A stretch of DNA of 44,479 bases, taken from the IMG/VR virus record IMGVR_UViG_3300002180_000023, positions 1-44,479 of that record; one strand, given 5' to 3'. A model generated the notes under the pieces. That model was given only the letters and a program-made list of their open reading frames with translations, did no database searches and was not told the origin of the DNA. Origin of the DNA: a virus. Below are positions 1 through 44,479 of this stretch, one piece after another. How positions within the stretch are numbered: position 1 is the stretch's first letter; each line of letters opens with the position of its first letter. The translations under genes were made by a program, and so were the position numbers.

Positions 1-22
1 ATATTTGCAGTCCAATTACAAA

Positions 23-97
23 GGGCGCGTAGCTCAGTTGGTTCAGAGCACCTGGTTTACACCCAGGGGGTCAGGGGTTCGAATCCCTTCGCGCCCA
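23..97 (+). tRNA. tRNA-Val (anticodon TAC)
   Basis: The acceptor stem pairs GGGCGCG (23-29) with CGCGCCC (90-96), with discriminator A97. The anticodon stem is CCTGG/CCAGG (51-55, 63-67) around a loop with anticodon TAC at 58-60. A normal GGTTCGAATCC T-arm is present. CCA is not encoded. The 3' end from position 86 lies in the phage attachment core, so the last bases of this gene are supplied by the prophage and the tRNA stays intact after integration. Confidence 0.96.
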
Positions 98-101
98 CAT
101 T
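86..101 (+). repeat. attL: attL core (16-bp direct repeat, tRNA side)
   Basis: CCTTCGCGCCCACATT is identical to 44406-44421. It covers the 3' half of the T-arm, the acceptor stem and the bases just after the tRNA. This is the usual crossover location for tyrosine integrases that target tRNA 3' ends. Confidence 0.9.
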
Positions 102-225
102 TTTTGAATTTCCTTTGTAATTGGTAAAGCAACTATAGCAGATTTGAAGTATATCAAGCCTTTTAAAACAAGGCGTTTATACTAACTTCTAAATTATCTG
201 CGATATGCTTACTTCTATTGGTTAT

Positions 226-259
226 TTTGACACACGAATTGACACAAGAAATATTTTTG
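226..259 (+). promoter_or_regulatory. Integrase promoter with TGACACA arm-type repeats
   Basis: A -33 TTTG (226-229) and a perfect -7 TATTTTTG (252-259) are 22 bp apart, matching the Bacteroidota consensus. The predicted start falls within a few bases of the ATG at 265, so the mRNA may be leaderless. Two direct copies of TGACACA (228-234 and 240-246) lie between the boxes. The same heptamer is repeated near the right end (44336-44353), so these may be integrase or excisionase arm sites that also allow autoregulation. Confidence 0.55.
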
Positions 260-264
260 TGCCA

Positions 265-1392
265 ATGACCATTCATTTTAAGAAAAGAAACTACATTAAT
301 AAAGAGGGCTTTTCGCCTGTATATCTTCATGTTTCATCTAAAGATAGACGCGAACGCATATCCTTAGACATTTATGTTGATCCAAAAAAATGGAATACCA
401 TAACTAAAAGGCTTAAAGGTTCAGATACAACAAGTATTGATACTAATTTATATTTAGATATCATCTGGAGTAAGATTACCAAAATTAGAAAACAGTATAA
501 GCTTACTTCAAAACCTCTAACAATAGATTCGTTTTTGTTTGAGTTTAAAAACGATATGCCTACTACTAATTTTGTGGAGTTTTTTAAAGCGATATTGAAA
601 CAGCGAAAATCTACCATTAAACAAAGTACTCACGATAAAGAAATGGCTATTGTAAATAAACTTGAAAGGTTTAAGCCTATAATTATGTTCTATGAAATTA
701 ACGAAATGTTTTTTGATAATTATAGACATTGGTTAGCAGATCAAGGAAACAACAGAGCCACCAGAAATGGTAATATTAAAATAATTAAAAAGTATTTACG
801 ATATGCAGTTAAGGCTGGAATAAAACTCCCTGTTTCTTTAGATGAAATAAAAGGTGGTTCTACATCTGGACAAAAAAGTTATTTAAATAGAGAGGAGTTA
901 AAATTACTATACGATTACTTTTATTCTAATCACATTCCAACTAACCATAAAATATGTCTTGGTTACTTTTTATTTTCGTGCTTTACTGGTTTAAGATCTT
1001 CCGATGTTTTAAACCAAAAGCGTCAAGAGCTCCTTAAAGGATCATTTACTTTCACACATGTCAAGACTGGGAAAAATCAGTTTACAAAATTAAATAATGA
1101 GGCTAAAGAAATTATTAATTCATGTAGTGATTTGTTTGTAAAAAAATACTCACCAAGCCATATTAGAAATACAGTTAAAGATATTTGTAAATTCTTCCAA
1201 ATTAATAAACGAGTAGATTACCACATGTCAAGACATACTTTTGGTACCAACTACATTTTATTAGGTGGTAGTGTAACTACTTTACAAATATTAATGAATC
1301 ATTCTGTTATTGCAGAAACCATGACTTATGTGCATATGGCAGATTTAGAGAAGAATGCTGAAGCTGACCTTATGGATACTATGTTTAATTAA
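265..1392 (+). CDS. int: Tyrosine recombinase / phage integrase
   Basis: This enzyme would integrate and excise the prophage at the tRNA-Val 3' end. The N-terminal half is the arm-binding plus SAM-like core-binding region common in Bacteroidota integrases (NKEGFSPVYLHV, then a PKKWN motif). The C-terminal half carries the catalytic residues: R in FTGLRSSD (residue 244), HxxR in HMSRH (H320, R323), H346 and the nucleophile Y355 in TMTYVHM. I chose ATG 265 (375 aa) because homologues usually begin near MTIHFK and because the promoter ends just before it. An in-frame ATG at 205 would add 20 residues. It is convergent with the tail operon, and the two stop codons overlap at 1389-1392. Confidence 0.92.
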   Translation: MTIHFKKRNYINKEGFSPVYLHVSSKDRRERISLDIYVDPKKWNTITKRLKGSDTTSIDTNLYLDIIWSKITKIRKQYKLTSKPLTIDSFLFEFKNDMPTTNFVEFFKAILKQRKSTIKQSTHDKEMAIVNKLERFKPIIMFYEINEMFFDNYRHWLADQGNNRATRNGNIKIIKKYLRYAVKAGIKLPVSLDEIKGGSTSGQKSYLNREELKLLYDYFYSNHIPTNHKICLGYFLFSCFTGLRSSDVLNQKRQELLKGSFTFTHVKTGKNQFTKLNNEAKEIINSCSDLFVKKYSPSHIRNTVKDICKFFQINKRVDYHMSRHTFGTNYILLGGSVTTLQILMNHSVIAETMTYVHMADLEKNAEADLMDTMFN

Positions 1393-3245
1393 GGTAGTTG
1401 TTTTATTTCTATATCTACATTCCAAAGACCTGGACGTAACAAATCTTTATTTATGCTTTTAATAATGTGTGTGCTCTGCTTATGGTACACATGATTTTTA
1501 ATATATAAATCTCTTATTTTCTCGTCTGTAACAATAAAATTCCAACTGGTTTCTTTGCTAAAAATTCTTATTGCTAACCATGTTGTATAGTCTGTAACAT
1601 ATATATATGGAAGCAATAAATTGGTATTCTCTTCGGCTACATTATTTGTTGCTACAGATCCATCGTATAAAATTATTTTAGGGATGCTTTTTTCTTCTAA
1701 AAAATGGTCTGCAGTCGTTATACCATCTTTATTAATTAAAGGCAATGGTAAGCCATTAATAACGATTTCTGTGGTTTTTTCGTCTGTAGTATAAGTGTCT
1801 GTTTGTAAGCCTTCGTTGTTTATAAACAGCTTGCTGTAACTGTAATTTTCTGAAGTTATTTCTTTGAATTTAAGCTCAAAAGAATCTCCTTTAGTGTATC
1901 TATATAACGGATGCTTAATCTCAAAAGGTGTTAAATTAAATATAGTAGCTTCTTCAAGTTGAGAATTTACAGAGTTGATATAAAAACCTTTATCTATAAT
2001 ATCTATATCTATATTTTTATGCTGTTTTAAATAATTTAACAACTCGCCAAATGTCATTTTTGGCACACATTCGTTTAGTTTTATTTTGGTAGGCTCTACT
2101 AAGGTAGATACTAAGTCGCCACTTCCATCAAATGTAGCTATTTGAGTAACGGTTAAGTCTACTATTGATAGCTCCTCTTCAATTATTCCGTCATCATTTG
2201 GGTAAGATGATAACTGCCTACTTGTTATTTTAATAACTCCTGGACCCGAATAATAATTAAAATTAAAATCTAATTGAATATTTTCTGTTCTTGGAAGATA
2301 CAAACCAACAATATTAGAATGGATTATAATATCGTCTAAAGATATTTTAATCCTTGCTGGTAAACCTGGTCCTTTTCTAATATTCACATTTCCTGCAAGC
2401 TTATATCTTCCAGCTGATGTTATATTCCATGTTTTTTCGTACAAGCTTGTAATAAAAGGACCTACAGTTGAAAAAACTGAGATCGACTCATCCATAGTCA
2501 TTTCTAACGTAATTTGTTCTGCAGTAAATGTTTTATAATATTCAGATATCTCGCTTAGAACTGCTTTTTTAAAGTCTGGTTGGTCTTTAAAATTTCCTTC
2601 AAATGTGTAACCAGCATCTTCTATTCCTGTTTTTAAAACATGCATGATATATGGTTGAGGAATCATAACATTACGATTGTACTGAATGTTATTTATATCG
2701 TCGAATTCATTTTCAATAAAAGAGCCTGCTACTCGTTTGTTAATCACGCCTTGGAAATGTTCCCATTGGGTTGTGTCTGTGTCAAATTGATTGGTATGTG
2801 CCATTACAAAATTGTAATTCACTGCAGGATATGTTTGAGTAATTATGCTTTCAGCATGAACATATATAGACTCAGGTAAAACAGTTAAATCTACTTCCTC
2901 TAAAGGTAAATCGCTTAATTGTTTATTATAATTTGGTATTTCTTCAAGGCCAAACCGAATGTTTACACTCGCTTTAAGTCCTTCAATTTCCTCTATATCG
3001 TAAACTGCATCATAAACCTGGTTGTTATAATAAAATTCACCTTTAAAAAGGGTTTCTGCAGACGCAGAATTACCATCTAATATGTCTTTAAATATCGCGT
3101 TTAGTTCTGGCGTTATATATAATTCTATTGGAAACGTATATCTAGAGAAAAACTGATCGGAAAACCAATTATTTTCTTCTACAATAGATACTGGATAATT
3201 TGAAAGGTCTTGCTCAAACCTACTATGTATAAATCTCAAATTCAT
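1389..3245 (-). CDS. Putative distal tail / tail-tip structural protein
   Basis: This 618-aa protein is the last gene of the tail operon, two genes after the tape-measure gene's immediate neighbour. The position fits a tail-tip or host-contact protein. It opens with a phage-like segment (NYPVSIVEENNWFSDQFFS) and is rich in beta-strand-like stretches, with no signal peptide or membrane segment. It overlaps the upstream gene by 23 bp, which suggests coupled translation. I do not recognise a named domain. Its stop codon overlaps that of the integrase gene, and no terminator separates the two convergent genes. Confidence 0.7.
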   Translation of the reverse strand: MNLRFIHSRFEQDLSNYPVSIVEENNWFSDQFFSRYTFPIELYITPELNAIFKDILDGNSASAETLFKGEFYYNNQVYDAVYDIEEIEGLKASVNIRFGLEEIPNYNKQLSDLPLEEVDLTVLPESIYVHAESIITQTYPAVNYNFVMAHTNQFDTDTTQWEHFQGVINKRVAGSFIENEFDDINNIQYNRNVMIPQPYIMHVLKTGIEDAGYTFEGNFKDQPDFKKAVLSEISEYYKTFTAEQITLEMTMDESISVFSTVGPFITSLYEKTWNITSAGRYKLAGNVNIRKGPGLPARIKISLDDIIIHSNIVGLYLPRTENIQLDFNFNYYSGPGVIKITSRQLSSYPNDDGIIEEELSIVDLTVTQIATFDGSGDLVSTLVEPTKIKLNECVPKMTFGELLNYLKQHKNIDIDIIDKGFYINSVNSQLEEATIFNLTPFEIKHPLYRYTKGDSFELKFKEITSENYSYSKLFINNEGLQTDTYTTDEKTTEIVINGLPLPLINKDGITTADHFLEEKSIPKIILYDGSVATNNVAEENTNLLLPYIYVTDYTTWLAIRIFSKETSWNFIVTDEKIRDLYIKNHVYHKQSTHIIKSINKDLLRPGLWNVDIEIKQLP

Positions 3246-5457
3246 TGGTAAAGTTTATTTCAAATTCTATTGTTAATTGATATACATCTTGTTCGCTATC
3301 TGTGTTGCTGTATTTTGATACATTTGGAACTAAAGATGTTACGCCTTTGGTGTTGTTAGATAATAACCAAGCTCGCTTACTGGATAGCAAGGAGTCGATT
3401 CTTTTGGTATTATCTTTTAAATGAAATCCTGTATTAATAAATAATTTCTGTGCCTTTTTTACATCTACTTTCTGTAGGTATTCTAAAAAATCTTTATAAT
3501 TATTAATGGTTTTGTTGGCATAACCAAGAGGATATTTAAATTCTCCAGTAAACTCTAAACAATCGAGAACACCATGCTCATCTTCCCAAACTACATGGTT
3601 GCTTTGTGGTCCTTCTGGAAAAACAATATATTTTTGTGAAATATAATTTGAAGCTTCTTCGAACCAGTCTGCATTTAATAGACCTGTTACATTTTTGTAT
3701 AGTCTTATTTCTAGAACGTCTCCTGGTTGCGTTTCCGAAAAATTGTGCTTGTAAGCAAAGATGCGTTTGTTTCCTGGCGCATGGTAAATGGACTTTACAT
3801 ACTCGTTATTTTTATACACTCGCATTTGGTGGCTTTGCGTTTTATAAAAATTAAATAAGCAAACACTATTTGGAGTAACACGTAAAGGTTCTCTATAATA
3901 ATTTAAAATATATGTGTCTGTAAAAGGCGTATTTGGTTTACGACCTTTTATAAATTGAAGATTGGTATATGTTTTTTCGTAATTTAACGCTGGATCAGTT
4001 TTATGAACAAAATTTGCTACTAGATCCACTTCAGCTGGATTGTAATAATTTCTTATAAAGTTGGTTGAATCTAAAGGGAAATGATTATTAAAACTATCTA
4101 CTAAAACCGTATTAACATCAAGTAATTCTTTCATGATGTTTTTTAAGCTCTGACCAATAAAATATTTTGTTCTGTAATTAAAGAAACCTAATAAATAGGT
4201 GAGGAGTTCTGTATTTACTGAGTTAAATCTGTAATTAAAATATCTAACATCAAGCTCTAAATTAAGCTGAAAATTTGTGGTTTCAAAAAAATGCGATATC
4301 GTATTATAATCGTCTGTAAAATTCAAATCTTCTTCTGAAGCTCCAAGCATGACGTTTTCGAAAACTTGATGCTGCACATCTATTGTGTAATCGTTACCAC
4401 CAAGAGTTAAAGTAATAATACCTGTGTAAGTACCTGGAGAAAAATTATCTGAATGAATAGGTATTACAGTTATATATTTTTCTGATCCATCTAAAACATA
4501 AGTAACATCTAGCCATGCAGGTGCATCTATAATAACAGAACCTGGTCCATAAATGTTTACTGTTTGTGAAGCAGCTTCTTCTACATTTTTTATGGCCATA
4601 AATTCTAATAAATTTGTGGACAAAGAGACATCGCTATTTGCATATAATAAAACAAATAAACTATTTGGATTATAAGGAGATAACACACCATTGTTTCCAA
4701 ACAATACTCCAGTGTATAACCCTTCTGGTTCTGAATTAAATCCTGTGGTTAATCCAACATTAATAGATTGCGTACCATTTCCTTGATAAGTTTTTATGCC
4801 AGCTACATCTGTTTGAAGCGCAATATTACCTCCAGACAAAACAAAAAGGCTAGGTAGTTGAATTGTATATGCGCCTGTAACTGTAATGCTTAATGCTTGA
4901 GTAGCAGGAAGTGCTTCGTTTAAAACATGCTCGTAGCTTAAACTTTCAGGTGTTATAAGCACACTATCTGTAGATAATGTTCCTGAAACACGTAATGTTA
5001 TACTCCATGTAACTGTTTCAATATGATGTTCTGTAGAGTTTCCATCGACACCAACAACTATAAAAACAATACTAATGTTATAATTTCCTGCTTGTAATAA
5101 TTGAAAATTTTGAAAACTTAAAGTATTTGTTACTTCTAAATTTTCTTCTGTAAGAACATATCCTCCTGGTTGATCGTCTGCTATTTCTCCTGAAAAAGTA
5201 AGAATCGATTCAATAAAATCTCCTGGTCTACCAACTATAAGGTTGGTTTTAATTTTTATAGAATCGTAACCAGGTGTACTTGATATATAATTATGTATTA
5301 TTGTGTCTATATCAATATCTGCAGGAGTTGCTCCACCAATAACAAAATCTAAATATTGTGAGGAAGATGGAGAAAATGTCCAAGGTAAAGTTCTAAACGC
5401 ATTTGATGCTGAAGAAGAAAACTCTTGCGTGCTATGTAAATTAATATTGTATGCCAT
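3223..5457 (-). CDS. Tail protein with BACON/Ig-like repeats
   Basis: A 744-aa virion protein downstream of the tape measure. Residues of about 160-370 contain two beta-rich repeats that look like BACON-type domains: a strand with LSTNLLEF, a middle APAWLDV, then a YTGIITLTLGG end. BACON-like domains are common in Bacteroidota carbohydrate-active proteins and in gut phage tails. The C-terminal half (SVCLFNFYKTQSHQMRVYKNNEY and following) is a separate beta-rich region. A role in surface glycan contact or tail-tip building is inferred from position and domains. It starts 1 bp after the preceding gene ends. Confidence 0.72.
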   Translation of the reverse strand: MAYNINLHSTQEFSSSASNAFRTLPWTFSPSSSQYLDFVIGGATPADIDIDTIIHNYISSTPGYDSIKIKTNLIVGRPGDFIESILTFSGEIADDQPGGYVLTEENLEVTNTLSFQNFQLLQAGNYNISIVFIVVGVDGNSTEHHIETVTWSITLRVSGTLSTDSVLITPESLSYEHVLNEALPATQALSITVTGAYTIQLPSLFVLSGGNIALQTDVAGIKTYQGNGTQSINVGLTTGFNSEPEGLYTGVLFGNNGVLSPYNPNSLFVLLYANSDVSLSTNLLEFMAIKNVEEAASQTVNIYGPGSVIIDAPAWLDVTYVLDGSEKYITVIPIHSDNFSPGTYTGIITLTLGGNDYTIDVQHQVFENVMLGASEEDLNFTDDYNTISHFFETTNFQLNLELDVRYFNYRFNSVNTELLTYLLGFFNYRTKYFIGQSLKNIMKELLDVNTVLVDSFNNHFPLDSTNFIRNYYNPAEVDLVANFVHKTDPALNYEKTYTNLQFIKGRKPNTPFTDTYILNYYREPLRVTPNSVCLFNFYKTQSHQMRVYKNNEYVKSIYHAPGNKRIFAYKHNFSETQPGDVLEIRLYKNVTGLLNADWFEEASNYISQKYIVFPEGPQSNHVVWEDEHGVLDCLEFTGEFKYPLGYANKTINNYKDFLEYLQKVDVKKAQKLFINTGFHLKDNTKRIDSLLSSKRAWLLSNNTKGVTSLVPNVSKYSNTDSEQDVYQLTIEFEINFTNEFEIYT

Positions 5458-5458
5458 G

Positions 5459-5857
5459 TTAGTTTATGTTTATTGGTATATCTGCAGGATCTTGTACTTT
5501 TAAACTTGTTACAGTATTAATGGTTCCCAAACTACTTGTTACCCATAATTCTACAAATATGCCTTGATAGTTTAATTGCATTCTATTAGCATATGTAACT
5601 ACATTTGCTTTTAAATGGATAGCAATAACTGTTTTAAAAAAATCAAATATTTTAGTATTGGTTGTAATAAAAGGAATAACCTTAATGCCTTCTAAAGGGT
5701 CTCCTTGAATAATTTTTGCTACTGTTCCTGTTAAACAAAATGAAGTGTCTAATGATGTACCAAACTCTACGGTTGCCATTTCCATAATGATATTGCATAA
5801 ATTATTTGCTCTCTCGTCTGTAAAAACTTCTTGATCTGTAAAAGTGCTATAAGCCAT
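5459..5857 (-). CDS. Small tail protein following tape measure
   Basis: This 132-aa protein sits 1 bp downstream of the tape measure gene and 1 bp upstream of the BACON-repeat tail gene. In siphoviruses this slot often holds a distal-tail or tail-completion protein. No signal peptide, membrane segment or catalytic motif is visible. The C-terminus is beta-rich. Function is inferred only from its place in the operon. Confidence 0.68.
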   Translation of the reverse strand: MAYSTFTDQEVFTDERANNLCNIIMEMATVEFGTSLDTSFCLTGTVAKIIQGDPLEGIKVIPFITTNTKIFDFFKTVIAIHLKANVVTYANRMQLNYQGIFVELWVTSSLGTINTVTSLKVQDPADIPININ

Positions 5858-5858
5858 A

Positions 5859-8800
5859 TTATTTAGGTTTTCGGTTGTTTTGTATTTTTTCTAGACGCTT
5901 AAATTCGTCTTGAAGCTTTTTAATATTACGCATGTTTTTATCCATATAAGCTGGAACACCGTTTTGTTCTAGATTTTCTAAAATATTTGAGTTCCTCTCT
6001 AATGCAGCTGTAAGCATAGATAAAACACTTGAACTAGGAGAGGAGCTATCAGAATTATTAAACTCTGGATCTGGAGTACTTGTTTTATAATAACCATCTT
6101 CATAGCCTCTAACCCTTCCTATTTCTCTAGACAAACTATTTCTTAAATCAGGATGAAACTGCTTTAAGTCTTCTCCATTTATAATAAGTTCTGGAGATTT
6201 TTTACCACCTTCTCCAGCTAAAAACACTGTTGGCTCATCTACTATTCCAGATCTAGACTCACCACCATAGGTTGCATTAAACTGTTTACCATCTTGCTGT
6301 CTGGTTACAGGATATAAGCCTTTTTCGTAACCTTTTACTGGTTTGTTTTTGGCAATCATAGCAATTTGAACAGCTCCTAAAAGACCTGTCAAGGCTGCAA
6401 ATATAAAACTAGCAGGAGGTGGCATGGTTAAAGCAGAGGCAACACCTAAAGCTGTATTACCAATAGCTTGAGTTAATTGAATTTGCCAAGCACGTTTGGC
6501 TTGCTTGTATTCCATTTCTGCCTTACGCTTGTCGGCTTCAGTTTCTAAAGCTTTAATAGCATTATCGTACTGACGTTGGTTGATTAAACCATTATCTAGT
6601 AAAGATTTTTGACGTTCTTTCTTCCTGTTAGTTGCACGCTCGAAATTTGCTAATTCTTTTTTCTCATTAGCAGAAACAAATTGATGATACATTCCCCAAG
6701 CTTCGGCAAAAGCTATAACAGCCATTCCAGCTGCTCCAATTTTTCCTTCCAACGTGTCTAAGTTCTCATAAGTTTTCACCCACTGGTCTGCAGAGAAACC
6801 AAGCACATCCATTCCTCCAGCCTCACCAAGGTCTATCCCTTCTGTTCCTGAGTTTTGACCTCGCATAATTGCAAGCAACTTGTTTATTTCTGAAATTGAT
6901 AAGCCTAAATCTGCTAATCTGGTTTTAATTTCAGCTAATTGAGTGTCTGATAATAATTCTAAATTAAAACCTTCAAAGTTTCCAGATTCAATAACTGTAT
7001 TAAACTCTTTTACCAACTCTTCTAAATGAGCTTTACTTATTTCAAGGTTTTCTTTATCAAATTTCTCTTGAAGTTCTTTCTTAGCTTCATCATTACCTTC
7101 TAATAAAGCTATTTCATTATTGAATTGTGTTTGACGGAGAACCTTTTCATCTTCAAATGCTTTTTGTTTTTGAATCAGTGAATCTCCAATACCTTTTTCT
7201 AGAATGGTTCCTTTTCTAATCTGGTGAAGCTCGTTCTCGCTTTCTATTTGGGAGTTAACAGCTTCGTTATTTGCTATATAAGATGCTTTTAAATTAGCAT
7301 CTTTTGTTTTGGTAATAAGTTCCTGGCTTACTAATTTATTTTGAAGGTCTTCTATTTTTCTATAGTGGTTAAAATCTTCTAAAAGCATTTGTTTATCGAA
7401 ACCTTCTGTCATGATGTCTAGCTTGCTATCTTCTGCATCACGCATTATTTGGAGTAATTCTTCGGCTCGTTTTTTGGCGTCTTTTGCTGCGTTTCCTGTA
7501 CCACCTCCAGTTGGTGTTGGTGTTGGTGTTGGTGTTGGTGTTGGTGTTGGTGTAAAAGTTGATTCATCATAAACACTATCAGCCTGAGATTCTGTATAAT
7601 TTAAATCTTTTAATTGTTTAACTATATCAAGTCTTCTTCTTTCTTGTTCAGCATAATCCGCCTTTGCTTGATTTAATTTATTTACAGCTGCTTGTTCAAG
7701 TTTCACAGCCTCTAGATTTTCTATAGCAGTTAACCTAGATCGCTTATTTTTATTTTGATACTCTTCTGAAGCTTTATAATGTTTACGAGCTTCATCTGCT
7801 AATTCTCTTTGTAGTTGAACTTGTTGTGCTAATTGTAAAATATTGCTGCCAATTTCTGTTTTTTCATCTTTAGCTCCTTTTAATCTAGATACTAAAGTAG
7901 CAGCTTCTTCATCGGCTGCTAAACGCTTTAATTTTATTTGCTCCTTTACAGCTTCAGTGTTTAAAGTAAAAGCACCTGTTTCCTTATCAATAGCTACAAC
8001 TGAATCTCCTAAATGGTTTTTTAATTGTAGCGTAATTAAGTCTAATTCATGCTTCTGTTCAGCAGTTGGCTCTATACCATCTTCTGTAAGATCCATGTAA
8101 CTATCTAGTAATTTTTGACTTTCGTCTGCTAATTTCCTGTTTGCTTTTGCACTTTCGTAGGTGGCTTTAGTTTCCTCTGCAAATTTCTCGTTAACATCAT
8201 CAATAGCACCTATCATTCTTCCGAAAAAAGTTACTATTCCATTTAAACCGCTTTTTAATGCTTGAGAAGAAAAAGCGCCAAGTAGTTTCTTTTTTACCTT
8301 ATCTAATGAACCAGCAAGATTGTTATTCTTTAACTCATACTCATTGGTTAAAGAGGTTGCTTCAATTAAAGCTTTATTAGATTGTAATTGTCTTTCTTCA
8401 AGTAATTTTGTGTTACTAGCAAGAGCAGAAAGCGCAGCAACACCACGAGTACCACCTACTTCTAAATCGTCCAGCTTTTCAAGCATGACACCTAATCCTT
8501 CGTTATTCCCATCTAAGCCTTTAAGGAAGGCTATCATGGCTGCATTGGCATCGGTATTTAAAAGATTAGTGAATTCTTCTAGTTCGACACCTGCAATTTT
8601 TGCGTAGTCTGCTGAATTTTTGAACATGTCTATCCAAATTTTATTCATAGCAGTAGCAGACACTTCTACTGTTTGCCCAATTTCATCAAACGTTGCGGCA
8701 TAGGCTAAATTATCTTCTGCAGATATTTTTGTTTGAGCAGAAATACCAGCTTGGCGCTTTAAATAGTCTACTAAATATCCTGCTTGGTTTGCTCCAGAAG

Positions 8801-9695
8801 CAGACACTTCGTTAATTGAAGAACCTAAAGAAAGTAAGGCGTTTTTAAAATCTCGTCCAGTTTTTTCTCCAACCTTGTAGATTTTAACCATTTTACCAAC
8901 CTCACGAATTTGTTCGTCTCCAAGATCGTCTCCAAGAGCCACCTTCATCTGGTTAGCAACTTCTACAAAGTCTTTTATGTTTTTAACACCTTCAATACCT
9001 AATCTTCCACCTTCTTCGGCTAGTTTTAATAATTCTATTCTTGCAGTTCTGGTTTTGAATGCTCCAAACTCTTTATTTAATTGTTTAACTTCTTCTTTGG
9101 TTAAACCTGTAGTTTTCTGAACATCTGATTGAGCATCTGACAGCTTGCCGTTGTAGTCTATCATTTTTTGCAATGAAAGAACTACTCCTGTTCCTACAGC
9201 AATAACAGAAGCGCCAAGGGCAGCAAACTTATTAAAACCGTTTGCTAATTTTGATAAGCCTGATTCTGAAGCCTTAGCATTAAGAGATAATTTTTTTATT
9301 TGAGTATTAACTGAACGTAATTCTGCTTGAAGTTTTTTATACTTTCCAGATCCTGGTATCATGTTGTTTAATGACACACGAAGTTCTGAAGCACGCTGAC
9401 GTAATTGGCGCATTGAGAGTCCTGTAACGCCTATCTGTTTTTGCAGACTAGACATTTGAAGCTTATTAGATTTTAACTCAAGATTGTTTTTTCTAATTTC
9501 TGCAGTAACATTTCTATAAGCTTCGGTTTCTTTTTTGCCTTGGGCTATAAGTTTTGCTTTTTCGGCACGTAATTCTTTGTTAGAATTATTTAGCTCTCTC
9601 TGACGTTTTTCTAATTTATAAAGTTCTGCTTGTGCCTCGTTACCATTAATAACAACATCTACTTGAAGCTTTTCGCGTGTTAACTTACCAGCCAT
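5859..9695 (-). CDS. Phage tail tape measure protein
   Basis: At 1278 aa this is the longest gene. It sets tail length and is threaded through the tail tube. Residues 15-160 are charged coiled coil, followed by a TP901-like core (GKLSDAQSDVQKTTGLTKEEV near 180). A Pro-Thr repeat linker lies near residue 720, with more coiled coil after it and hydrophobic segments near residues 1050-1120 (AVIAFAEAWG, PPPASFIFAALTGLLGAVQIAM). It begins its own transcription unit: a terminator at 9762-9790, a late promoter at 9712-9752, then the ATG about 11 nt after the predicted start site. Downstream tail genes follow with 1-bp gaps. Confidence 0.93.
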   Translation of the reverse strand: MAGKLTREKLQVDVVINGNEAQAELYKLEKRQRELNNSNKELRAEKAKLIAQGKKETEAYRNVTAEIRKNNLELKSNKLQMSSLQKQIGVTGLSMRQLRQRASELRVSLNNMIPGSGKYKKLQAELRSVNTQIKKLSLNAKASESGLSKLANGFNKFAALGASVIAVGTGVVLSLQKMIDYNGKLSDAQSDVQKTTGLTKEEVKQLNKEFGAFKTRTARIELLKLAEEGGRLGIEGVKNIKDFVEVANQMKVALGDDLGDEQIREVGKMVKIYKVGEKTGRDFKNALLSLGSSINEVSASGANQAGYLVDYLKRQAGISAQTKISAEDNLAYAATFDEIGQTVEVSATAMNKIWIDMFKNSADYAKIAGVELEEFTNLLNTDANAAMIAFLKGLDGNNEGLGVMLEKLDDLEVGGTRGVAALSALASNTKLLEERQLQSNKALIEATSLTNEYELKNNNLAGSLDKVKKKLLGAFSSQALKSGLNGIVTFFGRMIGAIDDVNEKFAEETKATYESAKANRKLADESQKLLDSYMDLTEDGIEPTAEQKHELDLITLQLKNHLGDSVVAIDKETGAFTLNTEAVKEQIKLKRLAADEEAATLVSRLKGAKDEKTEIGSNILQLAQQVQLQRELADEARKHYKASEEYQNKNKRSRLTAIENLEAVKLEQAAVNKLNQAKADYAEQERRRLDIVKQLKDLNYTESQADSVYDESTFTPTPTPTPTPTPTPTGGGTGNAAKDAKKRAEELLQIMRDAEDSKLDIMTEGFDKQMLLEDFNHYRKIEDLQNKLVSQELITKTKDANLKASYIANNEAVNSQIESENELHQIRKGTILEKGIGDSLIQKQKAFEDEKVLRQTQFNNEIALLEGNDEAKKELQEKFDKENLEISKAHLEELVKEFNTVIESGNFEGFNLELLSDTQLAEIKTRLADLGLSISEINKLLAIMRGQNSGTEGIDLGEAGGMDVLGFSADQWVKTYENLDTLEGKIGAAGMAVIAFAEAWGMYHQFVSANEKKELANFERATNRKKERQKSLLDNGLINQRQYDNAIKALETEADKRKAEMEYKQAKRAWQIQLTQAIGNTALGVASALTMPPPASFIFAALTGLLGAVQIAMIAKNKPVKGYEKGLYPVTRQQDGKQFNATYGGESRSGIVDEPTVFLAGEGGKKSPELIINGEDLKQFHPDLRNSLSREIGRVRGYEDGYYKTSTPDPEFNNSDSSSPSSSVLSMLTAALERNSNILENLEQNGVPAYMDKNMRNIKKLQDEFKRLEKIQNNRKPK
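7513..7552 (-). repeat. Hexanucleotide tandem repeat (GGTGTT)n inside tape measure
   Basis: Six perfect copies of GGTGTT plus a partial one on the plus strand encode an alternating Pro-Thr linker in the tape measure. The 6-bp unit keeps the frame, so slippage would change linker length by Pro-Thr pairs rather than switch the gene off. Confidence 0.9.
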
Positions 9696-9711
9696 AATAT
9701 GGATTTTATGG

Positions 9712-9752
9712 CAATGTATTACTGCTTTTTAGTTCTTACAGTGACACGGTAA
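9712..9752 (-). promoter_or_regulatory. Late promoter copy 1 (tape measure unit)
   Basis: The motif (plus strand CAGTGACACGGTAA, 9739-9752) lies 27 bp upstream of a -7-like TACATTG (9718-9712, minus strand). The predicted start is about 9706 and the ATG is at 9695. A terminator lies just upstream. One of five similar sites; this copy has one base changed (CAG for CTG). Confidence 0.7.
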
Positions 9753-9761
9753 ATAGAGAGC

Positions 9762-9790
9762 AAAAAAAATCAACCTGTAGGTTGATTTTT
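9762..9790 (-). terminator. Rho-independent terminator before tape measure unit
   Basis: A 12-bp perfect stem, AAAAATCAACCT / AGGTTGATTTTT, has only two unpaired central bases. On the minus strand it is followed by a run of eight T. It ends the unit transcribed through 9882 and lies immediately upstream of late promoter copy 1. Confidence 0.85.
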
Positions 9791-9881
9791 TATTGTTAAT
9801 TTAAAATAGATAACTGAGTATATAAAAAATTAAAACGATTTTATAAACAGGTGTTAGAGGTCATTGTGCAAGCACCATAAA

Positions 9882-10031
9882 TCAACGTTTTAAAATTTCT
9901 TTAAAACAATTAACACATCGCTTACCTTCAATAGTCATCCATAACCAATTAACTTCACCGCTTCTTTTGAAAGGCTTGTAATTGTGATAGCCTAATTTGC
10001 AAAGTGAGTTTTTTAATAAAGTTTGTTTCAT
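9882..10031 (-). CDS. Small zinc-ribbon-like protein
   Basis: I start this 49-aa protein at ATG 10031 (MKQTLLKN), preceded by an AT-rich leader. An upstream ATG at 10067 would add 12 residues. A Cys-x4-His pair (CKLGYH) and a CxxC (RCVNC) could bind one zinc. It lies between an inverted pair, GTTAGAGGTCATTG (9853-9866) and its complement (10065-10078), giving it a cassette-like look. It is just upstream of the terminator. Function unknown. Confidence 0.6.
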   Translation of the reverse strand: MKQTLLKNSLCKLGYHNYKPFKRSGEVNWLWMTIEGKRCVNCFKEILKR

Positions 10032-10064
10032 TTCTAAAAATTTTAAAAAGTTCAAAGATTTATT

Positions 10065-10242
10065 CAATGACCTCTAACGGTCAGGGTATGTCTACGCATC
10101 AACTATGGTCAATGTCTTTTTATTTAATTGTTTCAATACTAGCTTACAAAACACCATCTAACAAAGTATATACCTCAAAGATGCACAGCCATAGCCTCTT
10201 ATGTGTATGCTGCGCATCCACGAGGCATATACCCTGACCGTT
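10065..10242 (-). other. Strongly structured intergenic element
   Basis: A 14-bp perfect inverted repeat, AACGGTCAGGGTAT (10076-10089) and ATACCCTGACCGTT (10229-10242), closes a 180-bp gene-free segment. Inside, 10166-10189 pairs with 10209-10232 over 24 positions. Four of the five mismatches become G-U pairs only in minus-strand RNA, the direction of late transcription. Candidates are a structured RNA or an attC-like single-strand hairpin. No known family is recognised. Confidence 0.5.
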
Positions 10243-10254
10243 ATCTATAAATGC

Positions 10255-10407
10255 TTACTCATGTTCTACAAACTCAACTGTTAAAGCATGAGTTACATGT
10301 TGATCTTGGTCTTCTAAAATAAGTAAATTGTCTTGAAGTTTCCATAGACTACCTTCGTCTACATGAATGCCTTCTATACTAATAACGTCTATGCTGTTTC
10401 TGTACAT
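10255..10407 (-). CDS. Small acidic protein, possible tail assembly partner
   Basis: A 50-aa ORF begins with ATG inside the end of the upstream gene (19-bp overlap, -1 frame) and ends with TAA at 10255. It is acidic (many Glu and Asp) with no cysteine or membrane segment. Two overlapping small genes upstream of a tape measure recall the tail-chaperone pairs of siphoviruses. I see no convincing slippery heptamer, so re-initiation is more likely than frameshifting. The identification is positional. Confidence 0.6.
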   Translation of the reverse strand: MYRNSIDVISIEGIHVDEGSLWKLQDNLLILEDQDQHVTHALTVEFVEHE

Positions 10408-10694
10408 GGCTTTTGGACTTTAAGAGTTAGTAAATCTTCAAAATGTTCTGGTTTAAATGTTATTAACTCGTCCAGTAAGCGTTCTAAAAGTGAATGATGA
10501 AACAGCGTGTCGCGCCTATCTTGTTTGTTGTCTGCTAGAGAAGACTGTAAATAAGCTGTTTTCATCTCGTTGAGAGAATCTCTAATTTTTTTAGGCTCCC
10601 ACTGGTAAATAGTGTCTCCCCAATTTAATAAGGTGTTTGCTAATAGCAACGTGTTTTTTGGTTGCTTTTCTGTTTTTTTACTGTTGTCGGTCAT
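10389..10694 (-). CDS. Hypothetical tail-module protein
   Basis: This 101-aa helical, charged protein starts at ATG 10694 (MTDNSKKTEKQP). A longer reading to 10721 adds nine residues but begins inside a hairpin leader. The leader carries CCCAAGAG/CTCTTGGG (10717-10724, 10777-10784). A weak TATATTG box lies just upstream of the ATG. It sits two genes before the tape measure, where tail assembly chaperones are usual. No domain is recognised. Confidence 0.65.
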   Translation of the reverse strand: MTDNSKKTEKQPKNTLLLANTLLNWGDTIYQWEPKKIRDSLNEMKTAYLQSSLADNKQDRRDTLFHHSLLERLLDELITFKPEHFEDLLTLKVQKPCTETA

Positions 10695-10862
10695 AATACA
10701 ATATATTAAAATTAGACCCAAGAGTGGTGACCAACAACAGTAAAACTATTGAAGTAATGAGACTTTCACTCACTCTCTCTTGGGCTAAATTTTTAAACTT
10801 CATTGTATTGTTTTACGTTATTGGTCAAAGCAAACATAAAAAAAAATACTATACAATGTGCA

Positions 10863-10934
10863 TTTACACATGTGAAAATAATGATAATTTACTTGTAGTG
10901 AATTAATTAGAGTAAAATGTTTACAAGGAGTGAA
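10863..10934. promoter_or_regulatory. Cluster of three operator-like dyads
   Basis: Two dyads have the form TTTAC-N5-GTGAA (10888-10902 and 10920-10934), each followed by TTAATT and spaced 32 bp apart. A third, TTTAC-N4-GTGAA, lies at 10863-10877. They match the half-sites of the dyads beside the repressor gene at 43966-44013. They sit between the HIRAN gene and the 10389-10694 gene, so they could allow repressor control of the tail-module promoter. Confidence 0.5.
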
Positions 10935-11363
10935 TTAATTGTTTTTTTCATCATAATATATAGTTATGTAAACATCAATAAAATTTCCTTGATGAAAAAT
11001 GTCTGATATTATGGCAAAATATTTCGATGTTACATGTGGAAGTAGATCTAAAGTATATTCTTCAGGAACATAGCCTATAGGATAGTTGTCTAAGAAAACC
11101 TGAATTGCACTTTTTGAATATTTATTATCAGGTTCGTGCTGAAGTTTTATTTCATTACCTTCATTTGCAAACTGAAACAAGTAAGTTTTTACATCTTCTT
11201 CGAAAGAACCACGAAGCTCTATATTTTCAAAATGAGTGTATCCAGACAAATCTTTAGTGTATTTTTTAACTGGAGATGTTGGGTTTTCTTTTAAAACGTT
11301 TTTATAAATAAAAACTATAAATAACACAAAAACTACTACAACAATTAAAGATAGACCGTCCAT
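10935..11363 (-). CDS. Membrane-anchored HIRAN-domain protein
   Basis: A 142-aa protein with one N-terminal membrane segment (about residues 5-21, VVVVFVLFIVFIY), a short linker and a HIRAN-like domain with the signature EPDNKYSKSAIQVF ... IGYVP. HIRAN domains in HLTF-type helicases bind DNA 3' ends or stalled forks. A membrane-tethered stand-alone copy is unusual. I start at ATG 11363, 2 bp after the upstream stop; an in-frame TTG at 11369 is also possible. It pairs with the secreted protein upstream. The position in the tail block is odd for a structural gene, so a moron role is likely. Confidence 0.7.
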   Translation of the reverse strand: MDGLSLIVVVVFVLFIVFIYKNVLKENPTSPVKKYTKDLSGYTHFENIELRGSFEEDVKTYLFQFANEGNEIKLQHEPDNKYSKSAIQVFLDNYPIGYVPEEYTLDLLPHVTSKYFAIISDIFHQGNFIDVYITIYYDEKNN

Positions 11364-11365
11364 AA

Positions 11366-11719
11366 TCAACCTTTTCTCATTATAGCATAAAACGTTACTT
11401 GATTGCTTACTGTAACTGCATAAGATTGTGTAAAATCATACCCTTGATTACTCATGAAATTTATGGCATCAATCATGGAATTAAACTTTATATTATTTCC
11501 TGAAGCGTCTTTGATAATTGTTTCTTTTCTAGTTGTGGAAAAGTATGTTGTGTTTTGACCAAAATCTATTTCAATAGTTACTTTGTCGCTCATGAACCTT
11601 GAATTACCTACTATTTGGATATATTCTACATCTATTTCGCTAATAGGTTTGTCGTTTATTGTTTGAGAAAACAGATTGTTAGTAAACAATACCAAGGCAA
11701 TAAAAAATAATTTTTTCAT
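11366..11719 (-). CDS. Small secreted protein
   Basis: This 117-aa protein has a clear signal peptide (MKKLFFIALVLFTNNLFSQ, residues 1-19) with no lipobox cysteine, then a mature domain of about 98 residues that looks beta-rich. It should be exported to the periplasm. It lies just downstream of the terminator at 11751-11775 and directly upstream of the HIRAN gene, so the two probably form a separate moron operon inside the tail region. Function unknown. Confidence 0.7.
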   Translation of the reverse strand: MKKLFFIALVLFTNNLFSQTINDKPISEIDVEYIQIVGNSRFMSDKVTIEIDFGQNTTYFSTTRKETIIKDASGNNIKFNSMIDAINFMSNQGYDFTQSYAVTVSNQVTFYAIMRKG

Positions 11720-11750
11720 AATAAATAATTTAAGGTTAGACCATAAATAT

Positions 11751-11775
11751 AAAAAAACCTGCGCTAACAGGTTTT
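11751..11775 (-). terminator. Rho-independent terminator
   Basis: The stem AAAACCTG / CAGGTTTT (11754-11761, 11768-11775) has a 6-base loop. Minus-strand transcription then runs into further T residues. It ends the unit coming from the 11786-12088 gene and separates it from the secreted/HIRAN pair. Confidence 0.8.
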
Positions 11776-11785
11776 AATTAAGGGT

Positions 11786-12088
11786 TTAAAATAATTTTTT
11801 AAAATGGTTAAAGAGTGTTAAAACCTCTATGCGATCGGACTTGTTGTTAGCGTAGTCGCTACCAATATAAGCTTCAAAAACACTAAGCAATCGTTTTTTA
11901 AGAAGTTTAGGCGAATCTATTTCGAAAAGCTCTTTAGACCACTCAATATTTAATTTAGCTGTCATTTGGTCAACCAACTCTTCTTTTAAATTTACTAACT
12001 CTAATAAGTAATCTTCTTTAGACAACTTACTTTTTTGTTGTTTTAAAAGTTCAATCTTTTTATGAGTATTTAAAATATTTTTACTCAT
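11786..12088 (-). CDS. Hypothetical coiled-coil protein
   Basis: I start this 100-aa protein at ATG 12088, which overlaps the upstream stop in the usual ATGAGTAA form. An upstream ATG at 12121 would force a 41-bp overlap. It is basic and helical (NILNTHKKIELLKQQKSKLSKEDYLLEL), with no cysteine-rich or catalytic motif. It is the last gene before a terminator and follows a four-helix membrane protein. Function unknown. Confidence 0.68.
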   Translation of the reverse strand: MSKNILNTHKKIELLKQQKSKLSKEDYLLELVNLKEELVDQMTAKLNIEWSKELFEIDSPKLLKKRLLSVFEAYIGSDYANNKSDRIEVLTLFNHFKKLF

Positions 12089-12602
12089 TGTTTTCCTGGA
12101 TTGTTTGTCTGATTTCTTCATCTAGTTGATCGTTAAGATTAAGGAGATTAGCTTTGCTATTTAATTTTTTAGCTAAAATCACATGGATTATTATTATTGG
12201 AATAGTTATAGGGAGAGATTTCCAAAAATCGTAATTATCAATATAATCTAATTGGGTATTTAATACACCAGATAATTGATACAAAAACATTGTTAAAGGC
12301 ACTAGTATTGCTGGTTTCCAATACCTGTTGTTGGTTAAAAAAAACAAAGATGTTATAATTACTAATGTTAATTTCGTAAATAATGCCCATACAAAACTTT
12401 GAACTGTTATAAAACCACCACTGGAAAGTGTAAATAATGATGTTTCCCAAACAACAGAGTCGCCTGGAGCTAACCGGTATAAATAAAACAAAAAAGGCGT
12501 AGATATAAGTATTAAGCTTATTACTACACCTTCATAAAAACGTTTAGTTCTAGCCGTTTGGAGGGATTTGAACATTCTTTTTTTCGATACTTGGTTTTTC
12601 AT
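12081..12602 (-). CDS. Multi-pass membrane protein
   Basis: A 173-aa protein with a basic N-terminus and about four membrane segments (VVISLILISTPFLFYLY, VWALFTKLTLVIITSLFFL, PAILVPLTMFLYQL, LPITIPIIIIHVILA), then a charged C-terminal tail. ATG 12602 overlaps the upstream small gene by 53 bp; ATG 12575 (MFKSLQ) would reduce that to 26 bp. It is neither holin-sized nor near the lysis genes, so a lysogen membrane function such as exclusion is possible, but this is inference. Confidence 0.68.
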   Translation of the reverse strand: MKNQVSKKRMFKSLQTARTKRFYEGVVISLILISTPFLFYLYRLAPGDSVVWETSLFTLSSGGFITVQSFVWALFTKLTLVIITSLFFLTNNRYWKPAILVPLTMFLYQLSGVLNTQLDYIDNYDFWKSLPITIPIIIIHVILAKKLNSKANLLNLNDQLDEEIRQTIQENNE

Positions 12603-12693
12603 CTAAGCTTACTATATTATTAGAATAAGCTACACTAGAAATTGAGAAAAGTAGGCACGCAAATAGCGCGATTAAGCCTTTAGTAGTTTTCAT
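12550..12693 (-). CDS. Small secreted peptide
   Basis: A 47-aa ORF starts at ATG 12693 and ends at TAG 12550. Residues 1-24 form a typical signal peptide (MKTTKGLIALFACLLFSISS then VAYS), leaving about 23 mature residues. It overlaps the next gene by up to 53 bp. The good signal peptide and the operon position argue that it is real. It would be the first gene of the unit after the double dyad at 12830-12868. Confidence 0.5.
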   Translation of the reverse strand: MKTTKGLIALFACLLFSISSVAYSNNIVSLDEKPSIEKKNVQIPPNG

Positions 12694-12829
12694 AGATTTG
12701 GGTTTTATGACAACTGCATTATTGCAATTATATGTCTAATATAAGTAAAAAATAATAAAACCAAAATAATAAAACCTACAAACAATGTAGCATTACACTT
12801 GCAAGGTACTTTATTTTAAATACTTTTTA

Positions 12830-12868
12830 TTACGGATTATCCGTAACAATATTACGGACAATCCGTAA
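12830..12868. promoter_or_regulatory. Tandem perfect dyads TTACGGA-N3-TCCGTAA
   Basis: Two 17-bp palindromes lie at 12830-12846 and 12852-12868, 22 bp apart, so both face the same side of the helix. They sit directly after the stop of the 12873-13262 gene and about 140 bp upstream of the small secreted peptide gene. This is a typical cooperative operator for a dimeric repressor. The regulator is not identified and the half-site differs from that of the phage repressor. Confidence 0.6.
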
Positions 12869-12872
12869 TCGC

Positions 12873-13262
12873 CTATAGTTGTATTTGATATTTTTTTGCT
12901 AACATATCTTTCATTCGTTGGGTATATTCAACGCTCAATCTAAAGACAACATTGTTTAGCATACCGTATAATGGTCTATTATGCACTGGATGAGATTTCT
13001 TTTTTATGCTACCTGAAGGTGTTTTTCGTGTTTTCATGTCAACAAAACGAAGTTCTAGAGGATGTGTATAGGTAGCCACATTATCGTTAACAATAAAACC
13101 ACGATCTGAATAAAAAGCGGATGTATTAAAGCCTCTAGAAGACATAAGGCTGGTTTGTTTTTGGTCGAGCTCTTGAAGCTCTTCTCTTAGAATATGAGAA
13201 ATAAAGCGCTGTTCAAGTAGGTCTTGAGGATTGTATTTACTTCTTGATTCTAGTACGTCCAA
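12873..13262 (-). CDS. Putative head-tail connector / tail completion protein
   Basis: This 129-aa basic protein probably starts at TTG 13262, 1 bp after the preceding stop; no upstream ATG is possible because the frame closes at 13269-13271. The C-terminal half (LRFVDMKTRKTPSGSIKKKSHPVHNRPLYG) recalls small connector proteins of Bacteroidota prophages. The block of small genes from portal to this gene fits adaptor, stopper and tail-completion roles. Exact role unknown. Confidence 0.65.
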   Translation of the reverse strand: MDVLESRSKYNPQDLLEQRFISHILREELQELDQKQTSLMSSRGFNTSAFYSDRGFIVNDNVATYTHPLELRFVDMKTRKTPSGSIKKKSHPVHNRPLYGMLNNVVFRLSVEYTQRMKDMLAKKYQIQL

Positions 13263-13263
13263 T

Positions 13264-13431
13264 TTATTTTAATTTTAAAGCTCCAGCATCGAACAAGACT
13301 TTTAGTTTTTGTTCAATACTATTGCGATGGCGTAAATTATACACTTTGTCCTTATCTAGATCTAATTTAGATTTAAGGTCTTTATTTTTGAATATTACCT
13401 CTAGAGCTTTATTAATATCTGCTTCAGTCAT
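13264..13431 (-). CDS. Small hypothetical connector-module protein
   Basis: A 55-aa ORF from ATG 13431 to TAA 13264, immediately upstream of the next gene. It is helical and charged (DKDKVYNLRHRNSIEQKLKV). The tight spacing and lack of any other coding frame support it. It probably works with its neighbours in head-tail joining, by position only. Confidence 0.65.
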   Translation of the reverse strand: MTEADINKALEVIFKNKDLKSKLDLDKDKVYNLRHRNSIEQKLKVLFDAGALKLK

Positions 13432-13463
13432 TTTGTATTATATTAGTCGCACAATATACGACT

Positions 13464-13916
13464 TTACATTAATACATCAAAGTCTAACATGATTTTCCAA
13501 CCATTACAGCTGTGTAAATTCCACACTGGCACTAATTTAATGTTAGCTGTATTAAGAAAGCGTAACTCGTTACAACCTTCTCTACTTTCGTTAAGAATGT
13601 GTTGTAATACTTTTTCTATAACTAAATATGTTTCTTCGAAAATATCTAGAAATTCTTCATGGTTGACTTCTGAAAGTGTTGTTTTCTTCAGGACTATAAG
13701 TTGTGTAATGTTTACCAACTTAAAATCGTCTGCATTTGCGCCTTTACCATTAAGATCTGGCATAATACCCACTAATAATAAATTATTGTCTGATTGATGC
13801 GCTTCTAGATACTTGGTTAATGCCGATTTATCTATTAATAAACGTTGGCTATTAATTTCTGTAATTTCTGCCTGAAGGTCTTTTAAGTACTGTCTAAACC
13901 AATTGATTTTTCCCAT
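13464..13916 (-). CDS. Putative tail completion / connector protein
   Basis: A 150-aa protein with a mixed helix and strand pattern: an N-terminal helix (WFRQYLKDLQAEITEINSQ), then strands ending in WKIMLDFDVLM. Size, fold pattern and position two genes after the DUF6712-like adaptor fit a head-tail connector or terminator protein. No catalytic motif is visible. It follows the 301-aa gene by 6 bp. Confidence 0.66.
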   Translation of the reverse strand: MGKINWFRQYLKDLQAEITEINSQRLLIDKSALTKYLEAHQSDNNLLLVGIMPDLNGKGANADDFKLVNITQLIVLKKTTLSEVNHEEFLDIFEETYLVIEKVLQHILNESREGCNELRFLNTANIKLVPVWNLHSCNGWKIMLDFDVLM

Positions 13917-13922
13917 GACTCC

Positions 13923-14828
13923 TTAATTTTTATGTTTTGCTTTTTCTTCATCTTTTTTAGCTTCAGCTAATGCGTCTAGATCTCGTTTGCGAATATCGTA
14001 CAAGCGAAGCAGTACTTCCCATAGCTTTTCTTGACGAAGCTCGTTAAGTTTACCGAAAACACCACTTTCTGCTAATTGATATGCTAGGCTTTTAAATCCT
14101 AGTCCTGGTATCTTACTTTTTGATTCTTTCTCGTCTGGATGAGATTCGAATAAAATAGATAGATCTATAACTTTATTTTCCCATAATACTTTTGATGATG
14201 ATACGTATTCTTGAAAGGCTCCAAAAAATAAAAAGAACCCATACACTTGGCCAAAATGAAGGTGTTTTTTAAATAAATAAATACGTTTTTCAACCGATTC
14301 TTTATTGTATGGTTGGTTTTTAGCTAAGTAAAAAGTAGCCATAAGCATATAAAGATATCTAACGTCTCTACCTCTAAAATACATTTGAAACAGGTTTAAC
14401 GCATCTTCGTACTGACCGAACGTTACATTTGTAAAACGCGCCTTTGGACCATGAAGCTTTATAAAAATTGGCGTAACAGTAGGCGAGTGGTTGGTAACAA
14501 AGTCTTGCTTGATTGCTAAATTACCTTCTTCGGTTTTATTGAAAAAAGAATCTATAAGTTCTGATATTTGATACAGATTTGCATGAAAATCTTCGGTTTC
14601 TTTACTTCCTTCTGAAGTATTTTTTTTAATATCGAGTTCAAGGTTCAGCAGAGATGCAGCTGCCTGCACCCTAAACTCTTCGTAGGAATAATAGCCGGTT
14701 TGCCATTGATATAGCAAACCCACTACGTTTTTATACTCATTGCTCTTGCAATGAGCCAACTCTTTAGGTATGTATCTTGTTATATCTTCACTTGGAATAT
14801 AGATGCTATGATGCGTGGCTGTTTCCAT
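13923..14828 (-). CDS. Hypothetical phage protein, connector module
   Basis: This 301-aa, mainly helical protein contains an aromatic-rich middle (RDVRYLYMLMATFYLAKNQ) and a charged C-terminal tail. No signal peptide or recognised domain is visible. Its start overlaps the stop of the upstream gene by 1 bp (TAATG), so translation is coupled. It lies between adaptor-like and completion-like proteins, which suggests a structural or assembly role. Confidence 0.66.
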   Translation of the reverse strand: METATHHSIYIPSEDITRYIPKELAHCKSNEYKNVVGLLYQWQTGYYSYEEFRVQAAASLLNLELDIKKNTSEGSKETEDFHANLYQISELIDSFFNKTEEGNLAIKQDFVTNHSPTVTPIFIKLHGPKARFTNVTFGQYEDALNLFQMYFRGRDVRYLYMLMATFYLAKNQPYNKESVEKRIYLFKKHLHFGQVYGFFLFFGAFQEYVSSSKVLWENKVIDLSILFESHPDEKESKSKIPGLGFKSLAYQLAESGVFGKLNELRQEKLWEVLLRLYDIRKRDLDALAEAKKDEEKAKHKN

Positions 14829-15130
14829 TATTTAAATAGATCTGCATAGGTTAAGTTTAAATTTTCCAATCGGTCTTGAAACTTACCGGTTACTGCAACA
14901 CGAACTTCATCTTTATTTTTAAAGTCTTTTGGTATATATTTTGAATTTGCATCGATACCGAAATATTCTTTTAGAAATGTATTTACATCGTTTCGCAATG
15001 CTTTTCTAGCCACTAATTGCTTTTTAAATGCTACTTGCATTTTCATATATGCTCTAGCAATAATGTATCTGCGTTTTAGTTTTTTAAAGAAGCCAACTAT
15101 AGCTTTGATGATTTTTTTAATAATGTTCAT
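14828..15130 (-). CDS. Small basic protein
   Basis: A 100-aa, strongly basic protein. The first 30 residues (MNIIKKIIKAIVGFFKKLKR and following) form an amphipathic cationic helix. The rest is mixed. It may bind DNA or membrane at the portal, but no family is recognised. It is coupled to the next gene by a 1-bp overlap and follows the DUF6712-like gene by 11 bp. Confidence 0.64.
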   Translation of the reverse strand: MNIIKKIIKAIVGFFKKLKRRYIIARAYMKMQVAFKKQLVARKALRNDVNTFLKEYFGIDANSKYIPKDFKNKDEVRVAVTGKFQDRLENLNLTYADLFK

Positions 15131-15141
15131 GTATGTTTTGG

Positions 15142-16170
15142 TTATGTTGTTACGAAATTGTCGTCTTCTGTAAAGCCAAAAGGCTCGTTTGTTTCGGTTG
15201 CAATAGTTGCTTCTTCTACTGTAGGAGGAAACATGACTTTATAATGCGCTTCGATTTCGGCTAGCGCTTTATCTGCGTCTTCTTTAAAAAGATTTGATAC
15301 TTGATCAACTTCAAGAAATTGAGGAACAGCTCTTCCTTTAACAGTTGCACGATCTCCACGTACTGGTTGGAGAATGCCTTCAGGAAATAAATTTACCTGC
15401 AGACGTTTTATTCCCCAGGATAAAGTAAAATAACAGCAAGCGTCTTTAATGAGCTCTATCATTTTAGCTTCGTTTTCTGTGATAGCAGTCTGAGCTGTTC
15501 CTGATGGTGTTGTTGCAAAGTATAAGACTTTAGCTTTTAGACTTTCGAATAGCGTTTTACCTATTCTTGAATATATATCGCGTTTTTCGCACATATCTAT
15601 TCCTGGAGTTAATTTTAAAAGTAGGAGTGAAGATGATAGTTGATATCTAGGCTCGAAATCTTTAAGTGTTCTAACGAATAATTTATGTGAACTTTTAAAT
15701 GCAGCTGAAGCTTTCCATGTATCACTATTAGCATCTAAATAATTTATTAAGCTGTCTACTGCTTTATACGAACGTCTTTGAAGATTGTCGTCGTCTCTGG
15801 CCATCATCCATTCAAACGGTGTTTTCTCGTCGTCTGATGAACGCATACGTCTACCATTTGGCGTGTGACCTAAATCGTTTGATGGTGCAAACGCAGTATA
15901 GGCTATTGTAGATATGCTATATCTAAAAAGCTCTGTCATGTAAACGTCTTGGTATGGAGTTGTAGCGCCTTGACCACCTTCGATATTCAATTCTGAATTT
16001 GCTATTAAACTATTATAAGTTGGTAAACCTATAAGATCAATTAATTCCTGTCCTGCATTACGTAAGTCTGGTTTAATTTTACGCAAAGGAATGTCTGCAT
16101 CGGTGAAACCTAATGCTTCTTTGAATTGTTTTTGAAATTCTGTATCTGTAGTGCTAAATGGTAACTTCAT
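15142..16170 (-). CDS. DUF6712-like head-tail adaptor protein
   Basis: This 342-aa protein follows the portal gene with a 1-bp TAATG overlap. The N-terminus (LRKIKPDLRNAGQELIDLIGLPTYNSL) resembles DUF6712-type proteins of Bacteroidota phages, which usually occur next to the portal and are thought to be head-tail adaptors. It is mostly helical, with no catalytic motif. The family assignment is from memory of pattern and context, not a search. Confidence 0.68.
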   Translation of the reverse strand: MKLPFSTTDTEFQKQFKEALGFTDADIPLRKIKPDLRNAGQELIDLIGLPTYNSLIANSELNIEGGQGATTPYQDVYMTELFRYSISTIAYTAFAPSNDLGHTPNGRRMRSSDDEKTPFEWMMARDDDNLQRRSYKAVDSLINYLDANSDTWKASAAFKSSHKLFVRTLKDFEPRYQLSSSLLLLKLTPGIDMCEKRDIYSRIGKTLFESLKAKVLYFATTPSGTAQTAITENEAKMIELIKDACCYFTLSWGIKRLQVNLFPEGILQPVRGDRATVKGRAVPQFLEVDQVSNLFKEDADKALAEIEAHYKVMFPPTVEEATIATETNEPFGFTEDDNFVTT

Positions 16171-17537
16171 TATTCTTGGTTTTTTACACGTTTACTACTT
16201 GTAACATCTTCCTCTTTTTGTGGTGGAAGATGATAGAAACCTAGTTTCAATTCTTTTTTTGGAAAATTTATTTTTAAAGCGTAATTAATGGCTTTCATTA
16301 CTATAGCTTCTGGTATGTCGATACCTGTAAGTAAATAATTTTTTAATGCGTATAGTTGTTCGCTTCCTGAATCTGATCTTCCAGACTCTCCAGCTCCACC
16401 TAAAGCTGGATGCATACCTACTCCTGCAGCAACCATCCGGTTGGCTTGGTCGCTTATATTAATCTGAGCAGTTACGAAGTCCTTAATGTTTTGCTTGATT
16501 TCTTTAATTTCCCAACCTTCTTCTATTAGCTTATGACCTTCAATAGTTAGGTATTTTACTGAGTGCCAAAATTTGCCTGTGTTATCGTCTCCAGATAATA
16601 CTTTTGATATTTGACGTAGATAATTCTTTTTATAATCTAAAAGTTTTTTGGCTGTGTATGGATCCTTCTCTGTAGAAGCTTTTTCTAATTCAGTTTTTGC
16701 CTGCTCCCAAAACTTAGCCGGTGAAATAACATGATATTTTAAATTGATACTATTCTTAGATAAGGCTTTTAGAATTATTGGAATAGCAGATGAGCGTCTA
16801 ATCCATTCTAAAGAACCATATAGATCTGGTACAGTATAATAGTCCGAACAGAAACTATATTTATTACTATACAGGATAGCGTTTCTGTGTTCAAATGGTT
16901 TAAGGAAATCGAATAAAGCATATACATCATAGTTTGTAACGCTACCCACTCTTCGAAAATTCCAATCTGTTATAATGCAATACTTAGGCTTATGTGATCT
17001 AGTCCTTATATCTGTAGCTAATCTAGCATCTTCTGGAGACACATGCTCTAATTTCGCTATAGAAGGCTTTCCAACTCTAACCCCTTTAGATAAGAAAAAC
17101 TTAGTGAACCCAGCCTGTATATAGGAGTAGTCTTCTTTAATTTTCTCTAGATACTCTATATAACCCCAACTATCTAACCAACTCTGTATAGCTTTGTCCT
17201 GTACCCACTCTCGTACTAAGTTATTGTCAGTATCAAATGATTCTTTATATAACTGAGGTCCTTTACCCCATAGTAATTGACCTTTCTTAGTTAATATACC
17301 TGGAGAGATAGAGTTGTTTTGAACAACATCTTTGATAACTTTTGGTAAGTCGTTATTACTACCATAAGGAAATACTCTATATCCACCTATTTGATATTCT
17401 TGTTTAGTCCAGTCTAAAGTTTCTTGAGGTGTTCTGTATTTCTCAAAGTCTCTAGGATTCTCTGCTGTCTCAAATGTAAAGGCTACATCATCTACATTAA
17501 CAATAGCGTTGTTGTTATAAAACTCTATATCTCTCAT
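16170..17537 (-). CDS. Phage portal protein
   Basis: A 455-aa protein of typical portal length, in the right neighbourhood (terminase on one side, adaptor on the other). The segment YGSNNDLPKVIKDVVQNNSI near residues 55-80 and the later glycine-rich loop (AAGVGMHPALGGAGESGRSD, about 365-385) resemble portals of Bacteroidota phages. It would form the ring at the capsid vertex through which DNA enters. It is coupled to the 88-aa gene upstream by an ATGA overlap. Confidence 0.83.
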   Translation of the reverse strand: MRDIEFYNNNAIVNVDDVAFTFETAENPRDFEKYRTPQETLDWTKQEYQIGGYRVFPYGSNNDLPKVIKDVVQNNSISPGILTKKGQLLWGKGPQLYKESFDTDNNLVREWVQDKAIQSWLDSWGYIEYLEKIKEDYSYIQAGFTKFFLSKGVRVGKPSIAKLEHVSPEDARLATDIRTRSHKPKYCIITDWNFRRVGSVTNYDVYALFDFLKPFEHRNAILYSNKYSFCSDYYTVPDLYGSLEWIRRSSAIPIILKALSKNSINLKYHVISPAKFWEQAKTELEKASTEKDPYTAKKLLDYKKNYLRQISKVLSGDDNTGKFWHSVKYLTIEGHKLIEEGWEIKEIKQNIKDFVTAQINISDQANRMVAAGVGMHPALGGAGESGRSDSGSEQLYALKNYLLTGIDIPEAIVMKAINYALKINFPKKELKLGFYHLPPQKEEDVTSSKRVKNQE

Positions 17538-17800
17538 TCTAAATCGATATTATTAAACTTTAATAGTAGTGGTATGTAAAAGGTTCTAGGCTCATCTGTG
17601 TCTAGGTTAGTATATGCCACCAAGCTGTTAGATTTGTCACTGTGTTCACTGCTCAAGCCTACTCTTAACAAGCATTTATTTACTGTCTTAACACCATTAG
17701 TAACATCTTTGGTTGTGTTGCAAGTAAGGAACTCTATAGAAAATGGAATGTTATTCTTTGATAACTCTCTCATATTATTAAGCGCTTCGTATACATTCAT
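17534..17800 (-). CDS. Small protein leading the portal operon
   Basis: An 88-aa mixed alpha/beta protein with two cysteines and no membrane segment. It is the first gene of the unit starting at late promoter copy 2. The predicted start site falls within a few bases of ATG 17800, so the mRNA would be leaderless, or translation starts at the internal ATG 17773. It overlaps the portal gene by 4 bp. Function unknown. Confidence 0.7.
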   Translation of the reverse strand: MNVYEALNNMRELSKNNIPFSIEFLTCNTTKDVTNGVKTVNKCLLRVGLSSEHSDKSNSLVAYTNLDTDEPRTFYIPLLLKFNNIDLE

Positions 17801-17804
17801 ACTG

Positions 17805-17846
17805 CAATGATATACATCATTACTTGTTGAAACTGTGACACGGTAA
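17805..17846 (-). promoter_or_regulatory. Late promoter copy 2 (portal unit)
   Basis: The motif CTGTGACACGGTAA (plus strand 17833-17846) is 28 bp upstream of TATCATTG (17812-17805, minus strand). It fits the same architecture as the other four late sites. The predicted start is about 17800, at the first ATG of the portal operon. Confidence 0.7.
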
Positions 17847-17870
17847 CACCATGTTGTTCTATATGGTTGT

Positions 17871-18036
17871 TACTAGCACTTATATATAGTGCTAGCAACG
17901 CGCTAACTTGTTGACCTTCGGATTGCTTCGGTCATATATCTCGTTTTCTAAAGGGTATGCAATCGCATTTAGGAAACTCAGCGGGTCGGGGAGAGCGAGA
18001 AACACACTTTTAACCTAATTTATTTAATTAGGTTAA
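17871..18036. other. Hairpin-rich gene-free region between terminase and portal units
   Basis: No gene is visible between 17801 and 18231. The stretch has several stem candidates: CTAGCACT/AGTGCTAG (17873-17895), TGACC/GGTCA (17912-17934), TTTTCTAAA/TTTAGGAAA (17944-17976, one wobble) enclosed by CTCG/CGAG (17940-17999), and a perfect TTAACCTAATT/AATTAGGTTAA (18010-18036). The part 17977-17999 is unusually G-rich. A packaging site or a structured RNA are both possible. Confidence 0.5.
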
Positions 18037-18165
18037 AGTGCTGTTTTCTAGCTTGTTATTTTTTTTTGATTTTGTAAACGGTTGTTTTTTTAATGGTTTA
18101 GTATTAAAACTTATGTTATTTAGAGAGGTTTTAAATAGATTTTATCATGTGTTTTTTCTTGTTAA

Positions 18166-18186
18166 AAGTCGTAATATTTACGACTT
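18166..18186 (+). promoter_or_regulatory. Perfect 9-bp dyad upstream of moron cassette
   Basis: AAGTCGTAA-TAT-TTACGACTT lies 46 bp before the first cassette ATG. A TATTTTG box follows directly at 18187-18193, one base short of the -7 consensus. It is likely an operator controlling the plus-strand cassette. The half-site is unlike those of the other phage operators. Confidence 0.55.
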
Positions 18187-18231
18187 ATTTTGTATATTTA
18201 TATAAGTTAAATATTTAAAAATCATATACTT

Positions 18232-18663
18232 ATGACAACAAAAACAAAAGAAGCAACAACTTCTAAAAATGGTAAAAAGGCAGTTGAACAAAAAAAAGCA
18301 ACTCCTAGTATTAATAGTGCAACTTCTAAAAAAGAAGAGGTTAAAAAAATTGATGTTGCAAAAGCAACCGAAACCGTGAAGCAAATTTTAAAGCCAAGCG
18401 CAAAATCTAGATTAAACAGATTAGAAACTTTAAACATTCTAGCCGACAAATTTAATGCAGTAAATAACAAATATGACGAGTTAAGCCATTTCATGGCAGG
18501 AAACGACACTACAAACGCACAAATGAAATTTTCAAGCGCAAGTAATTACAGTTTCACATTACGCAACCCTGCAATTATTGATAAAATTTTAGGATTCGTT
18601 GAAACGGAATTTTCTCAAATAGTAGAGAAAGCAGAAAAAGAAGTTTTAGAGTTTCAAGTTTAA
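18232..18663 (+). CDS. Moron cassette protein 1, hypothetical
   Basis: A 143-aa protein. Residues 1-60 are Lys-, Ser- and Thr-rich and probably disordered. Residues 60-143 are helical (SRLNRLETLNILADKFNAVN). No membrane segment or catalytic motif is visible. It is the first plus-strand gene of an island that interrupts the minus-strand late block and is followed at once by a strong terminator, so it may be made at high level on its own with weaker read-through to the next genes. Confidence 0.72.
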   Translation: MTTKTKEATTSKNGKKAVEQKKATPSINSATSKKEEVKKIDVAKATETVKQILKPSAKSRLNRLETLNILADKFNAVNNKYDELSHFMAGNDTTNAQMKFSSASNYSFTLRNPAIIDKILGFVETEFSQIVEKAEKEVLEFQV

Positions 18664-18674
18664 CCAACAACAAC

Positions 18675-18707
18675 AAAAGCCTACTATTTACGGTAGTAGG
18701 CTTTTTT
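18675..18707 (+). terminator. Strong terminator after cassette gene 1
   Basis: A 12-bp stem, AAAAGCCTACTA / TAGTAGGCTTTT, with a 7-base loop is followed by more T residues on the plus strand. It is symmetrical enough to act in both directions and might also stop late transcription entering from the left-facing operon. Confidence 0.88.
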
Positions 18708-18721
18708 AAAATTTATGACTT

Positions 18722-18946
18722 ATGACAACACAAGCCAACAACAAAAGCAAAAGTAATTCTTTTAAAATTAGCGAGCAAGTTAAAAGTATCCTTCATAATA
18801 GAGGGCTTTCTAAAGTGTTTAATTATCAAGATTATACACACTTTAAGGAATTGTGTAAATACGCATTTAATAAAGCGCAAGCCATAGCAGATAAATTTAT
18901 TGAGGAACACCAAACAGAAAGCGATTTCAAAGATTATCAATTTTAA
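18722..18946 (+). CDS. Moron cassette protein 2, hypothetical
   Basis: A 74-aa, basic and helical protein opening with MTTQANNKSKSNSFKIS, which resembles the start of the preceding cassette protein (MTTKTKEATTSKNG). No domain is recognised. It begins 15 bp after the terminator and is followed 11 bp later by the ArdC-like gene, so it may share an anti-restriction operon. Confidence 0.65.
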   Translation: MTTQANNKSKSNSFKISEQVKSILHNRGLSKVFNYQDYTHFKELCKYAFNKAQAIADKFIEEHQTESDFKDYQF

Positions 18947-18957
18947 AATATATTATT

Positions 18958-19338
18958 ATGTCTATACAAGAAAAACGCGCCAAGCTTCGAGAACTTTCAG
19001 CAAAGGCAAAAGAAATAAAAAACAGATTAATTGAAGATGCACCAACACCAGAGCAAGCCCTTATATATAGCAGCATGACTTTAAATGATATTATTATTAA
19101 ATATTTCTACAAGTCACCAGAGCACCAAGAATTCCACACTTTTAAAGGATGGTTAAAAGAGGGGAGCTGTGTAAAAAAAGGAGAAACAGCCTTTTTAGTT
19201 TGGGGAAGACCAAAAGCAGTCCAGGAGAAAGAGAAAAACCCAAAAGCAGAAAATGACGAGGATAGCGATTTTTTTCCTGTAAGCTTCATTTTTAGTAACG
19301 CTCAAGTTCAACCACTAAAACAAAAAGAAAGTGCTTAA
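18958..19338 (+). CDS. ArdC N-terminal-like (anti-restriction) protein
   Basis: A 126-aa protein. Residues 61-85 read TFKGWLKEGSCVKKGETAFLVWG, matching the pattern of the ArdC N-terminal single-strand-DNA-binding domain, where Trp and KKGE are typical. The C-terminal metallopeptidase domain of full ArdC proteins is absent. Short ArdC-like proteins occur in Bacteroidota mobile elements and may protect incoming DNA from restriction. It lies directly before the methyltransferase-like gene, which fits an anti-restriction pair. Function is inferred. Confidence 0.68.
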   Translation: MSIQEKRAKLRELSAKAKEIKNRLIEDAPTPEQALIYSSMTLNDIIIKYFYKSPEHQEFHTFKGWLKEGSCVKKGETAFLVWGRPKAVQEKEKNPKAENDEDSDFFPVSFIFSNAQVQPLKQKESA

Positions 19339-19354
19339 AACTAGAGACACACCA

Positions 19355-19987
19355 ATGTATTTGAGGGAGTTTAACTCCCTCTTTTCATTATTAGCAAGAA
19401 GACACGACGCATCGCGCGTCTTCGACGATTTCCTAACACTTGTTATTTGCTGTCTAGCCAGACAAACACAAGAGGAATGGTATTTAGATACCATAAGGAA
19501 ATACGACGAAGACGAAATAAATAATTTAGCCAAAATGTTTGGCTCTCTTTTAATTATTTATGAAAAATCGCTACGCGATAACGATTGGATAGATCCTCTA
19601 GGTGAATACTACGAGGAACTATCTGGAAAATATAAAAAGCAAGGCTTTGGCCAATTCTTCACACCTAAAAGTTTATGCGATGTCATGGCGCAGATTACTG
19701 TTAAAGAAAACGATTTTGGCAACCATATTAACGATTGTGCAGTAGGTTCCGGAAGAACCTTACTTGCAGCAAATAGAATTTGTAAAGGTAATTACTACGT
19801 GGCGCAAGATATAGACCATGTATGTGTAAAAATGACTTGTATTAACATGGCAATACATGGATTAAAAGGCGAAGTCCACCACATGAATACTTTGCAAAAT
19901 AACGCGCCCTGGAATAGTTATATTATTAACCATGATTGGCACAAAACCAAAACGCCATTTATATTCAAAAAAAAGGTCTCCAATTAG
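19355..19987 (+). CDS. N6-adenine methyltransferase-like protein lacking NPPY/F
   Basis: A 210-aa protein (ATG 19355; a GTG at 19331 overlaps the upstream stop by 8 bp). It has an HsdM-like FTP segment (GQFFTP, about 99-104), SAM-binding motif I (DCAVGSG, about 127-133) and an acidic motif II (QDID). The catalytic (N/D)PP(Y/F) motif expected soon after is not there; the region reads NNAPWNSYIINHDW ... KTPF. It ends early, and its stop codon lies in the loop of the terminator at 19971-19999. It may bind SAM or DNA without methylating, or be a degraded enzyme. Confidence 0.72.
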   Translation: MYLREFNSLFSLLARRHDASRVFDDFLTLVICCLARQTQEEWYLDTIRKYDEDEINNLAKMFGSLLIIYEKSLRDNDWIDPLGEYYEELSGKYKKQGFGQFFTPKSLCDVMAQITVKENDFGNHINDCAVGSGRTLLAANRICKGNYYVAQDIDHVCVKMTCINMAIHGLKGEVHHMNTLQNNAPWNSYIINHDWHKTKTPFIFKKKVSN

Positions 19988-19999
19988 GAGACCTTTTTT
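19971..19999 (+). terminator. Terminator at end of methyltransferase-like gene
   Basis: GGTCTCC / GGAGACC, extended by A-T pairs, has a 5-base loop and is followed by six T. The TAG stop of the upstream gene is formed in the loop and second arm (19985-19987). Confidence 0.88.
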
Positions 20000-20053
20000 G
20001 TTTACAATTGTTTATAACTTGCAATTAAAGTCTGATAAGTTATTTGTAATTTT

Positions 20054-20108
20054 GAGCAACTCCTAAAAAGAGAAAGCTACTAATGGTAGTTAGTAGCTTT
20101 GAGTTGTT
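20054..20108. terminator. Large hairpin at end of terminase unit
   Basis: A perfect 11-bp stem, AAAGCTACTAA / TTAGTAGCTTT (20073-20083, 20090-20100), is flanked by a shorter outer pairing (CAACTC / GAGTTG). On the minus strand it is followed by CTCTTTTT, so it can end the terminase transcript. On the plus strand it would form a structured leader for the small peptide gene at 20130. Confidence 0.6.
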
Positions 20109-20129
20109 GTTTAATTAAATCTAAAGCTT

Positions 20130-20210
20130 ATGCAAATAGATTTTTTATTAGTAGTAGCTCTTCTACAGCTACTAGTTTCAATTATAGACTTAATTTATAA
20201 ACGAAACTAA
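20130..20210 (+). CDS. 26-aa hydrophobic peptide (type I toxin-like)
   Basis: ATG 20130 to TAA 20210 encodes 26 residues: a short polar start (MQID), one membrane helix (FLLVVALLQLLVSII) and a polar end finishing in KRN. It sits between a structured leader hairpin and its own terminator (20215-20238). The layout recalls small hydrophobic toxins of type I systems, but no antisense RNA has been shown and the ORF is short. It is not certain to be a gene. Confidence 0.45.
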   Translation: MQIDFLLVVALLQLLVSIIDLIYKRN

Positions 20211-20214
20211 ACTA

Positions 20215-20238
20215 AGGGCCCTGAAAAGGGCTCTTTTT
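20215..20238 (+). terminator. Terminator after small peptide ORF
   Basis: A 7-bp stem, AGGGCCC / GGGCTCT (one G-T pair), with loop TGAAAA is followed by a T run on the plus strand. Confidence 0.8.
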
Positions 20239-20336
20239 CTTTTACAAATATATGTAAATTGTATTAATATTGATACAATTATGAAATTAATTCAAAGATT
20301 AACGTCAGTATTCACAATTAAAATATAAGCATTATT

Positions 20337-22025
20337 TTAATTAACGCCCTCTAATCCAGTTGGCAACCATTCGCGAGTATAGCCTATTTTGTCTACCCAG
20401 TTTTTTCTATACAATAAGTACTTACCAGCATCGCTATAATTAGTAGATTGCATAGGTAATTTTTTTAATGGCAAATCTTCGCTTGTTTTGTCTTTATGGA
20501 TTCTATTACTTCCAGACCTAGCGTCTTTTTTTACAATAATTCTCGATAATTCTAACGAACTCTTGTATTCTCTACATTGATATTCATCAATTAACAGCTG
20601 TGGTAAGCCATTAACATTTCCTGAAAGTAGGTGTTTCATTAAAAAGAATTCTTCATCGTGGTAAATAGTGGCTTGACCTACGCTTTTTAACGTCACTTTC
20701 CAACCAGTACTGTGTCCGTTTTTATCGAATTCTATATGTTTTTTCACTTCACTAGCCCAATCTCTTCCACTTGTTGCGTATTGGTTTCCAGATCTATCGT
20801 AATACATGTCCAAACGTTTGTTTATGTGTGGTCCAAAAAACTTCACAAACTTTTCACCAATTTCTTGAGAGCTTTCAGGAATTAAGGTATGTAAGCCTTT
20901 TACAATTCTATATTTTGAACCATGGTCTTGGCCAATAACCATAGAAATCATTTTCCCAAAATCCACACCACATTCTAAAGGTGCATGTGGATCTACATAG
21001 CGCAACATTTCGCTAGTAAATGGTGCAGCATCTTTTATTCCTGTTCTCCGTACAACTTCATTAATAATACCATCTCCATAAAAATGCTGAGAGCCTAAAC
21101 CTGAATAAAATTTTTCGCCATCTTCCAAAGCACTTTTAAAAGAAAGCACACTTTGCTTAAATTCTTCCCATCCTAAAGCTTCCAGTTGGTCGAAAATATA
21201 TTCTGGAGTTAAAATGTCTAAATTTACCAAACTAGAAACCACCATAAAAAAGGTGGTATTTTTTCTAGCTGTGTACCAACGTATCATCCAACGTTCTCGC
21301 TGTTTGATTAATTTTTTAAGAGCAGATCTATTTCGCTTATCGTAAGCCTTTTTAATTTCAATATTAATTTCATTTAAAATACAACCTGCTTGAAACGCCA
21401 TTTTAACACGCTCCATATCCATGTTTTCGCGTGTTTCCATTATCCAGTCGTGATTCTTTTTACTAATGTTTGGTAAATCTGTAGTAAATGTGGTACCACG
21501 ATACAATGGCGAGTATGCTACTTGGCCATGTCCACGAAGCGCTGGAATAATAATATCTAAAACACGCTTATCGAAATATTTCACTTCATCTCCAAATAAA
21601 TGCTGAAAAGAATCTCCAGCTAAACCTGAAGGTTGATCAAGTGAGCCTAATTTAAAAATACAACCATTATGGATGGAAATGGTGTTTTTATGCCTAATTA
21701 TTGGTGTATATGGAATTTTAAAGTGTGCAGGTGGACGCTCGTCAATAACATAGTGAAGACCTTCTACCCAGCCTTTATATTCGCGCCAACCTTCAACAAG
21801 TTTCGGAATAACTTTGTCTTTGGCATTTACAAACGTATCTGCAGCAAAACCAAAAACACTCCTGGGCATATCGTAAACACAATCCATAGCTCTGTCTGCT
21901 TGGATATCTGTCGTTTTAGTTGTACCACGACCTGCAATGATTCTTAAATGCTGAGGAGCAGTTAAATCTATAATTTGCTTTACAGGATTTCCGTATCTGT
22001 ATTCTACATTAGAATCATTCTTCAT
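20337..22025 (-). CDS. terL: Terminase large subunit
   Basis: This 562-aa DNA-packaging motor has an N-terminal ATPase with an atypical P-loop AGRGTTKT (residues 31-38, Thr in place of the usual Gly before Lys) and a Walker B plus catalytic Glu in HLFGDEVKYF (D146, E147). The C-terminal RNase H-like nuclease carries acidic residues in ECGVDFGKM and MYYDRSGNQ. It overlaps the upstream gene by 11 bp. Length and motif order fit a large terminase. It is the last gene of the unit that begins at late promoter copy 3. Confidence 0.88.
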   Translation of the reverse strand: MKNDSNVEYRYGNPVKQIIDLTAPQHLRIIAGRGTTKTTDIQADRAMDCVYDMPRSVFGFAADTFVNAKDKVIPKLVEGWREYKGWVEGLHYVIDERPPAHFKIPYTPIIRHKNTISIHNGCIFKLGSLDQPSGLAGDSFQHLFGDEVKYFDKRVLDIIIPALRGHGQVAYSPLYRGTTFTTDLPNISKKNHDWIMETRENMDMERVKMAFQAGCILNEINIEIKKAYDKRNRSALKKLIKQRERWMIRWYTARKNTTFFMVVSSLVNLDILTPEYIFDQLEALGWEEFKQSVLSFKSALEDGEKFYSGLGSQHFYGDGIINEVVRRTGIKDAAPFTSEMLRYVDPHAPLECGVDFGKMISMVIGQDHGSKYRIVKGLHTLIPESSQEIGEKFVKFFGPHINKRLDMYYDRSGNQYATSGRDWASEVKKHIEFDKNGHSTGWKVTLKSVGQATIYHDEEFFLMKHLLSGNVNGLPQLLIDEYQCREYKSSLELSRIIVKKDARSGSNRIHKDKTSEDLPLKKLPMQSTNYSDAGKYLLYRKNWVDKIGYTREWLPTGLEGVN

Positions 22026-22662
22026 TGTTTCGTGGATTGTCTGGAGCGTCTAAGAACGCTCTGAAAGGCAGAATACCTGCTTCACGTTTTAGAATGTCTT
22101 TTTGTAATTCGCTTAAATCTGATAATCTGTCAATAAATCCAGCAACTTCGCGTCTATCTGCTTTTATAATTCCTACTTGCTCTGGATCTGTAGTATAAAT
22201 TTTAAAAGGTTTATCGAATAAGCCTTCAGGAAAATCATCAACATCTGGATCGTCTAGTTTTCTAAATTTATAGGCTTTTTCACGCATTTTAGAAATACGC
22301 TCTAAATCATCAATACCTTTAGATGCTAATCTTGCTAAAGCAATATCTTCATCCTGTTCGTCAGCATACATATTTCTATAAGCTTCTTTTGGAATGGTGT
22401 TTTCTAAATAAAAATACTCTACAGCATCGTTATAAATTTTATTTGCAAGTGTCCAGTGTAAACCATTTACTTTTTCTAGATGCTTTATAATGTGTTCTTT
22501 TGAAGCAAATCGATTAATACGACGCTTCATGTCTCTAACTTTTTCTAAAGCATCCAGATAGTCTACCATGTCCTGTGGAGCTTTATCCATGTCTCCAGTA
22601 TCAACATAGTCGTAAACATCTTCAAGCTTTAAATGTTTGGGTACTTTTATGTCTTTATACAT
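22015..22662 (-). CDS. Terminase-associated protein
   Basis: A 215-aa acidic, helical protein directly upstream of the large terminase. I use ATG 22662 (MYKDIK), which overlaps the previous gene by 8 bp; an ATG at 22677 is less economical. A helical stretch near residues 40-80 (DMKRRINRFASKEHIIKHLEKVN) could be a helix-turn-helix. It may be a second small-terminase component or an accessory packaging factor. Confidence 0.65.
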   Translation of the reverse strand: MYKDIKVPKHLKLEDVYDYVDTGDMDKAPQDMVDYLDALEKVRDMKRRINRFASKEHIIKHLEKVNGLHWTLANKIYNDAVEYFYLENTIPKEAYRNMYADEQDEDIALARLASKGIDDLERISKMREKAYKFRKLDDPDVDDFPEGLFDKPFKIYTTDPEQVGIIKADRREVAGFIDRLSDLSELQKDILKREAGILPFRAFLDAPDNPRNNEE

Positions 22663-22990
22663 TTCCACCATAAACAAATTCTTTTAGGCGTTTAAATTCA
22701 GCTTCATCATAACTCTTCTTATAAATTTGTGCTGCAGTAATGTTTCCAGACTCAGCATTTAAAGCTTGTTTTTCATCAATTACAAACTGTGTTTTTAATC
22801 TTCCTCGCTGTATGGCTGTCCAAATAGGCGAATCTATTTTTGTAGCTTCCTGGAGAAAAGCGCTTTTTTTCATACCTAAATAAATAGCCATATCTGCGTA
22901 AGAATAATTTACTGCAGACAAACGCTCAACGGTTTCTGTAAGCGTAAGTTCTTTAAGGTCTGCGCTATTTGTAGGATTATTTTCTGTCAT
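22655..22990 (-). CDS. terS: Putative terminase small subunit
   Basis: A 111-aa protein with a helix-turn-helix-like N-terminal half (LTETVERLSAVNYSYADMAIYLGMKKSAFLQEA) and the ending NAESGNITAAQIYKKSYDEAEFK, a pattern seen in small terminases of Bacteroidota phages. It would recognise the packaging site and hand DNA to the large subunit. It is coupled to the downstream gene by overlap and to the upstream membrane protein gene by a 4-bp overlap. Confidence 0.65.
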   Translation of the reverse strand: MTENNPTNSADLKELTLTETVERLSAVNYSYADMAIYLGMKKSAFLQEATKIDSPIWTAIQRGRLKTQFVIDEKQALNAESGNITAAQIYKKSYDEAEFKRLKEFVYGGNV

Positions 22991-23184
22991 TTTTCTTTTG
23001 AATAATGATTCTCAATTACTAACGATGCCACTATAACAACTAAATAAACAATCCAATATTTACATAAGAGCTGTACTTGAGTCATCTCAGGATTTGTAAA
23101 ACTTAAATGAATTATTTTTCCAAATCCTAAAAAAAGTACTGCTATTGAAAGAATAAATTTAAAATCGAATTTAGGTTTACTCAT
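22987..23184 (-). CDS. Small two-helix membrane protein
   Basis: A 65-aa protein with two membrane segments (FKFILSIAVLFLGFGKIIHL and YWIVYLVVIVASLVI) and a charged end. Its leader, AAACTTTAGAAATC before ATGAG, is nearly identical to that of the next gene upstream (23364), suggesting a shared translation signal. It lies in the packaging operon, so the purpose of a membrane protein here is unclear. Confidence 0.65.
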   Translation of the reverse strand: MSKPKFDFKFILSIAVLFLGFGKIIHLSFTNPEMTQVQLLCKYWIVYLVVIVASLVIENHYSKEK

Positions 23185-23205
23185 GATTTCTAAAGTTTAA
23201 TTATG

Positions 23206-23364
23206 CTACATAATTGCAATTAAAGAACAAGTAATACATAGGATGAGCAATAAACATGCATTAATTATATCTAGAATAGATCTGTATTTTTTCTGGTCTT
23301 TTAAAGACAAGTCTGAAAGAGAATAATTTAGACCTGGGAAAAAATAAAAAAAGAGGTTTCTCAT
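23206..23364 (-). CDS. Small membrane protein
   Basis: A 52-aa ORF from ATG 23364 to TAG 23206, starting 5 bp after the PLD-like gene. Residues 30-51 form one hydrophobic helix (LLLILCITCSLIAIM). The leader AAACTTTAGAAATT repeats before the next gene as well. It fits the operon spacing well. Function unknown. Confidence 0.6.
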   Translation of the reverse strand: MRNLFFYFFPGLNYSLSDLSLKDQKKYRSILDIINACLLLILCITCSLIAIM

Positions 23365-23369
23365 AATTT

Positions 23370-23993
23370 CTAAAGTTTTACAATTTCACCATTAATAGCT
23401 TTGTGTCTAATTTGCACATCTGTAAATAATTTGTGTCTAAACGCAAATAACTTCGCGCAATTTGCAAATGTGTATTGTTCGTAATACGCATTATCGCTCC
23501 AGTTTCCTGAGCCTTCAATTACGTAATGCGCTTCTTTTGTTTCAATAAGGCAAACTTTAGCATGAACCCAAGCGAATAACACATTTATATTAGCATACTC
23601 TCTGTTTACAGACGCTAGTAAATCTGTTATAACAGGATTTCGTCTTAACATGGTATCACTAACTAAAAGCGTTATTTTATCCACCAAACCGTTTCGATGA
23701 AGCTCCACTAATGCATTTATAACACGTTTATTTATACTGTAGGTTGTAGCCATTAAATGTTTGGCTGTTTGATTCTCTAACACAACCGGAATAAACGTAA
23801 AGGCATTAAAGGAGTTATCGCTCTGTAAGAAAAAGAACTCTTCGCTTTCCGGAAGACGCTTCAAGTCTTTTTTTACCGAAGCAACTTTTTGGTAATGCGC
23901 TGCCAAGTATTTTGAAACAAAACTTCCAGAAGCAGATGTTTCTATGGCAGGGGAAACATCTTTATCTGGAAGTGTAAAAAATTTATGAGACAT
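23370..23993 (-). CDS. Phospholipase D-like (single HKD) protein
   Basis: A 207-aa protein with one PLD-type motif: HAKVCLIE (H144, K146, Glu in place of the usual Asp at 151) followed by GSGNWS (residues 161-166). PLD-family enzymes use two such motifs, so a one-motif protein would act as a dimer, as in Nuc/BfiI-type nucleases. It lies just upstream of the small terminase genes. A nuclease or phosphodiesterase role during packaging or host attack is possible; the substrate cannot be read from the sequence. Confidence 0.7.
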   Translation of the reverse strand: MSHKFFTLPDKDVSPAIETSASGSFVSKYLAAHYQKVASVKKDLKRLPESEEFFFLQSDNSFNAFTFIPVVLENQTAKHLMATTYSINKRVINALVELHRNGLVDKITLLVSDTMLRRNPVITDLLASVNREYANINVLFAWVHAKVCLIETKEAHYVIEGSGNWSDNAYYEQYTFANCAKLFAFRHKLFTDVQIRHKAINGEIVKL

Positions 23994-23997
23994 AGAT

Positions 23998-25134
23998 TTA
24001 GCTTATGTTTTTCAAACGCGTATCTACTAATTCTAATTCATGTTTAAATTCATTCAGCTTTTTTTCAAAAGCGTCTTTGTCTTCACCTGCTTCCATTTTA
24101 TCTAGTTTCTTAGAATCTCTAGAAATGTAAGTACGAAGGTTTTTTTGACGTTTTGTAAGCTCTACAGTCGATAGTTTTGCAACTTTTTCTTGTAGCATAT
24201 CTTCAGCAAAAATTGGATGCTTTCCTAAAATCTCGCCATGCTCTTTGTAGTAGTTAAGCTCGTCGTAGATCTCCAGGTTTAATTCGAAATTTTCTACAGC
24301 TTTAACAGCTAACTCATATAACTCTTCTTCTGAAGCGCCTAACTCAAGTAGTTTTTTAATTTCTACTCTAGAGTCTTTATAATTAAAGTAAGCAGTAAGC
24401 TTATCTGCTACTAATATTTTAAATTTATCTGGACAATCTTCTTTAGTTAAAAACGGAAACTCGTCACGAAGCTTTAAGTCTGTTTTTACTTCTACTGGAG
24501 CGTTTACAAATAAATCTCTAACAACGTTTGCAGTATCAATAATATCTTGTTGTGAATTTCTATGTAATAAAATATCTCGAGCTGCTAATAACTTTTCAAC
24601 TGCAAATGCTTGAGCTGTTTCTACCAAACCATTATAATGATTGGTTAAAACTTTTATTTGATCGTCTTTTTTTCTTGAAGGACTTTCTAATTTTAATTCT
24701 GTAATTAAATCTGCACGTTCTTTAGTTCCATTAATACCAGTAGAAAACTCTGGTAAAGGATCTGGCATTAATAAATCTAATTCAGAAAATTCAACCAAAT
24801 CAATAGCTTCTTGAAGAAGCGTTTTAGCATCTGCTTCAGGATCTAGTGCTAATAATCTTTCTTCTCCAGTTAAAATAGGAGTAGCAGCTTTTTTCACAGC
24901 CTTTTTAGCAGACACCAACTCAGTATCTTTAATACCACAAAGTTTTTTAATGTCGTATTCTAAAGTGTCTAGATTATTTTTTGAATAACCTGCAGCATTA
25001 TAATATCTTTTTTGTGATTCTGAAACAGCTTCTAGTTTCAGGAATACAGCTAATAAAGCATTGAATTTTACTTTTGCCGAAATATACTTAGCTACCAGAG
25101 CTTCTTTTATTTCGTTTTTTGTTTGAGTTTTCAT
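23998..25134 (-). CDS. Hypothetical helical phage protein
   Basis: This 378-aa protein is almost wholly helical and charged, with coiled-coil-like runs at both ends. There is no membrane segment, cysteine cluster or known catalytic motif. It opens the transcription unit at late promoter copy 3, with a leader of about 30 nt, ahead of the PLD-like and terminase genes. Its late expression suggests a structural, internal or assembly function, but I do not recognise it. Confidence 0.7.
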   Translation of the reverse strand: MKTQTKNEIKEALVAKYISAKVKFNALLAVFLKLEAVSESQKRYYNAAGYSKNNLDTLEYDIKKLCGIKDTELVSAKKAVKKAATPILTGEERLLALDPEADAKTLLQEAIDLVEFSELDLLMPDPLPEFSTGINGTKERADLITELKLESPSRKKDDQIKVLTNHYNGLVETAQAFAVEKLLAARDILLHRNSQQDIIDTANVVRDLFVNAPVEVKTDLKLRDEFPFLTKEDCPDKFKILVADKLTAYFNYKDSRVEIKKLLELGASEEELYELAVKAVENFELNLEIYDELNYYKEHGEILGKHPIFAEDMLQEKVAKLSTVELTKRQKNLRTYISRDSKKLDKMEAGEDKDAFEKKLNEFKHELELVDTRLKNIS

Positions 25135-25169
25135 ACGTATGTTTTTAATAATAATTTCTTAAGAGACTA

Positions 25170-25210
25170 CAATGTAATTGCAAATGCAATTACTAACTGT
25201 GACACGGTAA
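25170..25210 (-). promoter_or_regulatory. Late promoter copy 3 (378-aa/terminase unit)
   Basis: CTGTGACACGGTAA (plus strand 25197-25210) is 27 bp upstream of TTACATTG (25177-25170, minus strand). It lies 2 bp downstream of the capsid-unit terminator in the direction of transcription. The predicted start is about 25165 and the ATG is at 25134. Confidence 0.72.
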
Positions 25211-25212
25211 AC

Positions 25213-25246
25213 AAAAAAGGCTCTCATACTAGATGAGAGCCTTTTT
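25213..25246 (-). terminator. Terminator of the capsid transcription unit
   Basis: A 14-bp perfect stem, AAAAAGGCTCTCAT / ATGAGAGCCTTTTT, with a 5-base loop carries T on both sides. It isolates the protease-capsid-272-aa unit from the next late promoter. Confidence 0.9.
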
Positions 25247-25270
25247 ACTATTAATTAGAGAATGATAGAT

Positions 25271-26089
25271 TTAGCTTCGGTTTCTTTCTACTAAGTAAAT
25301 AGTAGCTCCACCATCAACCACTTCAAAAGAAATAGTTGCGTTTTCTAGAGCTGTCCAATCTGTGCCATCTTTTAAGATAACAGTAGCTTCAGTTAAATCT
25401 CCTGCAGACAATGTTGCTGGACCTGCTCCACCAGAACCAATCAATGTCACTACATCTCCATGAACTAGATCGAAATCTGATAAAGAAATAGCAGCTGTAA
25501 CAGCTAAAGCTTCCACTTTATATTGATACCCATTTGCAACTAACATATCTATTGACACATCTGTAGCTGTTGGTGCTGCATAAGGATTGTTCCCAGTCCA
25601 GAACGAAGGAACAAAACGAGTTCCTTGAATTTGCTCGAAAGAGAAGGTGTGTCCTGCTCCATCTTTATCGTTTTTAAATGAATTTTTTAAACGTAATGGA
25701 GAACACTTTGTTCCGTAAATACGTTTTGTGCTGTCTGCACATGAACCATAAACAATAATAAGGTCTTCACCTAAATTGTTTTGAAAAAATTCATGAGCTT
25801 CTAACTCGTCTCCTGGATGCGTAGCAACAAATTTTTGCATAATTTGTTCTGCATCAACTTCTCCTTCTGTTTCGTAGGTTGGCTGCTGATTAACACCAGT
25901 CATGTAAACATAAATTGGGGTTTTACCAGACACCATAACAAAGTCTCCAATAGAGCGAACTCCTTTACTGTCTCTTAAAGGCCAAACAGCTATTTCTCTA
26001 CTTCTATAAATAGCCACATTAGCATCTTTAGGTTTTGCAGCTCCAGATCCTGGAACATTACTTTTATCTACATTTATAAAATCGTACAT
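25271..26089 (-). CDS. Abundant virion protein (possible tail tube)
   Basis: A 272-aa protein expressed with the major capsid protein and closed off by a strong terminator, which suggests high production. The first 170 residues are a mixed fold. The last 90 (VSIDMLVANGYQYKVEALAVTA to the end) look Ig-like, similar in character to the C-terminus of the capsid protein. Candidates are tail tube protein or capsid decoration protein. No other gene in the phage looks like a tail tube, so that role is plausible. Confidence 0.6.
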   Translation of the reverse strand: MYDFINVDKSNVPGSGAAKPKDANVAIYRSREIAVWPLRDSKGVRSIGDFVMVSGKTPIYVYMTGVNQQPTYETEGEVDAEQIMQKFVATHPGDELEAHEFFQNNLGEDLIIVYGSCADSTKRIYGTKCSPLRLKNSFKNDKDGAGHTFSFEQIQGTRFVPSFWTGNNPYAAPTATDVSIDMLVANGYQYKVEALAVTAAISLSDFDLVHGDVVTLIGSGGAGPATLSAGDLTEATVILKDGTDWTALENATISFEVVDGGATIYLVERNRS

Positions 26090-26135
26090 AATTTTCTTTT
26101 TTAGAAGCCTGTCCGAAGACAGGCTATATTATTAA

Positions 26136-28289
26136 TTAGGCTATCGTTCTGGCTACTTCCGTAAACACACCATCTACTTTCACAAAGGTTATATTGTCGG
26201 CTCCATTAGCTAAAACAGCTTGAGAATCAACTTCTATATTACCTGCTACATCATTGATAGTTACAGTTCCACCTGCTCCACCATTTACAACAATCTGCTG
26301 ACCTTCAAAACCGTTTAAGATTTCGTCTAACACATCGTTAGCTACACCTGTAAAGTCAAATTCACTTCCATTGGTTGCGTCTATACTATCTACATAGCTA
26401 GTATCTGCTACTGGAGCAGTTGCTGGAGCAGCTGTACGTTTAATTTCTGTAAGTGTTAAATCATCATTAACTAAAAGTGTTAATGTACCACCTGTAGCGA
26501 TATTAAAATCCACATTACCTGTAAGAGTAATGTTTCCTGTATCTACTACTTTTCCTGTAGATGTTGTGTCTCCTTTAATTTTAACAACTTGACCTGCATA
26601 TGTTCCAGTAATTTTTTCTACATCTGTAGACCATCCATTACCTAAATGAATGTTGCTATATGGAGGTTTAATTTCTCCAGTAGCATCGTCGTAAAGTGTT
26701 ACAGACATATCTTGAAGATATGGAGGCATGTTTGCCCAAACTGTTTGCACTTTAAACGCTTCTGGATCTCCATCTTTTACTTTTGTTCCAATATGGTCAA
26801 ATCCTGCTCCCCATTTATAGTCTGCAAAAATATGCGTGTCTCTTAAAATATTTTGGAAACGATACATAGATTTTTCTCCTGGCTTATTCTCGTACAACTT
26901 AATGTTGTTTTCGTCTGTAATAAACATGAAGTTAGAGCCTTCTAAGTCTCTTAATGGCTCAAAACGGAAATTTAAATAGTTTTCTATTTCATTTACTTCT
27001 TTACCATCGTAGTTATTGTCTAAACCAAATAACTGACGTTTACGTTCTTTGTAACGTCTCATCCAATAAGGAGATAAATAAAACACCATGCCTTCAGAAT
27101 TTTTAGATTCTTCTGGAATATTAGCTTCAATAACATCTTTTACATAATCTACAATATTAGTAGTGGAAGGATCTCCAATGTTTGCTACACGGAATTTTAA
27201 ATCGTACCAATACGCTTTCCATAATTGTACTAATAAGCCATCGCCTCTATGGATAGCTCTACCACCTACAGTAGCAGTATCTGGAGTTTTAACAAATACA
27301 CCATTAATAGCTACTTTACGGTCTTCTTGTCTTACTTTTTTATCTAATTCTACTAATAAGAATTGAACAAAAGACATTTTAAATGGAGAAGAACCTTCTT
27401 TATTCATCATGTTTAACCAAGAAGCTTCTATTTTCTGTAAGTAATACCCTTGATGAGTAATGTCTACTTGAACAGGGAATACCTTATTTTCTTCAGGTTG
27501 AATTAATTGTTTGTTTTTAGCTAAGTATGGTAATTTTCTAGCTTGAGACACTTCTGCAGACACAATATTTGCAGTAGCAATTTTATCGTCTACATTAGAA
27601 ATTAATGTCCAGAAAGATGGTAAACCTACTAAATCTCTAAATAGAGAATTTACAGCTTGAGGGTTTTTTCTGTGATATAAATCGATATCTCCTTTAAGTG
27701 TTTGGAGTTCGGTTCCATCTTCAGCCATAAAATCTGTAGGACCGTTTCTTAATCCTGCAGCTCTTTGGTTCCATGGTCTGTTTTCAAAAGCATCATAGGC
27801 TTGACCTGTACCTAAAAAGTGTGTTTTAGAGTGCATATCTTTTAAATTGTTACGGTTTCCTGATGCTAAAGGCTCATCTTCTTCTGGAGCTTTTAATAAA
27901 GTCTCTAGCATTTTATCGGTTTTCTTGTTGTGTTCAAGAAGTCCTGCTAAAATTTGCTTCATGCTTGGATCTTGTGCTGAAGTTTTTGTAGGATCTTCTA
28001 CAGCATCTTTGGCATCTTCCTGAGCGAGTCCATGGGCTTTAAGCATTTTCATGGCTTCTTCTTTAAGGTCAACCAATTGCTGATCCTTGTCGTCGTCGTC
28101 TTTAGCAGCTGCATCTGCAAGTTCTTGATTCATGGCATCAACCACTTCACTTAATTTTGTTTTTGGTCCAAGAGCATCTTGGAGCTTCTGTTTTTGGTCT
28201 TCGCTTAAATTTATCTTCCCATCTTCAACCAACGAATCGGCAGAAAAGAAGGCTAACATAAAAGCATAGAGCGCTTTGAATTTTTTCAT
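26136..28289 (-). CDS. Major capsid protein with N-terminal scaffold-like region
   Basis: A 717-aa protein directly after the prohead protease. Residues 20-150 are acidic, helical and repetitive (LSEDQKQKLQDALG, DAAAKDDDDKDQQLVDLKEE), like a fused scaffold or delta domain that the protease would remove. Residues of about 170-540 are the capsid-like core, including LPYLAKNKQLIQPEEN and WMRRYKERKRQLFGLDNN. The last 170 residues look like beta-rich Ig-type domains likely exposed on the capsid. It is much longer than a simple HK97-type coat because of both additions. Confidence 0.8.
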   Translation of the reverse strand: MKKFKALYAFMLAFFSADSLVEDGKINLSEDQKQKLQDALGPKTKLSEVVDAMNQELADAAAKDDDDKDQQLVDLKEEAMKMLKAHGLAQEDAKDAVEDPTKTSAQDPSMKQILAGLLEHNKKTDKMLETLLKAPEEDEPLASGNRNNLKDMHSKTHFLGTGQAYDAFENRPWNQRAAGLRNGPTDFMAEDGTELQTLKGDIDLYHRKNPQAVNSLFRDLVGLPSFWTLISNVDDKIATANIVSAEVSQARKLPYLAKNKQLIQPEENKVFPVQVDITHQGYYLQKIEASWLNMMNKEGSSPFKMSFVQFLLVELDKKVRQEDRKVAINGVFVKTPDTATVGGRAIHRGDGLLVQLWKAYWYDLKFRVANIGDPSTTNIVDYVKDVIEANIPEESKNSEGMVFYLSPYWMRRYKERKRQLFGLDNNYDGKEVNEIENYLNFRFEPLRDLEGSNFMFITDENNIKLYENKPGEKSMYRFQNILRDTHIFADYKWGAGFDHIGTKVKDGDPEAFKVQTVWANMPPYLQDMSVTLYDDATGEIKPPYSNIHLGNGWSTDVEKITGTYAGQVVKIKGDTTSTGKVVDTGNITLTGNVDFNIATGGTLTLLVNDDLTLTEIKRTAAPATAPVADTSYVDSIDATNGSEFDFTGVANDVLDEILNGFEGQQIVVNGGAGGTVTINDVAGNIEVDSQAVLANGADNITFVKVDGVFTEVARTIA

Positions 28290-28314
28290 CTTACTTGTTT
28301 TTGTTTGTTAATAA

Positions 28315-29223
28315 TTAATTAATGGAATATGCTTCGGCTAAGGCTTTCGCAATTTGCATAGCTTCTTTCATATTTGCTTCTTGATTGATCATATTTAATC
28401 TAATAGCATCTTCTGTTCCGTAGGTTCTTCCAGTTAGCGTTCCTTCTTCTTCAATAAGATTTGGATGTGCAGCTTTAACAGCTTCTTGGAATTTTTGAGC
28501 CATCGGATTTAGATACATGTCTCTTAATAATTGATATCCTTTTTCTTTATCGGCTTTTATAGCTTTTGGGATTTCGTTTTTATGCTCAGATAGATCTGAA
28601 TACACTTCGTGCATTTCTACACCAAGTGCTTCGTAATATTTAGTAGCATCCATCCAGCTGGAGACTACACCAATACTTCCAAAACGTGCTGAAATATTAT
28701 TTTCGGCAACCTGGTAATCTGCAATAGCATCTGGAATCCATCTATGTAAGGATAACGATGCATCGCAAACAGCTACAACAGGTTTGCGTTTGCGTTTAGC
28801 AAAATCTATAAATGGAGAGATAGCAGAAACACTTCCTCCTGGTCCATCTACATAAACAATAATAGCTGCTACATTTTGTAGGTTGTTTACAAAGTCTAAC
28901 TGATGAATAATTTCGTTAGCTCCAAGCATCCACCAGTTACCATACTTCATCATAGGACCTACAATATTTATTACAGCTACAGATCCTTCAGGTATTTCTG
29001 AAATGTCGCGAGGATGAATACGCTCGTTATCTTCGTTAAAGAAGGATAATATTTGAGCTGAACGATCTACTTCTTTAGCATCTGACTTTAATGCCTCTTC
29101 TGATAAGCCTTTAAAAAAGTGTCCCATTTGTAACAATCCTGAATGACTTAACAGCCATTCTCCTGTTAGGATTTCGTTTAAAATGGTATGATTTGCTTCT
29201 GGAACTATTGAAAAATTGTTCAT
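28315..29223 (-). CDS. S49-family prohead protease
   Basis: A 302-aa serine peptidase of the SppA/S49 type that matures the capsid. It shows DGPGGSVSA (residues 126-134), a Ser-Leu-His segment in ASLSLHRW (S159 aligns with the catalytic serine, with SLH in place of the usual SGG), FGSIGVVSSW (181-190) and a candidate catalytic lysine at K215. It is the first gene of the capsid unit (late promoter copy 4) and lies 25 bp upstream of the capsid gene, the standard arrangement. Confidence 0.86.
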   Translation of the reverse strand: MNNFSIVPEANHTILNEILTGEWLLSHSGLLQMGHFFKGLSEEALKSDAKEVDRSAQILSFFNEDNERIHPRDISEIPEGSVAVINIVGPMMKYGNWWMLGANEIIHQLDFVNNLQNVAAIIVYVDGPGGSVSAISPFIDFAKRKRKPVVAVCDASLSLHRWIPDAIADYQVAENNISARFGSIGVVSSWMDATKYYEALGVEMHEVYSDLSEHKNEIPKAIKADKEKGYQLLRDMYLNPMAQKFQEAVKAAHPNLIEEEGTLTGRTYGTEDAIRLNMINQEANMKEAMQIAKALAEAYSIN

Positions 29224-29240
29224 GTAAAACGGATTTTACA

Positions 29241-29282
29241 CAAAACAAGGGAAAGTAAACCGTTATAGCTGTGACACGGTTT
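29241..29282 (-). promoter_or_regulatory. Late promoter copy 4 (protease/capsid unit)
   Basis: CTGTGACACGGTTT (plus strand 29269-29282) differs from the others only in the last two bases. It is 28 bp upstream of TTGTTTTG (29248-29241, minus strand). The predicted start is about 29236 and the ATG is at 29223. Confidence 0.68.
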
Positions 29283-29299
29283 TTAGTGATTTTGGAGTT

Positions 29300-29668
29300 T
29301 TAGAGGGAAGATCCTAATAAAATACCTGCAGCAAGACCAATTAAAAGAGGAACAAACCATCCTTTATTTGGGATTTGGAATAATTTTTTAAATTCTTTTT
29401 CTTTTATCTCCAGCTGAGACTGAAGCTTAATTTTCTTTTCACGTTCGTTCTCAAAATCTCGAAACATTTTATTGTTATCAAAAATTAACGAGGCTAATTC
29501 TTTATTAACTTTAAAATAAGCAGTTTTTAAACTATCACAATATTCGCTTTCCATTACCATAGAATCAAATACAGGTAAGCTTAATTTAATACTATCATTT
29601 TTTATGCTTTGCGAGATAGCGCTTTCTGCGCTCATCAGTAACAGGAGAATTATAAATAGCTTTTTCAT
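29300..29668 (-). CDS. Spanin-like secreted/membrane protein (outer partner candidate)
   Basis: A 122-aa protein with an N-terminal signal peptide (MKKLFIILLLLMSAESAISQ), a central coiled coil (FRDFENEREKKIKLQSQLEIKEKEF) and a C-terminal membrane helix (WFVPLLIGLAAGILLGSSL). It overlaps the upstream gene by 74 bp in another frame, a typical spanin arrangement. There is no lipobox cysteine, so it is not a standard o-spanin lipoprotein. It lies at the end of the lysis module. Confidence 0.6.
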   Translation of the reverse strand: MKKLFIILLLLMSAESAISQSIKNDSIKLSLPVFDSMVMESEYCDSLKTAYFKVNKELASLIFDNNKMFRDFENEREKKIKLQSQLEIKEKEFKKLFQIPNKGWFVPLLIGLAAGILLGSSL

Positions 29669-29909
29669 CTGCTTTGAGTTTTTGATTAATGGTTTTTTTA
29701 TTAGCAGAAGCTTTATTGGTTACTGTTTTTCCTTTAGAAATTATTTTAGCTTCTTTAATGTCTATAACAGAAATACTGTCTTTTATAGCTTGTATTTCTT
29801 TCTCTACAAAACCTCTTTGTAATTTTAATTTATAATTAAAATAAATACTTTGGCTTATTATAGCTAGAGCCATGATTGAAAAAACTGTAATTAAAGCTTT
29901 GTTTTTCAT
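29595..29909 (-). CDS. Spanin-like protein (inner-membrane partner candidate)
   Basis: A 104-aa protein with one N-terminal membrane segment (ALITVFSIMALAIISQSIYF) and a basic, helical periplasmic part ending in KRYLAKHKK. The type II topology, the position after the amidase and holin-like genes, and the 74-bp overlap with the next gene fit an i-spanin. The upstream frame (to 29906) also ends with an ATGA overlap but has no proper start codon. Confidence 0.6.
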   Translation of the reverse strand: MKNKALITVFSIMALAIISQSIYFNYKLKLQRGFVEKEIQAIKDSISVIDIKEAKIISKGKTVTNKASANKKTINQKLKADEKAIYNSPVTDERRKRYLAKHKK

Positions 29910-30013
29910 TTTTTATAACTATTACATTTTTGGCAATCGAAAAACAGTAGTAAAAAATTTACTGTTATTAAAATGGACCATATAATGAGTATTGTTTTAA
30001 GTATTTTGTTATT

Positions 30014-30120
30014 CCCTCGAATTCGAGGGTTTTAAATAAAAGCGAGGTCTTTTTAATTAACTAACCAAAAAAATTAAAAATCATGAAAGAACTACCTGTG
30101 TAGTGAATGCCTCGCTTTTA
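30014..30120. other. Palindrome and long hairpin in lysis module
   Basis: A 16-bp palindrome, CCCTCGAATTCGAGGG (30014-30029), is followed by an 11-bp inverted repeat, TAAAAGCGAGG / CCTCGCTTTTA (30037-30047, 30110-30120). Inside the loop a plus-strand ATG opens a six-codon ORF (MKELPV). It may be a read-through attenuator between holin-like and spanin-like genes, or a small plus-strand RNA. No known family is recognised. Confidence 0.45.
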
Positions 30121-30125
30121 AATTG

Positions 30126-30353
30126 TTAATCTGCTCCTGTAATAACTTTCCAGAGGCCTTTAAAAAAGTCGGTAATTATTTTCCATAGCGTTGGCACATA
30201 AAACATTAAAAAAACAATTGCTATAAATATAAATAGGGCTACAGCTCCAATTTCGTATTTAACCAACCAACCTGGATTAACTATTCCAAACAAACAGGCT
30301 AATAAAATTAAAAAAGCCGATAGACTATACTGTTTAATAAAATCTGATATCAT
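30126..30353 (-). CDS. Holin-like membrane protein
   Basis: A 75-aa protein with two membrane segments (LSAFLILLACLFGIVNPGWL and IGAVALFIFIAIVFLMFYV) and a short amphipathic end (LWKIITDFFKGLWKVITGAD). It lies 27 bp after the amidase gene. Size, topology and location fit a class II holin, but two other small membrane proteins in this region could also play that role. Confidence 0.62.
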   Translation of the reverse strand: MISDFIKQYSLSAFLILLACLFGIVNPGWLVKYEIGAVALFIFIAIVFLMFYVPTLWKIITDFFKGLWKVITGAD

Positions 30354-30380
30354 AATAATTGTATTTAGTTTTTGTTTTAT

Positions 30381-31001
30381 TTAATCACTTACAATTCCAT
30401 AAGAAATTAATTGTTTTACAGCTTTATCTCCAGGACATAATGTTGCTTTAAAATTTCTATGTATTGAATATGATTCTACTTTAAAATCTGGGTTTTCTTC
30501 AGAATAAGCCTCAAAAGCTGCTTTAATTTGACAGGCTCTTTTAACCATGATTAACGGTAACTCTTGGTCTTGATAATTCCCTACAAAAGCAAATGATATA
30601 ACATAAGTGTTCATGCCTCCAACACTTGGTGAGTGTTCTTCAAATTTATTTGCTTGAATGACTTTTCCGTTTTTATGAATGGTAGCTGCATAGCTACAAC
30701 CTAAGCTAAATCTATCGTTTGTTATATTACATATTTCTCTAGCAGTTGTTCCATCTGACGTTACAGTATGATGAAAAACAACTATTATTCTGGTAGCTCC
30801 ATTACATTGGGATAATTCTCTGAATTGTTTTAATAAATTTGGATCTAACCAATCAGATGCATCAATATAACCACCTTCTACAACTTCTTCATTGTAAATA
30901 GTATTACATTCTTCTGGAAGATTATTGTTAATGTAATTTGCTAAAAAACCTATTAAAGCTATTCCTATCGCTATTGAAGCTCTTGATAAATTATTTTTCA
31001 T
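30381..31001 (-). CDS. N-acetylmuramoyl-L-alanine amidase (endolysin)
   Basis: A 206-aa zinc amidase of the Amidase_2/PGRP type, cutting the bond between muramic acid and the peptide stem. Residues 9-26 form a membrane or signal-anchor helix (SIAIGIALIGFLANYI), so export could be holin-independent. Zinc-ligand candidates are H77/H78 in VFHHTV, H181 in SIHRNF and C189 in ATLCPGD. It overlaps the upstream membrane gene by 11 bp, within the lysis unit of late promoter copy 5. Confidence 0.83.
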   Translation of the reverse strand: MKNNLSRASIAIGIALIGFLANYINNNLPEECNTIYNEEVVEGGYIDASDWLDPNLLKQFRELSQCNGATRIIVVFHHTVTSDGTTAREICNITNDRFSLGCSYAATIHKNGKVIQANKFEEHSPSVGGMNTYVISFAFVGNYQDQELPLIMVKRACQIKAAFEAYSEENPDFKVESYSIHRNFKATLCPGDKAVKQLISYGIVSD

Positions 31002-31194
31002 CTTGATTTAAATTTTCTAACATTTTAGACTTATGAACTTCGTTTCTATGCGCTTGTCTGTTTTTTTGAAAGGAATAATACTGAGCTGCTGCAAATAGTA
31101 TTGCACCAATTAAACCAACTCCATAACTAACCACTTCTAAAAAAGATAAGCCAAGAAGCGTGGTTCCAAGACTTGATAAAATTTTTGTTTTCAT
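30991..31194 (-). CDS. Small membrane protein, lysis module
   Basis: A 67-aa protein with one or two hydrophobic segments (LGTTLLGLSFLEVVSYGVGLIG and on) and a basic, hydrophilic C-terminus. It is the first gene after late promoter copy 5, with a leader of about 40 nt, and overlaps the amidase gene. It could be a holin or antiholin paired with the 75-aa protein. Confidence 0.62.
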   Translation of the reverse strand: MKTKILSSLGTTLLGLSFLEVVSYGVGLIGAILFAAAQYYSFQKNRQAHRNEVHKSKMLENLNQDEK

Positions 31195-31238
31195 TTATAG
31201 GTTGTTTAATATTAACAATTGTATCTCTCAATTTTTAA

Positions 31239-31280
31239 CAAAATAACAACCCTTTACAGCTTCTAACTGTGACACGGTAA
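31239..31280 (-). promoter_or_regulatory. Late promoter copy 5 (lysis unit)
   Basis: CTGTGACACGGTAA (plus strand 31267-31280) is 28 bp upstream of TTATTTTG (31246-31239, minus strand). It lies directly after the stop of the 31282-31857 gene. The predicted start is about 31234 and the ATG is at 31194. Confidence 0.72.
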
Positions 31281-31281
31281 A

Positions 31282-31857
31282 CTATGCACTATAATAATTC
31301 AAGGTTTTGTTGCTAATTGGCACTTGAAGTCTTGTTAATAGGTGTTTTTTTTTAATACCATTATAGTAGTCTCTTCGTAAACTTTCTGGATCTAGTTCTG
31401 TATCGTATAAATTATGTAGTAACATAAACTCATGCACAGCTTCATTAATTTTTTTATGAGAATCGCTGCCTTTAGCAAAACCTCTAACAAATTGAATAAG
31501 AGAGATTCTGAAAATAGAATCTAAATGATCGTTCAAGAGCTTCACATCTTCAGGAAGAAATTGTATTTGCGAATGCTCTAACCAGGTACGCGAATTGATA
31601 GACGCTTTGGTTTCTGAAGGTGTTTCGTTATCTATAGATAAAAAAACGCTAAATCCATTAATCTTACTTCGCTTTTTTACAGGCTGAGCTCTAGATCTAA
31701 ACAAGTGGATTAATCGGCCTAAAATACTAGCATTTGTAACATGTGCTAGCTTAATAACTTTTTTATCGTAAACAGCTTTAATATCTCCATCTAGTTCTTG
31801 GAATAAGAAAGAAATTAAATGTGGTCTTATGTATACGTTAATTAGTTCTGGAGGCAT
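31282..31857 (-). CDS. Hypothetical late protein
   Basis: A 191-aa basic protein with no membrane segment. The middle contains RLIHLFRSRAQPVKKRSK and the C-terminus YYNGIKKKHLLTRLQVP. It is the last gene of the first late unit, directly before late promoter copy 5, and abuts the preceding membrane gene without a gap. I do not recognise it; positively charged segments allow nucleic-acid binding. Confidence 0.64.
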   Translation of the reverse strand: MPPELINVYIRPHLISFLFQELDGDIKAVYDKKVIKLAHVTNASILGRLIHLFRSRAQPVKKRSKINGFSVFLSIDNETPSETKASINSRTWLEHSQIQFLPEDVKLLNDHLDSIFRISLIQFVRGFAKGSDSHKKINEAVHEFMLLHNLYDTELDPESLRRDYYNGIKKKHLLTRLQVPISNKTLNYYSA

Positions 31858-32187
31858 TTAAAGAAGTATGTTACAGGTTAGTTTAATAAGTTCGAATATA
31901 TTATCTGCTCCAAAAATTAAACACAAAGCAGTAGCAATAATTGTTGGTATCGCGTTTTTACACACTCCAAAAAGCGTGTTTCTTCCAAGTTTTAAGTAAG
32001 GAGAAATAAACTCGCAAAATCCAGAAAGACATAAGCATGGAATTATAGCTAACAGCATGGTTGTTCCTATATTTCCATTTTTCTCTAATGCATTAGTCCA
32101 TAATAAAAAAGCTGTAACAGATAATACAATTAGCCATCCTACTAAATGATGAAACCAATTTTTATGGTTTTTAATGAATTGTTTCAT
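31858..32187 (-). CDS. Small three-helix membrane protein (holin-like)
   Basis: A 109-aa protein with about three hydrophobic segments (LVGWLIVLSVTAFLLW, TTMLLAIIPCLCLSGFCEF, AIPTIIATALCLIFGA) and a basic N-terminus. The topology is holin-like. It directly follows, with a 4-bp overlap, the secreted propeller gene, so it may instead serve that protein. Confidence 0.62.
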   Translation of the reverse strand: MKQFIKNHKNWFHHLVGWLIVLSVTAFLLWTNALEKNGNIGTTMLLAIIPCLCLSGFCEFISPYLKLGRNTLFGVCKNAIPTIIATALCLIFGADNIFELIKLTCNILL

Positions 32188-33557
32188 TGTCCTATTAATT
32201 TAGTTTCTACTCTATTTTCGTAAACTCGTTTTTCTATATAATAACCGTTTGGCTGATTTGAATTTAATACATCTTCAGTAAGTTCCTGACCTAAAATTGT
32301 GTAGTAATAAATCTTGATTAGTTTATTAAAAGCTTCTACATTCTCAACACTCAGCGTAGTTTGTGGTGCTTCAACAATAAATGCTGGAGGATAAGGATTA
32401 TTGTACAGCTCATTCCAATTACTTGCAAACACAACTTTACTACCATCTCTATTAGGTACTGCATGAGCTTCGTGTCCATAGCCTAAATCGTCGTTTGAAT
32501 GATGATATCCAAAACGCTCAATAGTATCTGAACCATCTAATTTAATAGCGAAAATTTCACGAAAACCAACGGTTTCGCAGCAACCTTCACTTACATAAGC
32601 CCAACCTTGCCTATTAATGTTTCTACAACTTATATGTCCATGCCATATACCATAACCTTCAGGATGATAAAATAAAGGCGTTGTAACACCATCACTTAAC
32701 CTTACCATTTTCATATAATAATCGTTGGCTCTGGTTTCTACATCGCCATAAGCTACATAGACTTCGTTTCCAAAAGCATCTACTCCAATATCTGAATGTG
32801 TTGTATAAGTTGTAATAGTTCTAGGGCTTTCAGTTAAACCAATATCATAAACCATAACAGCCACATGTCCAGAATAATGGACTAATACGTAATTTCCTAA
32901 AGGTGAAATTCCAAACCAATTAGGCTGTGGACTTATTTGCTTAACTGCATGTACTTGATTGAGTTCTAAATCGTAAACTATTAAGTGTAATATTCCTGTT
33001 GAAGTTTCGCCCATTAAAGGCATATACTTGTCATTATTAGAAATATTACCTTTGTTATAACCATAATCAATTTCGGTATATTCGGTAAAGGTTTTTAATA
33101 CTTCTCTTTGATTGGTATCTACATGAAATCTTATTAATTGGTTTTGCTGTGTGCCATACATTATTAATGGTTCTGTATTGCTCCATGTTGCAGAACTTGG
33201 TATGTTAGCCCAATACAAGAACTCGTTTGTTTCAGCATCTAAAATAGCTGCTGGATAACCAGCAAGTTTTATTAACGAACCATCTGAATTATATGGTTGA
33301 TCTAAACTATAATGATGTCTTAAATTTTGTCCTGTTGTGCCAAACACATCTGCATCGCTAATTCTAGTTACCTCGTTTCCAAATTCGTTTACAAAGGTTT
33401 CTAAATAACCAGGAGTATTTGTTGGTGCTTCATAATTCTGCCAATTAGTTGAAAGTACGGTTTCCTGTGTTGGATAGTTTTGTGCAAATATTTGTATATT
33501 TATTGCTATGAAAACTATAAAGGATATTATATCGGATTTTTTAAAACTTGTTTTCAT
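32184..33557 (-). CDS. Secreted beta-propeller protein with T9SS-like sorting tail
   Basis: A 457-aa protein. Residues 1-26 are a signal peptide (IISFIVFIAINIQIFAQ). Residues of about 40-385 form repeated beta-blades in the style of TolB/oligogalacturonate-lyase propellers (HGHISCRNINRQGWAYVS, DGSKVVFASNWN). The last 60 residues (KLIKIYYYTILGQEL ... NGYYIEKRVYEN ... TKLIGQ) match the pattern of a type A T9SS C-terminal sorting domain. Such proteins cross the outer membrane of gliding Bacteroidota and may be attached to the surface. Finding one among phage fibre genes suggests surface change of the lysogen, or a fibre part that borrowed this tail. Confidence 0.72.
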   Translation of the reverse strand: MKTSFKKSDIISFIVFIAINIQIFAQNYPTQETVLSTNWQNYEAPTNTPGYLETFVNEFGNEVTRISDADVFGTTGQNLRHHYSLDQPYNSDGSLIKLAGYPAAILDAETNEFLYWANIPSSATWSNTEPLIMYGTQQNQLIRFHVDTNQREVLKTFTEYTEIDYGYNKGNISNNDKYMPLMGETSTGILHLIVYDLELNQVHAVKQISPQPNWFGISPLGNYVLVHYSGHVAVMVYDIGLTESPRTITTYTTHSDIGVDAFGNEVYVAYGDVETRANDYYMKMVRLSDGVTTPLFYHPEGYGIWHGHISCRNINRQGWAYVSEGCCETVGFREIFAIKLDGSDTIERFGYHHSNDDLGYGHEAHAVPNRDGSKVVFASNWNELYNNPYPPAFIVEAPQTTLSVENVEAFNKLIKIYYYTILGQELTEDVLNSNQPNGYYIEKRVYENRVETKLIGQ

Positions 33558-33600
33558 AATTTCTATGTTTCAAATTGCTTGGTTATTGCTTTATTTTGTT

Positions 33601-34308
33601 TTAAGTTAATATGTTATTTCCTGCTAATTGTTCATCGTAAATAAAATTAATCTCTGCTTGACTTAAAGCCTTATTAAAAACAAAAGTTTCGTCCAATGCT
33701 AAATGACCACTCCATGTAGAGGTTACTAAGGCACTTATTTTTACTGGTGCTGTGTTTACTCTCATTGTAGTATATCCAGCAGTTGTTGAGTAAACTCCAA
33801 CACAAACTTTATCAACATATATTTTCATTATGTCAGTTAATTCATCATAAGTTCCGACAACGTGATACCATTGTCCTACTACAAAAGTGATAGGATGTTT
33901 CACTTCTTTTGCCCTACCTGCTGAATCGTAAAAAGACCAATATAATGTCGCACCAGAAGTCATAAAATTCCAACATTTATCTGCGTTGTTGGTTCTTTTA
34001 ATTAAAACAGCAAGATTTCCACTTGCATCCGTTCTTTTTATCCAAGAAGATATTGACACAGATTTATCAGATACACCATCACCAAAATTCAATCCATTCC
34101 CAACTGTTATTTTAGAAGCTGTGCTATTGCCTAAATTAATACCTTTTCCAACTATTGCATCTTCATAAGTTCCGTCTGTTAAAGTTCCATGATTTGAGCC
34201 AACACTATCCAAAACATTGTTTTCATATTGCCATGCAGCAAATATTTCAGCAGGATTCCAACCAGAAGATCCTTTCTTTTTAAAATTTGATGCTCTTTTT
34301 TGGCTCAT
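33601..34308 (-). CDS. LamG/concanavalin-like tail protein
   Basis: A 235-aa protein carrying one LamG-type jelly-roll domain (about residues 25-225): WQYENNVLDSVGSNHGTL near the start, WYHVVGTYDE in the middle and LDETFVFNKALSQAEINFIY at the end. These domains bind sugars. There is no signal peptide, so it is probably a virion part, such as a fibre tip or decoration that touches cell-surface glycans. It is coupled to the upstream gene by an ATGA overlap. Confidence 0.78.
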   Translation of the reverse strand: MSQKRASNFKKKGSSGWNPAEIFAAWQYENNVLDSVGSNHGTLTDGTYEDAIVGKGINLGNSTASKITVGNGLNFGDGVSDKSVSISSWIKRTDASGNLAVLIKRTNNADKCWNFMTSGATLYWSFYDSAGRAKEVKHPITFVVGQWYHVVGTYDELTDIMKIYVDKVCVGVYSTTAGYTTMRVNTAPVKISALVTSTWSGHLALDETFVFNKALSQAEINFIYDEQLAGNNILT

Positions 34309-34958
34309 TGTTTATTAAAATCGTTACTTATGTAATTGCTAATTTTATCTTTTAACCATTCTATTTCATCTATTAGTTTTTGATTGTTAGGTACTGGAAA
34401 AGATTCGGCTAAAATATCTTCATTAGCTAGATCCCAATCGCCTTGTCTTAACAACCAAAATATTTGAGAAAACCATCTACGTAATTTATTAGCTTGATTT
34501 ATAGATAATCCGTTTTCATTTGTTGGATCTGCAAGTTCTTTTTTTACTTTACGTCTTAATCGTTTACGAGTTCGTCTTATTAAATTAAAACCTTCGGCTT
34601 CATGTAATTCTTCCTCAGCCTCGTCTTGAGCATCTTCAATATTAGATAAATATTGAGCCTGTTGTTCTTCATTTAATTCTACAATTTTATAAGTATAATG
34701 TAGGATTATACTATTATCATTCTCATCTTTTACAGGAACTATTTTATTAAGCTTTTCTTTATGTGTAAACGGATTATATGCTGTGTGAATTAATTGCCTC
34801 CAACCATCTGCCTGATGAGTAGTAGCGTGTATATAATTATAACCTTCCCATCCATTCCAAACTTTTGGTATTTTAGGTAAACTATAAATACTATCTAGAA
34901 CTAAATTAAGTCCAGAGTTTTTATCGATTATATTTTGTGTGACTTTTATTGCTACCAT
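34305..34958 (-). CDS. Hypothetical fibre-module protein
   Basis: A 217-aa protein. The N-terminal 100 residues are mixed and the C-terminal half is helical with a very basic run (RRTRKRLRRKVKKEL, about 128-142). It sits between a fibre-like protein and the LamG protein and is spaced 1 bp from the former. A fibre-assembly or chaperone role is possible by position only. Confidence 0.64.
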   Translation of the reverse strand: MVAIKVTQNIIDKNSGLNLVLDSIYSLPKIPKVWNGWEGYNYIHATTHQADGWRQLIHTAYNPFTHKEKLNKIVPVKDENDNSIILHYTYKIVELNEEQQAQYLSNIEDAQDEAEEELHEAEGFNLIRRTRKRLRRKVKKELADPTNENGLSINQANKLRRWFSQIFWLLRQGDWDLANEDILAESFPVPNNQKLIDEIEWLKDKISNYISNDFNKQ

Positions 34959-34959
34959 T

Positions 34960-35484
34960 TTAAACGAATGTTTCTAAATTTTCAATACTGTATCTTATTA
35001 CTAAACCGTATTCTGTGGTGTTCATGACTTCTAAAATAAGTCGGTTCCAAAGTGTTCCATCATAATCATCAGACTTAGGATCCTTTATCCATCCTGTTCC
35101 AGTAGTAAATGCGTTTTCTCCTGTTAGGTACATGGTTTTCATTTGCGAAATACCATCTCCTGAAATTGCTGGAGTTGCTGCGTTTACGAATGTTACACCT
35201 CCAACGGTTTTAAAAATGAACGTTGAATATGCTGAAAAATCTAAGTTTTGTGTTACTGAAACAGTTGTGTTAACAAGCACTTTACCTAAGACTTCTGATT
35301 CGAATGGAGTAGGCCCAGATCCACCACCTAAATTTTCATATAAATAAGTAAGCGCTTGAATAATTACATTCCACTCGTCTGCAGAGTATTTATATTCAGG
35401 ATCTATATTAGCTAACAGCTGGAGTTTTTCCCAACTATCAGATTTAGAACCTATACTTAACGGAAATGGATTTGGTGTTGGCAT
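34960..35484 (-). CDS. Putative tail fibre protein
   Basis: A 174-aa protein with an N-terminal adaptor-like helix region (SWEKLQLLANIDPEYKYSADEWN), a Gly/Ser linker near residue 55 (LGGGSGPTP), then a beta-rich C-terminal domain. This plan resembles small fibre or baseplate-attached proteins of Bacteroidota phages. It is the second gene of the first late unit. Confidence 0.62.
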   Translation of the reverse strand: MPTPNPFPLSIGSKSDSWEKLQLLANIDPEYKYSADEWNVIIQALTYLYENLGGGSGPTPFESEVLGKVLVNTTVSVTQNLDFSAYSTFIFKTVGGVTFVNAATPAISGDGISQMKTMYLTGENAFTTGTGWIKDPKSDDYDGTLWNRLILEVMNTTEYGLVIRYSIENLETFV

Positions 35485-35486
35485 AA

Positions 35487-35987
35487 TTAGAGATTGTAAA
35501 AGTTAATTGGAAATTCTTCAGATAAATTAAAATCGAAACTTCCATTTGTAAAACCCATTAATAGAATAGACTTCATTTTATAAGTAATGGTGGTTTTTTT
35601 ATTTGTGTTTACAACACTAATTTTTGGTTTAGCGTTTTGGTAGAAGTCGTTTCTTCCAAAAAACAGGACCATACCACTAGATAATTTAATGTAGATGTAT
35701 TTTACTTTTAAATAATCTTGAATACGCATAACACGTAATGGATCGTTGTTTGGAAATTGTAATGTTAGTTTGTGTTCATACAACATTCCAGCTTCAGTAT
35801 TGTTTCCTTTTTCTGTGTACGATGCTTTAGATGGTGAGAAATAAGCTGTCTTTGGCGTGCTATTTTGCACATACGTATTATAAAAAGGCTGTAAGCTTGT
35901 ATCTATTGAAGGGTTTGGTTGTCCAGTGAGATCTATTTCAATGCCACAAATATTAGGTAGAACTAGAACTTTTTTGCTAATATCCAA
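35487..35987 (-). CDS. Hypothetical structural protein leading first late unit
   Basis: A 166-aa beta-rich protein ending in SEEFPINFYNL. No ATG is available: the frame closes at a TAA six codons upstream, and the likely start is TTG 35987, about 15 nt after the predicted transcription start. No signal peptide or catalytic motif is visible. It is followed 2 bp later by the fibre-like gene. A tail or fibre-base role is inferred from position. Confidence 0.64.
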   Translation of the reverse strand: MDISKKVLVLPNICGIEIDLTGQPNPSIDTSLQPFYNTYVQNSTPKTAYFSPSKASYTEKGNNTEAGMLYEHKLTLQFPNNDPLRVMRIQDYLKVKYIYIKLSSGMVLFFGRNDFYQNAKPKISVVNTNKKTTITYKMKSILLMGFTNGSFDFNLSEEFPINFYNL

Positions 35988-36006
35988 AGTAGTAGGGTTT
36001 TACCAA

Positions 36007-36060
36007 AAGTAATAAAAATTCACAATATGGAAACTATAATATTTACTTATTGTGAATAAT
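36007..36060 (-). promoter_or_regulatory. First late promoter with repressor-like dyad
   Basis: On the minus strand a perfect -7 box, TACTTTTG (36014-36007), lies about 20 bp before the TTG start. Upstream, ATTCACAATAAGTAAAT (36060-36044) differs at one base from the dyad beside the repressor gene (43967-43983), and a facing half-site ATTCACAATA lies at 36021-36030. No clear -33 box or copy of the late motif is visible. Confidence 0.5.
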
Positions 36061-36088
36061 TTATAAAATATATTTATATCGTTTTTGG

Positions 36089-36296
36089 ACTAAAAAAGTT
36101 CAATACAGATAACTAATTGATTGTTAATGTATTATATATTGAACTTCTTGAACTACACCCTTTTTTCTTGAACTCGGTTTTTGTAGTTCAAGAAGTTCAA
36201 GGTTATTTTATACTAGTTCAAGGTAACTAACTTACTTATATATATATACTTAGAGAAAAAATATAGACTAACCTTGAACTATGGAACTTTTTTAGT
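36089..36296. repeat. Iteron-like array of eight AGTTCAA boxes (candidate origin)
   Basis: AGTTCAA occurs at 36097, 36185, 36194 and 36215, and its complement TTGAACT at 36139, 36148, 36168 and 36274. They are nested in perfect inverted repeats: 19 bp (36139-36157 / 36182-36200), 11 bp (36214-36224 / 36271-36281) and an outer 13 bp (36089-36101 / 36284-36296). A TA-rich stretch lies at 36236-36250. It sits between the replication block and the late block, with no gene. A replication origin or multi-site control region is likely. Confidence 0.65.
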
Positions 36297-36419
36297 ATAA
36301 AATATATTTTCATATAATTTTTATTACAAAAGGGTCGGAGGGATTTTTAAATAAAATATTCATGTAGTTCATGATGGACATCTAGTTACCAGGAACCCAA
36401 AATCGAAAGTTTGAAGCAC

Positions 36420-36449
36420 AAAAAAGCGCTTGGAATTACCAAACGCTTT
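36420..36449 (-). terminator. Terminator of the early operon
   Basis: An 11-bp stem, AAAGCGTTTGG / CCAAGCGCTTT (one G-T pair), with loop TAATT is followed by T residues on the minus strand. Just upstream, an 11-bp perfect hairpin, GTATATGATTC / GAATCATATAC (36487-36497, 36507-36517), has no T run and may help stop or protect the transcript end. Confidence 0.85.
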
Positions 36450-36528
36450 AATTACTTATTCGATGCTGGAGAGATATGCTAACTTGGTATATGATTCATT
36501 AAAACGGAATCATATACAGGTGTTAGTA

Positions 36529-36711
36529 TTAATCTTTATAACCGATAGCAGTAAGTGATCCAGGAGCGCATAATAAGTTTTCTCCTGTTTCTTTAAATTT
36601 GTCGTCAATAACTTTAACCTGAAGCTTCTCTGCTTTTAAGTCGTTGTTGTCTTTGTAGAAGACATAACCTTTCTTTCCTGTTTTGGTTTTTACTATAAGT
36701 GCTTTTTCCAT
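36529..36711 (-). CDS. Small early protein
   Basis: A 60-aa, basic, beta-rich protein with one cysteine. It is the last gene of the early operon. Its start codon and leader lie in copy 1 of the 100-bp repeat, shared with the 78-aa gene upstream; both proteins open with ATGGAAAA. It is not otherwise similar to that neighbour. Function unknown. Confidence 0.66.
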   Translation of the reverse strand: MEKALIVKTKTGKKGYVFYKDNNDLKAEKLQVKVIDDKFKETGENLLCAPGSLTAIGYKD

Positions 36712-36803
36712 AAATTCTTAATGTGTTTATCTGCGTTAAAGCATCGCTAATATCGAGAGTCTTATTATCTCAACTCTTATCTGGATGCACTGTATTAAAA
36801 TTT
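36704..36803 (-). repeat. 100-bp duplicated leader, copy 1
   Basis: Identical to 37031-37130 except at 36752 (A, against G at 37079). It spans the intergenic leader and first codons of the 60-aa gene. On the transcribed strand it can fold as nested stems GCATC/GATGC and AGAGT/ACTCT, close to the start codon. No -7 box is visible, so an RNA-level control element is more likely than a promoter. Confidence 0.9.
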
Positions 36804-37038
36804 ATTGTATAAAAGATTCTTTTCTGTATTCTTCAATTTTGGTTTCAGGAATTAATACTCTTATTATTATGTAGCCTTTTGAAAAAAAACCTACTTGCTT
36901 CACTTCTTTAATCCCTTGGTAAATACCTTCATATTTCTGTATTCTAAACTCAATCTCTTTAGCAGATTTCAAGGTGTTAAATACAGCTTCAATCATTAAA
37001 TATCTTTTACTGTTTAATATTACTATTGGGTTTTCCAT
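36802..37038 (-). CDS. Small early protein
   Basis: A 78-aa mixed alpha/beta protein (FRIQKYEGIYQGIKEVKQVGFFSKGYIIIRVLIPE). Its leader and start lie in copy 2 of the 100-bp repeat, and its stop abuts copy 1. No domain is recognised. Confidence 0.66.
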   Translation of the reverse strand: MENPIVILNSKRYLMIEAVFNTLKSAKEIEFRIQKYEGIYQGIKEVKQVGFFSKGYIIIRVLIPETKIEEYRKESFIQ

Positions 37039-37130
37039 AAATTCTTAATGTGTTTATCTGCGTTAAAGCATCGCTAATGTCGAGAGTCTTATTATCTCAA
37101 CTCTTATCTGGATGCACTGTATTAAAATTT
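37031..37130 (-). repeat. 100-bp duplicated leader, copy 2
   Basis: Partner of 36704-36803 (99 of 100 bases identical, offset 327 bp). It spans the leader and first bases of the 78-aa gene and also encodes the last codons of the 52-aa helix-turn-helix-like gene upstream, whose stop is at 37097. Confidence 0.9.
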
Positions 37131-37255
37131 GTTCTTACTAAATCGTGTTCTGAAAGCACATTAGCCACATAGCTTAAAGATGCTCCAGTCATTCTAGAAA
37201 TAGAAGGACTGTTTATATGTCCATAACAGGCTAATATTTTTTGCTTTTTAGTCAT
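37097..37255 (-). CDS. Small helix-turn-helix-like protein
   Basis: A 52-aa ORF from ATG 37255, overlapping the previous stop by 8 bp (ATGACTAA), to TGA 37097. Residues 5-40 (QKILACYGHINSPSISRMTGASLSYVANVLSEHDLV) read like a winged-helix or MarR-type helix-turn-helix: helix, turn, recognition helix. It could be a small early regulator acting on nearby operators. Its end lies inside repeat copy 2, which may have arrived by duplication. Confidence 0.62.
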   Translation of the reverse strand: MTKKQKILACYGHINSPSISRMTGASLSYVANVLSEHDLVRTNFNTVHPDKS

Positions 37256-37514
37256 CTTCATCTTTAAGTGTAATTTCCTTTACAGGAAATGGTCTGGTCC
37301 ATCTACTGGCTCGCATGCCTTCTTTTTTAATTAGATATTCGATTGTTGGATGTTTTACTTTCATGGTTTTCATGTCCATTATTTTAGCGCTTCCCCAACG
37401 CCAATTAATTATGTTATAGGTTTCAAATGGCAAATCTGTTTTAGAGCTGAATAAACCACCTCCAAATTGTTTTTGCGTACCCACTATGTCTGTGTAATGG
37501 TTTGGTATTTCCAT
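37248..37514 (-). CDS. Hypothetical early protein
   Basis: An 88-aa basic protein with several tryptophans (INWRWGSAKIMDM, ASRWTRPFPV) and an acidic last stretch (KDEDD). No membrane segment or motif is visible. It is tightly packed between neighbours (2 bp upstream, 8-bp overlap downstream). Function unknown. Confidence 0.65.
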   Translation of the reverse strand: MEIPNHYTDIVGTQKQFGGGLFSSKTDLPFETYNIINWRWGSAKIMDMKTMKVKHPTIEYLIKKEGMRASRWTRPFPVKEITLKDEDD

Positions 37515-37516
37515 AA

Positions 37517-37801
37517 CTAATAATTTTGTTTAATATGATAAATAGTAAAATGACTAAACCCAGCTCCAGACAAAAACCAGTCGTTTTTATCTACTTCAAA
37601 CCAATGCACATCTAAAGGTCTGCATCTGGAATGTTCCTGGTTAAGTTGATCAATCTTTTTCGTAACTTCAAGTTTGAATTTTTTGAAGCTGAAGCTTCCA
37701 TCTAGAAAAGTTCTATCTATGTCTTTTAAATATTGCTGAACTGCTTTTTCTAGTTTGTTCTTGGTTCTAAGTCTGTGACCATTGTATGCTAAGTATCTCA
37801 T
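37517..37801 (-). CDS. Hypothetical early protein
   Basis: A 94-aa basic protein starting at ATG 37801 (MRYLAYNGHRLRTKNKL), 2 bp after the upstream stop. An in-frame upstream start at 37849 would overlap the previous gene by 46 bp. The N-terminus is rich in Arg and Lys and could bind nucleic acid. Function unknown. Confidence 0.65.
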   Translation of the reverse strand: MRYLAYNGHRLRTKNKLEKAVQQYLKDIDRTFLDGSFSFKKFKLEVTKKIDQLNQEHSRCRPLDVHWFEVDKNDWFLSGAGFSHFTIYHIKQNY

Positions 37802-37803
37802 GG

Positions 37804-38211
37804 TTATTGTGAGTTTGTTTCTAAAGGCATGGTTAATAATGGAAAACACTTAACGCCTTTAATAATTATTGGTTTTCCTACATTTATTCTAAATGATGTT
37901 TCTGTGATATTAAACTGTTCTATAAATTCATTACTTAAAGACGAATTGTTAAACTGGATTCGTGTTTTTGGTCCTATACAATAAAATCTAACTAATAAGC
38001 CTTCATCAGATTTTGTTACATACCAATCACTAAGATTGTTTTTGTCTTGAAAAAATTTAATACAATCTCTATCCTTAATACCTAGATCTATTGCTAATTC
38101 TTTTGATAAAAAATTAGTTCCTTTCTTTAACAGCCTTAGATATCTTCCTCGCTTAACATTGGTTCTAATAAACTCCTGGAGTTCTATTTCTTTTGTGTGC
38201 TCTGTAAACAT
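37804..38211 (-). CDS. Hypothetical early protein
   Basis: A 135-aa protein starting at ATG 38211 (MFTEHTKEIELQ), 4 bp after the upstream stop. The N-terminal half is basic and helical (RTNVKRGRYLRLLKKGTNFL) and the C-terminal half is beta-rich. It may bind DNA. No family is recognised. Confidence 0.65.
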   Translation of the reverse strand: MFTEHTKEIELQEFIRTNVKRGRYLRLLKKGTNFLSKELAIDLGIKDRDCIKFFQDKNNLSDWYVTKSDEGLLVRFYCIGPKTRIQFNNSSLSNEFIEQFNITETSFRINVGKPIIIKGVKCFPLLTMPLETNSQ

Positions 38212-38215
38212 GGTA

Positions 38216-38377
38216 TTAAAACATTTTCCCACAAACCTTACAGCTTTCAAGTTGATCAAACTGGTCTTCAGGAAGACAAGGTTTAGCAGCTGTAGATGGT
38301 GTGCAATTAATTTCTTTTTTGTTTAGTAGAAAATTGGCTGTTTTACCAACTAATTTTAGGTGGACTATTTTCGACAT
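38216..38377 (-). CDS. Small cysteine-pair protein
   Basis: A 53-aa protein from ATG 38377 (MSKIVHLKLVG); an ATG at 38401 would add eight residues and increase the overlap with the previous gene. It has four cysteines, the last two as CKVCGKMF, so it may bind one zinc as a minimal ribbon. It belongs to the tightly packed early run. Function unknown. Confidence 0.58.
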   Translation of the reverse strand: MSKIVHLKLVGKTANFLLNKKEINCTPSTAAKPCLPEDQFDQLESCKVCGKMF

Positions 38378-38544
38378 GCTAATTGTTTTATTCGATTGCA
38401 TGTTAGTTTTTGGAAGTAGTCTCTATTAATACTTTCGCCTAGTTCCCAAATGTATCTTACTGTTTTTGCTAGCTTAAAAATATCTCTCATATTTCTGCAG
38501 TTAGAAACAGCTATTTCTAGTTCTAAATTGCTGTAGTCTATCAT
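38365..38544 (-). CDS. Small helical early protein
   Basis: A 59-aa ORF from ATG 38544 to TAG 38365. Its start overlaps the stop of the P-loop ATPase gene as ATGA, a strong sign of coupled translation. It is basic and helical (NMRDIFKLAKTVRYIWELGESIN). It may be a partner of the ATPase. The ORF is short, but its spacing fits the operon. Confidence 0.6.
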   Translation of the reverse strand: MIDYSNLELEIAVSNCRNMRDIFKLAKTVRYIWELGESINRDYFQKLTCNRIKQLACRK

Positions 38545-38954
38545 GATATTATGTTGGCTTCAAAAATCAATTTTCCAGTAGAATGAATCCATGTTAAAGC
38601 TTCAATTGCTTCAACATTGTATTTTTTTAAATCTTCAGGTAAACAAGCTGTTTCTAGATTAATTAAAATCCTGGGCATTATAATTCTAATTTCTGGTTTA
38701 AATTTCCTATTAACCCTGATTTCCTCTCTACTAAATTCTTTTACATAATCAAGTAAGTATTCTATTTTCAGATCGTCTATAACAATGATATCTGTAGTTT
38801 CTGATAACTCGTGAAATTCAAATACAACTTCTTTTGGGTGTTTAAGAGCTCTTCCATTTATAAATAATGGATTATCATATCCTAACATAATCTGTCTGGA
38901 CAAAAAACTTTTACCACTTTCTTGTGGTCCAAATATTATTTTTATTTTCTTCAT
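38541..38954 (-). CDS. Small P-loop ATPase
   Basis: A 137-aa protein with a Walker A motif GPQESGKS (residues 9-16) and a Walker B motif IIVIDD (56-61). It is much smaller than a DnaC- or RecA-type protein and has no clear sensor or arginine-finger region. It may be a minimal loader or NTPase for the primase-helicase encoded two genes upstream. It is coupled to both neighbours by 4-bp overlaps. Confidence 0.72.
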   Translation of the reverse strand: MKKIKIIFGPQESGKSFLSRQIMLGYDNPLFINGRALKHPKEVVFEFHELSETTDIIVIDDLKIEYLLDYVKEFSREEIRVNRKFKPEIRIIMPRILINLETACLPEDLKKYNVEAIEALTWIHSTGKLIFEANIIS

Positions 38955-39247
38955 AACTCAGCATCTTTAAGTTCGAAATATCCAGCTGGCACATACACCA
39001 TTTCTAAGCGTAAATACTGCTTGAATTCTGGCCAGTCTGTATGTTCTGTAATCCTGTAGTTTCTATTATCTATGTCGCCAGTTTTTAAGCTACGCAACCA
39101 AAAAGGTTGTCCAAGCTTTGGCTTATAAGTAGTTGCCAATTCATTATTAACATAGGTTTGAATTGTTTCTCTAAAATCTTCGCTAGTCGCTTTCCGTAAC
39201 TTGATACTAGCTTCAATAATTGTTTGTTTTTCTGTTGTTGTTGTCAT
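38951..39247 (-). CDS. Hypothetical early protein
   Basis: A 98-aa protein, mixed helix and strand, with no motif recognised. It sits between the 1099-aa primase gene (18 bp) and the P-loop ATPase gene (4-bp overlap), so it likely takes part in replication. Confidence 0.66.
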   Translation of the reverse strand: MTTTTEKQTIIEASIKLRKATSEDFRETIQTYVNNELATTYKPKLGQPFWLRSLKTGDIDNRNYRITEHTDWPEFKQYLRLEMVYVPAGYFELKDAEL

Positions 39248-39265
39248 AAATTTTAGGTTTAAATT

Positions 39266-42200
39266 TTAACCAAATGGTAATTCGTCGTCTATTTTATCTC
39301 CAGATGAGCTGCGCTCACTAAAACTGTTTGGATCTGGAAAGGAGGAAGGTACTGGAGGCTCGTGTTCTGTGGAGTAGTCTCTTTCTAGTTCTACCACGTT
39401 TAATTCTTTCATCATGGTATAATCGAACGCATAGCAGCTACTACTTCCTGTATTAAAGTGGTGTCCTTTAACACTTCCAATAAAATAATTTTTACTTTTA
39501 AAATACCCTTTAAGTGTACTCTCGCCAATTGGCTCTTCGTTTTTACGCTTACTTACTGCTTCAACATAATGTTGATGGACCAGGTTTAATCTTAGAAATA
39601 ATATTTCATGGCCATTTTTGTTGGTATGCTCTTCGTAAATAGCTTCGCCACCTTTTTTTCCATGATAGATTTTAAAGTTTCTTTTTTCTTCAATCTTAAA
39701 CTCGTTGTCAATTTTAATTTTTCTGATATCTACAAGGAAACTTAATGTATGCCAGAACTTAGCAGTTCCTTCAGTTTCAGAAATCATACTGCTACTTGCT
39801 TGAATAGCATCTACGCAGTGGTTATAAAATTCTTTCCATGTAAAAGGAAACGCGAATTTTTTAAACAGAATTTTTACAGGAGCCATAATGGCTATAAAGT
39901 TGTTTAGCATACGCTCCATATACTCGTCTTTAACAAATTGCTGCAGGAGCTCTTTATTAAGTTCGTTAATGGTTGGTGTTAATTGCTTCTTAATTTCTTC
40001 GCGATATTTAAGTAAGTCTATTAACATGCTTGTCATTCCTGCCTTTTCGAATTGTTTTAATTCGGCAAAGGCTAGTTTTTCTTCAACCGAATACACACGC
40101 TCAATAAAATGTTCTGTAATAGATCTTGATGATAAAGCATTATCATCGCGTACAGACATGTATTGAGACAGGATAATACAAGCCGATTTAATTTTATCTA
40201 GCTTGGTTTTTTTATCTCCAGAGGCAACACCAGTTTCACGAGCTCTATCGTCAAAGGCTTGTTTAAGTACTTGGAATTTTATTTCGTGAATATTACTGTC
40301 ATGATATTCTTCTAATGCAATAACAATGTTTGAAATTCTACTTACACGACGAAAAAAACCAACAACAGATCCAGAGTTCAAGTCGAATCCTTTTTGTCCT
40401 GGAGTGAATATATTTGTTAAAGATTCTGAAAAAGTGGTCTTACCAGACTGTTTTTGCCCTGTTAAAAATAGGTGAGGAAACGAGCCATTATTATCTACAA
40501 TAATATCTCTAAAAATAGATGCTATTGCATAAGCAATTCCTGTGTATGCTTTTTTATTATAGATTTTAACCATCAGGTCCATCCATTTAGAAATAGCAAT
40601 CGGACTTTCTTTATAAACAAAACTTCTTACACCTTCGTAACTATCGTCGTCGTCTCTATTTCCTAGATTTACTTTAGAGCAGGATGGCGAATAGAATAAA
40701 TCTATTTTAGTTTTATCGTCTTTAAAGTCCTGGTCTTTTACTTGAACAATACCATAATCGTCTACACCTCTAAATTCGTCGCCTAATACAACACCATTAG
40801 CAAAGGCAAAGAAACCTTCAGGTTGTTGGCCAAGTGTTGTAAACTCGTAAGCCTTATCGAAACTATATAGTAATCTGTTTCTAAATTGTTTGAAATTAAA
40901 AGCGCTTACTGAAGCTTCAAAGGTGAAATTATATCTATCTACAATTTTCTCCTGGAATAAGGTGTATGAAGAAATTTCTTTATTGGTGAAATCTACTACT
41001 CCAGTTTCGCCAATATTATTAGTAAGCTCTAGAATACGTTTTCCTTCGTCTTGACTAGAGATAATATGAAATAACGGATTAACAATAAAGTTTGATCCTT
41101 TAAAGAAAATATCGTTAGTTGATTTAAAGTAGATGGCTTTTTCTAAATCTGAAGAAACAAAGCCATCTTTTTTAAATTGTTGTAAATCTCCATCGTCTGG
41201 AAAACCACGACTTTGCATAGACATTAATTCCTGGTCGTCGTTATTTTTAATACGCTGTATTCCTGCCTCTTTCATGTTACTTAAAACCGTAACCTTTAAG
41301 GTTAGGTCTTTATTAGTAACCTTCAGTTTTTTAGCTGCCTCTTTAATGTATTCTTTACGTTTTATAGGATCGTTAATAAGCATCAACGATTTTGCAATGG
41401 TTTCTACAGCGTTACTAACTTCGTCTGGATCTTGAGCTTCGTCACGAAGTTTAGACGCTTTCCAAAGTAGCGCATCAAACGTGTCGCCTTTTAAAACGTC
41501 TTGCAGATTTTCTACATTTCTAGCAAGTGTGTCAGGATCGCTTCCATTAGGTAGTTCTATAATAGATACTTTAAAGCCACATGATAATAATATGTCTAGG
41601 TCTTTATGTCCAGCATTTCGTCCTGCAACATCGCCATCGCGAACAATAACAACATGGTTACATAAGCGTTTTAATAATTTACATTGTGCTACAGAAAGAG
41701 CTGTGCCACATGTAGCAACAGTATTATTTACATTTTTGTTATGGAAACCCATAACGTCTGTATAACCTTCAACCAAATAGGCTCTATTGGTTTTTATAAT
41801 AGCAGCTTTGGCTTGATATAAACCGTATAAAATAGTGTCTTTTTTGTAAAGAGGTGTATCTGGAGAGTTTAAATATTTAGGAAAATCTTTTACTTTCTCG
41901 TCATTACTTCTTCGTCCACCAAAGGCTATAATACGTCCTTGTGTATTATGTATAGGAAAAATAATTCTATCTATAAAATAATCGAAATATTTTGGAGGAC
42001 TGTGTTTTAATAGTCCAACAGTTATGGCTTCGTTTACTTTTCCTTCTTCATGAAATCGTTTGTGTAATTGATGAAAAGAAGGTGCAGCATAACCTATTGA
42101 AAATTTGGTAATAGTTTCGTCTGAAAATTTACGTGTCTTTAAATTTTTATTTACCCAATGGTCTTTTTGTAAGTCTGTAAAGTTTTTAGCAAATACTTTG

Positions 42201-42565
42201 TTTGCCCATTCTACCATAACTTTATAAGAATCGAACTTGGCTCTTTCTTCTTGTTGTTCTGGAGATTCAACTTCTTCAATTAAAGCAATGTTTGCTAAGT
42301 CTGCAACTATTTTAATGGCTTGAATCCATTCTACGCCATCTTTTTGCATGGCATAACTTACAGGACCAAAACCACCAAAACCTGTAGAAAAACATTTCCA
42401 AATGTTTTTTGCTGGAGACACAATAAATGAAGGTGTGTTATCTTCTTGATTGAATGGCGATTTTCCTTTTAAGTTTGCGCCAGCTTTTTTAAGTGTCCAT
42501 ATTTTAGGGATTATTTCTTCAACAGAAACATCAAGTACTCGATCTATACTTTCTTTTGTAATCAT
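39266..42565 (-). CDS. Primase-ATPase (replicative) with degenerate zinc finger
   Basis: A 1099-aa replication protein. Residues 30-70 match the DnaG zinc-binding domain in outline (SPFNQEDNTPSF, then WKCFSTGFGG), but of the four CHC2 ligands only one cysteine remains. Residues of about 200-340 are the TOPRIM primase core, with EGYTDV (E266) and DGDVAGRN (D310, D312). Around residue 700 is a P-loop (GQKQSGKTT) and near 750 a Walker B-like IVIALEEYH, so a helicase-type ATPase follows. The end reads GDKIDDELPFG, like the acidic tip of SSB. It is probably the main initiator or primase of phage replication. Confidence 0.88.
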   Translation of the reverse strand: MITKESIDRVLDVSVEEIIPKIWTLKKAGANLKGKSPFNQEDNTPSFIVSPAKNIWKCFSTGFGGFGPVSYAMQKDGVEWIQAIKIVADLANIALIEEVESPEQQEERAKFDSYKVMVEWANKVFAKNFTDLQKDHWVNKNLKTRKFSDETITKFSIGYAAPSFHQLHKRFHEEGKVNEAITVGLLKHSPPKYFDYFIDRIIFPIHNTQGRIIAFGGRRSNDEKVKDFPKYLNSPDTPLYKKDTILYGLYQAKAAIIKTNRAYLVEGYTDVMGFHNKNVNNTVATCGTALSVAQCKLLKRLCNHVVIVRDGDVAGRNAGHKDLDILLSCGFKVSIIELPNGSDPDTLARNVENLQDVLKGDTFDALLWKASKLRDEAQDPDEVSNAVETIAKSLMLINDPIKRKEYIKEAAKKLKVTNKDLTLKVTVLSNMKEAGIQRIKNNDDQELMSMQSRGFPDDGDLQQFKKDGFVSSDLEKAIYFKSTNDIFFKGSNFIVNPLFHIISSQDEGKRILELTNNIGETGVVDFTNKEISSYTLFQEKIVDRYNFTFEASVSAFNFKQFRNRLLYSFDKAYEFTTLGQQPEGFFAFANGVVLGDEFRGVDDYGIVQVKDQDFKDDKTKIDLFYSPSCSKVNLGNRDDDDSYEGVRSFVYKESPIAISKWMDLMVKIYNKKAYTGIAYAIASIFRDIIVDNNGSFPHLFLTGQKQSGKTTFSESLTNIFTPGQKGFDLNSGSVVGFFRRVSRISNIVIALEEYHDSNIHEIKFQVLKQAFDDRARETGVASGDKKTKLDKIKSACIILSQYMSVRDDNALSSRSITEHFIERVYSVEEKLAFAELKQFEKAGMTSMLIDLLKYREEIKKQLTPTINELNKELLQQFVKDEYMERMLNNFIAIMAPVKILFKKFAFPFTWKEFYNHCVDAIQASSSMISETEGTAKFWHTLSFLVDIRKIKIDNEFKIEEKRNFKIYHGKKGGEAIYEEHTNKNGHEILFLRLNLVHQHYVEAVSKRKNEEPIGESTLKGYFKSKNYFIGSVKGHHFNTGSSSCYAFDYTMMKELNVVELERDYSTEHEPPVPSSFPDPNSFSERSSSGDKIDDELPFG

Positions 42566-42757
42566 TTAGTTGGTGGCTTGTTTTGGAGATTGATTTACTT
42601 GTCTAAGTCTTTGGGTAGCTTGTAAAAATTGATAGCCTAATAATTCTTCTTTATTGGCTTTTAAAATTACTTTCTTTTGAGAGTCTGTAAATAAATCTGA
42701 TTCTTTAATCTGGTTTATTCTGCTTCTAACAACGTTTATTTTAGATTGGAGATTCAT
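42566..42757 (-). CDS. Small basic helical protein
   Basis: A 63-aa, basic and helical protein (INVVRSRINQIKESDLFTD) that abuts the primase gene without a gap. It may be a primase partner. No family is recognised. Confidence 0.62.
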   Translation of the reverse strand: MNLQSKINVVRSRINQIKESDLFTDSQKKVILKANKEELLGYQFLQATQRLRQVNQSPKQATN

Positions 42758-42760
42758 TAG

Positions 42761-42895
42761 TTAAGAATTAAGATGTTCGTTTTCTTCTGCAACACCTCTA
42801 ATAATGGCTAATATGATTAGAGATATAAATCCTAATCCTGCCATAGCTAGAATAACAGCTGCTACTATTGATACATATATTATTACTGTTTCCAT
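42761..42895 (-). CDS. Small membrane protein
   Basis: A 44-aa ORF from ATG 42895 to TAA 42761, ending 3 bp before the next gene. It has one long hydrophobic helix (IIYVSIVAAVILAMAGLGFI and on) and an acidic tail (EENEHLNS). Position in the early operon suggests host take-over or exclusion, but this is inference. Confidence 0.58.
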   Translation of the reverse strand: METVIIYVSIVAAVILAMAGLGFISLIILAIIRGVAEENEHLNS

Positions 42896-42963
42896 TGGTT
42901 TGGTGTTAGTACGTATAGAATTACTGCTAATCCGAATACGTGTGAAATTATTATAGGTGTCAT
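42883..42963 (-). CDS. 26-aa membrane peptide
   Basis: ATG 42963 to TAA 42883 encodes a single hydrophobic stretch (IIISHVFGLAVILYVL) with a short polar end. It overlaps the 44-aa gene by 13 bp. It lies just after a terminator-like hairpin. It is plausible but could be a non-coding leader. Confidence 0.4.
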   Translation of the reverse strand: MTPIIISHVFGLAVILYVLTPNQWKQ

Positions 42964-42976
42964 TTTAATTTGGGTT

Positions 42977-43006
42977 TTTAAAAACCGTTGCCGAAACAAC
43001 GGTTTT
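42977..43006 (-). terminator. Terminator-like hairpin after LuxR-type gene
   Basis: A perfect 10-bp stem, AAAACCGTTG / CAACGGTTTT (42981-43006), with a 6-base loop has a short T run on the minus strand. It separates the two regulatory early genes from the replication genes, so partial read-through or anti-termination may control replication. Between it and 43070 lie two short palindromes (GCTTCATTTGAAGC and ATTTGTG/CACAAAT) and no gene. Confidence 0.65.
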
Positions 43007-43069
43007 GCAACAAATAGCTTCATTTGAAGCATGGATAAGAACGTGTATTTGTGTGATAGCACAAATGCG

Positions 43070-43639
43070 TTATACTAAATTGAGGTCTCTAACAACTTCG
43101 GCAGCGCCTTGCTTGGTTTGAATACTTAATTTAGCGTACAGGATGCGCTTTAATTTATGAAGCGTTCCCATTGGCACGTTTAACTTTTCGCCAATAACCT
43201 CGTTGGTATCGTTAGTGGTAAGAAGTATTAATATTTTTATATCTGCAGTAGTAAGCTCGATGTTATTGTATATAGGGTTCTTACATACAATACCTTCACC
43301 TTTGCATGATCCACGAAATGGACATGGCCAATACTCGCCATCTTGTAATTGAAAATTTTTGATATCTGGAGTAAAGTCTAAACCTCCAAATCTGCAGGAA
43401 GCGAATTTCTTTAGCTGCTGTTGTTCAGATTCAGGATGCCATTCTTCTAAAATAGCTTGAGCTTCAGGCAATTTATTTAATGTTCCCTGTATTGTTTGAT
43501 GGTAAGTGTATGGGAGATCTTCGAAGTCTACCATTTTACCTTTAGTAAATACTTTTACTAAATTACCAATGTTGAAAATTTCTAAGCCTGAACAATTAAG
43601 TCCAGGATAAATGCGTGGATTTGCGTCTGTTGATGTCAT
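43070..43639 (-). CDS. LuxR-type HTH regulator with four-cysteine segment
   Basis: A 189-aa protein. A central region has C82, C106, C112 and C119 (SCRFGG, then CPFRGSCKGEGIVC), which may hold zinc or an Fe-S cluster. Residues of about 128-185 form a LuxR/GerE-type helix-turn-helix (ELTTADIKILILLTTNDTNEVIGEKLNVPMGTLHKLKRIL). It is the second early gene and the best candidate for the activator of the five-copy late promoters, by timing and fold only. It is followed by a hairpin terminator. Confidence 0.74.
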   Translation of the reverse strand: MTSTDANPRIYPGLNCSGLEIFNIGNLVKVFTKGKMVDFEDLPYTYHQTIQGTLNKLPEAQAILEEWHPESEQQQLKKFASCRFGGLDFTPDIKNFQLQDGEYWPCPFRGSCKGEGIVCKNPIYNNIELTTADIKILILLTTNDTNEVIGEKLNVPMGTLHKLKRILYAKLSIQTKQGAAEVVRDLNLV

Positions 43640-43644
43640 AAATT

Positions 43645-43893
43645 TTAGTTTTCGAGTAGACTATTGAATTGTTTTTTACCAGCTTCCGTAACAGCTTGTA
43701 TTTCTTTAGCGTACTCAATTAATAGATTTAATATCTGTAAGTCTTTTTGTAGTAGCGACTTTACTTCGCGTATTTTTTGCCCTTTTAAAGCAAGTCCTTT
43801 TTTAGCAGCTCTCTCTTTAATGGTTTTAGAATATCCAAATGGCAAGTGGCTATTTAATAGAACATCTACTTTCTCTGCCTTATGCGATTGCAT
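43645..43893 (-). CDS. First early protein, hypothetical
   Basis: An 82-aa basic helical protein. I start at ATG 43893 (MQSHKAEKV), preceded by AAAGGAG. A longer frame reaches TTG 43962, but that codon is part of the -7 box and would not be transcribed. Between them, TTGACAACA-like units repeat 27 bp apart in the leader. As the first early gene, next to the repressor, it could be a Cro- or Xis-type factor, but no helix-turn-helix is evident. Confidence 0.6.
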   Translation of the reverse strand: MQSHKAEKVDVLLNSHLPFGYSKTIKERAAKKGLALKGQKIREVKSLLQKDLQILNLLIEYAKEIQAVTEAGKKQFNSLLEN

Positions 43894-43959
43894 ATCGTAT
43901 AGCTCCTTTAATTTGTTTATATTTGTTGTCAATTGTTTTGTTTTGTTTATTTCTGTTGT

Positions 43960-44013
43960 CAAATATATTCACAATAAGTGAATAAAACAAGAAATAAATT
44001 TACATAAAGTAAA
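43960..44013. promoter_or_regulatory. Early promoter and two repressor operator candidates
   Basis: On the minus strand, -33 CTTG (43991-43988) and a perfect -7 TATATTTG (43967-43960) are 20 bp apart. A dyad, TATTCAC-AATAA-GTGAATA (43966-43984), lies between and over them. A second dyad, TTTAC-ATAAA-GTAAA (43999-44013), sits just upstream of the plus-strand repressor gene. Binding at the first would block the early operon and at the second would control the repressor, a standard lysogeny switch. Confidence 0.72.
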
Positions 44014-44031
44014 CTTTAACATTTTACATCT

Positions 44032-44349
44032 ATGGAATTTGGAGAAAAATTCAAGGTTATTTTAAAAGAAAAAAAGGTGACACAGGCTAAATTTGCTGAC
44101 GATTGCAACTTACATAAAGGTTATGTTAGTAGAATTTTAAATGGAGAAAGTCCGAGTGCAGATTTTATAATGAAAGCTGTAGGATATTTTCCGGACATCA
44201 ATTTGTATCATTTGTTTTTTGATGGGCAAGAGAGATCTGTTACAAACGAACCTGATTCAGACTACAAAAAGGAGGGAAATCCAATTGAAATAATAGACAA
44301 TATAGAGGTTCAATTAAAGAAATTAAAGTCCTTAGTGACACAAAAGTGA
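44032..44349 (+). CDS. CI-like repressor (XRE-family HTH)
   Basis: A 105-aa protein divergent from the early operon. Residues 5-50 form an XRE helix-turn-helix (FKVILKEKKVTQAKFADDCNLHKGYVSRILNGE). The C-terminus (about 75-105) is helical and may form dimers. There is no LexA-type peptidase domain, so induction would need another route. Its last codons contain two TGACACA repeats (44336-44342, 44347-44353) near the right attachment site. Confidence 0.82.
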   Translation: MEFGEKFKVILKEKKVTQAKFADDCNLHKGYVSRILNGESPSADFIMKAVGYFPDINLYHLFFDGQERSVTNEPDSDYKKEGNPIEIIDNIEVQLKKLKSLVTQK

Positions 44350-44353
44350 CACA
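44336..44353 (+). repeat. Right-end TGACACA direct repeats (candidate arm sites)
   Basis: Two copies of TGACACA, 11 bp apart, lie about 55 bp from the attR core. The left end has the same heptamer twice, 12 bp apart, at 228-246. Paired repeats inside both ends fit arm-type integrase or Xis sites. Confidence 0.5.
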
Positions 44354-44405
44354 ATGTTAAATTATAGCTATTGATAATCAACGTGTTAATTCGTATATGG
44401 TGGTT

Positions 44406-44421
44406 CCTTCGCGCCCACATT
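44406..44421 (+). repeat. attR: attR core (16-bp direct repeat)
   Basis: Second copy of CCTTCGCGCCCACATT. It is the displaced 3' end of the tRNA-Val gene with no tRNA 5' part beside it; the sequence before it is phage DNA. Confidence 0.9.
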
Positions 44422-44429
44422 AAGTAGAC

Positions 44430-44459
44430 AATCCACACTTTTTTAGTGTGGATTTTTTT
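44430..44459 (+). terminator. Host terminator, originally after tRNA-Val
   Basis: A 10-bp stem, AATCCACACT / AGTGTGGATT, with a 5-base loop is followed by a T run on the plus strand. It lies directly after attR in host DNA, so before integration it would have ended the tRNA transcript. Confidence 0.82.
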
Positions 44460-44479
44460 ATTTATTCTAAATTCAAGAT

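Follow-up and report, generated by a model that had tools for sequence, protein, structure and literature searches.

A gene-free array of AGTTCAA boxes is a probable replication origin in a temperate flavobacterial phage

The stretch of 44,479 nt analyzed here (the window) contains, at positions 36085–36297, a gene-free array of short boxes that is probably the replication origin of this phage, recognized by the C-terminal domain of its primase-helicase; from sequence comparison and analogy with known systems, we put the probability of this reading at about 0.83. It is supported by clustering of the boxes beyond chance, by a box-by-box alignment with the arrays of two relatives (G530 and G724), by the presence of nearly always one array per genome, by the link between array and primase-helicase, and by a Mantel correlation of the two. 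The 44-kb record is a temperate phage, with a tRNA-Val (23–98) and genes for a tyrosine integrase (205–1392), a tape measure protein, and a large primase. Its late genes are syntenic with those of the tailed phages laban6-1 and 6H, and the tRNA alone was matched when the window was searched against Rfam.

The array is composed of eight exact AGTTCAA boxes and two boxes with one mismatch. As given in the preliminary description, the exact boxes span 184 bp (36097–36280), four per strand, starting at 36097, 36185, 36194, and 36215 on the plus strand and at 36139, 36148, 36168, and 36274 on the minus strand. Some of them stand alone (36097–36103 and 36215–36221, plus; 36168–36174, minus), and others form tandem pairs with a period of 9 bp (36139–36154, minus; 36185–36200, plus). 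The one-mismatch boxes flank the exact ones at 36085–36091 (TTGGACT) and 36282–36288 (TGGAACT), and the latter forms with the last exact box an outer pair, AGTTCCATAGTTCAA (36274–36288, minus), which matches AGTTCCACAGTTCCAC in G530 and G724. Three inverted repeats had been described as perfect and nested. All three are perfect: one of 13 bp with arms at 36089–36101 (ACTAAAAAAGTTC) and 36284–36296, one of 19 bp at 36139–36157/36182–36200, and one of 11 bp at 36194–36204/36270–36280, the first and the last read directly. Both shorter repeats lie inside the 13-bp pair, but they interlock instead of nesting, because both use the box at 36194.

Between the box groups lie two AT-rich spacers, one at 36222–36273 (77% AT, including TATATATATA), which is a candidate melting region, and one at 36104–36138 (83% AT), in a region (36085–36297) that is 74% AT as a whole. 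Such spacers are also found between the box groups of the relatives. The TA-rich run reported beside the boxes is at 36238–36248, and the absence of genes was likewise borne out, as there is no ORF of at least 60 aa between 35988 and 36528.

The clustering of AGTTCAA is beyond chance. Over the window the word is not enriched (16 copies observed, 11.7 expected), and half of the copies are within the 184 bp. Dinucleotide shuffling of the window, repeated 200 times, gave a maximum of 3 or 4 copies of any 7-mer per 200 bp, compared with the 8 observed, and in shuffles of the gap alone the maximum was 4, reached once in 2000. The GC skew was uninformative; that it has no clear turn at the array counts against an origin.

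The proposed reader of the boxes is encoded at 39266–42565 on the minus strand. This protein of 1099 aa combines, as judged from profiles and a structure model, a DnaG primase with a helicase that resembles Cch of SCCmec and is kin of the SaPI initiators. Residues 1–414 correspond to DnaG in NCBIfam, with DnaG domains found there by Pfam, and a profile of 11 relatives matches the SCCmec Cch helicase 5dgk (profile positions 643–938, E 1.3e-8). An AlphaFold2 model (mean pLDDT 71, pTM 0.44) searched with Foldseek gave DnaG with an E of 3e-27 and Cch 5dgk with an E of 1.3e-12 and a TM of 0.52 by target length. The last folded part of the model (residues 988–1048), within the C-terminal segment of residues 985–1055 (39401–39613, minus), has the order strand-helix-helix-strand-strand at fair confidence, and we infer a winged helix here, the candidate reader of the boxes. 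The DnaG-type primases of these phages are without most of the zinc-binding Cys/His of CHC2 (SPF.., KDFSSG, or KCFSTG; residues 23–82 in the window).

Comparison of the same gap in relatives had been named beforehand as a check, and its outcome was an array that is present, a layout that is conserved, and a box word that differs. Neither the whole primase-helicase nor its C-terminal half brought up a relative in scans of viral contigs; relatives were found with the protein of the adjacent gene (35487–35987, minus), a phrog_23018 member that is the first late gene and served as synteny anchor, outside the origin. In L004, L010, and a Maribacter prophage (L007), the same gap has a GTTACA array on both strands. 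A DNA pattern scan with ACTGTAACTTTGTAAC, blind to genes, found further GTTACA arrays, and the loci with such an array and the same late gene close by are 11 in all. In total, about 25 related flavobacterial phages and prophages carry an array of this kind, nearly always one per genome, with boxes specific to the lineage (GTTACA, GTTGAGAAAG, TGTGGAAAG, CAGGATGTG, and others); beyond the named loci (Maribacter, Pustulibacterium, Algibacter, and Flavobacterium phages), the taxonomy reflects the scope of the search only. No paper on origins in these phages was found in the open-licence literature.

When 17 related phage or prophage sequences were scanned for dense 6-mers, 15 had one outstanding array, with 7–12 boxes per 260 bp compared with 3–6 elsewhere. 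A dense array is absent from G006 and from several distant type B loci (see below), namely G159, G002:C4, G274, and G398, which counts against the origin reading. The near-identical G008 (L191, ~561) and G012 (~20141; L189, ~141) share an identical second dense place with 11 ATGCAG per 260 bp, far from their GTTACA array. Another scan, with the pattern AGTTCAAGAAGTTCAA, was discarded: for the most part its matches were either, by eye, chance or coding-like repeats (L087, L153, L137, L074) or unrelated arrays (L141, L092, L052). In these three unrelated phages (L141 1274–1600, L092 9566–9870, L052 1516–1830) and in L080, AGTTCAA or GGTTCAA repeats adjoin a gene that, from its start, looks like an integrase. 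In L010, a gene for an Xer-like tyrosine recombinase (7643–8443) is directly upstream of the GTTACA array, and in G428 a GTAAAC array (L268 6841–7100) is directly behind a gene of 898 aa.

The replication proteins of these phages are of two kinds, the DnaG-type primase-helicase (window, G005, G007, G002, G003, and G014) and type B, of 937–953 aa, which by BLAST has no significant similarity to the former over most of its length. At the 11 loci with the commonest type of primase-helicase (G005, G007 [laban6-1], G002, G003, G014, G158, G045, G022, G027, G680, and phage 6H), the array starts within ~110 bp of the stop codon of the gene. Their box words are GTTGAGAAAG in laban6-1 and G002, TGTGGAAAG in G005, GTTTGAAA/GTGTTGAAAC in G014, CAGGATGTG in G158, TGTTGGATGTG in G045, GTGTTGGAA in G022, GTGTTGAAAG in G027, TGTTGGAAA in G680, and GTTGAGA in 6H, and G003 has a similar array directly behind the primase gene. 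By eye, the common layout begins with two inverted boxes and an AT-rich spacer, continues with a set of three or four direct and then one or two inverted boxes, and ends with a further AT-rich spacer and two to four direct boxes. The type B primase-helicases go with the GTTACA arrays, which the pattern scan found independently.

From the arrays directly behind the commonest-type primase genes, it follows that the array goes with the primase-helicase and not with the late gene. The same holds for the type B loci G292, where the array is 5' of the primase gene, and G333. The main misfit is G014 (L196), which has two arrays (5401–5660 and 9560–9770): GTTTGAAA/GTGTTGAAAC behind the primase gene, and at the late gene a complete GTTACA array without a type B primase-helicase. 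With GTTACA boxes and a commonest-type primase, this genome seemed to break the rule that box type follows broad primase type, until the array behind its primase came to light. The GTTACA array lies in a block of ~1.2 kb that is 96–98% identical to G013, because of which it may be the passenger of a recent transfer, or it may have a second function. The window array also counts against the origin model in its position, since it is ~3.0 kb from the stop of the primase-helicase and does not adjoin the gene.

A distance of 3–7 kb is shared by the window and its nearest relatives. By identity of the primase-helicase, these are G530 (40%), G724 (39%), and G137 (37%), the first two of which are prophages, and in all three the array is away from the primase gene. 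In a MAFFT alignment, it is the boxes through which the arrays of the window, G530, and G724 match: the outer pair AAAAAAGTTCCATAGTTCAAGG of the window stands against AAAAAAGTTCCACAGTTCCACA, and the inner boxes AGTTCAA correspond to AGTTCCAC. The spacers align loosely, a few boxes of the relatives have no partner in the window, and the genes that flank the two arrays differ from those of the window. The degenerate outer box of the window, AGTTCCA, resembles the word of G530 and G724, so the simplest reading would be a concerted change of the box word, which is to be expected where all the boxes have to be read by a single protein; the direction of the change we infer. Over 14 loci, box content and the identity of the primase-helicases were correlated (Mantel r=0.41, p=0.002), which shows co-inheritance and does not separate co-evolution from common descent. 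It counts against our reading that the correlation is equally good for the primase part and for the C-terminal part.

The model of the reader was adopted because of what the literature describes for C-terminal domain binding by SaPI Rep and Cch2 and for PICI origins. The SaPI Rep helicase is reported to recognize, through its C-terminal domain, iterons directly downstream of its own gene, and the C-terminal domain of Cch2, taken alone, to bind the repeats of its putative origin in vitro (PMC7581432). A PICI origin is described as lying immediately 3' of the gene for the initiator, with two sets of iterons on either side of an AT-rich region (PMC6092414). In the window, the primase-helicase would by analogy bind the AGTTCAA boxes via its C-terminal domain, and replication would begin at the array: the protein would form helicase rings whose opposite orientations follow those of the box groups, and it would melt the AT-rich spacers and load itself. 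Two forks would then leave in opposite directions, while the DnaG half would lay primers, possibly first at a neighboring double C-tract.

With the pri-rep-ori of SaPIs and PICIs (PMC6092414; PMC7581432 citing Ubeda et al. 2007), the system shares an initiator helicase that loads itself and in some cases is fused to a primase, which in the window would be the Rep/Cch-like protein that matches 5dgk by profile and by Foldseek; multiple short element-specific iterons, here eight AGTTCAA and other words in the relatives; and an AT-rich region between iteron sets. An origin directly 3' of the initiator gene is found in the 11 commonest-type relatives, but not in the window (3.0 kb) and its nearest relatives (3–7 kb). 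Unlike satellites without a full virion gene set of their own, these are complete tailed phages, the window having the tape measure and tailed-phage late genes. The primase fused to the helicase is here of the DnaG type, and instead of two iteron sets there are four box groups of alternating orientation plus the double C-tract. SCCmec Cch/Cch2 is similar in that profile and fold both match Cch to the window protein's C-terminal half, and in the binding of the putative origin by the isolated Cch2 domain (PMC7581432), but Cch is without a DnaG fusion and the Cch2 origin has three iterons only. Lambdoid origins (O protein, PMC7466680) also have a phage-coded initiator, repeated iterons in phage-specific number, and an AT-rich region; the lambda iterons, however, are ~19 bp long and lie within the gene for O, which is no helicase, whereas the boxes here are of 7 bp in a gene-free stretch. 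Our verdict is that array and primase-helicase would form a new phage variant of the SaPI/PICI-like initiator–origin kind.

The preliminary description had called the array a phage origin or a bidirectional control region, on the ground that it lies between the terminator of the replication genes and the late promoter. The terminator was found, as a hairpin behind the early genes on the minus strand (36449–36423), but the positional argument does not generalize to the relatives, given the commonest-type arrays right behind the primase gene and that of G292 5' of it. The origin is nevertheless favored over a control region, because the layout is conserved, there is nearly always one array per genome, and the tie is to the primase-helicase and not the late gene. 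An operator array for the late operon or an early/late switch, bound by the LuxR-like regulator (43070–43639) or the CI-like repressor (44032–44349), is unlikely. It would suit the location, 0.1–0.7 kb upstream of the first late gene, that the array has in the window and in those GTTACA phages that carry phrog_23018, as well as the inverted repeat ATTCACAATA..TATTGTGAAT between array and gene (36018–36057), which L004 keeps together with TTTTTATTAYTTTTGGTAAAACCCTA and which is a candidate late-promoter control site. The arrays of G005, G007, and G002, however, are 2–5 kb from the late gene, those of G333 and G530 are followed by other genes, and no exact AGTTCAA was found near either regulator gene. 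The LuxR-like protein was rejected as box binder, since the window (GTLHKLKRILYAKL) and G004 (GSLHKMKRILYAKL) have almost the same recognition helix at its C-terminus despite different boxes (AGTTCAA and GTTACA).

Plasmid partition sites also contain repeat arrays in both orientations, and so a centromere-like stability site, or a packaging site, was considered. We regard this as quite improbable, as the array is placed according to the primase-helicase rather than to a terminase or a gene for partition, the phage integrates, and no partition gene was recognized adjoining the array among early genes only part of which have family matches. Hardly credible is a recombination or attachment site with integrase arm sites: the Xer-like gene of L010 and the repeats of L141, L092, L052, and L080 would fit it, but the integrase and tRNA of the window are at the other end of the record (23–1392), 35 kb away, the L007 array is inside a prophage in Maribacter, and no recombinase gene is beside the other arrays compared.

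Upstream of the array is the double C-tract CCCTCCGACCC (36332–36342, minus), a candidate site for priming or for a factor. On the primase-coding strand, 21 of 24 arrays are preceded within 130 bp by two C-tracts, compared with 0.6–9.4% of 130-bp windows of the same records, the pattern having first been noticed in these same arrays; G530, G724, and G680 also have it. In several commonest-type phages, the tracts are inside codons of the primase C-terminus; they lie outside that gene in the window, 6H, G007, G137, and the type B phages. Because CCC is where the DnaG primases of Clostridium difficile and Aquifex begin their primers (PMC5204125), priming here is possible by analogy and is a lead only; these phage primases are without most of the zinc ligands. 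A broader proposal, which we hold tentatively and at somewhat under even odds, is that temperate phages of Flavobacteriaceae share a modular initiator–origin system with a constant layout and double C-tract, whose word is replaced array-wide between lineages and gives each phage a private origin code, the DnaG–Cch fusion reading the boxes and priming at the C-tract. The SaPI/PICI-like kind of system would here occur in complete phages of another phylum, including the isolated 6H and laban6-1. Boxes and readers, paired in many natural combinations, would be a ready data set for studying DNA reading by an initiator helicase and the joint change of word at the roughly ten sites of an array, and there would be a simple rule for locating origins in flavobacterial phages.

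Beyond the array, two small minus-strand genes (36529–36711 and 36802–37038) with different bodies have leaders and starts that are spanned by a direct repeat of 123 nt (36684–36806/37011–37133, 91% identity), perhaps a shared leader.
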